Made by a program: the position numbers and the translations under genes. The notes under the pieces are model-generated. The model ran no database searches. It had not been told where the DNA came from and was given only the letters and a program-made list of their open reading frames with translations. Positions 1 to 64,000 of a stretch of DNA of 64,000 nt are shown in pieces. Origin of the DNA: an uncultured Nitrospirales bacterium (GTDB lineage: Bacteria > Nitrospirota > Nitrospiria > Nitrospirales > UBA8639); assembly GCA_951812745.1 (NCBI GenBank), contig OX638327.1, forward strand, positions 124,001 to 188,000, in the 5' to 3' direction. How positions within the stretch are numbered: the first letter of the stretch is position 1; the number at the start of each line of letters is the position of its first letter.

Positions 1-2
1 TG

Positions 3-290
3 GCTTTTGATCCAGTCTCGCTGGCGGATCCGGACGAAATCCTGACCTTTTTGTCGCACGTGGCCTTACGGGGGAAAGGGATGACAACCGAAAACCTGAT
101 GGATTACGTCTTGGATGAAGGGTTTACGGAGCCGACCTATCTGAACGCCAAGGGAGAAGATGCGCAAGCGTTTTTTCAAGGGCAGCCGAATGCCTGGGCT
201 GTCTATCAAATTCGTGAATGGAAACGGGTACTCGTGGTGAGTGGGGGAGACGAGCGGGAGCGAAGGGTTCAGATTACGGAAACCCCTTAG
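3..290 (+). CDS. Unrecognised protein, 3' end of a gene cut by the window edge
   Basis: The reading frame is open from the first bases of the window to a TAG at 288-290, so this is the last 95 or so codons of a longer gene. An internal TTG at 51 and ATG at 81 are probably not starts, because sensible coding continues upstream of both. The visible part is soluble and mildly acidic, with no membrane segment and no cysteine pairs. I do not recognise the family, and the missing N-terminus prevents a functional call. Confidence 0.55.
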   Translation, partial: AFDPVSLADPDEILTFLSHVALRGKGMTTENLMDYVLDEGFTEPTYLNAKGEDAQAFFQGQPNAWAVYQIREWKRVLVVSGGDERERRVQITETP

Positions 291-372
291 GTTCCCTGGG
301 CAGAAGCGGGCGTCAAGGGACAGACCGGCAACCCGGCGGAGCAGCAACCGGAATGAGGCCGAGCGAAGGGGG

Positions 373-789
373 TTATTTCCACCCTCCCACTAGAACGCCT
401 TCTTCAAAATACAGATAGCGGTGCTTGACGGAGCCCGCGTCGATCCAATCTTCATAGACCCACTCTTCCCGGCGAACGCCACGGTCGGTATAGGTGATGT
501 TCATTTGGTAGGGTGAGCCCCAGGCTTCAATGGCTTGCTCCCGCGTCATGCCGACGATCACGTCCTTGTCCTGGATGTGGCGTTCAAAAGTCGGGTCCAG
601 GATTCCCGGCAGAAATCCCCATGCAAGCATGAAGACGGCAAAGGCGCCCAGTAAGACAGCGACGGTAATCCGGACGGGGCGACGGCAGGGGAAGGGAACC
701 GATGGCCCTTGTGAACCGTCGTTCTGAAGAGCCGAATCGTGAGGAGTATCCGGGGAACCTGAAGTGGGGAGGGATTCTGGAGGTTGCAT
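373..789 (-). CDS. Single-TM protein with a BamE/SmpA-like C-terminal domain
   Basis: The 138-residue product has a Pro/Ser-rich N-terminus, one hydrophobic segment at about residues 41-62 and a C-terminal domain beginning VIVGMTREQAIEAWGSP. The pattern G-M-T-x-x-x-A/V-x-x-x-W/L-G-x-P followed by tryptophan- and tyrosine-rich strands is typical of BamE/SmpA-like small lipoprotein domains. There is no lipobox, so it should be membrane-anchored. The ATG at 789 is preferred over a TTG at 822. The protein encoded at 1227-2012 carries a related GLTQQEVHDKLGIP motif, so the two may share a fold. A specific role cannot be assigned. Confidence 0.6.
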   Translation of the reverse strand: MQPPESLPTSGSPDTPHDSALQNDGSQGPSVPFPCRRPVRITVAVLLGAFAVFMLAWGFLPGILDPTFERHIQDKDVIVGMTREQAIEAWGSPYQMNITYTDRGVRREEWVYEDWIDAGSVKHRYLYFEEGVLVGGWK

Positions 790-845
790 GGGACGTGTTC
801 CGAGTCTAGCAACCGTGAACAAAGGCCGTCAATAGAGGGGCGACG

Positions 846-1208
846 ATGTTTATCGAGGTAGAAGAAAACCCCAACTGTGAGACGTCCGTCTTTCTCCGGT
901 TCAAGGAATTAGGCCCGGCGCAGCGTCTTCGACAGGTCAAGAGTTACGAACGTTCTTCGCGGGGTGAATGGTGTGACGTCGTGGGGTGGACCGATAATGA
1001 AGACCGTCCGGAATGCCAAGCCATGGTGCAGCCCGTTGAAGAATCCGGACGCGGGGCGGCGTACGTGGTGTTTGGCGGAGTGTGGGGGGTGCGCTTGAAA
1101 CAAGAGGGAGTTCGGGAGGCCTGGAGCCTGGTTAGTCCCAACCAGTGGGGTGAAGCCTACATGCTGTTAACGGATGCGCACGACCTTCGATTGGAAGAAG
1201 GAGCCTGA
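846..1208 (+). CDS. Conserved-looking hypothetical protein, 120 aa
   Basis: The product is soluble with no signal peptide or membrane segment. It is acidic and contains several tryptophans and two cysteines in its first half (residues about 11 and 43). It starts at an ATG and ends 18 bases before the convergent gene at 1227. I do not recognise the family, and neither neighbour suggests a function. The unbroken frame with third-position GC typical of the window supports a real gene. Confidence 0.55.
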   Translation: MFIEVEENPNCETSVFLRFKELGPAQRLRQVKSYERSSRGEWCDVVGWTDNEDRPECQAMVQPVEESGRGAAYVVFGGVWGVRLKQEGVREAWSLVSPNQWGEAYMLLTDAHDLRLEEGA

Positions 1209-1226
1209 GGGAGACCGCGGGAGCGG

Positions 1227-2012
1227 CTATTCCGCGTAGACCGGAACCGGAATGGTTTTCTTGGGTTTGGGCGGTTCGGGAGGCCGTTGGGCAAATGCCG
1301 GGGAGTACGGGTTCACCATGGGTTCATGGGTATGCCGGCCGATTTGATGAATCCGCGACAGGCTTTGAACGGTAAATTCCAAGCGATCGATGGAGGAATC
1401 GACGGTCAAGTAGTCCGGAAGACCGTTCACGGAAAATAATTGATACGCCAGCGACCAATTCCCGTCCTCCTTATCCCATTCCTCAACCACGAGTTCCGCG
1501 TCCTTGGACGGAGGACCCTTGAACAAGAGGACCCACAGATTCGATCGAAACGCCGGGTCCTTCTGGCGGATCGAAGGGTTGAATTCGCGGACTAACGCAG
1601 GAACGGCCTTCAAGGGGATACTGGGCGTGAATTCGACTTCAACGCGTTTGACGTGCAACGTGGGAAAATCCACGGCCTCGCGGAAATCCGGTTTATAGAC
1701 AAACGAATAGCGAACCTGCACACCGTCGCGCGAATAGGTGTACACGTCCTCGCCATTCTGAGGAGACACGAGCTTACTGAAATATTTTTTCCAGTCTTTG
1801 GGCGAATAATAGCTGAACACGCGAAGGGCGGACTTCCTCGACCGGATAGCGTGAGGAATGCCAAGCTTATCATGGACTTCCTGTTGCGTGAGCCCGAGAA
1901 ATCCGTCCTCGAAAAAGGGTTTAGCCTGAAGGGAAGCCGTCGGAAGCACGACCGTCAGGCCGACGGTTAAGAGCAAAAACAGGGGACTTTGCTGGAAACA
2001 AGGACGTTGCAT
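1227..2012 (-). CDS. Secreted protein with a BamE-like N-terminal motif
   Basis: The 261-residue product begins with a signal peptide, hydrophobic from about residue 11 to 26 and ending near SLQA. A domain starting GLTQQEVHDKLGIP follows, which resembles the helix of BamE/SmpA-like folds. The rest is rich in beta-strand sequence and ends in a Pro/Lys-rich tail (PPEPPKPKK). The ATG at 2012 gives a clean signal peptide. An ATG at 2045 in the same frame has a somewhat better ribosome-binding site and cannot be excluded. It is probably periplasmic, with unknown function. Confidence 0.6.
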   Translation of the reverse strand: MQRPCFQQSPLFLLLTVGLTVVLPTASLQAKPFFEDGFLGLTQQEVHDKLGIPHAIRSRKSALRVFSYYSPKDWKKYFSKLVSPQNGEDVYTYSRDGVQVRYSFVYKPDFREAVDFPTLHVKRVEVEFTPSIPLKAVPALVREFNPSIRQKDPAFRSNLWVLLFKGPPSKDAELVVEEWDKEDGNWSLAYQLFSVNGLPDYLTVDSSIDRLEFTVQSLSRIHQIGRHTHEPMVNPYSPAFAQRPPEPPKPKKTIPVPVYAE

Positions 2013-2177
2013 GAATCGATCTCGATCAGACTCAATAGATTTCATCCTAACCCTGGACTGAAGTTGAGTCAAGCAATGGCGGCGGTAGAAGGTATTTATG
2101 ACGCGACATACCAGGTCAAAGCCCGGGACATGCCTTATGCCACCTTGGCGGCCTCTCTGCAGCTGTAGTTGCCACAT

Positions 2178-2246
2178 CTTATGCGGCCAAGAGAGGCTGC
2201 CAAGAGAAAAAGTGCCATAGGATGGCGCAGCTACAAAGACAAAGAC
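2178..2246 (+). repeat. Dispersed repeat, copy A
   Basis: This stretch matches 13089-13156 in the same orientation. The best part, 2211-2246 against 13121-13156, agrees at 31 of 36 positions, and similarity continues upstream to about 2178. Both copies contain a hairpin of the form GYGCCAT-x-x-GATGGCGC (here 2212-2228). The rest of the 2046-2473 gap holds the palindromic repeat at 2393-2425 and nothing else recognised; no cobalamin or SAM riboswitch motif was found upstream of metH. Confidence 0.65.
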
Positions 2247-2392
2247 GGCGACATCGGACCAGCCCATAGACCATTGCAGATTTTGACCGCGAGAGACGGG
2301 ACCAGTATAGTCACTCCTTTTCCGGAACATCGCCATGACAGCTTTGGAAGCCTTTGGAAAAATCGTGGCGTCGGTCGTGTTAGCTGCGTTCT

Positions 2393-2425
2393 CCCTCTCC
2401 CACTGGGAGAGGGTTGGGGTGAGGG
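2393..2425 (+). repeat. Palindromic intergenic repeat (CCCTCTCCC family), copy 1
   Basis: CCCTCTCCC (2393-2401) pairs with GGGAGAGGG (2405-2413) and is followed by TTGGGGTGAGGG. Related sequences occur at 32788-32850 and 59499-59543. Palindromes of this type are scattered through many bacterial genomes. This copy lies 48 bases before metH. Confidence 0.7.
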
Positions 2426-2473
2426 TCCGTAGCCGTAGTGACCCAACAATAATCTGAAAATGAGATTCACGAA

Positions 2474-6151
<3,678 letters not shown>

Positions 6152-6156
6152 GAGGT

Positions 6157-6930
6157 CTATTCCCCTCCTTGATCAGCCGCCGCTTTCCTAAACACGATGT
6201 CCCCGTAATAGGCCACGGCGGATTCCCCGGTGTTGTCGGTGTCCGTCATCACGGCTACCCCGGAGACCGGGGGCGGGTCGTCCCCGAACGCTTTTTGATA
6301 ATCCTCGTAAAGGTTCCGCGACTCGGCAACCCACTGCCCGACTTTTGCCTCTCCACTTTCAATGACGATCATCTTCGCGCGATCCGTATACGGATTGGGA
6401 ACCATGGTCCCGATCGGGCTTCGACTCTCCCAGATGTACGTGATGGCTCCGGTCGGGGGGTACTTCCCGTGAAGCGCCCGAGCCAGTTCATATTGGGCTT
6501 GGTCCAAAAAGTCGATTTTGCTCTCGTCATAGGCGAAGGTGATATACAACCGGGCAGGGTAGTCGTCGCCCTGCTTGGTGGTGACGTCGCCCTTTTGCAA
6601 CACGTTCTCGATCTTCCAGCGCCATTCGACAATGGGATAGAGTTCGGGATCGATGGTCACCTCTCGGGTCAACCCTGAGGCAGAGCCGCGGCTCACGGCT
6701 TTGACGACCACGGTCCCGTCGTCTTCCACCAACGAATATTCGGTATGCTCGTCGATCTTATGGAACGTGAGAAGCTTCCAGGAATCAGGATAAGGTCCTC
6801 CGGCCTGTGCGCGGGAAAAGCCCCCCACGTGAATGGCAGACGGCGATTCCGCCTGAAGGGTTCCGGCGAGCAGGACAAGACACAAACTTATTCCGATAGG
6901 CCACGCAAACGCGTTCCGCCTGCGCCTCAT
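6157..6930 (-). CDS. DUF3047 family secreted protein
   Basis: The 257-residue product starts with an arginine-rich n-region and a hydrophobic core ending at about residue 27 (TLQA), a good signal peptide. The mature part contains a WRWKIENVLQKGD...ARLYITF pattern that I associate with DUF3047, a family of beta-rich exported proteins of unknown role. The ATG at 6930 is chosen because the longer frame would run into the res gene. It begins only 10 bases after the res stop on the same strand, so read-through from the restriction locus is possible although the two look unrelated in origin. Confidence 0.7.
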   Translation of the reverse strand: MRRRRNAFAWPIGISLCLVLLAGTLQAESPSAIHVGGFSRAQAGGPYPDSWKLLTFHKIDEHTEYSLVEDDGTVVVKAVSRGSASGLTREVTIDPELYPIVEWRWKIENVLQKGDVTTKQGDDYPARLYITFAYDESKIDFLDQAQYELARALHGKYPPTGAITYIWESRSPIGTMVPNPYTDRAKMIVIESGEAKVGQWVAESRNLYEDYQKAFGDDPPPVSGVAVMTDTDNTGESAVAYYGDIVFRKAAADQGGE

Positions 6931-6940
6931 GTGCTTTGCG

Positions 6941-9472
6941 CTACTTAGCAACAAGTTCGCTGACCTGTTCTTTCCATCGATCTTCAAACATCATCCTGAA
7001 AACAGCAGGCGGCTCGCAGACTTTCATTTCGCCTCGGTCAATGGCCTTGTTGTACGCCGCTTCAAGGGTCTCAAGGAGTTTCATCTTGTAGCCCGTATCC
7101 TCATTGCCCTTCAGGTGAACGCCTTTTGTTTCCAGGACAAGAAGTGTGCCGTCATCTTGTCGACAGGCGACGAAATCGGGATAGACGTTCTGCCGTCTCC
7201 ATCCCTGAAGATGATACTGCTGTTTTGCGGCGATCTTGTGCCACCAGGAAATGGAGTTACTCTTGTCCAAATACAACGCGAAATCCTTTTCGAGTACATT
7301 GAAATTGCTTTCATAAACGGGCTCAAAAAGACTCTGTTGAATCTGCCGGCCATGTTCTGCCTGAAGCGATTTTTCCTTGCTGGACACGAAAACCTCAAAC
7401 GACTTGTCCAATTCATAATCCAACTCCTCGTCGGTCTCGAGGTGAAACCTGATGGTATCGTTTTTGAGCTTGCTTCGGAAGACCGACTCGGCTTTTTTGT
7501 CCAGGTCTTTCTTGATATTCCGACGCAAGACCTCTGAGAGATAAATCCGGTTGTTCAGCAGTGTTGAATCGTTGTATCCCGTGTGCTTTCGCAAAAAGCT
7601 CGCTGCCATGCGCGCAGCCTGCCATGGGTTGGGCACCACGTCCGTCAGGCGACGGACGAAGTAATCAAGGTGCAACCGTTCGCCGGTCTCAAAAGCCTCA
7701 TCAGAGACACGTCTATCACCCTGAACGTCAACTGTAGCGATGATCTCTTTAATCGTATCATCCTTATCGAGATTCACCGCATCGCCCGCGCCGATTCTGT
7801 CCCAATCGATCGCTCCCAGGATGTCGCGGTCGTAATCGATCGAACGCCATGTATAACCTTTTTTGTGCAGAACCTGCGGGAGAAAGATCTGAAGTTTTTT
7901 ATACTTTGGGCGTCGCTTGACGGTTTGCGGTTGCGGTGCGTCACCTTCCCCATCCCCTCTGATAGAATCGCCAAGCCCCGTAAGGCCCTCGTTTTCCAGC
8001 CCGGCCTTAACCTTGTCGATGGCCTTTCCCACGTCCGTGTTGTAACAATAAATATAGCACTGGTTCAGGGCGTCGCTTTTCTCGATTCTGCGCGCGTGCG
8101 GCTGTCGCATGATTCGTCCGGTCATCTGGGTCATGGCCGTGGTCGCCGTGGTGTTATCCAGTAAAGCCAGGACATAAGCGAACGAACAATCCCAACCTTC
8201 CTTGAGGGCATCCTTGGTGATGATCCAGCGGACGGGACTCGTTTCGCTAAGGAGGTCTTCGCCCGCGAGTTCCTTCTGTTCCGACGATTGTACTCTGATC
8301 CGGTTTTGTGGCACGGCAAGATGTTGGACCAGATGCTCCCGCACGTCCTCCGAATGGATGGTCCCTTTACCCCGTTGTTCTCCGCCCGTCCGCTGTACCC
8401 TGACCAGGGCAATGGGACGGATATAGCGGTTTTCCCGTGTTTGCAGTTTCTGCGCTTCGGTTTCCAGTTCCTGCAATTTATTCTGTGTTTCGGCAAGCGT
8501 GTGTTGCCAGTCGGAATTGTCGAAGCTGTGAATTTCTATCGGCAGCTTGATCATCTCTTCGGCCTGAAGCTCGGTTCCCGAGATGTTGACCAGGATGTTG
8601 CTGATACCGATTTTTGGCGTGGCGGACAGTTCCAGCACAAAGCGGGGATTGAGTTGATTGACGGACTTGACGAACTCGCGGTTGTTCGTGTCATTCGGCC
8701 CGTACGCCTTATGCGCCTCATCCAGAATCACGGTCGGGCGAATCAGTTTCAGCACGTTGATCAGGCTGTGCTTCACCCAGTTGGCGGTGTTGTTTTTCTC
8801 AAGATCCGGGTGTCGTGCTGAAAGTGCGTGGTTGGCGGTTGAATCGTCCTGTTCGGGAAAAAACGAGGTGTACCCACCGCTGTCCCGGAATATCTTGAGA
8901 AAGTCTTTCCCCTTTTGCCTGTTGGCGGACGGCAACATCAGCATCATGATGCAGAGTTGGCTTTCGACGTCCTGCTTGGTGAAGCGGTTGTCCTTCTGTA
9001 ACAATTTGACCTTGCCGCCGGAAATCCTCTCAAGCATCTGCCTGTACGGATGCTCGCGGGTCCTGAAGGCCTTGAGCGTCTGTTCGTAAATCGCCCTGGT
9101 AGGCACGATCCACAAGACGAAGCCCGTGTCCTGCTTGATACGCTCAAGCGCGGCAACGCCCAAAAGCGTCTTCCCACCGCCGGTCGGCACCTTCAGACAG
9201 ATGTGCGGGATGGGCTCGCCGGACGTTCCGGCTCGGGAAATGTAGTCGGGGATTTTAAGACTTCCGTTGTCTGAAATGCCGGGAAGGACGTTCTGCTCTT
9301 TCAGACTCTGCCAAGCCGACCGAGGATAGTTTTTCAATTCTTCGGGAACTGGTTTTTTCTTTTTCGCGTAAAACTCTTCACCGTCCGCCGCATCTTTATG
9401 AGCCTCTTTGAGCGCCGCAAGCCAAAGGTCCAACTGCTCAAGGGCGTTTTGCTGGTAGTTTTTGAGTTGCAC
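6941..9472 (-). CDS. res: Type III restriction enzyme Res subunit (helicase-nuclease)
   Basis: Type III Res subunits are superfamily 2 ATPases with a C-terminal nuclease that cut DNA after the enzyme meets unmethylated sites with the Mod partner. The 843-residue product has Walker A PTGGGKT (96-102), DEAH (251-254), SATP (283-286), the EGWDC and QMTGRIMRQPH helicase motifs, and a PD-(D/E)XK nuclease of the type III kind: D766 in VYPDF, then E781 and K783 in LETKG. The start is a GTG. The gene appears complete. Its mod partner lies about 1.6 kb upstream on the same strand, separated by a 2TM gene, a relic and a toxin-antitoxin pair. The region is less GC-rich than metH, suggesting transfer. 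Confidence 0.93.
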   Translation of the reverse strand: MQLKNYQQNALEQLDLWLAALKEAHKDAADGEEFYAKKKKPVPEELKNYPRSAWQSLKEQNVLPGISDNGSLKIPDYISRAGTSGEPIPHICLKVPTGGGKTLLGVAALERIKQDTGFVLWIVPTRAIYEQTLKAFRTREHPYRQMLERISGGKVKLLQKDNRFTKQDVESQLCIMMLMLPSANRQKGKDFLKIFRDSGGYTSFFPEQDDSTANHALSARHPDLEKNNTANWVKHSLINVLKLIRPTVILDEAHKAYGPNDTNNREFVKSVNQLNPRFVLELSATPKIGISNILVNISGTELQAEEMIKLPIEIHSFDNSDWQHTLAETQNKLQELETEAQKLQTRENRYIRPIALVRVQRTGGEQRGKGTIHSEDVREHLVQHLAVPQNRIRVQSSEQKELAGEDLLSETSPVRWIITKDALKEGWDCSFAYVLALLDNTTATTAMTQMTGRIMRQPHARRIEKSDALNQCYIYCYNTDVGKAIDKVKAGLENEGLTGLGDSIRGDGEGDAPQPQTVKRRPKYKKLQIFLPQVLHKKGYTWRSIDYDRDILGAIDWDRIGAGDAVNLDKDDTIKEIIATVDVQGDRRVSDEAFETGERLHLDYFVRRLTDVVPNPWQAARMAASFLRKHTGYNDSTLLNNRIYLSEVLRRNIKKDLDKKAESVFRSKLKNDTIRFHLETDEELDYELDKSFEVFVSSKEKSLQAEHGRQIQQSLFEPVYESNFNVLEKDFALYLDKSNSISWWHKIAAKQQYHLQGWRRQNVYPDFVACRQDDGTLLVLETKGVHLKGNEDTGYKMKLLETLEAAYNKAIDRGEMKVCEPPAVFRMMFEDRWKEQVSELVAK

Positions 9473-9556
9473 CTCCGTTTGCCCTTTTGATCAGCCGTCA
9501 TACTTGAATCTATCCGAAAATCATAATCCAGATTTACAATTTTGAGATAGGGAATA

Positions 9557-10090
9557 CTATTCGTTTATGTCCTTTTCACCCTCATCAGCAATTCCCTCAA
9601 CTGGTTCTTGCCACTCTATGCGCTCTGCTTCAGATGCATAGGGACTCGGGAAATCTCCCAAGAGGCTTTGAATCTGCTTGTGAATCTGTACCAAAGATGT
9701 ACCTTCAGGTGGACCGTATAGCTCGATGTGTTTCAGGATAGCGGTTTTTTGCTCAGATAGAACTCGCTCCTTTTCCAATTTCACTAAAGTGTCGGTGTGC
9801 TCGATCTGATTTGCCCTTGATTTGTGGCGGATCAATACCGCAGTAATAAGGAGAATGGCTCCTATCGCCATGCTGACGCCCGACAATGCCCACTGCTCTT
9901 TCCAGAAGGCTAAAGTTATGGCACAAATCTGTAGTGCAATTCCGATAACACCGACCGTACTGGAGTGGTCTTGTTCGAACATATCTTGCGCGCGGTCCAG
10001 TATCTTGCCAATCCGGTTGGAATGCTTATCGAATCGTTCAGCACTTTCACGAAGAAGACTCGAAATTCGCCAGTTTCTTTTTTCGCTCAT
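9557..10090 (-). CDS. Two-TM protein of unknown function inside the restriction island
   Basis: The 177-residue product has a charged helical N-terminus (1-45), two adjacent hydrophobic segments (about 46-62 and 69-86), then a charged, coiled-coil-like stretch and an acidic tail. There is no signal peptide. This helix-2TM-helix layout resembles SLATT-type membrane effectors found beside nucleic-acid-sensing defence genes, but that is a comparison of architecture, not a recognised family hit. It lies 84 bases upstream of res on the same strand and is probably co-transcribed with it. Confidence 0.6.
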   Translation of the reverse strand: MSEKRNWRISSLLRESAERFDKHSNRIGKILDRAQDMFEQDHSSTVGVIGIALQICAITLAFWKEQWALSGVSMAIGAILLITAVLIRHKSRANQIEHTDTLVKLEKERVLSEQKTAILKHIELYGPPEGTSLVQIHKQIQSLLGDFPSPYASEAERIEWQEPVEGIADEGEKDINE

Positions 10091-10208
10091 AGGTGAACCT
10101 TACAGATAAACTATCTGATCAGGTTTGCTAGCGGAAGTTTTACAGCCAACTCATACTATCTACTCAAGACTTCATGCAGCAAATCGCAAAATGCGCTACC
10201 GATCTCTA

Positions 10209-10330
10209 TCAACTACTTCTCTGGCCCATGATTTTGTGGGTGGCAAACAGCATTGCGGTTTACTTGTTTTTCTTTGCCAGTTTGGTGATGCGTTCGGCAC
10301 GGTTGCTGCTCAGGGCGGAACCAGCGTAGT
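10209..10330 (-). pseudogene. Relic of the 3' end of a second type III mod gene
   Basis: Read on the minus strand, this segment encodes AGSALSSNRAERITKLAKKNK, a TAA stop (10260-10262), then TAMLFATHKIMGQRSS and TGA. It aligns without gaps to the C-terminus of the intact methylase at 11114-12775 (SADSALNSDRADRIAKQ then TAVVFATHKFMGQKE). The internal stop replaces a lysine codon, and the homology ends abruptly near 10330. The fragment therefore cannot make a working protein. It lies between the 2TM gene and vapC, where an ancestral mod next to res could have been. Nothing else is recognised in the 10091-10446 gap apart from the inverted repeat at 10413-10432. Confidence 0.8.
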
Positions 10331-10412
10331 TTTCATTGACAGGTGCTGTTAGGAGTCAAAAAAGATTCAAAGTCGTTCCGGGTATGTCACAGGGCGTTAT
10401 GGTAAGACCGTC

Positions 10413-10432
10413 TACATCGTCTTTACGATGTA
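10413..10432. repeat. Perfect 8-bp inverted repeat downstream of vapC
   Basis: TACATCGT (10413-10420) and ACGATGTA (10425-10432) form a stem with a four-base loop, 15 bases beyond the vapC stop. There is no T-run on the minus strand, so a classical intrinsic terminator is not supported. It may be a transcript-end hairpin or a protein site. Confidence 0.4.
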
Positions 10433-10446
10433 TGGCTTGAGGGCTA

Positions 10447-10815
10447 TTATCTGATCGCTAACCGCCGGCTTTTCAGATCCGGCACGTTTTGCAACGCATT
10501 GTCGTTTGTCACCAGAACGGCATGGTGACATATAGCAGTAGCGGCAATAATTGCGTCCGGCAGCTTGAGCCTTGATTTTCGTCGCACACGAATAGCTTTT
10601 TCTTTCACATCCTGATCGATGCTATAGATAGTAATGTCGGCAAGCATCTCACGAATCAACACTTCTTCCGGTGAAGTCATTGCCGGAGAAGACAGCAATT
10701 CCATTTCAGTAATGACTGAGCACGCGATTTTTCCATCGGGGAGGGGATCTGTCAGACGATTGTTGAACAGCAAAATGAAAATGTTGGTATCGATTAAAAA
10801 ACGCTCGGAGTTCAT
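10447..10815 (-). CDS. vapC: VapC-like PIN-domain ribonuclease toxin
   Basis: PIN-domain toxins cleave RNA using a cluster of acidic residues that bind Mg2+ or Mn2+. The 122-residue product shows the expected pattern: FLIDTNIFI near the N-terminus, VITEMELL in the middle, then LPDAIIAATA and LVTNDNAL. The ATG at 10815 forms an ATGA overlap with the antitoxin stop (10812-10814), so translation is probably coupled; a start seven codons earlier lies inside the antitoxin gene and is less likely. The pair sits between res and mod, where it could stabilise the island. Confidence 0.88.
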   Translation of the reverse strand: MNSERFLIDTNIFILLFNNRLTDPLPDGKIACSVITEMELLSSPAMTSPEEVLIREMLADITIYSIDQDVKEKAIRVRRKSRLKLPDAIIAATAICHHAVLVTNDNALQNVPDLKSRRLAIR

Positions 10816-11057
10816 TTGTCCAAGCCGCGTTTCCACGAATCTCGAAGGGCACGTTGCCAGGCGACGGGGTCATCAACGTCTCGGAATGCCTGAATCTTGC
10901 CGGCGAGATCCATCGGGTGGCTTATGCCCTGCGTTTTCCTGTGATCGTCTTCTTGCAGATGAACAATCACACGGGCCTTTCGGCCAAATGCCTCGCGGAA
11001 GGCTGGCGGGAGTTTACCGTCCGAGGCTATAACTATATTTTTGTCAATTGATTTCAT
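10812..11057 (-). CDS. Antitoxin partner of the VapC-like toxin
   Basis: This 81-residue, charged protein directly precedes the PIN toxin and overlaps its start by ATGA, the usual antitoxin-first order. The N-terminal half (IVIASDGKLPPAFREAF) is compatible with a small DNA-binding antitoxin fold. The C-terminal half (DDPVAWQRALRDSWKRGL) looks like the helical toxin-wrapping tail. A purine-rich AAAGAGAG lies just upstream of the ATG. The family is not certain; the call rests on position, size and overlap. Confidence 0.72.
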   Translation of the reverse strand: MKSIDKNIVIASDGKLPPAFREAFGRKARVIVHLQEDDHRKTQGISHPMDLAGKIQAFRDVDDPVAWQRALRDSWKRGLDK

Positions 11058-11113
11058 ATGCGTTCTCTCTTTGTGAGTAAGTGTATCGGACTATAACCAA
11101 TTTTATCGCATTT

Positions 11114-12775
11114 CTAGGAAGATACGCCATACGGCAACCCACAAAACACAATCCCCATCTCAGTCAATTCTTTTTGGCCCATGAATTTGTGGGTGGCGAA
11201 GACCACGGCGGTTTTCTTCTTTTTCTTGACTTGTTTGGCGATGCGGTCTGCGCGGTCGCTGTTCAAGGCGGAGTCGGCGCTACGCAAGAAGGCGAGGTTC
11301 GGTTCGTATATCAGATAAAACAGCCGGTCACTCGTTTCGTAGAAGAAACCGTCTTTGTCTTTTGTGTTACGAATTTTGTCCGGCGCCTGGCCGGTTGCGG
11401 TGTACACGAGGTGACGGGCCAGGGTTTCGTAGTCCGGCAGGTTCTCTCCGGTGAGCATTTTTTCAGGGCTGATTTCGTCGCCCAGCGTGCAATAGGTGAA
11501 ACTGCCGCCCAGCCCGTTTTTCAGATTTTCGTCTTTGGCCTTCGGTACGCCTTTGATGACGCGGCGGACCCGCTCGGCGGTGATTTTGTCGGCATAGTCT
11601 TCGCATTCCACCAGGATGAACTTACGGTTGCCGCCGTCTTCTTTGTTGAGTGCCAAGACCGCGTGTGCCGTCGTACCTGAGCCGGCGAAGGAGTCGAGGA
11701 TAATGGCGTCCTGATTCGCCGCGACAATGAATATTCGCTGCAATAATCCCAATGCCTTCGGATTGTCAAAAGGCAATTGTTTATCGCTGAAGATTTCTTT
11801 CAAGGTTTTTCGAGCACCGTCCGTGTGTCCCACCTCGTCATAGAGCCAGATAGTCAAAGGAACAATTCCCTGTTGCACTTCTCGCAGATATCGTTTCATT
11901 TGCGGCGCACCTTTTCCATCGTGTCCGAAAAAAATTCGATTTTCTTGCACCCATACCTGCATTTGTTCTTTTCTTGTAACCCAACACCTTCCTTCGGGCG
12001 GATAGTATTTCTTGCCGGTCTTGGGATTGACAATTGGATAATCGTATTCGGGCGAATAGGTCTTGACGCTCAAATCTCCCGTACGCCAAGGGCCTCTGCC
12101 ATCATCATCGTTATACTTGTAGAGTTTGTCCTGTTTTTCAGTGCGTGGAAGTAGACGCCGTTTCCAGGTCGTCTCCTCGTTGTCTTTTCCATTGCCACGG
12201 GCTTTTGCGTAGCACAGAACAAAATCGTGATTGTCGGAAAAATACTTTGCATCGTTCGCGGGTGCGTATTTCTTTTGCCACACGATATTGGCAACAAAAC
12301 TCTCCCCCCCGAAAATCTCATCCATCATCATCCGCAATCGGTGCTGTTCATTGTCGTCGATTGAAATAAATAGCACGCCGTCTTCGGTCAGCAATTCGCG
12401 CAACAGGTGCAGCCGCGGCCACATCATGCAAAGCCATTTATCGTGGCGCTCCAGGTCTTCGCCATCCACCGGGTTTTTGTCTTTCAACCACTCCTGCATC
12501 ATCGGGCTGTTCACGTTGTCGTTGTAGATCCAGCCTTCGTTGCCGGTGTTGTAGGGCGGGTCGATGTAGATGCAGTTCACTCGTCCGGCATAGCGGGGCA
12601 TGAGCGCCTTGAGCGCGTGCAAGTTGTCACCGTGAATGATCAGATTGTCGTCGAGGGAAGGCTTGCTGCCTTTCAGCGGAAGGGACTTTTTAGCGTCCGG
12701 CTCAAGTGTCCGTGAAGGAACGGTCAGGTGATGGGAGTAAACGAGTGATTTTCCTTTGAAATCGAGCGTCGGCAT
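11114..12775 (-). CDS. mod: Type III DNA methyltransferase Mod subunit (N6-adenine)
   Basis: Mod methylates adenine in the recognition sequence and supplies DNA specificity to Res. The 553-residue product has the catalytic DPPY (72-75, within YIDPPYNTGNEG) before the AdoMet-binding FAGSGTT (363-369), the motif order of beta-class methylases. Between them lies a variable target-recognition region. The start at 12775 is preceded by AAGG at a good distance; an ATG 25 codons upstream gives an implausible N-terminus. The protein ends in GLPYGVSS and looks complete. A dead copy of its C-terminus lies at 10209-10330. Confidence 0.94.
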   Translation of the reverse strand: MPTLDFKGKSLVYSHHLTVPSRTLEPDAKKSLPLKGSKPSLDDNLIIHGDNLHALKALMPRYAGRVNCIYIDPPYNTGNEGWIYNDNVNSPMMQEWLKDKNPVDGEDLERHDKWLCMMWPRLHLLRELLTEDGVLFISIDDNEQHRLRMMMDEIFGGESFVANIVWQKKYAPANDAKYFSDNHDFVLCYAKARGNGKDNEETTWKRRLLPRTEKQDKLYKYNDDDGRGPWRTGDLSVKTYSPEYDYPIVNPKTGKKYYPPEGRCWVTRKEQMQVWVQENRIFFGHDGKGAPQMKRYLREVQQGIVPLTIWLYDEVGHTDGARKTLKEIFSDKQLPFDNPKALGLLQRIFIVAANQDAIILDSFAGSGTTAHAVLALNKEDGGNRKFILVECEDYADKITAERVRRVIKGVPKAKDENLKNGLGGSFTYCTLGDEISPEKMLTGENLPDYETLARHLVYTATGQAPDKIRNTKDKDGFFYETSDRLFYLIYEPNLAFLRSADSALNSDRADRIAKQVKKKKKTAVVFATHKFMGQKELTEMGIVFCGLPYGVSS

Positions 12776-12940
12776 GGCAGCCTTACAATGTACAATCAAA
12801 CTGCTGAATGGGCAATAACCGTTACTGTAAGCAGGCAGGTCGGCTGCCATATATTACTGCTCTGCCAGTCAAAATCAAGGTCAATCATATGTTCCCGGAC
12901 TTCTGGCGTGCCTTTCGTGACGTATTGTCCATCTGTTTGC

Positions 12941-13070
12941 AATTTTTTACATCTTTTAAAATATTTTATATTTTGTACAAAACATCAAGAATGTTACATT
13001 TTTTACAAATTGTACAAAATCGAGAATTTTGTAAACTTTTTGCAATTTGTCATTTCATTGTCAATTTTTC
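12941..13070. promoter_or_regulatory. AT-rich region with repeated TTGTACAA palindromes upstream of mod
   Basis: This is the most AT-rich stretch of the window. It contains TTTTGTACAAAA at 12971-12982 and a second palindrome core TTGTACAA at 13010-13017 (37 bases apart, start to start), plus a partial match TTTTGTAAAC at 13027-13036. On the minus strand a TTGACA-like hexamer lies near 13065. Position and repetition suggest operators and a promoter for the mod transcript, but no regulator gene is adjacent. The rest of 12776-13271 holds only the repeats described separately. Confidence 0.45.
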
Positions 13071-13088
13071 ATGTACTCGAGGATTTTT

Positions 13089-13186
13089 CTCATGCCGCTT
13101 GGAGAGTCTGCCTAGATGAAAGCGCCATGAGATGGCGCGGCTACAAAGGCAAAGACACTGGATCCCCGATTAAGAATGTCGGGGAT
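13089..13186 (+). repeat. Dispersed repeat, copy B, with an adjoining palindrome
   Basis: Positions 13089-13156 match the repeat at 2178-2246 in the same orientation, including a perfect GCGCCAT/ATGGCGC hairpin at 13122-13138. Directly after it, ATCCCCGA (13162-13169) and TCGGGGAT (13179-13186) form a second palindrome followed by GACA, of the kind found in widespread intergenic repeats. The two copies bracket the metH to mod segment. Confidence 0.65.
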
Positions 13187-13271
13187 GACAGAAAAAGACA
13201 GAACAAAGACGCCGGGTACTCGCGTTCGGGGGAATAACAGATTCGGCTGGTAGATCAGGGAGAATCGCCGG

Positions 13272-13412
13272 TCACGTGAGCAGTTTCACTAACGCGACCG
13301 TTAGACCGACAATGCCGGCGGCCATGATCCAAAGATGGCGGTAGAGTCGAGTTCCCCATGCGGCCAGATCAGACCTGGCAGGTCTTTTGTGAGGAAAGTC
13401 AACATTTGTCAG
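13272..13412 (-). CDS. Possible small membrane protein downstream of hflC
   Basis: A minus-strand frame overlapping the hflC stop encodes up to 46 residues ending RHLWIMAAGIVGLTVALVKLLT, a convincing transmembrane helix. No ATG, GTG or TTG lies at its beginning; the first possible codon is a CTG at 13412. In E. coli a small DUF2065 membrane protein (YjeT) lies directly downstream of hflC, so the position is suggestive. The sequence match is too short to assert homology, and it could be a decayed copy. Confidence 0.3.
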   Translation of the reverse strand: MTNVDFPHKRPARSDLAAWGTRLYRHLWIMAAGIVGLTVALVKLLT

Positions 13413-14266
13413 CGTTTCTTGAGGAATTTCAAAAATTCGGAGTCGGGGCTCAGCACCATGGTCGTGTCTTTGGAGAAGACTTTCCGGTAGGCTTCCATGG
13501 AACGAACGAATTCAAAAAATTTAGGATCCTGGTTATACGCATTGGCGTAAATCTTGTAGGCTTTGGCGTCCCCTTCACCTCGAATTTCCTGGGAGGTTTT
13601 GTAGGCCTCGGCTATGAGAATTTGTCGATCCTTTTCCGCTTCCGATCGAATTTTCTGTGCTTCTTCCGCGCCTTCAGCCTTGTATTGTTTGGCTATTCGT
13701 TCCCGCTCGGCTTGCATCCGATCGAACACGGCCTTGGCGTTTTGCTCGGGCAGGTCCGCGCGTTTGATGCGGACGTCCAGGACTTCCAAGCCGTATTTCG
13801 AGGCTTTTTGATTGGCGCGTTTGGCAACTTCGGACATGATCAACAAACGGTTCGCGGAGACAATTTCCGAAAGTTCGTGCCGACCCAGTTCCACGCGAAG
13901 TTCGGAATAGATGATGTCGTCCAGCCGTTGAAGCGCACCCCGTTGCGTTTGGAACGCCTTGTAGACTTCCAGGGGATCGACGATTTTCCATTTGGCGAAA
14001 TTGTCGATCAGGATGGTCTTTTTGTCCTGGGTAATGACTTCGCGGGCGGGAACGTCATAATCCAGGAGTCGCTTGTCGAAGTAGCGGACTTCCTGGACAA
14101 AGGGCAGTTTGAACTTGAGTCCCGGCTCCGTCACGGTCCGCTTGGGTTTGCCGAGTTGGACCACGATGGCCGTTTGGGTCAAATCGAGGATGAAGAACGG
14201 GGAGGCCCCCAACACGACCAGCAGGACCAGGACGACGCCGATGCCGATGAACAGGTTTTGTTTCAT
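13409..14266 (-). CDS. hflC: HflC, SPFH/prohibitin-family modulator of FtsH
   Basis: HflC forms with HflK a large periplasmic-side cage around the membrane protease FtsH and modulates its activity. The 285-residue product has an N-terminal membrane anchor (about 5-27), the SPFH domain (about 28-190) and a long helical stretch rich in Ala, Glu, Lys and Arg. Its ATG overlaps the hflK stop by one base (TGATG), so the two are translated together. Length and motifs such as QTAIVVQLGKP fit the family. Confidence 0.95.
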   Translation of the reverse strand: MKQNLFIGIGVVLVLLVVLGASPFFILDLTQTAIVVQLGKPKRTVTEPGLKFKLPFVQEVRYFDKRLLDYDVPAREVITQDKKTILIDNFAKWKIVDPLEVYKAFQTQRGALQRLDDIIYSELRVELGRHELSEIVSANRLLIMSEVAKRANQKASKYGLEVLDVRIKRADLPEQNAKAVFDRMQAERERIAKQYKAEGAEEAQKIRSEAEKDRQILIAEAYKTSQEIRGEGDAKAYKIYANAYNQDPKFFEFVRSMEAYRKVFSKDTTMVLSPDSEFLKFLKKR

Positions 14267-15303
14267 CAGGGGGTGGTCTCCGCCTTCCTGCCCGGCAGTT
14301 TTTGCAGCCGATCCAACGGCAGGTACGGCAACACGTTCCCCGCGGCTTTGGAATCCAAAATGATTTTGTCTACGCCGGAGAGGACTTCTTCCATGGTTTC
14401 GATATACAGCCGCTTCCCAATGACGTTTTTGGCTTTCTTGTATTCCGCGAGCGTTTGCAAGAAGTGGTTGGCTTCACCTTCCGCTCGCGCGAGTCTGGCT
14501 TGGGCGTACCCTTTGGCTTGATTGACGTCTTGTGCCGCCTGGCCTTTGGCTTTCGGGATGATGTCGTTCCGATACCCATGGGCCTGGTTGATCAGTTGCT
14601 CCCGTTCTTCCTTGGCACTGGCGACGTCCTTGAAGAACTTGGCCACTTTCTGGGGCGGATTGACGTCGAGCAATTGCACGGTGGCAATTTGGACGCCGCC
14701 CTGATACTCGTCGATGATCGTCTGAAGTAATTCTTGTGTGGACACCTGGATCGCGGCTTTGCCCACGGTCAACGCCTCATCGATTTTATTTTTGCCGACA
14801 ACTTCCCGCATCGCGGCCTCGGCCGATTTCCGGATGGTTTCTTCGATATCAGCTACGTTGAACAGGTAATCTTTGGCCTGGCTGATTTTGTATTGGACGA
14901 TGAATTCCACGGAGAGGATGTTCATGTCCCCGGTCAGCATGAGGGCTTCCTGCGGGACGATTTGCGCCCGTCCCCGGCTATTGGTGCGAAACCCGACTTC
15001 GATCCGGTGGAGTTTTTGCACCTTCGGCGTGACCACGCTTTCAATAAAGGGTATTTTGAGGTGGGGTCCAGGTTCGACGGTCCGAACCACGTCGCCGAAC
15101 CGCTTCACGAGCCCTTCTTCATCGGGTTCGACTTTGAACACTGATTGCGAGAGCACCAGGATACCCGCCACGACCAGGATGATGGACTTCATTCCGCGGG
15201 TCGGCTTCATGCGTTGCCACTGTTCTTTGGCTTTATTGATGACGTCATCAAGGGGATCGGCCCCGCCTTGTTGACCCCATGGATCTTTTGGTTCCCAAGC
15301 CAT
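14266..15303 (-). CDS. hflK: HflK, SPFH/prohibitin-family modulator of FtsH
   Basis: HflK is the partner of HflC. The 345-residue product starts with a Gly/Pro-rich cytoplasmic tail (MAWEPKDPWGQQGG), has one membrane segment at about residues 38-55, then the SPFH domain beginning QSVFKVEPDEEGLVKRFGDVV, and a helical C-terminus ending in a basic Pro-containing tail. It is the first gene of hflKC. No strong ribosome-binding site is visible at the ATG. A perfect 9-bp inverted repeat at 15343-15368 lies 40 bases upstream and may be its operator. Confidence 0.95.
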   Translation of the reverse strand: MAWEPKDPWGQQGGADPLDDVINKAKEQWQRMKPTRGMKSIILVVAGILVLSQSVFKVEPDEEGLVKRFGDVVRTVEPGPHLKIPFIESVVTPKVQKLHRIEVGFRTNSRGRAQIVPQEALMLTGDMNILSVEFIVQYKISQAKDYLFNVADIEETIRKSAEAAMREVVGKNKIDEALTVGKAAIQVSTQELLQTIIDEYQGGVQIATVQLLDVNPPQKVAKFFKDVASAKEEREQLINQAHGYRNDIIPKAKGQAAQDVNQAKGYAQARLARAEGEANHFLQTLAEYKKAKNVIGKRLYIETMEEVLSGVDKIILDSKAAGNVLPYLPLDRLQKLPGRKAETTP

Positions 15304-15342
15304 ATAGGTTGTCTCAAGAAAGATCGGTCTGGTTGAAGGAAG

Positions 15343-15368
15343 ATATGCCTACCATAACCTAGGCATAT
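15343..15368. promoter_or_regulatory. Perfect 9-bp inverted repeat upstream of hflK
   Basis: ATATGCCTA (15343-15351) and TAGGCATAT (15360-15368) are exact reverse complements separated by eight bases. The site lies between the divergent hflK and hppA genes, 40 bases from the hflK start. It has the size and symmetry of a dimeric repressor operator. Confidence 0.5.
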
Positions 15369-15410
15369 AACCACGTTATCAGAAAATCCAAAGATAGGCA
15401 ACTTCGATCA

Positions 15411-15448
15411 CGGCTTGAAGACAAGCCGTCTCGACGGCTTTCTTTTCC
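15411..15448 (+). promoter_or_regulatory. Overlapping hairpins with a T-run upstream of hppA
   Basis: CGGCTTG (15411-15417) can pair with CAAGCCG (15422-15428). The same bases, as AAGCCGT (15423-15429), can instead pair with ACGGCTT (15434-15440), which is followed by TCTTTTCC. The two stems exclude each other, as antiterminator and terminator would. The rest of 15304-15716 has further stems, including the 9-bp repeat above, CGGCCC/GGGTCG near 15471-15485, and GTAAG/CTTAC at 15641-15672. No known riboswitch class was recognised. Confidence 0.42.
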
Positions 15449-15716
15449 AGGTGCGGGGCGGATTCGGCATCGGCCCTTCGGGTCGGGGAATTTCTGCTTG
15501 AACATTCAACCCACGGCGGCTAGAATAGCTCGCCTTTCAGCAATCTTCTTCTTTACGATGCCCAAGAAAGATACTTCTAACCCGCTGCTTATCTCTTCGG
15601 AGAACACGGTGAAGCAAAGGATTTGCCAAGGCGTTCTTGGGTAAGTGATCCTGCCGGTCAGGTTGTTCTTACTGAATTCAGGGCAGCATTTTTCCGTCTG
15701 ACGAAGGGGGCGTTTT

Positions 15717-17774
15717 GTGGATATTGAAAGCTCGGTGATTATTTTTGCGTTAGTGTCCGGCGTCGTGGGCATTGCCTATGGGGTGTATCTCACCTTTTGG
15801 GTCCTTCGACAGGACGCCGGAAACGAGACCATGCAAACCATTGCGTTAGCGATCCAGGAAGGCGCCTCCGCCTACTTGAATCGACAATATCGGACCGTCG
15901 GCGTTGTGGCGGGCGTCATGTTTCTGATTTTGTGGCTGGCCGGGATGTGGTCGGACAATTTCGGACTGTTGACGGCGATGGGGTTTGTGGTGGGAGCCGC
16001 GGCTTCGGCCCTTGCGGGGTACGTCGGCATGGTGATCGCCGTGCGGGCCAACGTGCGGACGGCGCAGGCCGCTTCGGACGGATTGGATCCGGCACTGCAA
16101 GTCGCCTTTAAGGGTGGCGCGGTGACCGGCCTGCTGCTCATCGGGTTGGGCCTGGTCGCGCTGGCTGGCTTTTATGCCATCGGGTCTGCAATTGCAGGTC
16201 AGGAAAAAGCCGTGCACGCCCTCATCAGCCTCGGGTTTGGGGGCAGCCTCATTTCGGTCTTTGCCCGTGTCGGAGGAGGCATTTACACGAAGGCCGCGGA
16301 CGTGGGAGCCGACCTCGTCGGAAAAGTCGAAGCCGGCATTCCCGAAGACGACCCTCGGAACCCCGCGGTGATTGCGGACAACGTGGGTGACAACGTAGGC
16401 GACTGCGCCGGTATGGCGGCCGACCTGTTCGAGACCTACGTCGTGACGATTGTCGCAGCCATGGTCCTGGCCATGAGTCTCTTTCCCGGCAACGTGGCCC
16501 CCGTGCTGTATCCCTTGGCCCTCGGCGGGATGACCGTCTTCGCCACCATTATCGGGATCTTCTTCGTGAAGGCGAGTGAAGGCGGGAGCATCATGGCGGC
16601 CCTGTACAAGGGCTTGTTCGTCAGCGGGGGGCTGGCCGCGGTTGCCTTCTTTCCCGTGACCACCTCCATGATGGACGGCGTCGGCGGCGTCTCGGGAATC
16701 AGTTACTTCATCGCGGCCCTGCTGGGCCTCGTGGTGACGTTGGCCCTGGTGTTCATCACCGATTATTTTACGGCCACGGCCTATGCGCCGGTGCAAAGCG
16801 TGGCCAAGGCGAGTGAGACCGGGCACGCGACGAATATCATCGCCGGATTGGCCGTGGGCATGCAGTCCACCGCGTGGCCGGTGATCGTCATTATCGCGGC
16901 GATCCTGTCGAGTTTCGGGATTTGCGGTGGCGCCGAAGGCGGCGGGCTGTACGGGGTCGCGGTCGCGGCGGTGGCCATGCTGTCGATGGCGGGCATCGTG
17001 GTGGCGATTGACGCGTTCGGTCCGGTGACGGACAACGCGGGCGGCATTGCCGAGATGTCCCACTTGGGAGAAGACGTGCGAAAAATCACGGATGCGCTCG
17101 ATGCCGTCGGCAATACCACCAAGGCGGTGACCAAGGGCTATGCCATCGGCTCGGCCGCGTTAGCGGCCCTGGTGTTGTTTGCGGAATATGCCCGGGAAGC
17201 CCAGGCCGGCAACGAGAGCCTGGCCTTTGACCTGTCCGATCCCAATATTCTCGTGGGATTGTTCCTCGGCGGGATGCTGCCGTTTATCTTCGGTTCACTG
17301 TGTATGAAGGCCGTGGGTCAGGCCGGTGGCCTGGTGGTGGAAGAAGTCCGCCGGCAATTCCGGGAGATCCCGGGAATTATGGAGGGCACGCAGAAACCGG
17401 AATATGGTACGTGCGTCGATATCGTGACCCAAGCCGCCCTTCAAAAAATGCTGGTGCCCGGCATCATCCCCGTGATCTCCCCGATTGTGGTCGGCGTGCT
17501 GTTGGGTCCGGCGGCGCTGGGAGGCGTGTTGGTGGGTAGTATTGTGACGGGCCTGTTTTTGGCCATTACCATGACGAGTGGCGGCGGGGCCTGGGATAAT
17601 GCCAAAAAATACATCGAGGAACAGGGCCTCAAAGGGACCGAAGCCCACAAGGCGGCAGTGACTGGCGATACCGTCGGGGACCCGTTCAAAGATACCGCGG
17701 GGCCGGCGATCAACCCGATGATTAAAGTCATCAATATCGTGTCCTTACTCATCATCTCCTTCATCGTGCCGTAA
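15717..17774 (+). CDS. hppA: Membrane-bound proton-pumping pyrophosphatase
   Basis: This integral membrane enzyme couples pyrophosphate hydrolysis to proton export, recovering energy from biosynthesis. The 685-residue product has about 16 hydrophobic segments and the signature [20 protein letters not shown] followed by [19 protein letters not shown], which binds the Mg-PPi substrate. K469 and T472 in [16 protein letters not shown] are the residues typical of K+-independent proton pumps; K+-dependent forms have A and G/A there. The start is a GTG preceded by AAGGGGG at 15704-15710. The 413-base gap upstream contains candidate RNA structure. Confidence 0.96.
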
Positions 17775-18167
17775 CAGTCCGTTGTCAATGGTCGTCATTG
17801 AGGAAGGCCAAATTCGCACGCGTCAGGCATACATCCATTGATCCTGAATCAGCAGTCGCCTACCCCCAGTCTAGATCGTAAGGGGACGTGAGGGGGGAGA
17901 GGTGGCCAAAGACGGGGAAGGGAGGTGGAGAGGCAGTTGGCGTTTCCTGACAGTCTGAAGCTGCACGGTTTCTTGTCACCCTTCCACTTACTCTTCGCCT
18001 CTCCTATACAGTATACTATCCCCTATAATTGGCGAGACGCGTATGCGGTCATGCGGAGCATCCGGTACGTGTAACAAAAGAGGGGAAAGGAGCCGGCGGG
18101 AATTGTCCACGAATGAATGAACACGCCCAAACGCCAGTAACAACCCTCAAAGGAGCTTGCCCGTTTT
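17775..18167. other. hppA-alaS intergenic region with a candidate promoter
   Basis: No gene is seen. TATAAT at 18024-18029 is a good -10 element for alaS, without a clear -35. AGGAG at 18151-18155 lies 12 bases before the alaS ATG, a rather long spacing. TCAATG/CATTGA near 17787-17803 could form a weak hairpin after hppA. No T-box features were found. Confidence 0.4.
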
Positions 18168-20813
18168 ATGTCTCTGAGTGCCCATGAGCTACGCCAGTCG
18201 TTTCTGGATTTTTTCCGGGCCGCGGACCATGCCGTGGTTCCCAGTGCGTCGCTGCTTCCCCAGGCTGACCCCACGCTCCTGTTCACCAACGCGGGCATGA
18301 ACCAGTTCAAGCGGGTGTTCCTGGGAGAAGAACAGCGTTCCTATTCCCGGGCCGTTTCCGTGCAACGGTGCATGCGCGCCGGGGGCAAACACAATGACCT
18401 GGAAAACGTCGGGTATACCCGGCGCCATCATACGTTCTTTGAAATGCTCGGCAATTTCTCGTTCGGCGACTATTTCAAAAAAGACGCCGTCCAGTACGGT
18501 TGGGATTATTTGACGAAGACGCTGGGCCTGCCCGCGGACCAATTGTGGGTCACGGTCTTTCAGGACGATGATGAAGCCTTTGAATTGTGGGAGAACAACG
18601 TGGGTGTGCCCGCGGCCCGAATCGTGCGGCTCGGGTACAAGGACAATTTTTGGCAAATGGGGGAGACCGGGCCCTGTGGGCCCTGTTCTGAAATCTACAT
18701 CGATCAGGGCGCGGTCCTCGGGTGTGGCCGGGCTTCGTGTGCGGTGGGGTGCGACTGCGACCGGTATCTGGAAATATGGAACCTCGTGTTCATGCAGTTC
18801 GACCGCGATGCCGAAGGCAACCTGCATCCGTTGCCGAAACCCAGTATCGACACCGGCATGGGCCTCGAGCGGCTTGCCGCCATGGTTCAGGGCGTAGACA
18901 GCAATTATGCGACCGACCTGTTCATGCCGTTGCTTTCGGCGATTGCCGATCGGACGCGTTGCGGGTACGGCAAGGATGAAACCTCCGATCGGTCCATGCG
19001 GGTCATCGCGGATCATCTGCGGGCCATCACGTTTATGATCGCGGACGGGATTCTTCCGTCGAACGAAGGCCGGGGCTACGTGTTGCGACGGATTTTACGC
19101 AGGGCGTCACGGCATGGCCGGCTCTTGGGCGTCACCGAACCTTTTCTGTATGAGTTGACCGGCACGGTGATCGCTGAAATGAAGGGGGCCTATCCCGAAC
19201 TGATCCAGGCGGGTGACACGTGTCGCACGGTCGTCGAAGGTGAAGAAGAACGCTTTATCGGCACGTTGGACCAAGGCTTACCCATCCTGAATCGCATGAT
19301 CAGCGAAGCCGCGGCCGGGTCCCTGGACGGCGAGAGCGTGTTTAAACTCTACGACACGTATGGCTTTCCATTGGATTTGATCGAAGAGGCCGCTCGCGAA
19401 CACGGGCTGGTCACGGACCTTGAAGGTTTTCAACGCGCGTTGGAAGCGCAACGTGATCGGGCGCGTAAGTCGGCCGTCTTCGTCGCGGAACAGGAGAAGC
19501 CGTTTATCACCGAGCTGACGCAACGGCTTCGTCCCACGGAGTTCCTCGGGTACCAGGCACTTCAATCCGAGAGCGTGGTGCAGGCCCTGCTCAAGGGAGA
19601 CGCCCTGGTGGACGAAGTCGTGGAAGGCGACGACGTAGAATTGGTCCTGGACGCCACGCCCTTCTATCCTGAAGGTGGCGGGCAAGTTGGCGATCAGGGG
19701 ATGTTGATGGGCCGGGAGGGCCGGATTCAGGTCAGGGAAACCACCAAGGTCGGTGGCAAGCTCTTGTTGCACAAGGGAACGGTCGTGGCCGGCCGCATTT
19801 GCACGGGTGAGCCGCTGGCTGCCACGGTGGACTCGACGACCCGGCACGGCGCGGCCCGGAATCATACCGCCACGCATCTCCTCCACGCCGCGCTTCGTGA
19901 AGTCCTGGGTTCTCACGTGAAACAGTATGGCTCGTTGGTCGCCACGAACCGGTTGCGGTTTGACTTTTCATACTTCAAGCCGTTACGCATTCGGGACCTT
20001 GAAGAAATCGAAGCGATGGTCAATTTTCACGTGTTAGGCAACACGCTCGTCTGCACCGACGTCATGGGTATCCAGGAGGCGATTCATGCGGGAGCCCTGG
20101 CATTTTTCGGTGACAAGTACGGTGAACGGGTGCGGGTGGTAGGTATCGGCGAGTTCAGTAAGGAACTCTGCGGAGGCACGCATTGCCAACATACGGGTGA
20201 GATCGGCTCGTTTCGCATTACCGCTGAAGGCGGGATCGCATCCGGGGTGCGGCGCATCGAAGCGCTGACCGGGACAGGGGCGTTGGAGCATGGGAAAAAG
20301 CTGGAATCCGACGTCAGGGAATTGGCGGAGTTGGTGAAAAGCAGCCCGTTGGAAGTTGTGTCGAAAACCCGGAAACTCATCTCCCTGTTGAAAGAAAAGG
20401 AACGGGAACTCGATCAACTCAAATTGAAACTGATGGATCAGAGCGCCGGCAGTGGCGAGGCCCGAGTTCGGGAGATCCGGGGCATTCCTGTTCACGTTCA
20501 GGAGACGCAGGGTTTGTCCATGCAGGAACTTCGGCTGCTTTCCGACAAGGTGCGGAACAAGGTTCCCAAGGGCGTGATCGCCTTGGGCTCGATCGCCGAT
20601 GAGAAAGTTTCGTTGTTGGTGATCGTGTCTCCCGACCTGACGCACACGTTGCAGGCCGGGAAATTGATCAAGGAAATGGCTCGCGAAATCGGCGGGTCGG
20701 GTGGCGGCCGACCCGAAATGGCTCAAGCCGGCGGAAAGCATCCTGAAAAATTGGGTCAGGCCCTTGAAAAAGTGTTTCACCTGGTCGAAGCGCAGGTCTC
20801 GGAACAGTCGTGA
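18168..20813 (+). CDS. alaS: Alanyl-tRNA synthetase
   Basis: AlaRS charges tRNA-Ala and edits mischarged serine and glycine. The 881-residue product matches the family length. It has the class II catalytic core (SLLPQADPTLLFTNAGMNQF to about residue 240), the tRNA-recognition helices, an editing domain with zinc ligands H566 and H570 (HTATH) and C668 and H672 (CGGTH), and a C-terminal C-Ala/DHHA1-like domain with GGSGGGRPEMAQAGG. Nothing is missing. It is followed after 75 bases by mltG. Confidence 0.97.
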   Translation: MSLSAHELRQSFLDFFRAADHAVVPSASLLPQADPTLLFTNAGMNQFKRVFLGEEQRSYSRAVSVQRCMRAGGKHNDLENVGYTRRHHTFFEMLGNFSFGDYFKKDAVQYGWDYLTKTLGLPADQLWVTVFQDDDEAFELWENNVGVPAARIVRLGYKDNFWQMGETGPCGPCSEIYIDQGAVLGCGRASCAVGCDCDRYLEIWNLVFMQFDRDAEGNLHPLPKPSIDTGMGLERLAAMVQGVDSNYATDLFMPLLSAIADRTRCGYGKDETSDRSMRVIADHLRAITFMIADGILPSNEGRGYVLRRILRRASRHGRLLGVTEPFLYELTGTVIAEMKGAYPELIQAGDTCRTVVEGEEERFIGTLDQGLPILNRMISEAAAGSLDGESVFKLYDTYGFPLDLIEEAAREHGLVTDLEGFQRALEAQRDRARKSAVFVAEQEKPFITELTQRLRPTEFLGYQALQSESVVQALLKGDALVDEVVEGDDVELVLDATPFYPEGGGQVGDQGMLMGREGRIQVRETTKVGGKLLLHKGTVVAGRICTGEPLAATVDSTTRHGAARNHTATHLLHAALREVLGSHVKQYGSLVATNRLRFDFSYFKPLRIRDLEEIEAMVNFHVLGNTLVCTDVMGIQEAIHAGALAFFGDKYGERVRVVGIGEFSKELCGGTHCQHTGEIGSFRITAEGGIASGVRRIEALTGTGALEHGKKLESDVRELAELVKSSPLEVVSKTRKLISLLKEKERELDQLKLKLMDQSAGSGEARVREIRGIPVHVQETQGLSMQELRLLSDKVRNKVPKGVIALGSIADEKVSLLVIVSPDLTHTLQAGKLIKEMAREIGGSGGGRPEMAQAGGKHPEKLGQALEKVFHLVEAQVSEQS

Positions 20814-20888
20814 GCCCGTCGCGTTGTGTTTCATGCAATGGTAGAGACCAACGATCGTTGATCCCTACGTCGTCCCGTTGAATCATTG

Positions 20889-21908
20889 ATGCTCAAAAAA
20901 GGTCTCATCATCGTTTTCGGCTTTCTGCTCCTGGGGTTCGGCTGCGGATTCGCGGTGCTGAGTCAACTCCAGCCTATCGGCAATGCCTCGCAGGTGACGG
21001 TTTTGGATATTGCCGAAGGGGCTTCGTTGTCCGAAGTGGCGGAACGACTTCGCCGGCAGAATCTGATCAAGAGCGATTGGGCGTTTGTGTGGATGGGTCG
21101 TCTCGCCGGCTTGGACCGAAACATCATTCCGGGGGAGTATGAATTTCATGGAGGCATGGACCCCTCGACTATTCTGGAGAAGATCGTTAAGGGCGAGGTG
21201 ATCCAGTATCCGGTCACGATCCCCGAAGGCTTTTCAATAAGCCAGATTGCCGACTTGTTGCACGAACAACGCTTAGCCGATCGTGAGGAGTTTCTTCAAT
21301 GCACCAGGGATCCGGTTTTCATTCAAACCCTGTCACTGTCCTTCGATGACCGCGTCGAAAACCTGGAAGGCTATCTGTTTCCCGATACCTATCAGTTTGC
21401 TCGTCACGTAAAACCGGAACGGTTGATTGCAACGATGGTGTCCCGGTTCAAGAAAAGCGTGACGGAGGAAGACTGGCGGCGGGCCGCGGAATTGGGTCTG
21501 TCCATGCACCAGGCGGTCACGTTGGCGTCGGTGATCGAAAAAGAAACGGCCCGGTCTGATGAACGCACTCTGATTTCCGGGGTGTTTCATAATCGACTGC
21601 GAAAAAAAATCCCGCTGCAAAGCGACCCGACGGTCATCTACGCCTTGAATGAATTCGACGGCAATCTCCGCAAAAAAGACCTGTCGATCGACAGTCCGTA
21701 CAATACCTACCGGGTTGTCGGGTTGCCCCCCGGTCCGATCGCCAATCCGGGAAGCGCAGCGGTCCATGCGGCCCTCTATCCTGAGCCGAGCGAGTATCTG
21801 TATTTCGTGTCTCGCAACGACGGGAGCCATGAGTTCTCGGCAACGCTTGCCGAACATAACCGGGCCGTGAGGAAATATCAGTTGCGTCAACGTCGTCGTA
21901 CCTCGTAA
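20889..21908 (+). CDS. mltG: Endolytic murein transglycosylase MltG
   Basis: MltG (YceG family) is a membrane-anchored lytic transglycosylase that cuts nascent peptidoglycan and limits glycan chain length. The 339-residue product has one N-terminal membrane segment (about 5-22) and a LysM-like region (TVLDIAEGASLSEVAERL). The catalytic domain contains ASVIEKET with the expected glutamate, FHNRLRKKIPLQSDPT, and SPYNTYRVVGLPPGPIANPG. An ATG at 20889 is chosen over a TTG one codon upstream. The RidA-like gene follows after 12 bases. Confidence 0.94.
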   Translation: MLKKGLIIVFGFLLLGFGCGFAVLSQLQPIGNASQVTVLDIAEGASLSEVAERLRRQNLIKSDWAFVWMGRLAGLDRNIIPGEYEFHGGMDPSTILEKIVKGEVIQYPVTIPEGFSISQIADLLHEQRLADREEFLQCTRDPVFIQTLSLSFDDRVENLEGYLFPDTYQFARHVKPERLIATMVSRFKKSVTEEDWRRAAELGLSMHQAVTLASVIEKETARSDERTLISGVFHNRLRKKIPLQSDPTVIYALNEFDGNLRKKDLSIDSPYNTYRVVGLPPGPIANPGSAAVHAALYPEPSEYLYFVSRNDGSHEFSATLAEHNRAVRKYQLRQRRRTS

Positions 21909-21920
21909 TCTTCCCGGACC

Positions 21921-22385
21921 ATGTCTTTTGAACAGCGCGTCACGTCTCTGGGCCTGACTCTGCCGATACCGCCCCAACCCGTGGCCACGTACGTGCCCTC
22001 CGTTCGCGTCGGCGACCTGCTCTTTATCAGCGGCGTGGTGCCCAGTCGTGACGGGCAGATCGTGTTTCAGGGAAAGGTGGGGCGCGATCTCTCCAGGGAA
22101 GAAGGCTATGAAGCGGCCAAAGTGTCGTTGCTCAATGCGTTGGCCAATATCCGTCAAGCTGCGGGTTCTCTCGACCAGGTTAAACGAATCGTCAAAATGA
22201 CGGGATACGTGGCCTCTCACGAAGGGTTCAGGGAGCAGCCCTACGTGATCAACGGGGCGTCGGATTTGCTGGTGGCGATCTTCGGAGAAGCCGGACGGCA
22301 CGCTCGTGCAGCCGTGGGAGTGGCCGAATTGCCCATGGGAGTTCCCGTCGAACTCGAATTGACCGTCCAACTGTTGCCCCAGTGA
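21921..22385 (+). CDS. RidA/YjgF-family protein (TdcF-like subgroup)
   Basis: RidA-family proteins are trimeric deaminases or binding proteins that clear reactive enamine and imine intermediates. The 154-residue product is longer than classical RidA and belongs to the subgroup with an N-terminal QRVTSLGLTLPIPPQPVATY extension. It carries GDLLFISGVVPSRDG and ends RAAVGVAELPMGVPVELEL. The catalytic arginine of true RidA (usually in a C-R-x-x-V context) is not obvious, so deaminase activity is uncertain. It lies 12 bases after mltG and is probably co-transcribed. Confidence 0.85.
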   Translation: MSFEQRVTSLGLTLPIPPQPVATYVPSVRVGDLLFISGVVPSRDGQIVFQGKVGRDLSREEGYEAAKVSLLNALANIRQAAGSLDQVKRIVKMTGYVASHEGFREQPYVINGASDLLVAIFGEAGRHARAAVGVAELPMGVPVELELTVQLLPQ

Positions 22386-22422
22386 CCGGAGATCTCCGCA
22401 GGTCGATGCTTCTCGGGATCGG

Positions 22423-23337
22423 ATGAAAAAGCAAATACCAACGCACATACGATGCTTGCTCGCGGTCGTCATGATGTTCATGGCCTTGATGATCGTATCG
22501 GACCGGGCTCTGGCGAGCGTGGAGTATTTGACCGACTTGGACGCTTTTCCCATTCGAACGGCCAACACGATATACGTGGACGTGCAGGCCTCGACCTGGA
22601 AAACGCGCGGCAGGCTGTTGTGGGATGCCCCGGCGGACATTCGAGCCAAATTGATTGCGGTGGGTTTCGAGATCGTGCGGGAGAAAACTCAACCGCACGC
22701 GTTGACCTTGACCGGCTCGTATGACGAAACCAGGGGCAGGCAGTTCGGCATCAATCGATACGGTACGGTGCTCTTGGGAACGTTCAGGATCGAACATCAC
22801 GAGAAAGGCCCGTTGTTTGAAATTACGATTCAGGAAAGAGCCGCGCTGACGCCTTTAGGAACCTTGCCCTACCTGGACTCGCTGCATAATTTCCTGACCA
22901 ATCCCTATTATCATTATCTTGGGGAAATCATAGACGGGCAGGTCCATCGAAGCCAGGATGCCCATCGCGTCTTCCTGAAAGAGTTGCGCGCCAAAGTTGC
23001 TCGCGATGTTGCTCCAAGAGTATCCGACAACCCTGACTGGATACCCGAAGGCATACACAGCATGCAACAAGCCCATACGCTGTATGAACCGGTGGCCGCC
23101 AGGCGGACGATCGGGGAGTTCGTGCAGGCGAGGGACGACAGCATTGTCGACCTCCTGCCGGATCTGTTGAACCATCCTGACGTGTACGTGAAGGTACGCA
23201 GTGTCCAAGCCTTCGGCGATTTCGGCGTCATGGAGGCCCTTCCTTTGTTGCGAGACCTGGAGAAAAACGCGCAAGAAATCGAAGTCAGAAACGCCGCGTC
23301 GGCCACGATTACCCGCTTGACCAAAACCTCGCCATAA
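22423..23337 (+). CDS. Exported protein with a HEAT-like C-terminal region
   Basis: The 304-residue product has a signal peptide (hydrophobic about 12-26, cleavage near DRALA-S). A region of about 150 residues of unknown fold follows. The C-terminal 75 residues (LLPDLLNHPDVYVKVRSVQA, then LPLLRDLEKNAQEIEVRNAA) have the paired-helix rhythm of HEAT repeats. It is the first of four consecutive genes for exported proteins on the plus strand. The function is unknown; HEAT regions usually bind other proteins, so a scaffold role at the envelope is an inference. Confidence 0.65.
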   Translation: MKKQIPTHIRCLLAVVMMFMALMIVSDRALASVEYLTDLDAFPIRTANTIYVDVQASTWKTRGRLLWDAPADIRAKLIAVGFEIVREKTQPHALTLTGSYDETRGRQFGINRYGTVLLGTFRIEHHEKGPLFEITIQERAALTPLGTLPYLDSLHNFLTNPYYHYLGEIIDGQVHRSQDAHRVFLKELRAKVARDVAPRVSDNPDWIPEGIHSMQQAHTLYEPVAARRTIGEFVQARDDSIVDLLPDLLNHPDVYVKVRSVQAFGDFGVMEALPLLRDLEKNAQEIEVRNAASATITRLTKTSP

Positions 23338-23541
23338 CCGCAGGTTGACGGCAAAAAATACCTCGTTATAAAGTGATTGTGTCATATACTGGCGTGGCCA
23401 TTTCCCGTTTCGAGCCTCGGGATGTGCCTGATACGGCTGGAAAAAGGCGCAAGAAAGAAGGTATGCTCCTGCCTCACGAGCAGAGAGGGTGCCGTTCCAC
23501 AACCCCCTTTTCATACAGAGTTCGTACAGAGGGAAGAAAAC

Positions 23542-24480
23542 ATGCGGAAAAAATTCTTGCTCGCGCTGATGGTGATGGCGTTGACGGTCTCCTCCGACCC
23601 GGTATGGGCCAAGGACGGCTTTTACATGGGGATGGACCTGGGCGTGGCGATCGCCCCGGACATGGACGTGACGACCGGCGGGTTGGATGATTGGTCGTCT
23701 TCGGTTGGGAATTCAGGGGTCGAATGTGACAGGAAGATATACCCTCCTCCCGATCGACCGGCCGCTTGCAGCGATTCTCCGCGACCGTGGGGACCCCTGG
23801 AGGAATCGTTTGACGGAGGCGCGGGAATCCTGGCCGGGGTGTCCTTGGGGTATCGGTTTATGGAGAACTTCAGGGTCGAGGGGGAATACTTCTATCGCGG
23901 CACCTCCTATGACAGCACGGCCGTCCCCCGCAGCGCGAGTTATAATGCCGCCACGGACTCGAATTTCGATATCGTCCAGGATGCCGTTGACAGCGTCTTC
24001 TCGCACAACTTCTTTGCCAACCTGTACTACGACTTTCGCTCGGACTCGAAGTTTACGCCGTACGTGGGGATTGGAGTCGGTCTTGCAAACGTCTCGGTCG
24101 AGTACCGGACTCTATGGCATCGGACGACTGACATCGACAGCATCGATGCGAAGGACAGGGAGTTCGCTTCTGGGCCTGCGGGGGATGCTTTATACCAGAG
24201 GCTTGCCGGCAGGCTCACCACCGACAGCGCCACGTTGTCGGATACGCTGTTCGGCTATCAGGCGCTGGCCGGCCTGGATTATCAGGTCAGCGATCCGGTC
24301 ACCATCGGCCTCAAGTTCCGGTGGGCGGATTTCGGTGAATTCGAGGACGAGTCGGCCTATGATCGTCTCCGCAGTCATGCGTCCGTGGCCGGCAACCCAC
24401 CGGTCCCCGTGACCTACTACGTCAAGACGGACGACATTCAATTCTGGGGCGTCAGCCTCAACATGAAGTATCAGTTCTGA
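23542..24480 (+). CDS. Outer-membrane beta-barrel protein (OmpA-like barrel fold)
   Basis: The 312-residue product begins MRKKFLLALMVMALTVSS, a signal peptide ending near VWA-KD. The ATG at 23542 is preceded by GGGAAG; a longer frame upstream is implausible. The mature part is a series of amphipathic strands (GAGILAGVSLGYRF, FRVEGEYFYRG, FFANLYYDFR, FTPYVGIGVGLANVSVEYRT, LAGLDYQVSDPVTIGLKFRW) and ends MKYQF. The terminal phenylalanine is the usual outer-membrane insertion signal. There are two cysteines in a long first loop. It probably has 8 strands or slightly more. The IPT gene starts 22 bases downstream. Confidence 0.85.
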   Translation: MRKKFLLALMVMALTVSSDPVWAKDGFYMGMDLGVAIAPDMDVTTGGLDDWSSSVGNSGVECDRKIYPPPDRPAACSDSPRPWGPLEESFDGGAGILAGVSLGYRFMENFRVEGEYFYRGTSYDSTAVPRSASYNAATDSNFDIVQDAVDSVFSHNFFANLYYDFRSDSKFTPYVGIGVGLANVSVEYRTLWHRTTDIDSIDAKDREFASGPAGDALYQRLAGRLTTDSATLSDTLFGYQALAGLDYQVSDPVTIGLKFRWADFGEFEDESAYDRLRSHASVAGNPPVPVTYYVKTDDIQFWGVSLNMKYQF

Positions 24481-24502
24481 TCATGGAAAGGATATTCCCG
24501 GT

Positions 24503-26161
24503 ATGAGACACGTGTTTCTTGCTTTACTGATTGTTTGTGGAACGGCTTCGTTTGTCCATGCTGAATTGTTTCCGGATTCCGGGCCTCCGGGAGCCACGGT
24601 GACGATCGGCGGGGCCGCGTTCGGGGAATTTGTTTCGACTGCGGAGAATCGAGTGGACTTTAACGGCGTACCCGCGTTGATTCAGCTCTGGGAGCCGGAT
24701 TTGGTGATGGTCAAGGTGCCACTGGGTGCCAAAAGCGGCGATGTCACGGTTGCAGGACCGCAAGGAACCACGGTCGCAGGACGGTTTGCCATCCAACAAG
24801 TGAAGATTGCCAAGCTGGTCCCGCCCGAGGCGGAACCCGGATCGGTGCTCAGGATCGAGGGTGAGCATTTCGGTAACACGGCCGGGTCGCGCGATCCCAA
24901 TACCATGTTCGGCGTGAACCGTGTGTTGGTCAACGGCATTCTGGCGGAAATCCTGAAATGGCGGCCTTCCAGGATCGAGGTCAAGATTCCGGCCAATGCC
25001 AAGTCCGGTGACGTGGTCGTGCAACTCGCTTCTTCCGATCCGTTGCCGGACGGATCCTGCTGTGCGCCTGTCGCTTATGCCGAGAGCAACCCCGTGCCGA
25101 TCTCCCTTATTCCCAGCGTCTCGTTCTCTCCGAACAGGGGACCCATCGGAACCAAGATCGTGTTGAGCGGGCAACAATTCGGCGAGGCCAAAGGGTCTGA
25201 TGACGCGATTTCTATCGGCGGCAAACCGGCGACGATTGCGAAGTGGTCTCCGCGCACCATCGTGGTTCACGTGCCGTTAAACGCCGTCAGCGGGCCGGTG
25301 ACGTTTCAACAGGATGGTCGCACGAGGACTCTGGGTCAATTCGATTTGGTCGAACCCGGATTCGAACGGTTGTTCCCTGCCGAGGGCCCCATCGGAACCC
25401 TGATCTACATCAAAGGGGAAAATTTCGGGGTATTCTCCGAAGCGGGGAGTACGGCTTACGCGTTTGATTTCGATCCGGGCCAGAATCGCGTGGAAATCGG
25501 CGGCGTGCCCGCTATCATTCACCGGTGGCAGGATGATGAAATCGACGTGTGGGTGCCCTATAGCGCCAAGTCCGGTCCCGTGGTCGTGAAGCGGGGAGCC
25601 ACGATTCCCAAGCCCGATGGGACCTGTTGCGCAAAGAAGGACGTGATGGCATTCGAGGTGGGCTCGTTTACCGTGAAGACGCCGAAGGTGACGTCCTATT
25701 CGCCGAAGGAAGCCGGGATCGATGAAATCGTGACGCTGACAGGCGAGGGGTTCGGCGAGTTCCTGAAAATCGCGGAGGCCACGCGTTTGGAATTGAATAC
25801 CGAAGCCCACGATTGGAAGAACTATCGACTGGGACCAGACGTTTCACGAACGGAAGTGCTGGTGAATGGGGTCGCGGCCGTCGTGGTTTCCTGGACGGAT
25901 ACTGAAATCAAGGTTCAGGTGCCCAGGCGTCACGTGTTCGGGTTCGGGCACCCCGAAGGGTTTTACGTGGATCCCACCAAAGGGGAAATCGTCGTGCGCC
26001 GCGGGTCCTGGGATTTACTCAAAAACGGCCGGTGTTGTTCCCGGAAGCAGTGGCTGAGTGCCGTGGCGGGTGAATTCAAGATTCTGGCACGAGGATTACC
26101 GCACAAGGAATTTTTCTACGATTACACGCAAGAGGACTGGAGAACGGACCAAATCCCGTGA
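24503..26161 (+). CDS. Exported IPT/TIG-domain protein with repeated vicinal cysteines
   Basis: After a signal peptide (1-20) the 552-residue protein is built from five IPT/TIG immunoglobulin-like domains starting near residues 22, 98, 206, 287 and 397. Each has the pattern P-x-x-G-x-x-V-x-I-x-G-x-x-F-G-E and a closing V-x-V-P-x-x-A-K-S-G-x-V. Domains 2, 4 and 5 contain an inserted loop with D/N-G-x-C-C (CC at 186-187, 375-376 and 511-512). IPT domains usually mediate extracellular or cell-surface binding. The stop overlaps the next start (GTGA), so it is translated together with the YCF48 propeller. Confidence 0.82.
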   Translation: MRHVFLALLIVCGTASFVHAELFPDSGPPGATVTIGGAAFGEFVSTAENRVDFNGVPALIQLWEPDLVMVKVPLGAKSGDVTVAGPQGTTVAGRFAIQQVKIAKLVPPEAEPGSVLRIEGEHFGNTAGSRDPNTMFGVNRVLVNGILAEILKWRPSRIEVKIPANAKSGDVVVQLASSDPLPDGSCCAPVAYAESNPVPISLIPSVSFSPNRGPIGTKIVLSGQQFGEAKGSDDAISIGGKPATIAKWSPRTIVVHVPLNAVSGPVTFQQDGRTRTLGQFDLVEPGFERLFPAEGPIGTLIYIKGENFGVFSEAGSTAYAFDFDPGQNRVEIGGVPAIIHRWQDDEIDVWVPYSAKSGPVVVKRGATIPKPDGTCCAKKDVMAFEVGSFTVKTPKVTSYSPKEAGIDEIVTLTGEGFGEFLKIAEATRLELNTEAHDWKNYRLGPDVSRTEVLVNGVAAVVVSWTDTEIKVQVPRRHVFGFGHPEGFYVDPTKGEIVVRRGSWDLLKNGRCCSRKQWLSAVAGEFKILARGLPHKEFFYDYTQEDWRTDQIP

Positions 26162-27144
26162 AAGCTGTTTTTTCCTCTTTCCATGCTCTTCTCCGGCTGA
26201 TGGTCGTGGGGCTGGTCTGCTTCCCGGGTTTGGCAAGTCAGGTCAATGCCGGAGAGAACGTGGCCTCGACCGTTCAGAACAGCGGGACCAAGTCCACGCT
26301 CCTCGGGACGTTTTTCGTGAGCGCGCAACACGGCTGGGCCGTGGGTGCCGGGGGAACGGTCTTGAAGACGAAGGATGCGGGGAAGACGTGGCAGGGGGTG
26401 ACTCGTCGCACCGCGGCCTTGCTGACGAGCATCTATTTTACGGACCCTCAACACGGCTGGATCGTCGGGCAGAACGGGACCATTCTGCATACGAACGATC
26501 ACGGGAAAAAATGGCGCCGGCAGATTGCCGGGGTGGGTGCCGCGCTCTATGACGTGTATTTCCTGGATCCCTCGCAAGGATGGGTCGTTGGAGGCCGGGG
26601 AACGATCCTGCGAACCGTGGATGGCGGTATGACCTGGGAGGATCAAAGCAGTTCGACGGCCGTGGATTTGTTCGGGGTGCAGTTCGTCGATGCGCAGAAC
26701 GGGTGGGCAGTCGGCGCGATCGGGACGGTCCTCTTCACGCGGGATGGAGGGCAAACCTGGATTCAGCAAACGACCGACAGTGCCACGACGTTCTTCGATC
26801 TGTACTTTACGGACCCCGAAGGCGGGTGGGTTGTGGGGTCCCAAGGCGCGATTTTTCAAACGATTACCGGCGGAAAAAAATGGGTTGACCGCACCCTGCC
26901 CTGCGGGTCTCCCTGTATCAGACCACCGGATTTTTTGAAAGTCCAGTTTACGGGATTCCGCGCGGGTTGGATCATAGGAGAGCGTGGCGCGTTCCTCACA
27001 ACCACGGATGCCGGTTTCACGTGGGACGAACCGGAACTCCCGGAACCGTTCAGCTTTTACGGGTTATCCTTCCCCGATTCCAACGTCGGATGGGCCGTTG
27101 GCGAAGGCGGAACCATCCTGAGGATCACTCCAGCCTCTTCCTGA
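26158..27144 (+). CDS. Exported YCF48/HCF136-type beta-propeller
   Basis: The 328-residue product has a signal peptide (about 1-31) and six to seven BNR-like repeats of about 42 residues. Each contains a W-A/I/V-V-G-x-x-G-T-I/V-L-x-T-x-D-x-G-x-x-W unit (for example GWAVGAGGTVLKTKDAGKTW). This is the signature of the YCF48/HCF136 family, best known as a photosystem II assembly factor. Non-photosynthetic bacteria use relatives for assembling or binding envelope proteins. One loop holds a Cys pair (LPCGSPCIRPP). The GTG start overlaps the IPT stop. Confidence 0.85.
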   Translation: MKAVFSSFHALLRLMVVGLVCFPGLASQVNAGENVASTVQNSGTKSTLLGTFFVSAQHGWAVGAGGTVLKTKDAGKTWQGVTRRTAALLTSIYFTDPQHGWIVGQNGTILHTNDHGKKWRRQIAGVGAALYDVYFLDPSQGWVVGGRGTILRTVDGGMTWEDQSSSTAVDLFGVQFVDAQNGWAVGAIGTVLFTRDGGQTWIQQTTDSATTFFDLYFTDPEGGWVVGSQGAIFQTITGGKKWVDRTLPCGSPCIRPPDFLKVQFTGFRAGWIIGERGAFLTTTDAGFTWDEPELPEPFSFYGLSFPDSNVGWAVGEGGTILRITPASS

Positions 27145-27189
27145 TTTTTCTCGCCCGGTTATCCCAAATTCCCAAGGAATCCCCAGATT

Positions 27190-27305
27190 TATTGTGATAG
27201 CGGGATGCAGGGCAAGGCGTCCCGCAGCGAGAGCCGAGGCTTATCAAACTAGATAGGCGAGGGGTGAGCGAGGACACAACGCCGCCATGCGCCCGATAGT
27301 GCAAT
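27190..27305. repeat. Intergenic hairpin-containing segment, probably a dispersed repeat
   Basis: GCGGGA (27200-27205) pairs with TCCCGC (27220-27225) around GGGCAAGGCG, and more non-coding sequence follows up to the rsmE stop. The style, a GC-rich stem plus a conserved-looking tail, resembles dispersed intergenic repeats. No second copy was found in this window, so the call is tentative. No clear intrinsic terminator separates the convergent genes. Confidence 0.3.
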
Positions 27306-27308
27306 CAA

Positions 27309-28049
27309 TCAGAGATTTCCTAAACGGTGTTGCAGAATGCTCAGTGCCACCAAAGGGGCGGTTTCGCTCCGAAGGATGCTCTTGCCCAGGGAGACGGCTT
27401 GAAATCGTTGGTCGAGGAGTTCCCGCATTTCTTCCGGTGCCCATCCGCCTTCGGGGCCGACGGCCAATACGATGGTCCCTTGGAACGCGTGATCGATGGA
27501 AAGGGCCCCGAGGCTGTTTTGCCCAATCTCACGTTCGAGTAGCGCACACCGGAGCACCGCGTGAGGAACGTGCCGGAACAATTCCGGCAAGGTCATCGGT
27601 GGGCTAACGCCGGGGAATTCCCATTGCTCCGATTGCTGGGCTGCGTCGATGGCGATCCGTTGCCACCGCTCCCGTGCCGTTCGTGTCCGACCTGCCGGTG
27701 TCCGGGCGACCACTCTCGATGTGAGTAATGGAATGATGGCGGTGACACCAAGCTCCGTGGCTTTCTGGATTACCCAGTTCATGCGATCCCCTTTCAGGAC
27801 AGCCTGGGCGAGGACAACCGGAGCCGGTGTCGCGGGCGGACCTGCCACCTTTTCAATGATGGAAGCCTGAAGGGAGTTCGCATCCAGGTAATCGACCCGA
27901 ACGTGATATCGAACCCGGTGCTCGTCTCCGACCCAGATTTTTTCACCTTCGCGAATGCGGAGGCTCTTTGAAAGGTGGGAGAGAAGCGGGTCGTCAATCG
28001 TGACGGTGTGGTCGGAAATCCGGTTTGATTGGATGAAGAAGACCGGCAT
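27309..28049 (-). CDS. rsmE: 16S rRNA (uracil-1498-N3)-methyltransferase
   Basis: RsmE methylates U1498 in the ribosomal decoding region. The 246-residue product has an N-terminal PUA-like barrel (residues about 1-70, with HLSKSLRIREGE) and a SPOUT methylase domain with the knotted AdoMet site LAVGPEGGWAPEE and the closing SLGKSILRSETAPL. The ATG at 28049 is preferred, as upstream in-frame sequence is not protein-like. It is the last gene of grpE-dnaK-dnaJ-rsmE, 46 bases after dnaJ. Confidence 0.94.
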   Translation of the reverse strand: MPVFFIQSNRISDHTVTIDDPLLSHLSKSLRIREGEKIWVGDEHRVRYHVRVDYLDANSLQASIIEKVAGPPATPAPVVLAQAVLKGDRMNWVIQKATELGVTAIIPLLTSRVVARTPAGRTRTARERWQRIAIDAAQQSEQWEFPGVSPPMTLPELFRHVPHAVLRCALLEREIGQNSLGALSIDHAFQGTIVLAVGPEGGWAPEEMRELLDQRFQAVSLGKSILRSETAPLVALSILQHRLGNL

Positions 28050-28095
28050 GTGACGGAAGAATGTGGATCTGGTGGGCGGGTAAAAGACGGTTAAG

Positions 28096-29223
28096 CTACT
28101 CGAATATGTTTTTGACCTTGTCAAACAGGCCGTCCTCCTGGCCTTTTGATGAGGCCCCACCCTCTTCGGCAAAAGCGGCCAGCAGTTCCCGTTGTTTTGC
28201 CGACAGTTTGGTGGGAATGGTGACGTTGATCCGAACGAGTTGATCGCCGGTGGTCCGGCCTTTCAAGGCAGGCGCGCCCAGTCCCTTGAGTCGAAGCACC
28301 TGATCGTGTTGGGTGCCTTCGGGAATTTTGACGCTGGTTTTTCCCTTGAGGGTCGGGACGTCGACCTTGCCGCCCAGGGCTGCCGTGACCATGTCGAGCG
28401 ACAAATCAACGACAATGTCATTGCCCTTTCGGGTAAAGACCGGATGGGGTCTGACCGTGACCGCAACGTAGAGATCACCGGGAGGGCCGCCGTTCACGCC
28501 GTGTTCGCCTTCGCGAGCCAAGCGAAAGCGCATGCCGGTCTCGATTCCCGCGGGGATGGTCACCGATAACGTACGTTCCCGGTACACCCGTTTTTGACCG
28601 CGGCACGCAGGACAGGGGTCCGTAATAATGTGCCCGGCTCCCTGACACTGCCCGCAGGCTCGGTTGATCGTGAAAAATCCTTGCTGCAGGCGAATCTGCC
28701 CCGTGCCCTGGCAGCCACGACATTGTTGGACCGCATCAGCCGATTTGGCTCCCGTGCCTTTGCAGGAATCGCAGCCTTCCCATCTCGGGATCTTGAGTTT
28801 GGCGTCTTTTCCCTCGATCGCATCTTCAAAGGACAGTTCCAAATTATATTGCAGGTCATTGCCCTGCTCCGGACGACTGCGGCCTCCTCTCCCTCCTCCG
28901 AAGAAGTCTTCGAAAATGTCGCCGAAAACGTCACCGAATCCTCGATTGAAATCGAACCCTTCGGCTCCTCCGAACCCCTGCGGTCCTGCCGAATGCCCGA
29001 ACGTATCGTACCGCTGTCGCGATTCCTGATTGCTCAGGACTTCATAGGCTTCATTGGCTTCTTTGAACTTTTCTTCGGCTTTTTTCTTGTGTTGCGGGTC
29101 ACTCTGCAAGTCGGGATGGTGTTGACGGGCGAGCCGCCGAAAGGCCTTCTTGATGTCGTCATCAGAGGCATCTCGATCGACTCCGAGCACTTCATAATAA
29201 TCTCGTTTGGTCACGCTAGCCAT
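28096..29223 (-). CDS. dnaJ: Co-chaperone DnaJ (Hsp40)
   Basis: DnaJ delivers unfolded proteins to DnaK and stimulates its ATPase. The 375-residue product is a full class A protein. It has a J domain with HPD at about residues 36-38 (RQHHPDLQ), a Gly/Phe-rich linker ([20 protein letters not shown]), four CxxCxGxG-type zinc motifs ([32 protein letters not shown]) and a C-terminal substrate domain. GGAAAAG precedes the ATG. It lies 70 bases after dnaK. Confidence 0.97.
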
Positions 29224-29293
29224 CTTTTCCGTTCTACGGGAACCTCAGCGTTTTCCCATATCTGTATTTCAGGAAAACGATCTGAGGAGAAAA

Positions 29294-31216
29294 TCACTTC
29301 TCCTTATCAACCTCTTCAAATTCGGCATCGACCACTTTTTCGTCATCTCCCTTACCGTTGGTCGCTCCACCGTCGGGGCCAGCGCCGTCTCCGGTGTTGC
29401 CTGTTTCGGCCGACGTCTTTTTGTACATTTCTTCCGCGAGTTTGTGTGAAGCGGTCGTGAGGGTCTGCATGGCCGCTTTCATGGCTTCGACGTCATCTCC
29501 CTCCATGGCCTGTTTCATACCGTCAATCGCTTCTTGGATGTTGGTTTTTTCTTCTTCGGGAATTTTTTCTCCGTGCTCCTGGAGATTCTTTTCCGTTCCA
29601 TAGATCAGGGAATCGGCTTGGTTTCGAATTTCCACGGTTTCGCGGCGTTTTTTATCCTCTTCGGAATGCGCCTCGGCATCCTTCACAAATTGATCGACTT
29701 CTTCCTTGCTCAGGCCGCTTGATGCCGTAATCTTGATGGACTGTTCTTTTTGTGTGGCCATGTCTTTGGCCGACACGTGGACGATCCCGTTCGCATCGAT
29801 ATCGAACGTGACTTCGATTTGCGGCATCCCTCTCGGGGCCGGGGGAATACCCACCAGATCGAACTGGCCGAGCAGTTTGTTGTTATCGGCCATTTCCCGT
29901 TCGCCCTGGAAGACCCGAATGGTGACGGCGGTCTGACTGTCCGCGGCGGTGGAAAAAATCTGGCTCTTCTTGGTCGGAATCGTGGTATTGCGGTCGATGA
30001 GCCGCGTGAAGACTCCGCCCAGCGTTTCAATGCCCAGGGACAACGGTGTCACGTCCAGGAGCAACACGTCCTTGACGTCGCCTTTGAGGACGCCGCCTTG
30101 GATGGCGGCTCCGATCGCCACGACCTCGTCGGGATTCACGCCCTTGTGAGGCTCCTTCCCGAAGAAGGTTTTCACCCGTTCAATCACTTTGGGCATCCGC
30201 GTCATGCCGCCGACGAGCACCACTTCATTGATGTCGCCGGCGGAAACACCGGCATCGGCCAATGCTTTTTTGCAGGGCTCGATGGATCGGGTGATCAGGT
30301 CGTCAACGAGTTGTTCCAATTTGGACCGGGAAAGTTTGAGCACCAGATGCTTGGGCCCGCTGGCGTCGGCGGTGATAAAGGGAAGATTGATTTCCGTTTC
30401 CTGGGCCGATGACAGTTCGATCTTGGCCCGTTCCGCGGCTTCTTTCAGGCGTTGCAGCGCCATGCGGTCTTTTTTCAGATCAATCCCCTGATCCTTCTTG
30501 AATTCGTCCACCAGCCAATCGATGACGCGAAGGTCGAAGTCGTCGCCGCCCAGGAAGGTATCGCCGTTGGTGGATTTCACTTCGAATACCCCATCCCCGA
30601 TTTCGAGGACCGAGATGTCGAAGGTTCCGCCACCAAGATCGTACACGGCGATGCGTTCCTCCTTCTTTTTCTCCAGGCCGTACGCCAACGAGGCCGCGGT
30701 GGGCTCGTTGATGATCCGAAGGACGTTGAGTCCCGCGATTTGGCCGGCATCTTTTGTCGCTTGACGCTGGCTGTCGTCGAAGTACGCGGGCACGGTAATG
30801 ACGGCCTCCGTCACTTTTTCCCCGAGAAAGTCTTCAGCCGTCTGTTTGATTTTTTGAAGAATCATCGCCGACACTTCAGGGGGACTGTATTGTTTGCCAC
30901 GGATTTCCACGTGCGCGTCCCCGTTCGAGGCGTCGAGAATCCTATAGGGCAACCGCTCGGTGGCCGTTTTGGCTTCCTTGGTATTGAACTTTCTTCCCAT
31001 CAGGCGTTTGACGGAATAGATGGTGTTTTCGGGGTTCGTTATGGCTTGACGCTTGGCAATCTGCCCGACCAGTCGCTCATCCTTATCCGTTACCGCCACC
31101 ACGGACGGCGTGGTTCGGCCGCCCTCCGAGTTGGCGATCACTTCCGGGTCGGCACCGCTCATGATCGCGATACACGAGTTTGTCGTTCCAAGGTCTATCC
31201 CAATAATCTTACTCAT
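29294..31216 (-). CDS. dnaK: Molecular chaperone DnaK (Hsp70)
   Basis: DnaK is the ATP-driven Hsp70 chaperone. The 640-residue product has the nucleotide-binding domain with [15 protein letters not shown], the [18 protein letters not shown] phosphate loop and [13 protein letters not shown]. The interdomain linker [12 protein letters not shown], the substrate domain and a charged C-terminal tail ending EEVDKEK follow. The length is standard. Its ATG overlaps the grpE stop by ATGA, so the two are translationally coupled. Confidence 0.98.
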
Positions 31217-31869
31217 GCTTCGGCTCCTTCCTTCGATTCCTGTGCTTCTTCATCGCCTGGTTCCGTTTTGGCTTTGGCAACGGTTACCATGGCTGGTCGT
31301 AATATCCGATCGTGGAGAAAGTACCCTTTCTGGTATTCATCGACCACGGTACTTTCAGGTACGGAGGTCGATTCGACCTGTCCCACGGCTTGATGTTTGG
31401 CCGGGTCAAATGCTTCTCCTACGCTCGTGACTTGTTTGATACCCATCTTTTGAAGGGTGTCGAGGAAATGTTTATACGTGAGGTCTACCCCTTCCAGCAG
31501 TCCCTGGATCAGGGCTTGCTCGCGTCCGGATTGCAGGGCCCGTTCCAGGTTATCCAACGTGGGCAGTAAGTCCTTGAACAACTTTTCATTCGCAAACCGG
31601 ATTGTGTCCTGTTGATCGCGTTGAACCCGCCGTTTGTAGTTGTCGAATTCCGCTGCCAGGCGCAAATATTTGTCGTTGAGGGCGCACAGTTCCTCGTCTG
31701 TTTCGAGGAGTTGGCGGTTCAGTCTTGTAACCTCTTCATTTTGTTGAGCATTTTCGTCAGCTTCTTCAGATTCCGGAGCGGCGGAAGCGGTTTCGGGTTG
31801 ATCAGCAGGTGGTGTGGGCGCTGTGTCGTCGCCCTGTGCTTCTTCTGGAAGTGGATAATTTTCTTTCAT
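31213..31869 (-). CDS. grpE: Nucleotide exchange factor GrpE
   Basis: GrpE releases ADP from DnaK. The 218-residue product has an acidic, low-complexity N-terminus (about 1-45), a long coiled coil (about 45-110, ending [19 protein letters not shown]) and the beta domain with [18 protein letters not shown] and [10 protein letters not shown]. It leads the grpE-dnaK-dnaJ-rsmE operon. No CIRCE-like inverted repeat is visible in the 120 bases upstream and no hrcA is next to it, so control may be by an alternative sigma factor or from elsewhere. Confidence 0.96.
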
Positions 31870-31950
31870 GGCGCACCCCGGGTATCTTGCTCAGATAGTC
31901 ATCGGGACAGGCCAAGTCAACCCAAAAAAATGAAAAAAACGATGGAAAAG

Positions 31951-31989
31951 CTTAAAAGAAAGGCCGGGTTCCGGCTCACACCGGAATCC
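31951..31989 (-). terminator. Intrinsic terminator of coaX
   Basis: On the minus strand GGATTCCGG (31989-31981) pairs with CCGGAACCC (31974-31966) around a six-base loop, with one mismatch. GGCCTTTCTTTT follows. It begins directly at the coaX stop and separates the valS-nadC-birA-coaX set from grpE. Confidence 0.75.
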
Positions 31990-32775
31990 TTATAGGGGTG
32001 GGGTGTCCTGGCCGGTTTGACGGCGATAGAGTAATTCCAGACCCTCCAGGGTTAACGACGGCTGAATTTCTTGAATGGTTCGAGAAATCGGGGCAAGAAT
32101 CGGGGCAAGGCCGCCGGTGGCGACGACTTTGGTCGAGTAGCCGATTTCCTGTTCGATTCGGGTGACCAGTTCATCGACCAGACCCGCATACCCGAACATC
32201 AATCCGGACTGGATGCTGCTGGCGGTATCGCTTCCAATGACGCTCTTGGGACGGGCCAGTTCCACGTTGGGTAATTTGGCTGTATGGCTATGAAGCGCAT
32301 CGGCGGCGCTCTTGACCCCCGGGGCGATCACTCCCCCTAAATATCGTCCGTCTTTGGTGACCGTACACAACGTCGTGGCGGTTCCGAAATCAACGATGAT
32401 GAGATTCGTTCGATACCTGGCGAACGCGGCGGCGGCGTTGACCAGCCGGTCGGTCCCGATTTCCTGCGGGTTGGCATATTCGAGGGTCAACCCGAAGGGA
32501 AAGTCGGAGGAGACGATGAGCGGGGAATGATGAAAAAAAGTTTCGACCATGGATTCAATCGTCGGGGTCAGGGGAGGGACCACACTGGAAACAATGGTGC
32601 CTTGGATAGCGCTGTCCGGAATCCCGGATTCCCGGATGAGCGACGAGAAGACGATGCCGTATTCGTCGGCTGTTTTCGTGTGGTCCGTGGCCAGGCGCCA
32701 GGAGCTTCGCAGGATGTGCCGGTCGAACACACCGAAGACGATTTGGGTATTGCCTATGTCAATTGTCAGGAGCAT
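31990..32775 (-). CDS. coaX: Type III pantothenate kinase
   Basis: CoaX phosphorylates pantothenate, the first step of coenzyme A synthesis. The 261-residue product has the acetate/sugar-kinase fold motifs: MLLTIDIGNTQIVFGVF at the N-terminus, NPQEIGTDRLVNAAAAF with the substrate-binding G-x-D-R, LIIVDFGTATTLCTV, and YLGGVIAPGVKSAADALHSHTAKLP. The length is typical. It lies downstream of birA, separated by a strong repeat hairpin, and is followed by an intrinsic terminator. Confidence 0.95.
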   Translation of the reverse strand: MLLTIDIGNTQIVFGVFDRHILRSSWRLATDHTKTADEYGIVFSSLIRESGIPDSAIQGTIVSSVVPPLTPTIESMVETFFHHSPLIVSSDFPFGLTLEYANPQEIGTDRLVNAAAAFARYRTNLIIVDFGTATTLCTVTKDGRYLGGVIAPGVKSAADALHSHTAKLPNVELARPKSVIGSDTASSIQSGLMFGYAGLVDELVTRIEQEIGYSTKVVATGGLAPILAPISRTIQEIQPSLTLEGLELLYRRQTGQDTPPL

Positions 32776-32787
32776 GGAAAATCTCTA

Positions 32788-32850
32788 CCCCTCACTCCAG
32801 CCCTCTCCCTATTTCCCGCTTAATGCGGGAAATGGGAGAGGGAGGATGGG
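32788..32850. repeat. Palindromic intergenic repeat (CCCTCTCCC family), copy 2, with a long stem
   Basis: CCCTCTCCC (32801-32809) plus ATTTCCCGC (32811-32819) pair perfectly with GCGGGAAAT (32825-32833) plus GGGAGAGGG (32834-32842). This gives an 18-bp stem with one bulged T and a five-base loop. CCCTCACTCCAG precedes it. It fills the birA-coaX gap and could weaken expression of coaX or stabilise the upstream message. Confidence 0.8.
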
Positions 32851-33672
32851 TTATCGAAGATGGTGAACGTCACCTGTTCGAATTTCCAGGATATGAGGTC
32901 GTCCTTTGCGTACGGTGGACACCAATAATGCCCCATCTTTTCCGATGTCAACGGCCGTTCCGTGAATGGTCTCTTCTTCAACACGGGTAACCTGAACGTT
33001 TCGTCCGAGCGTCGCACACGATGCCGCATACGCTTGTCGCACGTGGTCGAATCGTTCCGCTTCCACGCAATCATACCAACTTTCCAACTGGTTGAACATA
33101 TCGACGATCAGGCCGTTTCGATCATAGCATTGTCGGGTTGCCTGAAAACACGAGGTGGCGAGAGAGCGAAGTTCGTCAGAGAAATCCGTTTCCCGGCTAT
33201 TCACGTTCACGCCGAATCCCACGACGCACGTCGAGACTTGCGAACCTTGACTCGCGCTTTCACATAAGACGCCCCCGATTTTTTTTTCGACGTACAGCAG
33301 ATCATTGGGCCATTTCAACGAAATTTCGATGCCGCAGGAACGTCTGGTTGCTTCGGCAAGGGCCAGTCCCGTGACCAGAGGAATCCAGGAGACGTGACGT
33401 GAAATTTTCGGATTTTTGAGGATCACGGAGCAATAGATATTAAGGTGAGGCGGCGAGACCCAATGCCGTCCCAGTCGTCCTTTTCCGGCCGTTTGAGCCT
33501 CGGCGAGAACCGCAGTTCCATGGGTTGCTCCGGAACCGGCCAGCGTGAAGGCCGTGGCATTGGTCGAGGCGAGTTCTTCAAACAGATGAAGCGAGCGGCC
33601 CAGCCTGCTCGTGGTCAACCGTTGCCGAATGGCTTCGGTCTCCAAACGTGTGGATGGCATGGGATCCGCCAT
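32851..33672 (-). CDS. birA: Biotin-[acetyl-CoA-carboxylase] ligase without a DNA-binding domain
   Basis: Biotin protein ligase makes biotinyl-AMP and attaches biotin to the carboxyl carrier protein. The 273-residue product has the catalytic core with AGKGRLGRHWVSPP, the biotinyl-AMP loop, SLKWPNDLLYVEKKIGGVL and the small C-terminal domain. The N-terminal winged helix of E. coli BirA is absent, so it should be an enzyme only, not a repressor. The ATG at 33672 is chosen; an ATG at 33660 is also possible. It starts 12 bases after nadC. Confidence 0.92.
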   Translation of the reverse strand: MADPMPSTRLETEAIRQRLTTSRLGRSLHLFEELASTNATAFTLAGSGATHGTAVLAEAQTAGKGRLGRHWVSPPHLNIYCSVILKNPKISRHVSWIPLVTGLALAEATRRSCGIEISLKWPNDLLYVEKKIGGVLCESASQGSQVSTCVVGFGVNVNSRETDFSDELRSLATSCFQATRQCYDRNGLIVDMFNQLESWYDCVEAERFDHVRQAYAASCATLGRNVQVTRVEEETIHGTAVDIGKDGALLVSTVRKGRPHILEIRTGDVHHLR

Positions 33673-33684
33673 GTTCAAGCCAGG

Positions 33685-34566
33685 CTATTGGGAGAACACA
33701 GGAAGCACGTCCATGCTGATATCGACTGCCGGTGCGGAATGGGTGAGGGCTCCGATTGAAATAGAATTCACGCCCGTGGCGGCATACTCGCGGACGTTTT
33801 GGAGCGTCATGCCTCCCGAGACCTCGGTGTGCGCCCGCCCTTTGACGAGGTCCACGGCTTTCTTGACCAGAGATGGGGGCATGTTGTCCAGGAGGAGCAC
33901 GTCGGCTCCACCGTCCACGGCCTGGGGAATTTGCTCGAGGGTTTCGACTTCCACGCAGATGCGGAAATGACGGGAGAGTCGTTCCTTGGCATTCCGGCAA
34001 GCTTCCGCGAGGGTTATGCCTTGGGCTTCCAATAGTACCAGGTGGTTGTCTTTGATGAGGACGCCGTCGCTCAGCGACATCCGATGGTTGGTCCCGCCGC
34101 CGAGTGCAACCGCCCATTTTTCGAGCCGTCGAAGGCCGGGAATGGTTTTTCGGGTATCGACGAGAACGGCGGGATAGTGCCGGATCTCGGCGCGGAATCT
34201 GGATGTCAGGGTGGCAATGCCGGAAAGATGTTGTAAAAAGTTCAGGGCCACTCGTTCTCCTCCCAAAATGGCATGGGCCGGTCCTTGAAGGACCGCGAAC
34301 GTCTGTCCGGCTTCCAGGGTGGCTCCGTCCTCGAATTTTGGACTCACCACGACGGCGGGATCCAGGACCCGATACACGGCGCGGAGAACTGCGATGCCGG
34401 CAAGGGTCAGGTTCTGCTTGGCCACGACGTTGGCTTGTGCATGAAGGGCCGGGTCAAGAAGCGCGTGCGTGGTGATGTCGCCGTGAGGCGCGTCTTCTTT
34501 CAAGGCCGCCTTGACCAGTGCTTCGAGTTCAAACGGAGGCAGGGGAATAGATGGCATGGGTTTCAC
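33685..34566 (-). CDS. nadC: Nicotinate-nucleotide pyrophosphorylase (carboxylating)
   Basis: NadC converts quinolinate and PRPP to nicotinate mononucleotide, CO2 and PPi in NAD synthesis. The 293-residue product shows EDAPHGDITTHAL at the N-terminus, GGERVALNFLQHLSGIAT, VDTRKTIPGLRRLEKWAV, GGGTNHRMSLSDGVLIKDNH and VEVETLEQIPQAVDGGADVLLLDNM, the active-site elements in order. A GTG at 34566 overlaps the valS stop (GTGA); an ATG three codons later is an alternative start. No nadA or nadB is next to it. Confidence 0.95.
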   Translation of the reverse strand: MKPMPSIPLPPFELEALVKAALKEDAPHGDITTHALLDPALHAQANVVAKQNLTLAGIAVLRAVYRVLDPAVVVSPKFEDGATLEAGQTFAVLQGPAHAILGGERVALNFLQHLSGIATLTSRFRAEIRHYPAVLVDTRKTIPGLRRLEKWAVALGGGTNHRMSLSDGVLIKDNHLVLLEAQGITLAEACRNAKERLSRHFRICVEVETLEQIPQAVDGGADVLLLDNMPPSLVKKAVDLVKGRAHTEVSGGMTLQNVREYAATGVNSISIGALTHSAPAVDISMDVLPVFSQ

Positions 34567-37307
34567 GACACCATTTTCCGGAGTTGTTGTTCGCTGCTGG
34601 CAAAAAGTGAGAGTTCGGCGGTCAGCAGGTCCAGCCGATCTATTGACTCTTGAACCACGTCGGGCGAGGCCTTGGCCGCGAAGTCCGGGGAGGCCAGGCG
34701 TCCGTGGAGGCGCGTGGCTTCCTTTTGTTTGGTTTCTGATTGTTTCTGGATGCGCGTCAATGCTTTGTTGAGGTCCACCTCGCCTTCAATCGTGACGCCG
34801 ATCGTGAAACTTCCCACCGCGAGATGCAGGATGCGGCCGGCTGGCCATGTGTCCTGATCGGCAATGGCAACCGTGCCGCGGCAGAGGTGTGCGACGTGGT
34901 TTCGTACTTCGTTCAAACGGGCGATCTCTTCTGGATCTTTTGCCGTGACCATGATCGTCAGGGCTTTGGAGGGTGCATAATCCAGGAGGGCACGACCGGT
35001 TCGGACGGTGGTGACGATTTGTTCGATGATGGCAAAGGTCTGCTCCGCCTCAGGGTTTTCCCATTCATTGGTCGCTACCGGGAATGGTTGGCGGACGAGG
35101 CTGTCGCCCTGGTGCGGCATCGTTTGCCAGATTTCCTCGGTCAAAAACGGCATGAAGGGATGGAGCAGGCGTTGGAGGTGTTCAAACGTTTGCAGCATCG
35201 TGGCGCGCGTTGATCGGGCAACGGGCGAGTCCCCGTTTTGCAGCATGGGTTTGATGAGTTCCAGGTACCAATCGCAGTATTCGTGCCAGATATGCTGGTA
35301 AAGTTGCCCGGCGGCCTGATCGAACCGGTATTCTTCGAGACGGGCCGTCACGGTTCCGGTCACGTGGTTGAGGCGGCTCAAGATCCATTGATCCGCGAAT
35401 GGCCTGTCGGCAATCGGGTACGATTCAGACGGACCGTCCGCGTGCATCAGGATAAAACGGGCGGCGTTCCAGATCTTATTGGCAAAGTTGCGATAGCCTT
35501 CGATCCGGTTTTCGGAGAGTTTGATGTCGCGGCCCGGCGAAGCCATCGAGGCCAGGGTAAAGCGTAGCGCGTCGGTCCCGTATTGCGACATCTTGGTCAG
35601 GGGATCGATGACGTTACCCTTGGATTTACTCATTTTTTCGCCTTCGGCGTCGCGTACCAGGGCGTGAATATAGACATCACGGAATGGGGGGGTGCCCGTA
35701 AACTTGAGGCCCATCATGATCATTCGCGCCACCCAGAAGAACAGGATATCCAACCCCGTGACCAACGTCGAAGTCGGGTAATAGGTCTCGAGATCCTTCG
35801 TATTCGCAGGCCAGCCCAAGGTGGAAAAGGGCCAGAGGGCCGATGAAAACCACGTATCGAGCACGTCGGGGTCCTGAATGAACTGATTCTGCCCACAGGT
35901 GGTGCAGGTGGCCGGAGCGGTCTCGGAAACCATGGGGTTAGCGTGCGTGGGAATCAGATGACTGCCTCCGCCTTCGAGAATGCTGCGGGCTTCAGGACAG
36001 CACGTGGTGCAATACCAGGCCGGAATGCGGTGTCCCCACCAGATTTGCCGGGAAATACACCAGTCTTTAATCCCTCGCATCCAGCCCAGATAATTGTTCG
36101 ACCATTCTTCCGGAATGATGCGAATATGCCCCTCTTCCACCGCCGCAATCGCCGGGTCGGCTAACGGTTGAATCTTGACAAACCACTGAGGTGAGAGAAA
36201 CGGCTCCACAACGGTTTTGCAGCGATAACATTTTCCCAGGGACATTTGGTGGTTTTCGACTTTGACCAGGAGTTCCCGGCGTTTCAGCGCTTCAACGACA
36301 ATGGGACGGGCCTTCATTGCCGAAAGGTCGGCAATGCTGTCCAGGACGCTCGGCTCGACCCCTGCGTCTCGAAGCGCATCGGGATTCAGAAGGGCCTGGT
36401 GGGTCAGCAGGGCAATGTGGGGGAGTCGGTGCCGCTCACCCGCCTCGAAATCATTGAAGTCATGAGCGGGGGTAATCTTGACGGCGCCGGTTCCGAATTC
36501 CCGATCCACCAGGATCGAATCGCCCACGATCGGAATGGTCCGGTTGGTGAGCGGGAGCTTGATGAATTGTCCTATATGCCGGTTGTATCGGGAATCTTCG
36601 GGATGAACGGCCACCGCGGTATCGCCGAGTAACGTCTCCGGTCTCGTTGTAGCGATGACGAGGGACGTGCCGTGGTCATCGGCCAGCGGATAGGCAATGT
36701 GGTACATCGTGCCGTGGACCGGCTCATGCTCGACCTCAACGTCGGAAAGCGCGGTGAGACAGCGGGGGCACCAATTGATCAGCCGGTGCCCTCGATAAAT
36801 GAGCCCTTCTCGATGCAGGCGAATGAAGACCGCTCGAACGGCTTCCGACAAACCCTCATCCATGGTAAAGCGCAGGCGGGACCAATCGCAGGAAGCCCCG
36901 AGCCGTTTCAGTTGCTCGAGGATCGTATTGCCGGATTGCTGTTTCCAGGACCAGACCCGTTCAATGAACGCGTCTCGCCCGAGTTCCTCCCGCCCGGTGC
37001 CCTCTTCCAAAAGCTGACGCTCCACCACGTTTTGTGTGGCGATGCCGGCATGGTCGGTTCCGGGCAGCCAAAGGGTGTTGCGCCCTTGCATGCGGCGCCA
37101 GCGAATCAGAATATCCTGAAGCGTATTGTTCAGCGCATGGCCGATGTGCAGAGAGCCCGTGACGTTGGGGGGTGGGATGACAACCGTATAGGGTTGCCCC
37201 GTCGAATCGGCAGCGGCGTCGAAGTATCCCTGGTCGATCCAATATTGGCCCCACCGGGCCTCAACGGCTTGAGGTTCATACGTTTTATTGAGTTGCCGGG
37301 ACGCCAT
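34563..37307 (-). CDS. valS: Valyl-tRNA synthetase
   Basis: ValRS charges tRNA-Val and hydrolyses mischarged threonine. The 914-residue product has the class I motifs HIGH (54-57) and KMSKS (558-562), an inserted CP1 editing domain, two Cys-pair zinc-like knuckles (NWCPRC and CYRC in the editing part; CTTC nearby), an anticodon-binding helical domain and the C-terminal coiled coil (residues about 845-914) typical of ValRS. The ATG at 37307 fits the family N-terminus ASRQLNKTYEPQAVE. It begins the valS-nadC-birA-coaX run. Confidence 0.96.
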   Translation of the reverse strand: MASRQLNKTYEPQAVEARWGQYWIDQGYFDAAADSTGQPYTVVIPPPNVTGSLHIGHALNNTLQDILIRWRRMQGRNTLWLPGTDHAGIATQNVVERQLLEEGTGREELGRDAFIERVWSWKQQSGNTILEQLKRLGASCDWSRLRFTMDEGLSEAVRAVFIRLHREGLIYRGHRLINWCPRCLTALSDVEVEHEPVHGTMYHIAYPLADDHGTSLVIATTRPETLLGDTAVAVHPEDSRYNRHIGQFIKLPLTNRTIPIVGDSILVDREFGTGAVKITPAHDFNDFEAGERHRLPHIALLTHQALLNPDALRDAGVEPSVLDSIADLSAMKARPIVVEALKRRELLVKVENHQMSLGKCYRCKTVVEPFLSPQWFVKIQPLADPAIAAVEEGHIRIIPEEWSNNYLGWMRGIKDWCISRQIWWGHRIPAWYCTTCCPEARSILEGGGSHLIPTHANPMVSETAPATCTTCGQNQFIQDPDVLDTWFSSALWPFSTLGWPANTKDLETYYPTSTLVTGLDILFFWVARMIMMGLKFTGTPPFRDVYIHALVRDAEGEKMSKSKGNVIDPLTKMSQYGTDALRFTLASMASPGRDIKLSENRIEGYRNFANKIWNAARFILMHADGPSESYPIADRPFADQWILSRLNHVTGTVTARLEEYRFDQAAGQLYQHIWHEYCDWYLELIKPMLQNGDSPVARSTRATMLQTFEHLQRLLHPFMPFLTEEIWQTMPHQGDSLVRQPFPVATNEWENPEAEQTFAIIEQIVTTVRTGRALLDYAPSKALTIMVTAKDPEEIARLNEVRNHVAHLCRGTVAIADQDTWPAGRILHLAVGSFTIGVTIEGEVDLNKALTRIQKQSETKQKEATRLHGRLASPDFAAKASPDVVQESIDRLDLLTAELSLFASSEQQLRKMVS

Positions 37308-37481
37308 AGGGATGAAACTCGTGCTGACAAAGCCAAAAATCTTAGCATGGGGGGTAGCCCCTCGCAAGCAAAGCCGGGTTGTCAGCACGAGAATGAATAT
37401 GATAGAACGCATCCACGCTTTTCCAGGGATTTTACTGAGTTATTGACGGTCACGCCTAAGCAGGACCATGGAGAAATTCTG

Positions 37482-37592
37482 ATGCCCAGAGGACGAGAAA
37501 AAGATCGAGAGCTTCGTCGCAAACACCGAAAGAATCAACGACGCATGAAGGCTCTTGAGCAAGCACAACGCAAAGCCGGCACCCAAAAATAA
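37482..37592 (+). CDS. Very small, strongly basic protein (36 aa)
   Basis: An ATG at 37482, with GGAG about nine bases upstream, opens a 36-codon frame beginning MPRGREKDRELRRKHRKNQR. More than a third of the residues are Arg or Lys, with regular helix-like spacing. Such small basic proteins often bind RNA or ribosomes, but I do not recognise this one. It lies between the divergent valS and the HAD gene. The clean ribosome-binding site and lack of any overlapping alternative support translation. Confidence 0.5.
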   Translation: MPRGREKDRELRRKHRKNQRRMKALEQAQRKAGTQK

Positions 37593-37680
37593 GCCACCAC
37601 GTTTTTATCTCTTGCAGTGGCGCCATCCCTGCTCGAGCAGGGATATGCCTGCCCTTCCTTAATAGACTAGCTCTTTCGCT

Positions 37681-38397
37681 ATGCCGGTATCGCGCATAAA
37701 GGTCGTGTTTTTTGATGCCGTGGGGACTCTCTTTCACGTCAAGGGGTCCGTCGGGGACGTCTATCTTCATCATGCCGAAAAATATGGCGTACCCCGTTCG
37801 GTTGATATGGTGACCAAGGTGAACCAGGCGTTCAAGGACGCCTTTCGTCAAGCCCCCCCGCCGATCTTTGCCGTCGAACAACCGGAAAAATTAAAGCAAT
37901 GCGAACGACTCTGGTGGTTTGATATCGTGCACGCGGTATTTTATCGCGTTGGCATGTTTGAAGGGTTCGATGACTACTTCGACGAAGTCTATGAAGCCTT
38001 CAGCAGGGCAGAGGCGTGGGAAGTCTATTCCGAAGTGCCGGAGGTGCTTCAGCAGTTGCGCTCGCAAGGCTATGAGCTTGGGGTCATCTCCAATTTCGAC
38101 ACGCGGTTTTTTGAAATTGTCCGGGAATTGCGGTTGGAGCGATTTTTTGATTCCATTACGATTTCCAGTATCGTCGGGACAGCCAAACCGTCTCCAAAGA
38201 TTTTCCAGCATGCCTTGGACCAACACGTGGTTGAACCCGAAGAAGCTATGCACGTGGGGGACGATCCCAAGGAAGACTTTGAGGGAGCCACCAATGCCAA
38301 GTTGATAGGGATTCTCCTCGATCGGGACGGGACAGGAAACAGTGGAACGATACCCTGTATTGCCGACCTTGGTGAATTGCATCAGGTTCTTCATTAA
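37681..38397 (+). CDS. HAD-superfamily hydrolase (subfamily IA, REG-2/HDHD3-like)
   Basis: The 238-residue product has the HAD Rossmann fold: motif I VVFFDAVGTLF, motif II LGVISNFDTR, motif III lysine in GTAKPSPKIF and motif IV HVGDDPKEDFEGA. A helical cap lies between motifs I and II (about 20-105). Motif I has D-A-V instead of D-x-D, as in REG-2-like members, so the general acid position is altered. Substrate unknown; small-molecule phosphatase activity is an inference from the family. Confidence 0.85.
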   Translation: MPVSRIKVVFFDAVGTLFHVKGSVGDVYLHHAEKYGVPRSVDMVTKVNQAFKDAFRQAPPPIFAVEQPEKLKQCERLWWFDIVHAVFYRVGMFEGFDDYFDEVYEAFSRAEAWEVYSEVPEVLQQLRSQGYELGVISNFDTRFFEIVRELRLERFFDSITISSIVGTAKPSPKIFQHALDQHVVEPEEAMHVGDDPKEDFEGATNAKLIGILLDRDGTGNSGTIPCIADLGELHQVLH

Positions 38398-38634
38398 ACT
38401 AATGCCCGTGTGCTTCCCGGCAGGATTCTGTGCAGGTGTATTCTTGGAGACACCGCGTTGTCGAATGATGAGCCGGTGTGCGTTCCTTGACTTCGGAAAT
38501 GACGGCCTGCTAGACTTTTTTCCCAACTACTTGGTTTTATTTGAAAAATTCTATGGATTTATAAAAATAAATACGTAAAGTCAAAGAGCTATTGATTAAA
38601 CCTTTAGTAAGACTTGGATATTATGAGGGGTGTC
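38398..38634. other. Non-coding region before the NHL gene
   Basis: No convincing gene is seen. The part from 38515 to 38620 is markedly AT-rich and may hold the promoter of the NHL gene, but no hexamer pair with good spacing stands out. GAGGGG at 38625-38630 is a good ribosome-binding site for the ATG at 38635. Confidence 0.35.
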
Positions 38635-41595
38635 ATGAAGGATTTTTTTGAATTAGATCGTGATCTGATCCCACAGTGGGGTCGGTGTGTTTCAAGGGTC
38701 GAGGGTCTCGAAGAAGACTGGGGCGCAGGCGAAGACGCCGACCAGGACAAACTGCCGGATCCGCCCTCCGGCGTCAGGGTCGTCGCAGGAAATGGATTTA
38801 TTACCCTGAGTTGGGATGCCATGCCCGATGCGATGTATTACAACGTCTACTACCAGACCTCCAAAGGGGTCAACATCAAGCCGAATGAACTGACTCGTCC
38901 GATTGCGAGCCAGGACGATTTTAATCCCGTCATCGGGGTGACCAAGGACAAAGGGAATTGTATCGAAGGTCCTGCCTGCCCCTACACGCATAACGACCTT
39001 GCCAATGGCCTGTGTTACCACTACGTGGTCACCGTCGTGACCGCCGATGGAGAAAGTCGTGAATCGGAAGAAGTGATGTCGATCCCTTCGCCGTATTTGC
39101 CCGTGATGCAGTTCGGAGAGGAAGGCGTCGATGACGGGGAATTTCGCTCACCAACGGGTATTGCCCTCGATAGCGACGGCAACATCTACGTGGCGGATAC
39201 CGATAATCATGCCATTCAAAAGTTTGATAGGGACGGCAAATGTTTAGCTCGCTGGGGCGGGGAAGCCGATTCGGAAGAAGGCACATTTTATTATCCCCGA
39301 GGGTTGGCGACCGCTCCCGAAGGACACGTGTACGTGGCGGACAGCGGTAACAACCGCGTTCAGAAGTTTGATCCTGACGGGAACTTTTTGCATGCCTGGG
39401 GCAAGTTCGGTTTTGCCTGGCGAGGCGCCGAGGCCGGACAGTTTGACGTGCCCTGGGGGGTGGCCACGGATCAGCAGGGGAATCTCTACGTCTCGGACAC
39501 GAGTAACGCTCGCATCCAAAAATTCCAGTCGGACGGCACCCCCTTGATCAAATGGGGAAAAGACGGGAGCTTCGACGGTGCCTTTTTCTATCCGCGAGGC
39601 CTGACGATCGACTTTGCCGGCCATATTTACATTGCCGATGAAGGCAATCATCGCATTCAAAAATTCGATTCCCGCGGCAATTTCCTGACGAAATGGGGAA
39701 GAGAAGGGAATGGGATCGGACAATTCAAGTCTCCCTGGGGCGTGGCCTGCGACGCCTTGGGCAACGTGTACGTCGTGGATAGCGGGAACCATCGAATCCA
39801 GAAGTTCGATTCGAACGGCACGTATCTGTGTTCGTGGGGCAACCGTGGGCTCACGGAAGCCCAGGTGAATTTTCCTTCCGGTATCGCGGTGGATAAAGAA
39901 GGGTACGTCTACGTGGTGGATAGCGGGAACTATCGGATCTTGAAATTCGCGCCCACGGAAGAAGAAATCGCGAGGGGCCGGGAAAAAGCCGACAAGGTTG
40001 CGGAGGCGGAGGGGGCCCCGCTTGCCGTGCCGTTGGTGGGGAAACCCGGAGATACCGAGGCAATGCTCAGTTGGATGGAGGTGCCCGGCGCCGTGTCCTA
40101 CAACCTCTATTTCAGCACCACTCCCGGTGTGTCAAGAGAGACGGCGACTCGAATCGAAGGGGTGACGAGTCCCTATACCCATACCGGATTGACGAACAAT
40201 ACGGCCTATTACTATGCGCTCACGAGTGTTGACGAGAACGACGCCGAGAGTCCCCTGTCGGAAGAACAGGAAGTCATGCCCGTCTTGATCGACGTGGCCG
40301 CCCCGCAGAATCCGGATATCGTCCTGAATCACGGGGCGTACATGACGAATTCGTTGGACGTGGTGGCAACCATTTCGGCCAGGGACGTCGATACCGGCGT
40401 GGCGGGCTATTTCATATCCGAAAATCCCATGACTCCCGGTGCGACCTTGCCGGGCTGGATCGAGGTCGAACCGGAAAATCGTTTCGGGGCAACGATTCCC
40501 CTGACGTTATCACCGGTTGATGGGCCTAAAACGGTCTACGCCTGGTTTAAAGACGTCGGCAATAATATTTCGGTCCCGGCCAGTGCGAACATCTTGCTGA
40601 ATACCTCCGGGTACGTGTGTACGGCGAAATGGGGAAAACCCGGTCGTGGTGCCTCATTGCTGCACGGCGGTGAATTTATGGCGCCGCTCTATGGATTGGC
40701 CATCGATCAACAGGGCTCCCTGTTCGTGATCGACAACGGCAACACCCGTGTTCAAAAATTCGACAGAAATGGCAATTTCATCCTGCTGTGGGGGAACTTC
40801 GGTACGGCCAATGGTAATTTCAACAACCCCACAGGGGTTGTGTGCGATGGAAAAGGCGATGTGTACGTGTGCGATACCAGTAACCATCGCGTACAGAAGT
40901 TCGATGGAAAACTGGGCCAATACCTCCTGAAAATCGGTGGTCGAGGAAATGGGGAAGGACAGTTCAATGCTCCTTGGGATGTTGCCGTCGACCGGGTGCG
41001 CGGCTACCTGTACGTTGTCGATAGTGCCAATTTCCGCGTCCAGAAATTCGATGAGGACGGTGAATTCGTGATGCAGTGGGGCAGTTTTGGGAATAATGAC
41101 GGGCAATTCTATTTTGCCCGGGGCGTGGCCGTCGATCAAAACGACGGGATGGTCTACGTCGTGGATATGGGGAATCATCGAATCCAGAAGTTCGATACCA
41201 GTACGAACGTCCTCCCGCAGCTCGTCGCCAAATGGGGCGGTGGGACCAGTCCGGGCCACGCGAGTAGCGCCCAAGCCCAGGAGCCGGGTCAGTTCCGTTC
41301 CCCCTGGGGGATCGCGGTGGACGGCTCGGGCGACGTCTATATATCGGACACCGGGAACCAAAGGATTCAAAAATTCGATCGGGACGGCAATTTCATCACT
41401 CAATGGGGTGGATTCGGTAATGCCGAGGGGCAATTCAACTTCCCCTATGGCCTCGCAGTGGATCATAGAGGGCACGTCTTCGTGGTCGATAGCGGGAACA
41501 TGCGCGTGCAACACTTCATGCCGGCTGAAGACGCCGAAGATTTTCTGCGAGAGGAAGCGGAAACGGTTGCGGCCCTACCGGAAGGCGGAGAATAA
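38635..41595 (+). CDS. Large NHL-repeat / fibronectin type III protein
   Basis: The 986-residue product has, in order, a FnIII-like domain (about 40-145), an NHL propeller (about 155-450, six repeats such as G-x-x-Y-V-A/V-D-S/T-G-N-x-R-I/V-Q-K-F-D), a second FnIII-like domain (about 475-560), a further Ig-like segment (about 560-650) and a second six-bladed NHL propeller (about 655-965). NHL propellers bind proteins, RNA or ligands, and FnIII domains are usual in extracellular proteins. There is no signal peptide: the N-terminus is MKDFFELDRDLIPQW and stop codons close the frame upstream. Location is therefore uncertain. Confidence 0.85.
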   Translation: MKDFFELDRDLIPQWGRCVSRVEGLEEDWGAGEDADQDKLPDPPSGVRVVAGNGFITLSWDAMPDAMYYNVYYQTSKGVNIKPNELTRPIASQDDFNPVIGVTKDKGNCIEGPACPYTHNDLANGLCYHYVVTVVTADGESRESEEVMSIPSPYLPVMQFGEEGVDDGEFRSPTGIALDSDGNIYVADTDNHAIQKFDRDGKCLARWGGEADSEEGTFYYPRGLATAPEGHVYVADSGNNRVQKFDPDGNFLHAWGKFGFAWRGAEAGQFDVPWGVATDQQGNLYVSDTSNARIQKFQSDGTPLIKWGKDGSFDGAFFYPRGLTIDFAGHIYIADEGNHRIQKFDSRGNFLTKWGREGNGIGQFKSPWGVACDALGNVYVVDSGNHRIQKFDSNGTYLCSWGNRGLTEAQVNFPSGIAVDKEGYVYVVDSGNYRILKFAPTEEEIARGREKADKVAEAEGAPLAVPLVGKPGDTEAMLSWMEVPGAVSYNLYFSTTPGVSRETATRIEGVTSPYTHTGLTNNTAYYYALTSVDENDAESPLSEEQEVMPVLIDVAAPQNPDIVLNHGAYMTNSLDVVATISARDVDTGVAGYFISENPMTPGATLPGWIEVEPENRFGATIPLTLSPVDGPKTVYAWFKDVGNNISVPASANILLNTSGYVCTAKWGKPGRGASLLHGGEFMAPLYGLAIDQQGSLFVIDNGNTRVQKFDRNGNFILLWGNFGTANGNFNNPTGVVCDGKGDVYVCDTSNHRVQKFDGKLGQYLLKIGGRGNGEGQFNAPWDVAVDRVRGYLYVVDSANFRVQKFDEDGEFVMQWGSFGNNDGQFYFARGVAVDQNDGMVYVVDMGNHRIQKFDTSTNVLPQLVAKWGGGTSPGHASSAQAQEPGQFRSPWGIAVDGSGDVYISDTGNQRIQKFDRDGNFITQWGGFGNAEGQFNFPYGLAVDHRGHVFVVDSGNMRVQHFMPAEDAEDFLREEAETVAALPEGGE

Positions 41596-41643
41596 TAGCG
41601 TCTTGAACCTCGATGGGTCGAGTAACGCTCCCGTGATCGCAGC

Positions 41644-41668
41644 ACAGCCCGATCAGGGTTGTTTTTTC
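41644..41668 (+). terminator. Intrinsic terminator after the NHL gene
   Basis: ACAGCCC (41644-41650) pairs with GGGTTGT (41656-41662) around GATCA, with one G-T pair. TTTTTC follows. It lies about 50 bases after the NHL stop and before guaB. Confidence 0.65.
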
Positions 41669-41802
41669 AGTTTTGGCCGTTGAGCCCGTCGATTTTTTGG
41701 GAAAATCTTGGTAAGCTGCTTTCGCAGTTTTTCTCACCGTTTTTTGTTCATCGACAATTGTGTGGTCTCTCCTACGATGACTCGGTCACTGGTATTTTCT
41801 GA

Positions 41803-43284
<1,482 letters not shown>

Positions 43285-43324
43285 CGTGAGCCAGGACCCG
43301 ACTTCGACAACGCTGTCGTCATCC

Positions 43325-44878
43325 ATGGTGTCCTGTCACGATACGATCGTCGTTCTTGATTTTGGGTCACAATACACCCAACTGATTGCCCGCCGGATTC
43401 GGGAATCCCACGTTCACTCCGTTGTCCTTCCTTCTTCGGCTTCTCTGGAAACGATTCAAGCAAATCGTCCCAAAGGCATCATTCTGTCCGGGGGGCCGGC
43501 CAGCGTGACGAGTGTCGGACGGCCGGAATGGTCGAAAGCGATTATGAAGGAAGGGTTGCCCATTCTCGGCATTTGCTACGGCATGCAATTGATGGCGCAG
43601 TCCATGGGTGGGCGAGTCGGTCGGGCCAAGCGCAGGGAATTCGGTCGCGCGGAGTTGCTCGTTCAGGATGGATCGGATCTATTCAGAGGGCTCGCCCGGA
43701 AGAGTCCCTTTTCAGTCTGGATGTCTCACGGAGACCGGATTGAAAAAATGCCCCCCGGCTTCAAGCCCATTGCGCGGACGTCGAATTCTCCCATCGCCGC
43801 GATGAAATCGGTCAATGGGAGAAATCGCCTCTACGGCCTGCAATTTCACCCCGAGGTTGCCCATACCACGTACGGCGCACGTATCCTCAAAAACTTCGTC
43901 CGTCATATTTGCGGGGCGAGACCGACCTGGACCATGGGGTCGTTCCTGCACGATTCCATCGACCGGATTCGCCGGCAAGTGGGCGGGGAGAAAGTGTTCT
44001 GTGCGCTGAGCGGTGGCGTCGATAGTACGGTGGCGGCGGCCATGACCCATCGGGCGATCGGGAAGCAGCTGACCTGCGTGTTTATCGATAACGGCGTGAT
44101 GCGGAAACATGAAGTCAAACAACTCAAGCAGGCGTTCAGGTCGTTTCACTTCAACTGCCGCATGGTCGATGCTTCAGGCCAATTCTTGCGGGCACTGGGT
44201 CGCACGACCGATCCTGAGAAAAAACGTAGGATCATCGGGCGTCAATTCATCAGGGCGTTTGATCGCGAAGCGCTGAAGATCGGCAACGTGCGTTACTTGG
44301 TCCAGGGCACGCTTTATCCCGACGTGATTGAAAGTGTCAGCCATAAGGGACCTTCCGTGACGATCAAGTCGCACCACAACGTCGGAGGTCTTCCCGCACG
44401 CATGAAACTCCGATTGATCGAACCGCTTCGGGAATTGTTCAAAGATGAAGTGCGAGTCCTGGGTAAGGAACTGGGCTTGCCGGACGACGTGGTTCATCGT
44501 CATCCGTTTCCGGGACCTGGCTTAGCCATTCGCATTCTCGGCGTGGTGACACCTGCTCGCGCGGACATGCTCCGTGAAGCAGATGCCGTATTTATCGATG
44601 AATTAAAGGCGCAGGGATTGTACCGGAAAACGTGGCAGGCGTTTGCCGTGTTGCTGCCGGTTCGTACCGTGGGAGTGATGGGAGATCAACGGACGTATGA
44701 GCACGTCATCGGGTTACGGGCCGTGACCAGCGTGGACGGCATGACCGCGGATTGGGCGCCGTTACCGCAACCTTTTCTGGCGCACGTAGCAAACCGGATC
44801 ATCAACGAAGTGCAGGGCGTGAACCGCGTGGTGTACGACATCAGTTCCAAACCACCGAGTACGATCGAATGGGAATAG
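43325..44878 (+). CDS. guaA: GMP synthase (glutamine-hydrolysing)
   Basis: GuaA aminates XMP to GMP with glutamine and ATP. It has a class I glutamine amidotransferase domain (about 1-195) with the nucleophile in GICYGMQL and the His-Glu pair in FHPEVAHT, then an ATP pyrophosphatase domain with [13 protein letters not shown], and the dimerisation domain ending KPPSTIEWE. The start is uncertain: the ATG at 43325 gives the family-like N-terminus [16 protein letters not shown] (517 aa), but GTG 43286 or TTG 43277, overlapping guaB, are possible. AAGGAGG at 43249 is too far from all of these. Confidence 0.95.
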
Positions 44879-44904
44879 CCGTCACGAATTCGGCTTGGTT
44901 GTGG

Positions 44905-44992
44905 TCCTCCCCCTCCTTTGCCTGTCCTGAGCGTGGCGAAGGGTAAGGAGCGGCAAGGGTAGCATTAGGCCTGCCCCGGACTTGATCCGGGG
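44905..44992. repeat. Two adjacent intergenic palindromic repeats
   Basis: CCTGTCCTGAGCGTGGCGAAGG (split over 44919-44942) resembles the common intergenic CCTGAGC...GAAGG repeat. CCCCGGA (44974-44980) pairs with TCCGGGG (44986-44992) around CTTGA, like another widespread repeat type. Together they fill the guaA-rluB gap. Confidence 0.55.
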
Positions 44993-45011
44993 TAGAAACG
45001 TTTAAAACTCC

Positions 45012-45953
45012 ATGATGGTTCGATTGCAAAAAGTCATTGCCGCCAGTGGGATAGCGTCACGGCGCGCGTCTGAAGCCATGATCCAGGAAGGTCGCGTGAC
45101 GGTAAACGGCAAAGTCGTGCGTGTGCTCGGCACGTGCATCGATCCGTCGAAAGACCACGTGAAGATCGATGGCCGTCACGTGCAACCCACCGAGCCGGAA
45201 GTCTTCGTTCTCCTGCACAAACCGCCCGGTTACGTGACGACGATGGACGATCCGTATGGCCGGCCTACGATTGCGGATTTGGTGGCGAAAGTAAAAGTGC
45301 GGGTCTTTCCGGTCGGCCGGTTGGACTATGACACCGAAGGCCTGTTGCTGTTGACGAATAATGGCAATGTGGCGCAAGCGTGCGTCCATCCCCGGTACCA
45401 CGTACCCAAGACGTATTTGGTCAAAGTCTCGGGGGTCTGTACGGAAGAGGAAATCCAAAATCTTGAAGACGGTATCGCCTTGGACGACGGGATGACCGCT
45501 CCCGCCGTGATCAGGAAATCCGGAAAGGCCAAGGCCAATTCATGGTTGGAGATCACGATTCACGAAGGCAGGAAGCATCAGATCAAGCGCATGCTCGAAG
45601 CCTTGGGCCATCGGGTCATGCGCATCATAAGAATTCGTTTCGGCCCGCTTGACCTGGGAGATTTGCCCGTGGGAGTGTGCCGGTTTGCCACCGACCTCGA
45701 AGCCAATGCGTTGCGGGGGATCGTTCATCGAACGACCAAGCCCTTGAACGTCCGTGCGCGGGCGCCACGGTCCAACTTGCAAAGGTCGAAGCCGGATAGG
45801 GATACTGGGCCGCCGCACGTGCGGAAAACGAAACCTTCGGCAAAGCGAGATGCAAGCAGCAAGGGCAGCAAGGCTCGTCCGGCTTCGGGCAGTGCCAGGC
45901 AGCCAGGGCGAGTCGTGAAAGGACGGGGTCGCACACGGACGCGGAAAGGGTAA
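45012..45953 (+). CDS. rluB: rRNA pseudouridine synthase of the RsuA/RluB family
   Basis: The 313-residue product has an S4 RNA-binding domain (about 4-60, LQKVIAASGIASRRASEAMI) and a pseudouridine synthase domain with the catalytic aspartate in VGRLDYDTEGLLLLTN and the closing EGRKHQIKRMLEALGHRV. It probably modifies 23S rRNA helix 89 as RluB does, although RsuA or RluE activity cannot be excluded by sequence. The C-terminal 70 residues are a low-complexity tail very rich in Arg, Lys, Ser and Pro, a likely disordered RNA-binding extension. ATGs at 45012 and 45015 both fit. Confidence 0.9.
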   Translation: MMVRLQKVIAASGIASRRASEAMIQEGRVTVNGKVVRVLGTCIDPSKDHVKIDGRHVQPTEPEVFVLLHKPPGYVTTMDDPYGRPTIADLVAKVKVRVFPVGRLDYDTEGLLLLTNNGNVAQACVHPRYHVPKTYLVKVSGVCTEEEIQNLEDGIALDDGMTAPAVIRKSGKAKANSWLEITIHEGRKHQIKRMLEALGHRVMRIIRIRFGPLDLGDLPVGVCRFATDLEANALRGIVHRTTKPLNVRARAPRSNLQRSKPDRDTGPPHVRKTKPSAKRDASSKGSKARPASGSARQPGRVVKGRGRTRTRKG

Positions 45954-45961
45954 GCAGCACG

Positions 45962-47722
45962 GTGAAGCGGACACACCATTGCGGAGAATTAACGCGTGAA
46001 CAGAATGGCCAAACCGTCACGTTGATGGGATGGGTGCATGGCCGGCGCGATCATGGGGGTGTGTTATTCATCGACGTGCGTGACCGGTTCGGGGTCACGC
46101 AACTGGTGTTTGACGTGGAGAACGATAAGGCCACTCATGAACAGGCCAACGAACTCCGCAACGAATTCGTGATTGCCGCCACGGGAATGGTGCGACCCAG
46201 ACCCGAGGATTCGATTAATCCACAGATTGCGACGGGGGAAATCGAAATCCAAGTTGGCGTCCTGGAAGTGCTCAATCGAGCCCACACCCCGCCTTTCTTA
46301 ATCGAAGACGACAGTCAGGCTACGGAAGCCCTTCGTTTGAAGCATCGGTATTTGGATTTACGCCGGCCTCCCATGCAGCGGTTACTTACGTTGCGTCATG
46401 ACGTGACCTACCGGACCAGGCAGTTTCTCCATGAACGGCGATTTCTGGAAATCGAGACCCCGATCCTCACGAAGAGTACTCCCGAAGGAGCCAGGGATTA
46501 CCTGGTGCCAAGCCGTGTCAATCAAGGGGCATTCTTTGCGCTGCCGCAATCGCCACAATTGTTCAAACAGATTCTGATGGTCGGCGGAGCTGATCGATAT
46601 TTTCAGATCGCCCGCTGCTTCCGAGACGAAGATCTCCGGCTCGACCGGCAGCCCGAGTTTACGCAAATCGACCTCGAAATGTCGTTTGTGGAACGTGACG
46701 ACGTCATGAACCTGACGGAAGAGTTACTGAGACTCGTGTGCAAGGAAGCCGCGGGCATTTCGTTGCCGTCTCCGTTCCCGCGCCTGCCCTACCAGGAAGC
46801 CATGTCACGGTATGGGACCGACAAGCCCGATCGTCGGTTCGGATTGGAGCTTCATGATTTAAACGAAGTCGCCAAACACGTCGAGTTCAAAGTATTTCGG
46901 GATACGGTGGAAAAAGGCGGGCAAGTTTCCGGTCTCGTGGTCAAAGGCGGCGCGGACATTGCGCGTAACCAGATCGACCGTCTCATTGAAGTCGCCAAAG
47001 GGTTTGGGGCCAAAGGCCTCGCGTGGGTCAAGATTGCCCCAGGGTGGCAGCTTGAGTCGGCGATTGCCAAATTCCTCGACGCCGCACTGTTTCAACAGCA
47101 GCTTCCTGACGCCGGTCCCGGGGATCTCCTGCTGTTTGTCGCTGACAAGCCGGCCGTCACGTATGAGGTGTTGGGCCGGCTTCGATCATACCTTGGCGTC
47201 GAATTGGAGTTGATTGATTACGACAAATGGGAGCCGGTCTGGGTGACGGATTTCCCCATGTTCGAATACGATGCGGCGGAACAACGGTACGTGGCGTTGC
47301 ATCATCCGTTTACGTCGCCTCGTATGGATGATCTTCCCCACCTGGATTCCGACCCATTGCACGCGCACGCGCAAGCCTATGACGTGGTGCTCAACGGGTT
47401 TGAGATCGGCGGAGGCAGTATTCGTATTCACCAGAGTGAGTTGCAGCACAAGGTATTCAACCTGTTGGGGATTTCCAAAGACGCCGCTCAGGAGAAGTTC
47501 GGGTTCTTGCTGGATGCGCTGGAGTATGGCGCCCCGCCCCATGGTGGAATCGCCTTGGGGCTCGATCGTCTGGTCATGCTGCTCGGAAAAGCCGAGTCCA
47601 TTCGAGAAGTGATTCCCTTCCCCAAGACGCAAAAAGTGCAGTGTCTGATGACCGAAGCCCCGTCGGACGTCGGGCAGACCCAACTCAAAGAACTCGGCAT
47701 CAAACTCGACCTTGAAATCTAA
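45962..47722 (+). CDS. aspS: Aspartyl-tRNA synthetase (bacterial type)
   Basis: AspRS charges tRNA-Asp, and in many bacteria also tRNA-Asn. The 586-residue product has the N-terminal OB-fold anticodon domain (about 1-105), the class II core (ALRLKHRYLDLRRPPMQ, FRDEDLRLDRQPEFTQIDLEMS), the bacterial GAD insertion (about 290-400) and motif 3 GIALGLDRLVML. A GTG start lies 8 bases after the rluB stop. Whether it is discriminating cannot be told here, because no gatCAB or asnS is in the window. Confidence 0.96.
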   Translation: MKRTHHCGELTREQNGQTVTLMGWVHGRRDHGGVLFIDVRDRFGVTQLVFDVENDKATHEQANELRNEFVIAATGMVRPRPEDSINPQIATGEIEIQVGVLEVLNRAHTPPFLIEDDSQATEALRLKHRYLDLRRPPMQRLLTLRHDVTYRTRQFLHERRFLEIETPILTKSTPEGARDYLVPSRVNQGAFFALPQSPQLFKQILMVGGADRYFQIARCFRDEDLRLDRQPEFTQIDLEMSFVERDDVMNLTEELLRLVCKEAAGISLPSPFPRLPYQEAMSRYGTDKPDRRFGLELHDLNEVAKHVEFKVFRDTVEKGGQVSGLVVKGGADIARNQIDRLIEVAKGFGAKGLAWVKIAPGWQLESAIAKFLDAALFQQQLPDAGPGDLLLFVADKPAVTYEVLGRLRSYLGVELELIDYDKWEPVWVTDFPMFEYDAAEQRYVALHHPFTSPRMDDLPHLDSDPLHAHAQAYDVVLNGFEIGGGSIRIHQSELQHKVFNLLGISKDAAQEKFGFLLDALEYGAPPHGGIALGLDRLVMLLGKAESIREVIPFPKTQKVQCLMTEAPSDVGQTQLKELGIKLDLEI

Positions 47723-47745
47723 GGCCGCGTACCGGAGCCCAAGCC

Positions 47746-48756
47746 TCAGGCCTTGAACACGTTCACCACGATGCTGTGCAGGCCCGTGGCGCCATTGGGT
47801 TGGGGACGAGTGATGGTTGAGGTTTGCACGGTGCCGGCGGTATCGACGGCGCGAACGGAGATCATGCTCTTGCCGACCGGCATATCGGGCCGCTGATAGT
47901 TCCAGACCACCCAGGACCAGGGGGATTGGGGTGGTTCAATGGCGGCGTCTCTCCAGGTTTTTTCCTGGTCGAAACTCAGTTGCACTTGGGCAATGGAGTT
48001 GGGCCCGCCGAAGGCAATGCCGCGGAACTGAACGTTGGGCCCGCGGACGTCCTGATAATGTCCCGGACTATCGATGCGGGAAAAAACATGGATCGTCCCC
48101 TCGTCGGTCCAGCCTTTGCGTTGCCAATACCCCTGATAGTCCCCGTTGTACACTTCAATTTCCGTAATCCATTTGACGTTTTTGATGCCGTATAACCCGG
48201 GCACGATCAGACGGAGCGGAAATCCATGGGCCTTCGGGAGCTTTTCCCCGTTCATGAGATAGGCCAGCATCACTTCATCGTGCATGGCCCGTTCAAAGGG
48301 AATGCTGTCATGGTAGGCGTCGGCTCCTCGGAAAATGACGTCCCGTGCGGTCTCGGCATCCGCCCCGGCTTCGATCAGCAATTCCTTGAGAGAAATCCCC
48401 CGCCAAATCGCATTGCCCAGACTCGTCCCTCCCGGGAGGGTATCGATGCAAATGAGGGTGGAAACCTGGTCGAACGGTTTGCGATTCAGGATGTCTCGCC
48501 ACGTGAGCACCATGGGGTTGGCGACTGCGCCTTTGACCACCATTTGCCATTGCTCCTGGTCGACATCGCGCGAAAGGTTGTATGGAGAGTCCATATAATT
48601 GACGGTATAAAATTTGTCATTGGGCGTGAAATACCGTGTTTCGCGGGCGGGAACTGCAAACATGCTGCCGAGGTCGCACCCGCTGGTGAGGCTGCCGAGG
48701 CCTGCCAGGGTTCCCAGGCTGCTCAGTTGAAATAATTTGCGACGGGTGATGTCCAT
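47746..48756 (-). CDS. Exported sulfite-oxidase-fold molybdopterin oxidoreductase
   Basis: The 336-residue product has the two domains of the sulfite oxidase family: the Mo-cofactor domain (about 65-215, including VVKGAVANPMVLTWRDIL and GFPLRLIVPGLYGIKNVKWI) and the immunoglobulin-like dimerisation domain (about 230-335). C103 in STLICIDT is the expected molybdenum ligand. The N-terminus ITRRKLFQLSS is a twin-arginine signal, followed by LTSGC (C27), a good lipobox, so it may be a Tat-exported lipoprotein. The motif after the cysteine differs from the usual CAGNRR of sulfite oxidase, so the substrate is open. Confidence 0.86.
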   Translation of the reverse strand: MDITRRKLFQLSSLGTLAGLGSLTSGCDLGSMFAVPARETRYFTPNDKFYTVNYMDSPYNLSRDVDQEQWQMVVKGAVANPMVLTWRDILNRKPFDQVSTLICIDTLPGGTSLGNAIWRGISLKELLIEAGADAETARDVIFRGADAYHDSIPFERAMHDEVMLAYLMNGEKLPKAHGFPLRLIVPGLYGIKNVKWITEIEVYNGDYQGYWQRKGWTDEGTIHVFSRIDSPGHYQDVRGPNVQFRGIAFGGPNSIAQVQLSFDQEKTWRDAAIEPPQSPWSWVVWNYQRPDMPVGKSMISVRAVDTAGTVQTSTITRPQPNGATGLHSIVVNVFKA

Positions 48757-48891
48757 GATCGAGGTGGGCAAGTTTTAAAGGACTATCGTCCTCTTGCAAT
48801 TACTATAGTACAGTGCCGGACCCTCTGCAAGAGGATCGTTGTCGCGGTGGGTTCTTCCGCTCAGGTTCAGGGATATGCTTTATGCACTTTC

Positions 48892-49953
48892 TCAGGAACT
48901 CCGGGGGGCGGAGGTCAATGGAATGGGTTCCCACAAACGGCCCCCGTTGTTCGTCCGGAAAAGGCCGGCTCGATTCGTCCCGACGTACAAGGTTGAAGAA
49001 TCCGTCGAACTGATGACTAATGCTCGGATGTTGAGATTGGTCAGCCCTTCGTTGACCGCGTCCCAGGTTTGGCCGCCGTCCCGGCTTGTGTGGACTCCGG
49101 CTCGACTGGCCACAAAGACGACTCCCGAGGTTACGGGATCGAGAATGAGATCGCTGAAGAATTGGTCGGGCAGGGCTTCACCGATCCGTTGCCATGATTC
49201 CCCGCCGTCGGTGGTTTTATAGAGTCCCTTCAATGTCGCTGTATACACGGTGTTGGGCGTATGCGGATCGATCTTGATTTTGACCACGCTGAGGGCACGG
49301 GACGCTTTCAATATCTCGGGTGGCACCAGGCCGTTGTTGACCTTTGTCCAGGTCTTGGCCCCGTCGAGTGATCGGTAGACTCCACCGCTGGTGCCGGCAT
49401 ACAGGGTCTGCGGCTGGTTAGGGTCGACGTCGATCGTGACGACCATGAGGACTTCGATCATGCCGTCCATGCGTTTGGCCCAGGTTTGGCCCGCGTTTTC
49501 CGTTTCGAAAACTCCCATCGACGTTGCGGCAAAAATATGCTGGCTCGATCCCGGAACGAATTTGATTTCATGGACCACTGAGGTGATGGTCACACCCTCC
49601 AGGCCTTTGCGTTGCGAAATCCACTGGTGGCCGCCGTTAAAGCTTTTAAAAACCGCGTCACCCTTGGTGCCGGCGTAGACGTTGGCGGGAAGCAGGGGAT
49701 CGACGGCAAGCGAAATCACGCGCGAATGGGTCATGCCTTTTGAAATGTTTTTCCAGGTCTTGCCGGCATCGCGCGTCTTGTAGATGTAATCGTTCGTGGC
49801 GACGTAGAGCAGGTTGGGCTTGGTCGGGTGCAACGCAATCTCGACGACCGTTTCGCCGCTTCCGCCGCAAGCCGGGAGGGCCAGACACAAAGCGAGAATT
49901 GATAGGAGACGTGTCAACGTGGATTCGTGCTTTGGAATAAAACGTCCCGCCAC
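48892..49953 (-). CDS. BNR/sortilin-like beta-propeller lipoprotein
   Basis: The 353-residue product has a lipoprotein signal (RLLSILALCLALPAC, C29) and then about seven repeats with the Asp-box pattern S/T-x-D-x-G-x-T-W (for example KTRDAGKTWKN, RSLDGAKTWTK, TSRDGGQTWDA). Propellers of this kind bind proteins or glycans at the cell surface. It resembles the exported YCF48 propeller at 26158-27144 in repeat style but is a separate family member. The start is a GTG at 49953. It lies between the molybdoenzyme and the M48 protease. Confidence 0.82.
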   Translation of the reverse strand: MAGRFIPKHESTLTRLLSILALCLALPACGGSGETVVEIALHPTKPNLLYVATNDYIYKTRDAGKTWKNISKGMTHSRVISLAVDPLLPANVYAGTKGDAVFKSFNGGHQWISQRKGLEGVTITSVVHEIKFVPGSSQHIFAATSMGVFETENAGQTWAKRMDGMIEVLMVVTIDVDPNQPQTLYAGTSGGVYRSLDGAKTWTKVNNGLVPPEILKASRALSVVKIKIDPHTPNTVYTATLKGLYKTTDGGESWQRIGEALPDQFFSDLILDPVTSGVVFVASRAGVHTSRDGGQTWDAVNEGLTNLNIRALVISSTDSSTLYVGTNRAGLFRTNNGGRLWEPIPLTSAPRSS

Positions 49954-50110
49954 CCTACCACACGGACGATTGGTTGAGAAGGGGCGCTTCGCGTGCAGAA
50001 TGCCACAGGCACGATAGCGCGAAGGAGAGCTTCATCACAGGCACGACGCTCAGGAATTTTCTGAGAAAGGGGGAAAAGGCTGATCGAAATGGCACGCAAC
50101 CGGACCAGCG

Positions 50111-50950
50111 TTACTCGATGGAGGGAAGGGTAGAGACGGGTGCTTTCGGGGCGCGTTCGTAACGTGCCATGGCCTCGGGCATCCATTTCTGAAGGTCTTG
50201 AATACGCGTGTCGTGGGCAGGATGCGTCGATAGAAATTCAGGGGGGCCGCTTTTCGAAGACTCCGCCATGCGTTCCCACAGCAGCACGGCTTCTCTCGGG
50301 TCGTATCCGGCCTCGGCGGCCAGGAGTAACCCGATATAGTCCGCTTCCGATTCATGGCCTCGACTGAAGGGCAGTAAGACGCCGATCCCCAATGCCTGCA
50401 TGGCGAGTGTCTGAGCAATGGGCTTCAGGTCCAAGGCTGCCGCGGCGATTTGCATCCCCACATTGGCCGCCGTATGCTGGCTGACTCGTTCGGCACCGTG
50501 CCGGGCCAAGGCGTGGACGACTTCATGGCCCATGATCGCCGCCAAGCCGTTTTCATTTTTCGCCTCAGGGAAAATGCCCGTGTACACGGCGATTTTCCCG
50601 CCGGGCAAGGCCCAGGCATTTTTGGTCTTGTCATTCTTGATCACCGTGACGTCCCATTGAAACGACTCTGCGCGTTCGGCGTATTTGGATTGTTTGGCCG
50701 CGGCAATAATCCGCTCGGCCACGCGTCTCACGGGCTCTACTTCAGACGGGTTCTTGGAGATGACGACCTTTGGATCATTAAGAGCTTGGGCGTAAGCCTG
50801 GTTGCCCATGTGAACTTCCTGGCTTTCCGGGATCAGCAGAAATTGTGACCGGTTCGTGTACGGGTTCGTCGCACACCCTGCGACGTTGATGAATACAAGA
50901 AACAGGGTCAGCGTTCGGATCGCGCGTTTGACCGTATTTCGGAAGTGCAT
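50111..50950 (-). CDS. M48-family zinc metalloprotease lipoprotein (LoiP/YggG-like)
   Basis: The 279-residue product has a lipobox VAGC (C26), then a peptidase M48 domain with zinc ligands in GHEVVHALARHGAE (H142, E143, H146) and the third ligand in the downstream HESEADYIGL motif. These enzymes clip misfolded outer-membrane or periplasmic proteins. It follows the M16 pair by 42 bases on the same strand, making a proteolytic gene group. The C-terminal region (about 240-279) contains THPAHDTRI, typical of the family. Confidence 0.92.
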   Translation of the reverse strand: MHFRNTVKRAIRTLTLFLVFINVAGCATNPYTNRSQFLLIPESQEVHMGNQAYAQALNDPKVVISKNPSEVEPVRRVAERIIAAAKQSKYAERAESFQWDVTVIKNDKTKNAWALPGGKIAVYTGIFPEAKNENGLAAIMGHEVVHALARHGAERVSQHTAANVGMQIAAAALDLKPIAQTLAMQALGIGVLLPFSRGHESEADYIGLLLAAEAGYDPREAVLLWERMAESSKSGPPEFLSTHPAHDTRIQDLQKWMPEAMARYERAPKAPVSTLPSIE

Positions 50951-50992
50951 CAGCGTTCCTTTGCCTGACTCAATTTGTGAAGTCGTCTAGTA

Positions 50993-52465
50993 TTACGATT
51001 CCGGGATGGAAATGTCGAGTTCTTCGACCGTTTTATATCGCGCCAAGGCCGGTGCCGTGCCCTGTCGGGGCCCCATGATCAGGAACACGAATTGGTCCGG
51101 TTTGATATGCGTGCGCGCCGCTTTCCGGACTTGATCCACGGTCGCTTTTTCGATGCCCGTTCTGAACCGGACCAGCCAATCAGAAGGATACCCGAAATAT
51201 TCATAGGTGAGAAATTTGCCGAGAATTTTTCCTGGCGAATCAACGGAAAAGACGAAAGAATTCAGGAGACTGGCTTTGGCCTTTTGGACTTCTTCTTCAG
51301 TCGGGGGCTCCGTCTCCATGATTTTACGGGCTTCCTCCAGCAAGGCGTCGACGCCCGCTTGCGTGGTGTCTGTTTTGGTGGACATGGAAAAACTGGCGGT
51401 GGCCGGATAGTCCCATCCGAATCCGATCCCGCCATTCACGTCATAGGCCAACCCCTTTTGCGAACGAACGTTGGAAAAGAGCCGGGCCCCGAAAGAACCG
51501 GCGACGATTTGGTTGATAATGACCACCGGATGGTAGTCCGGGTGTTTTCGCGTGAGTCCCAAATGCCCGATGACGATCTTGGCTTGGGTCATGTCGGCTT
51601 TTTCCACGTAATAGACTTTTCTTGTGGTGGAGGGTTGGTACGGGACGATCGGATCGTGGAAAGGTTCCCCTTGCGGCCATGCTTCGAACGTGCGTTTCAC
51701 CAAGTCCAAGGCCTTCTCCATTTGAAAATCCCCGACCAGGCCCAGGATGATACGGTTTGGGACAAAATATTTCGCATGCCAATCGATGAGATCCTGTTGG
51801 GAAATATTGTTGACGGTGGCATAGGACTCGATCCTGGCATAGGGTGAATCCTTGCCATACACCAACTTCGCAAATTCTCTGGACAGGATGCCGTCGGGAT
51901 TGTCATTTTGCCTGGCGATGCCCGCCATGGCCCGGTTTTTGGCGATGGCCAGTTTCCCCGGATCGAATCGCGGGCGTTGCAGGACGTCGCCGAAGACCGT
52001 AAACACCTCGGAAAAGTCTTCGCTCAAACACGTCATCGAAGCCGAGCCCGCGGTGACACCGATACCGGTTTCAATGGAAGCAGCCTTGCTTTCCAGGTAG
52101 TCATCCAGTTGGTCGCCGGTACGCGTCGTCGTGCCTCCGCTTCGCATGACGGTTCCCGTGAGCGCGGCCAAGCCCACCTTGTCGGCCGGTTCCAGCCGGG
52201 AGCCGGTGCGGATGCGTGCCGAAACCTGAACGGTCGGGAGTTCGTGATCTTCCAGGAGAAACACCACCATGCCGTTGTCCAGGACGACCCGGGTCGGTTG
52301 GGGAATGTGAAGATTCGGCAGGGGGGGGTACACCAGTTGCTCAACCGTGTCCACCTGACCGGATACCGGCGTGGCCAGGAAGAGAACGATCAGGGCACAC
52401 GTCATCACGAATGGCAGGGGACGTCGTGGTACCTGCCGGAGGTATCGGAGCGCGGCTTCTCTCAC
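50993..52465 (-). CDS. M16-family peptidase-like protein lacking the zinc site
   Basis: The 490-residue product has a signal peptide (hydrophobic about 19-35) and two M16 domains. At the position of the HxxEH zinc motif it has GLAALTGTVMRSG, so the ligands are gone. It retains the R/Y-type substrate region near the end. Inactive M16 subunits form dimers with an active partner, here the gene directly upstream (52467-54020), one base away. The start is a GTG. Confidence 0.9.
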   Translation of the reverse strand: MREAALRYLRQVPRRPLPFVMTCALIVLFLATPVSGQVDTVEQLVYPPLPNLHIPQPTRVVLDNGMVVFLLEDHELPTVQVSARIRTGSRLEPADKVGLAALTGTVMRSGGTTTRTGDQLDDYLESKAASIETGIGVTAGSASMTCLSEDFSEVFTVFGDVLQRPRFDPGKLAIAKNRAMAGIARQNDNPDGILSREFAKLVYGKDSPYARIESYATVNNISQQDLIDWHAKYFVPNRIILGLVGDFQMEKALDLVKRTFEAWPQGEPFHDPIVPYQPSTTRKVYYVEKADMTQAKIVIGHLGLTRKHPDYHPVVIINQIVAGSFGARLFSNVRSQKGLAYDVNGGIGFGWDYPATASFSMSTKTDTTQAGVDALLEEARKIMETEPPTEEEVQKAKASLLNSFVFSVDSPGKILGKFLTYEYFGYPSDWLVRFRTGIEKATVDQVRKAARTHIKPDQFVFLIMGPRQGTAPALARYKTVEELDISIPES

Positions 52466-52466
52466 G

Positions 52467-54020
52467 TCAGGGTCCTTTCCGGGCCGCGGTTGACGTGGGA
52501 ACGGCGGGTGTCACGGTTTCGATTTGTGCCACGACCCGATTGGATTCAACGAACGTTTGCCGGGCAATCCGCCGGATGTCGGCTTTCGTCACCCGGTCAA
52601 AGCGTTGGATATAGCGAAACAGTTCGCGCCAATCACCAAAGAGGGTATGGTAGTCCGTTAGGCTCATGGCCAACCCGAGGTTGCTTTTCAAGGAGTAGAT
52701 CAGGCCGGCTTTGGCCCTCGTTCGGAATTTGGTCAATTCCTCGTCCGTCACGTCTTCGGTTTTCAGGCGAGCCAATTCTTCGCGGATGGCTTGCTGAACG
52801 GTTTCATTGGAGACCCCGCGCGCGGGGACCGCGTACGCCACCCACAGATGCGGGTATTTTTCACCAGGGTACGCTCCATAGGCCCCGGCGTCGACTGCGA
52901 TTTGTTTGTCCCGGACCAGCGAGCGGTAAAACCGGGAGGTCCGTCCGTTCGTCAAAATGTCGTCGATGGCGTCGAACACGGGTTGATCGGGATGCGTGGC
53001 CGCGGGTTTATGGTACCCTTCCATGTAAAAAGGTTGGGCCGGATCTTTGATCGTCACCACTTTTTCCGCAATTGACGGGGGTTCCACGGTTCTCAAGGGC
53101 GGAGGCTTCGGTCCGCCGGGGATCCGGCCGAAGTAGGCTTCGAGCAGCGGGATCAGGGTTTCCGGGTGAATGTCTCCGACAATTGCCGTGACCATGTTGG
53201 ATGGGACGTAATAGGTTTCAAAAAATTGTTTGGCATCGGTCATGGTATAGGAATGAATGTCACTGGCGTAGCCGATCACCGGATGGTGATAGGGATGAGC
53301 CGTAAAGGCCGTGACCACGAATTGTTCAAGGAGCCGGCCGATGGGTCGGCTTTCCGTGCGCATCCGACGCTCTTCCATAACCACGTCCCGTTCTTCGTAG
53401 AACTCACGAAACACCGGATGTAAAAACCGCTCCGATTCCAGATAACAGAAGAGTTCGATCTTGTTGGCGGGGAGTGCATAAAAATAGCCGGTCACGTCGG
53501 CACTGGTAAAGGCGTTGACGGCCACCCCGCCTTCTCGTTCAACCACGTCGGAGAATTCGTTCTTCTTCACGAACTTCGCGGCGGCTTGTTGCTTGCGTTT
53601 ATAAACGTTCGACAACCGTTCGATACGTTGGGCATCGGACGTGGCACTCAACCTGGCTTCCTGGTAAGCCAGATACGCCCGTTCCAACTCCTCCAGGGCT
53701 TTTTTCTCTTCTTCGTAGTTTTTGGTGCCGAGGCGCGGCGTGCCTTTAAACGCCATGTGTTCGAACATGTGCGCGAGCCCGGTTCTTCCCGTGCCTTCCT
53801 GGGCCGAGCCCACGTTCACGGCCGTCATAAAAGCAAAGACCGGGGCCACGGGTCGCTCGACGAGAATAAAAGTCCAGCCGTTCTTGACGGTGTATTTCGT
53901 GACTTTTTGCTCGAATGACGCAAGGTCTGTTCCTTGAGAAGCGGAAGGAAACCAGAAAATGCAGGACAGAAGCAGGATGAAAAGGCGTCGTGGCGTTCGC
54001 TGTGCGGGGATCGAAATCAT
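52467..54020 (-). CDS. M16-family zinc metallopeptidase, catalytic subunit
   Basis: The 517-residue product has a signal peptide (about 1-30) and the inverted zinc motif HMFEH (H84, E87, H88), with the third ligand in the later RDVVMEERRM. A charged coiled-coil-like insertion (about 103-155) separates them and is longer than in typical mitochondrial or bacterial M16 enzymes. The protein should act in the periplasm with the inactive partner encoded just downstream. Substrates are unknown. Confidence 0.92.
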   Translation of the reverse strand: MISIPAQRTPRRLFILLLSCIFWFPSASQGTDLASFEQKVTKYTVKNGWTFILVERPVAPVFAFMTAVNVGSAQEGTGRTGLAHMFEHMAFKGTPRLGTKNYEEEKKALEELERAYLAYQEARLSATSDAQRIERLSNVYKRKQQAAAKFVKKNEFSDVVEREGGVAVNAFTSADVTGYFYALPANKIELFCYLESERFLHPVFREFYEERDVVMEERRMRTESRPIGRLLEQFVVTAFTAHPYHHPVIGYASDIHSYTMTDAKQFFETYYVPSNMVTAIVGDIHPETLIPLLEAYFGRIPGGPKPPPLRTVEPPSIAEKVVTIKDPAQPFYMEGYHKPAATHPDQPVFDAIDDILTNGRTSRFYRSLVRDKQIAVDAGAYGAYPGEKYPHLWVAYAVPARGVSNETVQQAIREELARLKTEDVTDEELTKFRTRAKAGLIYSLKSNLGLAMSLTDYHTLFGDWRELFRYIQRFDRVTKADIRRIARQTFVESNRVVAQIETVTPAVPTSTAARKGP

Positions 54021-54424
54021 AGGCAGATTGGCGAATAGTCCCTTCTGGTATCCTAACCAGTTTCATGGTGCCTTGCAAGTGAACGGCCAATCGACCGTGT
54101 AAATCTGAGCGATCAGCCGGCAATCTCCGGTGCAGGCTTGTCTCCTGCACCGCAAAATGAAAAGGGCGCCTCTCATGCCAAGGGCGCGATCAGGGGAGCC
54201 TGTCTCCGTAAGCGGATTGTTCAGGGTAAAAAGCAGAGGCAATCGTCACAAGAAAAAAACTCGCAATCTCGGTCACTGTCCGCAAAGCCATGAGGGCCGT
54301 CACGGCAGGCTCTTTTCCTGATTCTGAAGGCCGAAGGGTATGATGTTTGTCATGCTGAGAAGGAAAGCGACTGGCGCCAACGTCATTGTACAATCACGTG
54401 TCACCAACACAAGCCTTGGATGTC
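54021..54424. other. Non-coding region between the M16 peptidase and the TetR gene
   Basis: No supported gene. GGTGCAGG (54129-54136) pairs perfectly with CCTGCACC (54144-54151) around seven bases, a hairpin of unknown role without a T-run. Short open frames here lack ribosome-binding sites and look random. Confidence 0.4.
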
Positions 54425-55099
54425 TTATAGTGCGCGAGCGGCGCTGGGCTGGATTTTGTGACCCTGGCTCTTGAGGGTGTGGGAGATGGGGTGGGGAAGG
54501 GCGACCGTATCGCCAGGGGGTAAAAGACGCTCCACCTGGTTCGCAATCGAATGCAGCAACGCTTTCTCGGGACGACTGCGGGAGAGCACGCGTAACCCGA
54601 TGAACAAGCTCAGCAAGGCACGTGCGGTCGCAATCGGAACCACTGACTTGGAAATTTCTCCGCTGGCCTGGCCACGTTCGATCATTTTGCGGAAGACATT
54701 CTTTTCTATGTAGGCGAAGCTCTGACTGACGATTTTTGCCACCTTCTCATCATGGGGGGATAACTCCAAGGCCGTATTGATCATAAAACACCCGTTTTGT
54801 TCCTCACCTTTCAAGACCCGGGCACTGATCTCCTCGAATAAGGTAAGAATGGCCTCGCGAGGCGAATACACCTTCATTTTCTCTGCGAAAAAGGGGTTGA
54901 GGTAGACGAGTCTGTAGCTGTGCAAGGTTTCGATGAAGAGGGAATATTTGTCGCCGAACGTGTTGTAAAGGCTGGCACGGTTGATCCCCATGCATTCCAC
55001 GAGAACCTGTAAGGACGTGGCGTTATAGCCGTGGTTCCAGAAGGCAACCATCGCCTTGTGCATGACATCGTTAATGCCAAATTGTTTCTTTCTTGCCAT
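54425..55099 (-). CDS. TetR/AcrR-family transcriptional regulator
   Basis: The 224-residue product has an N-terminal helix-turn-helix (about 10-58, AFWNHGYNATSLQVLVECMGI then NRASLYNTFGDKYSLF) and a helical ligand domain with the NGCFMINTALELSPHDEKV segment found in AcuR/NemR-like members that sense small electrophiles. No adjacent divergent target gene exists, so its regulon is unknown; the minus-strand genes upstream of it are candidates. Confidence 0.88.
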   Translation of the reverse strand: MARKKQFGINDVMHKAMVAFWNHGYNATSLQVLVECMGINRASLYNTFGDKYSLFIETLHSYRLVYLNPFFAEKMKVYSPREAILTLFEEISARVLKGEEQNGCFMINTALELSPHDEKVAKIVSQSFAYIEKNVFRKMIERGQASGEISKSVVPIATARALLSLFIGLRVLSRSRPEKALLHSIANQVERLLPPGDTVALPHPISHTLKSQGHKIQPSAARAL

Positions 55100-55160
55100 A
55101 GCCGACTCCCCGAGTAAATATATATCACTTTAATATAATATTCAAGTAATCTTACGAACG
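55100..55160 (-). promoter_or_regulatory. AT-rich promoter region of the TetR gene
   Basis: On the minus strand TTGAAT is followed 15 bases later by TATATA, and GGGGAG lies about seven bases before the ATG. The spacing is short for sigma-70, so the exact -10 and -35 are uncertain. The stretch has a weakly symmetrical run of A and T that could be an autoregulatory operator. Confidence 0.4.
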
Positions 55161-55240
55161 ATGATCATTGCCCGACGCTTCCTTTTCCTGGCGATGGTCG
55201 AACGACAGTGCGGTCGGGGAGCGGTCTGCCGGGGTTCATT

Positions 55241-56350
55241 TTACAGGCGGGCGGACGTGGCGGCCTGAAAGGAAGGGATATCGAGGTCGAGTCCGGGCCC
55301 GTGCCACGGTTGAAGCTGAGGACCTTTGTACGTATACCCGCCCTCGATCGGATCGGTTTTCAGCAACAAAGGGGTGTCGAGGTCCAGGACGGGACAACCA
55401 CCGAGGCCCATAGCGAGGCTGTAGGAACACCCCATGGCTACCCGAGTTTCCACCATCCCGCCCAGCATCACGCCAAGACCGGCGGCTTTCGCCACGGTGA
55501 TCATGACGATTCCTTCCAGCAAGCCGCTTTTGGTAATTTTAATATTGACGTAGTCCGCCGCTTCTTGTCGGATAACGGCTTGGAGGTCGCGCAGGGATTG
55601 TGCCGATTCGTCTGCGGCAACGGGAACGTGGAAATCGCGTCGGAGTTTGGCGTGGCCTTCCAAATCGTCCTTTGCCAGCGGTTGTTCAAGGAGGAGAATG
55701 TTTCCGCCAAATCGGTTGACGCTTTTGATCAAGGTTGCGGCCCCCTCGTACGTGTATCCCTGGTTGGCATCGATCACGAACGCCACGCCCGTACAGTCAC
55801 GATGGAGGGCTTCCACCCGGCGAATATCGTCGTCCACGTCGTGACCGACCTTGAGTTTGAATCGACGAAAGCCCCGTTCATACCAGTATCGAGCGAGTTC
55901 CCGGGACCGCTCCAAAGAGGCGATGGGAATGGTGACGTCCGTTTCTCGCGCGCGTACGTCCGCTCCACCCCACAAGGCCCACAGGGGAACGTGGATCGCG
56001 CGCGTCAGGGCATCGAGTAAGGCGGTTTCCAAACCACACCGGGCCGCGGGAGCATCGGGGGCGAGTTCGGACAATTCGCCTCCCAGTCGTTGATAATGAA
56101 GCGTCGATTGTTCGAGCAGGTGTTGTCCCAATGTCCGGGCCTTCTTCAGACTGCTCTCGCGATCTTCGCCGGTAATGGCGGGAAAGGGTGCGATCTCGCC
56201 GTATCCGATGGTCCCATCATGCAGCGTCAGTCGTACAAAGGCATTTTGCGCCACCTGGAGTTGGCCCGTGGCCACGACAAAGGGATCGGTGATGGGAAGA
56301 TCCAGTGGACAGAGTTCAATGTTTGTGATGGTGAACGAGGAGGCGCTCAT
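55241..56350 (-). CDS. Dipeptide epimerase-like enolase-superfamily enzyme
   Basis: The 369-residue product belongs to the muconate-lactonising subgroup. It has the catalytic KxK (K165 and K167 in RRFKLKVGH), metal ligands D194 (DANQGYT), E222 (LEQPL) and D247 (AADES), and the second base K271 (IKITKSG). The D-L-D-T-P motif (D323, D325) is the one that binds the substrate amino group in L-Ala-D/L-Glu and related dipeptide epimerases, which favours a role in murein peptide recycling. The ATG at 56350 is chosen; the longer frame starts implausibly. Confidence 0.87.
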   Translation of the reverse strand: MSASSFTITNIELCPLDLPITDPFVVATGQLQVAQNAFVRLTLHDGTIGYGEIAPFPAITGEDRESSLKKARTLGQHLLEQSTLHYQRLGGELSELAPDAPAARCGLETALLDALTRAIHVPLWALWGGADVRARETDVTIPIASLERSRELARYWYERGFRRFKLKVGHDVDDDIRRVEALHRDCTGVAFVIDANQGYTYEGAATLIKSVNRFGGNILLLEQPLAKDDLEGHAKLRRDFHVPVAADESAQSLRDLQAVIRQEAADYVNIKITKSGLLEGIVMITVAKAAGLGVMLGGMVETRVAMGCSYSLAMGLGGCPVLDLDTPLLLKTDPIEGGYTYKGPQLQPWHGPGLDLDIPSFQAATSARL

Positions 56351-56415
56351 TTTAGAAGATGAATCGGAAGAGGAAAGAGGGTAGAGGCTGGGGGGGGAAC
56401 GGTCACAACAATCGA

Positions 56416-57063
56416 TCACCCATAGCGATCATTTTCCCACGGCAAGGCGGTGTTGGAATACCCACGCACTTCCCAGAACCCTTTTTGATCTTTTTCCGTG
56501 AAGGTAATGGTTCTGATCCACTTGGCTCCTTTCCATGCATACCGTTTGGGGATAATCATGCGAACCGGTCCTCCGTGATCTTTGGACAGCGGTCTGTGGT
56601 TCCAGGAATGGACAAGAAAGACATCCTCGTCGTCGCAGACCGAAAGCGGTAAGTTGGTCGTATAGTCGTCATACGACTCAAAGAGGACATATCTGGCTTC
56701 CGGCTTGGGCTGAACCAGGCTGAGTAGATGCCGAAAACTCACCCCGACCCATTCCATCTCAAGCTGGCTCCAGGAAGTCACGCAATGGAAATTGGATACA
56801 AACGGCTGCTGGGGCTGAGCCTGATAATCCTCCCAGGTCCACGTGATGGGATGCTCAACCAGCCCATTCACCGTCAGCCTCCATTCTTCAACTGAAACCT
56901 GAGGTTTATATCCAAGATCAAGGACGGGCCAATTATTCACGATATGCTGTCCGGGTGGGAGGCGATCATCCTGATAGTCCTCGTCGACTTCACGCCCGGA
57001 GATCTCGCGGCGGTGCAAAGCCATTTTCTGTTTGGCTTGAATGGTCTTTTCGTTAAATTCCAT
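56416..57063 (-). CDS. Cytoplasmic sulfite-oxidase-fold molybdopterin protein
   Basis: The 215-residue product has only the Mo-cofactor domain of the sulfite oxidase family, without signal peptide or dimerisation domain. C94 in NFHCVTSWS is the expected Mo ligand. HGGPVRMIIPKRYAWKGAKW is the cofactor-binding end, and the N-terminal PPGQHIVNNWPVLDLG is typical of YuiH-like proteins. The physiological substrate of this group is unknown. It lies in a row with the VKOR fusion and the epimerase, but no functional link can be shown. Confidence 0.85.
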   Translation of the reverse strand: MEFNEKTIQAKQKMALHRREISGREVDEDYQDDRLPPGQHIVNNWPVLDLGYKPQVSVEEWRLTVNGLVEHPITWTWEDYQAQPQQPFVSNFHCVTSWSQLEMEWVGVSFRHLLSLVQPKPEARYVLFESYDDYTTNLPLSVCDDEDVFLVHSWNHRPLSKDHGGPVRMIIPKRYAWKGAKWIRTITFTEKDQKGFWEVRGYSNTALPWENDRYG

Positions 57064-57115
57064 TTGACGCTCTTCGTTTTCCGTTCATCCTGGTTTGAGG
57101 TTTCACGATGCGCTC

Positions 57116-58003
57116 TTACTCCTTCCACGAGAAGCCGGCGGCACCGGCGAGCGTCCGAGGAGTCTGCAACCCGGTGAAGCGCTGGTCGTCGATGATCCAG
57201 GTCGGATAGCTCCGAATGTCGTTTGCCACGCACGGCGCGGTGAGGGGGCTGCCGCGCCCGCCGGAACTGCATTCAACGTAAGGCAGCCGGTCCGCGGACG
57301 CCTTGAACAGGGCTTTCTGCTCCTGGCAACGGGGACACCAATAGGCGCCGTAAAATTTAACTCCCGTTTCGGTCAGGTGAATAGCCAACGCCTGAAGTTG
57401 CGGATCCTCAGGGCCGGCCGCTTCGTCGAACACCCCGCTGTAGTGCAAATGGAGGCCGCCGACGATGAGCACGGCAACCACGCCCGCTTCTTTCAACGAC
57501 GTGGACCAGTCAGGAGGCTGCTGCACGAGCGTCAGGATCATGATGGCCGTGATGGTGCCGAATGAGGCGAGACAGTACGCACACGTTGCTTCGATTTCCA
57601 CGATTGAGATCGCGGTCAAGTAGGCACTGACGCCGAATCCGCCGACTGTGACGAATATCAGGGGAGTCCAGCTCTTGGGTTTCGTCCTGGCTCGCCATGC
57701 CAGTACCGCCAGCGCGAGGTAGGTAAACAGGCCCCACGTGGCCGTGGGCATTCCCAGAAACGTGGCCCAACGACTGCTTTGAACCAGGTCACATCCCGAC
57801 CCTTCGCCGCAGAAAGCCGGGTGAGCCTCGAACGAGGCGGTGTAACTGAGATACGTCGTCAGCCCAATGCCGAAAAAAGTCAGTACAAGCAGGATGATGG
57901 TGAGCGGGGCATTCGAGGCCGGTCCGTGGGTCGCAGGAGAATGCGAGAGACGCTGGGTCCTTTCGGTACTTGAGGCTCTTCGCTCTTTACGCTTCTTGCC
58001 CAT
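57116..58003 (-). CDS. VKOR-thioredoxin fusion protein
   Basis: Vitamin K epoxide reductase homologues reoxidise periplasmic disulfide catalysts using quinone. The 295-residue product has an N-terminal basic tail, four to five membrane helices, the loop cysteines C65 and C71 (CGEGSGC), the active-site CAYC (C141, C144) and a fused C-terminal thioredoxin-like domain with CPRC (C223, C226). It can thus perform both oxidation and electron transfer to quinone for disulfide formation in the envelope. No dsbA or dsbB lies nearby. Confidence 0.93.
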   Translation of the reverse strand: MGKKRKERRASSTERTQRLSHSPATHGPASNAPLTIILLVLTFFGIGLTTYLSYTASFEAHPAFCGEGSGCDLVQSSRWATFLGMPTATWGLFTYLALAVLAWRARTKPKSWTPLIFVTVGGFGVSAYLTAISIVEIEATCAYCLASFGTITAIMILTLVQQPPDWSTSLKEAGVVAVLIVGGLHLHYSGVFDEAAGPEDPQLQALAIHLTETGVKFYGAYWCPRCQEQKALFKASADRLPYVECSSGGRGSPLTAPCVANDIRSYPTWIIDDQRFTGLQTPRTLAGAAGFSWKE

Positions 58004-58050
58004 GGCTACGTCTGTTGCAACCGAAAATCTGATGTCATACGTTCGTTTTT

Positions 58051-58068
58051 ATCACGTCGAAACGTGAT
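58051..58068. promoter_or_regulatory. Perfect 7-bp inverted repeat upstream of the VKOR gene
   Basis: ATCACGT (58051-58057) and ACGTGAT (58062-58068) are separated by CGAA. The site lies 48 bases upstream of the VKOR start and may be an operator. It lacks a minus-strand T-run, so it is not a terminator for the protease gene at 58110. Confidence 0.4.
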
Positions 58069-58109
58069 GCATGATACTTGTTGCCGTGCGGGGGACGCAA
58101 AGATCTTCC

Positions 58110-59117
58110 TCACTCAAGAGGAGAAGGAAGGGCTTTTCCTAAAATCACCCGTATCACTTTTTCTTTATGATCTCGCAGGATGCGGATGCTGACCGGCTGA
58201 GAGGGTCGCGTCCGTTCGATCACATAGGTTTTTAATTGGCTTGCCGAGTCGACCGGCTGGTTGTCGATGGACAGGAGCACGTCACCCTTCTTGAAGCCTG
58301 CCCGTCGTGCCGGTCCGGCTGTTTGAGCCACGGCCATGTGCCATTGTGTTCCGATTTTGACGGAGTCGAGTTGCAGTCCGAGTTTTGAAAAGTGAAAAGG
58401 CTTCCCCTCTATGAGGGCCGTCACGATTTTGTGAACCAACGGTCCGGGGACGGCAAAGGCAAACCGGCTGCAACGCCGTTCCTCCCGGGTCGTTTCTGTT
58501 TGAATGATTGCGTGGATCACGCCGGCAATTTCTCCTTGGGCGTTGAACAACCCTCCGCCGGAATTGCCACTGCATGCCGACAGATCGACTTGCAGCAGGC
58601 GTGACTGAACCGTTTGCAAGAACGTGTTGGGATTGCCGATGTATCCATAGCTGATGGCAGGCCCCCAGCCAAGCGGATAGCCGACGGTGAAGACCCGCTC
58701 TCCCGGCAAGGCCTCCGCCTGGCTGAACGTCCTGGCAGAGAGCCCGTGAGGCAGCAAGTCCCGGGGGATGCGATACAGGGCCACGTCCAAAAATTCATTC
58801 ACTCCGACCAACGTGGCAGACGCTTCTTGTAACGTGCTCGAAATAACGGAAACGTGCGGGGGATCCGCGGTTGTTCCACTTCCCTGGCGTTTCGTGGCGT
58901 GACGGGCGGTCAGGATATACCCCTCTCCCAGGTAAATTCCGGACCCTCTTACGGATAAGGAATTTCCGTCCGGCGCAGTCGATTGTTTGAGAATGCCTAC
59001 GGTCCCGTGCTTGGCGTGTTCGACAATTTCGGCAAAGTCGGAGGCGTTTCCCAAAAGCAGCGAAGGGGTGAGAAGACACGTACCCCAAGCAAGGGAGCTT
59101 GCGATTATTTTAAACAC
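58110..59117 (-). CDS. Trypsin-like serine protease with a PDZ domain (HtrA-like)
   Basis: The 335-residue product has a signal peptide (about 1-22), a chymotrypsin-fold domain with H73 (TARHA), D111 (FLDVAL) and S186 (GNSGGG), and one PDZ domain (about 240-330, with RRAGFKKGDVLLSIDNQPVD). It is shorter than DegP and has a single PDZ, closer to DegS in layout but exported. It probably degrades or senses misfolded periplasmic proteins. Confidence 0.9.
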   Translation of the reverse strand: MFKIIASSLAWGTCLLTPSLLLGNASDFAEIVEHAKHGTVGILKQSTAPDGNSLSVRGSGIYLGEGYILTARHATKRQGSGTTADPPHVSVISSTLQEASATLVGVNEFLDVALYRIPRDLLPHGLSARTFSQAEALPGERVFTVGYPLGWGPAISYGYIGNPNTFLQTVQSRLLQVDLSACSGNSGGGLFNAQGEIAGVIHAIIQTETTREERRCSRFAFAVPGPLVHKIVTALIEGKPFHFSKLGLQLDSVKIGTQWHMAVAQTAGPARRAGFKKGDVLLSIDNQPVDSASQLKTYVIERTRPSQPVSIRILRDHKEKVIRVILGKALPSPLE

Positions 59118-59202
59118 GGCGTGTCTCTCGTGGATGTTTGCTCAACCGGGTATCTCGTGATCCGGGAACCCTCATTGGTGCCCCCGACTCTCTTGAAATC
59201 CT

Positions 59203-59535
59203 ATGTTGCCTTTGAGTACTCTTTGGCTCGGACGTTTCACCATCGATCATGTGTCACTCAATGGCGTCGATGTTGAAAGTTTCCTTTCTGAACCGTTGTC
59301 CCGGACCGCTGGCAGTCCGTGTGGCCTCGTGCTGTGCTTGGTTTCTTTTCAGACGGTTCTGTCTCATGGAGCCTTGCTGGAAGCTTCTCCAACGCATGGG
59401 TCCGTGTTACGAGCCAGTCCCGACCAGGTTGTCTTGCATTTCAATGCTATCCTCGAACCGTCCATTACTCAAGTCAACCTGATCGATGTGCGGGAGGGCC
59501 TCACGCTTTCCTCTCCCTTGATGGGAGAGGATTAA
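59203..59535 (+). pseudogene. Truncated CopC-like periplasmic domain protein
   Basis: The frame encodes a hydrophobic leader (SPCGLVLCLVSFQTVLS), then HGALLEASPTHGSVLRASP and VVLHFNAILEPSITQVNLID, the N-terminal half of a CopC-type copper-binding domain whose first mature residue is the histidine. About 45 of the usual 90-100 residues remain. The reading frame then runs directly into the palindromic repeat at 59499-59543, which supplies the last residues and the stop. The real start may be a TTG near 59296. It is probably a remnant. Confidence 0.6.
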
Positions 59536-59543
59536 GGTGAGGG
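59499..59543 (+). repeat. Palindromic intergenic repeat (CCCTCTCCC family), copy 3
   Basis: CCTCTCCC (59510-59517) pairs with GGGAGAGG (59523-59530) and is flanked by CCTCAC (59499-59504) and GGTGAGG (59536-59542). It matches the copies at 2393 and 32788 and sits exactly where the CopC-like homology stops. Confidence 0.75.
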
Positions 59544-59595
59544 TGAAGAGTATAATGAAAAGAAAACCCAACAATTCATATAGGGAGAAGCGCCG

Positions 59596-60222
59596 ATGAA
59601 AATCTATAAAATTCTCGTTTTACTCCTAGTAGGCGGAGGGCTGCTGGTCGGTATGAACAGCCCGTCGATCAGTGAAACGGCCGAGGGCGACCAGGCCGTC
59701 GCCACGTTCGCCGGAGGGTGTTTCTGGTGTATGGAAGGCCCGTTCGATGAACTCGATGGCGTGATTTCCACGACGTCGGGATACACGGGTGGTCAGACGG
59801 TCGATCCGACCTATGAAGAGGTCTCTGCCGGAGGAACCGGACATGCCGAGGCCGTGCAGGTGGTGTATGATCCTCAAAAAATCAGTTATCGGGAGTTGTT
59901 GGCCGTCTATTGGCCGAATACGGACCCCACGACGCCGGACTCACAGTTCTGTGATCATGGGGACCAATATCGTCCCGCGATTTTCTATCACGATGATGAA
60001 CAGCGTCAGTTGGCGGAAGCATCGAAAGAGGAAATCAATCGCACCAAAACCTTCAGCGCCCCGGTGGTGACGGAAATCACCATGGCTACGGCGTTTTATC
60101 CGGCAGAGGAGTACCATCAGGATTTTTATATGAAGAACCCCATCCGGTATAAATTTTACCGTTTTACCTGTGGAAGAGACGCCCGGCTGGCCACCCTGTG
60201 GGGAGACGAAGGCAAAGCATAA
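59596..60222 (+). CDS. msrA: Peptide-methionine (S)-S-oxide reductase, periplasmic form
   Basis: MsrA reduces methionine-S-sulfoxide in proteins. The 208-residue product has a hydrophobic export signal (about 4-20) absent from cytoplasmic MsrA. Next come the catalytic GCFWCME with C42 and C45, GYTGG, GTGHAEAVQVVYDP and DHGDQYRPAIFYH, and a C-terminal cysteine (TCGRD) that may act as resolving residue. AGGGAG lies eight bases before the ATG. Export fits repair of oxidised envelope proteins. Confidence 0.95.
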   Translation: MKIYKILVLLLVGGGLLVGMNSPSISETAEGDQAVATFAGGCFWCMEGPFDELDGVISTTSGYTGGQTVDPTYEEVSAGGTGHAEAVQVVYDPQKISYRELLAVYWPNTDPTTPDSQFCDHGDQYRPAIFYHDDEQRQLAEASKEEINRTKTFSAPVVTEITMATAFYPAEEYHQDFYMKNPIRYKFYRFTCGRDARLATLWGDEGKA

Positions 60223-60323
60223 CGAAGGATAATAACGACAGGTATCCGTTCTCTCGCGCCGTGCTCCTGCTCTCTATCCGTAGTATGGATTTGGGCTCCG
60301 TGGAGCAGCCATGCGAGTGGTAG

Positions 60324-60349
60324 GTCGGGTTAGCGGAGCGTAACCCGAC
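60324..60349. repeat. Perfect 9-bp palindromic repeat
   Basis: GTCGGGTTA (60324-60332) and TAACCCGAC (60341-60349) flank GCGGAGCG. This sequence type is known as a scattered intergenic repeat in many bacteria. It lies between msrA and the toxin-antitoxin pair. Confidence 0.65.
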
Positions 60350-60441
60350 ACTCGTGATTCCATGGGGTTGCAAGGGAAACATCCTGAGAGTCAGGAGAGG
60401 ACCGATATGTAAGACTGCCCGACAAGATCCTGAGACGCCCA

Positions 60442-60732
60442 TCATGCCTGTCCCGCGGTGAGCAATGCGCGCTTGACGGCCTCCGGCTCCCTTTCGATCA
60501 CGCGCAGAAGGGTTGCGGCCGGGCCGCTGACCCGACGCGTTCCTTGTTCCCACTTCCGATAACCGGAAAGGCTCATGCCCATCAACGGCGCCATCTGCGC
60601 TTGTGTGAGCTTTGCTTGCTTCCGAACCTCGCGCGGCGCCACGGGGACGTGGACGATGGCGGGGCCTTCGCCCTTTGCATGGGCTAGGGCTTCAGTGAGG
60701 GATTGGATCAGATCGTCGCCAAAAGTATTCAT
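60442..60732 (-). CDS. HTH antitoxin of a HigBA/RelE-type pair
   Basis: The 96-residue product has a C-terminal XRE-type helix-turn-helix (about 38-90, KLTQAQMAPLMGMSLSGYRK then GPAATLLRVIEREP), as in antitoxins that follow their toxin gene. Its ATG overlaps the toxin stop by ATGA. The N-terminal part is probably the toxin-binding segment. It should repress the shared promoter through the operator at 61080-61090. Confidence 0.85.
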   Translation of the reverse strand: MNTFGDDLIQSLTEALAHAKGEGPAIVHVPVAPREVRKQAKLTQAQMAPLMGMSLSGYRKWEQGTRRVSGPAATLLRVIEREPEAVKRALLTAGQA

Positions 60733-61067
60733 TTGATCTCCTTTCGTGTGGCCTTGAGTGCGGCTGCAAGGGCCGAAACCACATGTTTTTCATTCGGCGT
60801 CAGATCGGTTTTCGTTGCCTTCGTGTAGGCGAGTAGGGCATAGACCGGCATGGCATCGTCGAGATAGTAATAAATTACCCGTGCGCCGCCGCGCTTCCCT
60901 TGTCCGGAGGTCGAGAAGCGCAGTTTGCGGACACCGCCCGTGCCTGGAATTGTGTCACCCGCCAGGGGGTTTTTCGCCAAGAAGTCGATCAGATCTCGTT
61001 TTTCATCCTCGCTGAGGAGCTTGTCGGTCTGCCGTATGAACGTCGGGGTCTCGACGACTGTCTGCAT
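60729..61067 (-). CDS. RelE/HigB-superfamily toxin
   Basis: The 112-residue product shows the RelE-like pattern: TFIRQTDKLLSEDEKRDLID, PLAGDTIPGTGGVRKLRFS, GKRGGARVIYYYLDDAMPVYALLAYTKATKTDLT and a helical tail. It is typical of the group annotated as HigB-2/YgjN-like ribosome-dependent RNases. The toxin-first order also fits that group. The ATG at 61067 is chosen because the promoter and operator lie directly upstream. Confidence 0.87.
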   Translation of the reverse strand: MQTVVETPTFIRQTDKLLSEDEKRDLIDFLAKNPLAGDTIPGTGGVRKLRFSTSGQGKRGGARVIYYYLDDAMPVYALLAYTKATKTDLTPNEKHVVSALAAALKATRKEIK

Positions 61068-61068
61068 C

Positions 61069-61092
61069 GCATAAATATACCCCAATGGGGCA
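61069..61092 (-). promoter_or_regulatory. Operator and -10 region of the toxin-antitoxin pair
   Basis: On the minus strand CCCC-ATT-GGGG (61090-61080) is directly followed by TATATT, a good -10, and then the toxin ATG. A palindrome overlapping the -10 is what autorepression by the HTH antitoxin would need. Confidence 0.6.
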
Positions 61093-61332
61093 GCAATAGC
61101 AAGACCGGTCGGAACCATATGGCTCTTGAACCATCATTCATCACCCGCTCCACGGCGTAGTTGGAATAAAAACATATTTTCGCTCATTCGCTGACAATTT
61201 CTCTATTGGTCGCGCCCTGTACGGCCTCCTGTATTGGCGTGATGAAGTGTGCAGAGTGGCTTGCCGATCTCGGGAAGTTGAGATAAGGTACAGCGAATCT
61301 TCTTCCTGGAGTGCAATCGAGATTGGTGGCAA

Positions 61333-61725
61333 ATGACCATGCGGCTCTCAGGGCGACAAATCGGACTTTTGAAAGAGTATATGCATGATTTGGTCGAACA
61401 GGCCAAACAGGACGAAGCCACGACGGAGGCATTCGGCTATTCTTCCAAACCGTACCGGGCTGATGAGGCGATTTCAGACCTGTTGGCCATCCTGGATGAC
61501 CGTATCGAATCGGAAGGGGTGCAGGTTGGACTGTCGGTCGAATTTCTTCATCACATGTGGACCTTGTGCAACCAGGCAAACGACCAGGTTCAGGATACGG
61601 TTTGGCTGCGGCGCAGTCTGGACGGAGAACCGGCGACGAAAGCCAGAGTCCGCGAACTGACGTATCGAGCCCTATTGGAGTATTTGGAAAGCCTGCCCGA
61701 GAATCTGCGGTTGCCTTCCGATTAA
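61333..61725 (+). CDS. Hypothetical protein, 130 aa
   Basis: The product is soluble, acidic and predicted to be mostly helical (for example LLKEYMHDLVEQAKQDEATT and ALLEYLESLPENLR). It has one cysteine and no known motif. An ATG at 61333 is preceded by GGTGG. It is not part of the toxin-antitoxin pair, which points the other way, and lies about 90 bases before the MutS-like gene on the same strand. I do not recognise the family. Confidence 0.55.
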   Translation: MTMRLSGRQIGLLKEYMHDLVEQAKQDEATTEAFGYSSKPYRADEAISDLLAILDDRIESEGVQVGLSVEFLHHMWTLCNQANDQVQDTVWLRRSLDGEPATKARVRELTYRALLEYLESLPENLRLPSD

Positions 61726-61815
61726 CGCGCCTCTTTTCCCCTGCGTTTGCGTGTTCGCTTTCGGCTTGCGCGGGGCCGTCTCTTCTTCTTCAACGGATCG
61801 TCAATCGCCAGCATC

Positions 61816-63654
61816 ATGGATCAGAAACGTGACAAACGCGAACGCATGATCACCCGCGGCATCGAACGGGGCACGCGGATTTTCCAACAAGGCCGGCGCA
61901 TCAGTCTGGTGATGAGCCGGGTCCGCATGGGACTCGTGCTTGTCGGAATTCTGGTTTGCGTCGTCTTGTATAAGCTTGGATGGTTCGTCACGGGGAACTG
62001 GGCGCTGCTGGGGTTTCTTCTTTGCTTCCTCGGGGTAGCGCACGTTCATCACCGGTTGAAAAGTCGGCTGCGTCGACTCGAATTGTGGATTGAGATGCAG
62101 GAAAGCAACCTGGCCCGTCTTCACGTGGCTTGGAACGGCATCCCGGAAACCACGATGAGCCTGCCCTCCGATCACCCGTACGGTGCGGATCTTGACCTTG
62201 TCGGGCAGCATTCTTTGTTCCGGTTGTTGGACACGACGGTCTCACGAGAAGGGCAGGCCCTGCTGGTGTCTTGGCTGGCGCATCAACATCCGCTCTCTTG
62301 CGACCAATGGAAGAGTCGCCAGAAACTCGTTCAGGCGCTTGCCCCATTGCCGGGTTTACGGAATCGCATTCAACTCGTGGCGAAATGCGTGAGTGCTAAA
62401 CCGATCAATGCCGATCGCTTGGGCAGCCTGTTGGAGGCCCCTCTACCCGTGGCTCGGTTGGGTCCGTTGTTGCTGGCGGCGAGTGGCCTGGCCGGCCTCA
62501 ACATTGTCCTGTTTGGTTTCTGGTTCGTTGGAGGAGGGCCCGGATATTGGATCGTTTCCTTTCTGGCCTACGCGCTGGTGATGCTCCTCGCTGGTGGGCG
62601 ATTGAGCCACGTGTTTGAACGGACCCTCGATCTGCATCTGGAGTTGGACAAGTTCGCCGCGGTCATCGGCCTTTTCGAGAAGCGGTCGTTTCGACGGTTA
62701 CCCGCGATTCAAGCCGTGATCGATCCATGGCAAGCCGGACAACCTTCGGCCGCCATCAAACAACTGGCCAGAATCTGCAGCGGGCTCAGTCTCAAAGCGC
62801 ATCCACTCCTCCATATTGCGGTGCACGTCGTGGTCCCATGGGATCTGGTGTGGACGTGGTTTTTGCAGAGAGTCTGCCGCCGGCTGCGACCCGTGCTGCC
62901 GGATTGGATAGAACGGTTGTCGACCATTGACGCGGCCATGGCTCTGGCCACGTTTGCCTACTTGAATCCATCCTACGCGTGGCCGCGAAGAAAACCGGAG
63001 GGAGCCGATATCGGCATTTCCGGGACGGCTATCGGTCATCCCCTGATTGCTCATCAACAACGGATCAACAATGATCTGACACTCGAAGGGTTGGGCCGGG
63101 TTTTGCTGGTCACCGGCTCCAACATGTCCGGAAAAAGTACGTTCTTACGAACGGTGGGAATCAACGTGTGCCTGGCGCAGGCCGGGGGACCGGTGTGTGC
63201 CGACTCCTGGGACTGGTCGTGGTTGCGGATACAGACTTGTATTCGAGTCGGAGATGTCCTGGAAGAAGGCTTGTCGTATTTTTACGTAGAAGTCAAACGT
63301 CTGAAAACCCTGTTGGTGGCGATGGGCGATCATCGGGAACCTCCGGTGTTGTTTCTCATCGATGAAATTTTCAAAGGAACGAATAATCGGGAACGATTGT
63401 TGGGAAGCGAAGCGTTTATTCGTGAACTGACTGCCGGACGGGGATTGGGCCTCGTCACCACACACGACCTGGAGTTGGCTAAGCTGGAACAAGAATTGCC
63501 CGGCCTCGCCAATGTTCATTTTCAGGAAACGGTCGGCGACAAGGAATTGACGTTCGACTATCGGCTCCGTCCCGGGCCATGCTCCACCACCAACGCGCTC
63601 CGCATTATGGCCATGGAAGGATTGCCGGTTCCCGAAACAACGTCCGGCTCATGA
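61816..63654 (+). CDS. Membrane-associated MutS-like ATPase
   Basis: The 612-residue product has two hydrophobic segments near the N-terminus (about 38-54 and 61-76), another hydrophobic pair (about 215-258), a MutS core-like helical region and a C-terminal MutS ATPase. The latter has Walker A TGSNMSGKST (433-442), VGDVLEEGLSYFYVEVKRL, Walker B VLFLIDEIFKGTN and the H-loop LVTTHDLELA. It lacks the mismatch-recognition domain and the Smr nuclease. Such proteins are annotated as DNA-mismatch-repair-like, but membrane anchoring argues against mismatch repair. The ATG at 61816 is chosen over a TTG at 61747. Confidence 0.88.
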   Translation: MDQKRDKRERMITRGIERGTRIFQQGRRISLVMSRVRMGLVLVGILVCVVLYKLGWFVTGNWALLGFLLCFLGVAHVHHRLKSRLRRLELWIEMQESNLARLHVAWNGIPETTMSLPSDHPYGADLDLVGQHSLFRLLDTTVSREGQALLVSWLAHQHPLSCDQWKSRQKLVQALAPLPGLRNRIQLVAKCVSAKPINADRLGSLLEAPLPVARLGPLLLAASGLAGLNIVLFGFWFVGGGPGYWIVSFLAYALVMLLAGGRLSHVFERTLDLHLELDKFAAVIGLFEKRSFRRLPAIQAVIDPWQAGQPSAAIKQLARICSGLSLKAHPLLHIAVHVVVPWDLVWTWFLQRVCRRLRPVLPDWIERLSTIDAAMALATFAYLNPSYAWPRRKPEGADIGISGTAIGHPLIAHQQRINNDLTLEGLGRVLLVTGSNMSGKSTFLRTVGINVCLAQAGGPVCADSWDWSWLRIQTCIRVGDVLEEGLSYFYVEVKRLKTLLVAMGDHREPPVLFLIDEIFKGTNNRERLLGSEAFIRELTAGRGLGLVTTHDLELAKLEQELPGLANVHFQETVGDKELTFDYRLRPGPCSTTNALRIMAMEGLPVPETTSGS

Positions 63655-63671
63655 GGAGATTTCCTGAACAG

Positions 63672-63953
63672 TCAGGGAATGATTAACGTGGGGGCTTGTT
63701 GGTCCTGGTCGATCTTTTCGCCGGTCGAGGTCCCGCAGTAGGAACATACGTATTCATATTTGTTGCCTGACGGCAGGACGAGCAACAGCCGTTCGCGTGC
63801 CGGTGTCGCCTCTCTGCAATTCGGACAAAACAGAAGGGTCGCATTCAGCGAACGAAATTGGGCGTTAGGGTCAGCCTGGGGAGGACCGGGTTTGGTGCGC
63901 CTGCCCGGACGTTGGGACCCGAACGAGCGAGGATCGAACGGAATGCGTGCCAT
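63672..63953 (-). CDS. Small zinc-ribbon protein
   Basis: The 93-residue product has a basic, Pro/Gly-rich N-terminus and two CxxC knuckles, CPNC near residue 43 and CSYC near residue 70, which should bind one zinc. It ends in PTLIIP. There is no membrane segment. The function is unknown; small zinc ribbons often bind nucleic acid or partner proteins. It converges on the MutS-like gene, 17 bases away. Confidence 0.65.
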   Translation of the reverse strand: MARIPFDPRSFGSQRPGRRTKPGPPQADPNAQFRSLNATLLFCPNCREATPARERLLLVLPSGNKYEYVCSYCGTSTGEKIDQDQQAPTLIIP

Positions 63954-64000
63954 GGCCGGATCTTATCGTGAGAGCATCCCGTGGTCAAGAGAAGAGCGAT

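Follow-up and report, generated by a model that had tools for sequence, protein, structure and literature searches.

A degenerate mod 3′ end between the mod and res genes of a type III restriction-modification locus

Why does a fragment resembling the end of a methylase gene lie between the two genes of a type III restriction-modification locus, and can its history account for a change in the specificity of the system? We addressed this question in a 64-kb stretch of DNA (the window), in which the minus-strand order is mod, a vapB-like gene, a PIN toxin gene, the fragment (termed the relic here), a gene for a predicted transmembrane (TM) protein, and res (Table 1). Mod matched PADLOC MTase_III (E 8.9e-199) and PF01555, with DPPY lying before FAGSG in the ORF. 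Res matched PADLOC REase_III (E 1.5e-223) and PF04851; its ORF contains the helicase motifs GGGKT and DEAH and the C-terminal nuclease motif PDF...ETK. Judged by these matches and motifs, mod and res look like the intact genes of a type III restriction-modification system. In the putative VapBC pair a PIN domain was found in the toxin, and the small vapB-like gene precedes the toxin gene; its predicted product matched no Pfam or NCBIfam family. The family weakly matched by the TM protein is the cyanobacterial TRADD-N associated TM domain, and neither 98 related genomes nor plasmids yielded a homologue of the TM gene.

Table 1. Features of the mod-res locus in the window (positions are those of the window).
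Feature	Positions	Strand	Remarks
Type III res, intact, 843 aa	6941..9472	minus	Closest to G006a (92% aa identity)
Predicted two-TM protein, 177 aa; second cargo, in the relic-res interval	9557..10090	minus	Weak PF20712 match
Relic: degenerate type III mod 3′ end, approximately the last 52 codons	10173..10326	minus	TAA at 10260-10262; net +2 frameshift near 10215-10222
Seam linker between vapBC block and relic	10321..10374	minus	Possible res 5′ ghost, weak
vapBC cargo block	10375..11094	minus	99.3% identical to the G006a (L028) block; ∼92% to G011a/b and G009
vapC-like PIN toxin	10447..10815	minus	PF01850, E 9.9e-15
vapB-like antitoxin, 81 aa	10812..11057	minus	Assigned by position only
Type III mod, intact, 553 aa; recombinant	11114..12775	minus	5′ and 3′ thirds conserved; centre exchanged, ∼11720-12320

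The minus strand of 10091-10446 was used as a blastn query against the whole window. The sole non-self match joined 10319-10173 to 11272-11128 in the intact mod, with 75.5% DNA identity over 147 bp (E 7.8e-21). The local alignment score of the relic was 110 vs. a best score of 30 among 1000 shuffles, so that the likeness is well above chance. A second program returned an ungapped pair of 105 bp (10222-10326 and 11175-11279) with 79% identity. The earlier note on this DNA had described a dead 3′ end of a type III mod gene at 10209-10330, aligned without gaps to the C-terminus of the intact Mod, and this identification was borne out, as were the protein match (FATHKIMGQ vs. FATHKFMGQ) and the in-frame TAA that breaks the reading frame. 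The gapless alignment holds for 10222-10326 only; beyond it, two single-base insertions shift the frame (net +2) before the end, and the homology reaches ∼10173, about 36 bp further than had been noted. The absence of homology upstream was also confirmed in that the 54-bp linker is not significantly mod-like in most comparisons. Ten of the 20 relic differences from the mod consensus fall at third codon positions, and the private changes of the relic are distributed 3/2/3 over the codon positions (counted in 102 in-frame bases only, too few sites to judge neutral decay by codon position). We concluded that the segment 10173-10326 is the dead 3′ end of a mod pseudogene.

The Mod protein matched two places in the 2.35-Mb genome of this bacterium, the intact gene and the relic, and no further mod copies were found there. 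The relic has no orthologue: in the 98 related genomes it matches nothing but mod 3′ ends, in no relative searched does the segment form part of an unrelated intact gene, and its DNA had no match in plasmids. It is ∼72-79% identical to every close mod, including 75.7% to the window's own. In the C-terminal tree that the earlier note had called for, the relic sat on a terminal branch of 0.33 vs. a median of 0.07; a sister relation to the window mod was not rejected (AU p 0.39), and at 155 bp the relic is too short to be placed. It did not arise by recent copying of the neighbouring mod.

The intact mod has a history of its own. Its 5′ part is mostly 85-95% identical to genus kin and its 3′ third ∼80-95% (86-88% to most of them), whereas the centre shows ∼34-60% identity over most of 600 bp, with values mostly at 34-55%. 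The centre was 73-85% identical to that of G010 and 57-87% to that of G007, and the last mod codons and the downstream flank resembled those of G011a (87 and 96%, respectively). By this pattern of identity the intact mod is a mosaic in which the central recognition domain has been exchanged. The mod tree and the res tree disagree, and in one genome bin the two loci G011a and G011b (L025 and L029) encode identical Res proteins and Mods that are only 76% alike; together, these observations indicate that mods were swapped against a fixed res. Passages of a study of modA in Neisseria and Haemophilus describe conserved 5′ and 3′ thirds and a central recognition domain that differs or is replaced as a block, also from unrelated bacteria, with signs that some alleles have recombined in their 3′ region (PMC3311624). 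The same arrangement of conserved outer thirds and a differing central block is described in passages on modS of Streptococcus suis (PMC8125046). The window mod resembles these genes as they are presented there, with conserved ends and an exchanged recognition centre; such an exchange is a known mechanism for which the relic is not needed. The suggestion that the history of the relic explains a change of specificity is therefore not supported, since the relic carries no recognition domain and the intact mod has its own central exchange.

We compared the interval between mod and res among the related loci. Where a close locus carries a name, its annotation is that of a Nitrospirales, Nitrospira, or Nitrospina bin; the window genome is congeneric with several of these. 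The spacing is 20-100 bp in the majority of distant relatives. Every one of the 12 loci of the close clade (those of the same genus, LFLA, and the gammaproteobacterial L035 and L094) has a gap of 0.5-6.5 kb. The cargo in these gaps includes a PIN toxin with a vapB-like partner, HicB, a ParE toxin with an addiction-module partner, and a second PIN gene, as well as a TPR protein, a lipase, and a methylase-kinase-ATPase-like group, in which kinase and ATPase were named from a reading of the sequences. Small toxin-antitoxin genes, and possible defence genes, are gained and lost at this spot between mod and res.

Blast searches of the mod-res gaps with mod tails and res heads detected remnants of gene ends (end ghosts) beyond the window relic: a res head together with a mod tail in G009 and G006b, and a res head in G001. 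Short res-head matches were also seen downstream of vapBC. A chance origin of the end ghosts was rejected, as 20 shuffled gap sets, in which two-base blocks were kept, gave no end match. The seams of G009 and G006b are homologous and consist of an in-frame fusion of ∼25 res codons followed by ∼10 mod codons. As a side observation, the fused short frames stay open in both genomes (gap coordinates 5368-5480 in L031 of G009 and 1340-1460 in L131 of G006b). The G009 gap starts as a G007-type cargo unit (80% identity over 4.86 kb), which extends up to res codons 1-25; past the seam it is of the G011b type (95%), including vapBC, and the mod tail at the seam (last ∼10 codons) and its downstream flank are of the G011b/G001 type. 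This arrangement in G009 makes the clearest case for a joining of two units in which the inner ends were lost.

Other relatives carry further traces. In L035 (gSOB) a mod 5′ ghost with a 69-aa frame lies in 5554-6995. Behind the ghost, in the same interval, comes a 390-aa gene, read as a DarT/macro-domain-like fusion, which stands directly before an intact mod. The mod of G012 has been cut down to its two ends, next to vapB. At L116 (7295-7870) pieces of the two mod ends are followed by a vapB that runs into a HicB-like frame, and vapC and res are missing.

We consider it rather probable that the relic marks the seam of two combined mod-cargo-res units whose inner ends were deleted. The homology and decay of the relic, its similar distance to all close mods, its long branch, the conflict between the mod and res trees, and the precedents in G009, G006b, G001, Binatia L034, L035, and G012 support this origin. 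An older mod would once have preceded the TM gene and res, the relic being its surviving 3′ end. Either insertion or homologous recombination would have placed a further unit of this type III family (mod with vapBC) upstream of it. Counted along the resulting tandem, a deletion would then have taken out the terminal part of the first unit together with almost the whole of the second mod. The product would be mod, vapBC, mod 3′ ghost, TM gene, and res, in which the ghost then would have decayed; the renewal of the vapBC block and the exchange of the recognition centre in the intact mod would likewise be due to recombination. Around features that are observed, namely the homology, degeneracy, and position of the relic, the mosaic mod, and the comparable seams in relatives, we infer a tandem stage and the succession of events. 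Against this scenario, none of the relatives searched retains the proposed parent unit mod-TM-res, the TM gene was met nowhere else, and the tree does not reject a sister relation between the relic and the window mod. The earlier note had also considered that a mod gene once adjoined res and was lost or replaced; in the form of an earlier mod next to the TM gene and res this is probable, and similar scars exist in relatives. A further point against the scenario is that the res 5′ ghost expected at the seam, which the G006a spacing would place at 10322-10342, is no more than suggestive: G006a agrees with the window at 24 of 52 positions, a level reached by one of 4920 window 52-mers, but with gapped shuffles the count was 53 of 2000 for G006a, with nothing detected for four other relatives.

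That the tail of the window's own mod was duplicated locally, for example at the entry of vapBC or of the TM gene, and then decayed, appears quite unlikely. The relic and mod do share orientation at a distance of 950 bp, and the tree does not reject a sister relation, but the identity of the relic to the window mod does not exceed that to the mods of other genomes, while the 3′ third of that mod has stayed close to most of its genus kin; the share of differences at third codon positions hints that much of the divergence arose while the sequence was still translated. For the vapBC block, which the earlier note had named as the occasion of a duplication, relative ages can be compared. Identity between the window and G006a is 99.3% in this block, above res (91.0%), DUF3047 (86.7%), and metH (90.7%), so that the block was probably shared recently. 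Set against the ∼72-79% of the relic, this value points to different ages, with the relic probably the older, which argues against its origin at vapBC entry. In G011a, G011b, and G006a, vapBC adjoins mod without such a relic, and the proposal was not supported. The present block could be a replacement of an older one. That the relic is functional, as a regulatory or short coding element, is hardly credible: nothing beyond its survival speaks for it, and the stop, the frameshift, the long branch, and its absence from every relative searched speak against it. We regard the relic as having no function of its own.

In an alternative that we consider unlikely, cargo would recombine at the conserved 3′ end of mod and bring a replacement tail, displacing the old tail downstream as a relic, in the manner of integrating elements that use the 3′ end of a gene. 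The Binatia locus L034 would suit this mechanism: a 32-bp near-identical repeat of the mod end, ∼1.45 kb downstream, flanks a two-gene cargo. The likeness of the window's last mod codons and flank to those of G011a would agree with it as well. However, the cargo genes examined included no identified integrase or transposase, repeat lengths vary from 24 to 150 bp, which gives no fixed core, and the seams of G009 and G006b connect a res 5′ end with a mod 3′ end, a junction that does not result from insertion at mod alone. The joining of two units remains our preferred reading.

The relic resembles ordinary pseudogene remnants of gene replacement in being short, degenerate, limited to one gene end, and without an orthologue. 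Unlike such remnants, scars recur here at one place in several relatives and involve both mod and res ends. The relic is ordinary in kind; of greater interest is the cargo site that recurs between mod and res. By itself it carries little weight, as the scar of a restriction operon that was dismantled and rebuilt, in which the restriction subunit stayed and the methylase changed. Together with the scars of the relatives, it offers a means of working out in which order symbionts exchanged recognition domains and toxin-antitoxin cargo with one another. The modA and modS studies, in the passages referred to above, compare mod alleles and do not describe kilobase mod-res cargo or end ghosts (PMC3311624, PMC8125046), and no published account of mod-res cargo or mod remnants was found in the portions of the open-licence literature covered. 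Tentatively, and with some doubt, the junction in this lineage may be a standing site at which toxin-antitoxin and possible defence cargo is both stacked and swapped as conserved mod and res ends recombine; the operon would then be a recombination platform whose ghosts record successive units, in sponge-associated and related bacteria of several phyla.

Genes between mod and res were also noticed by eye in some of the more distant relatives. In two of these, L073 and L088, they read as HicAB-like pairs.
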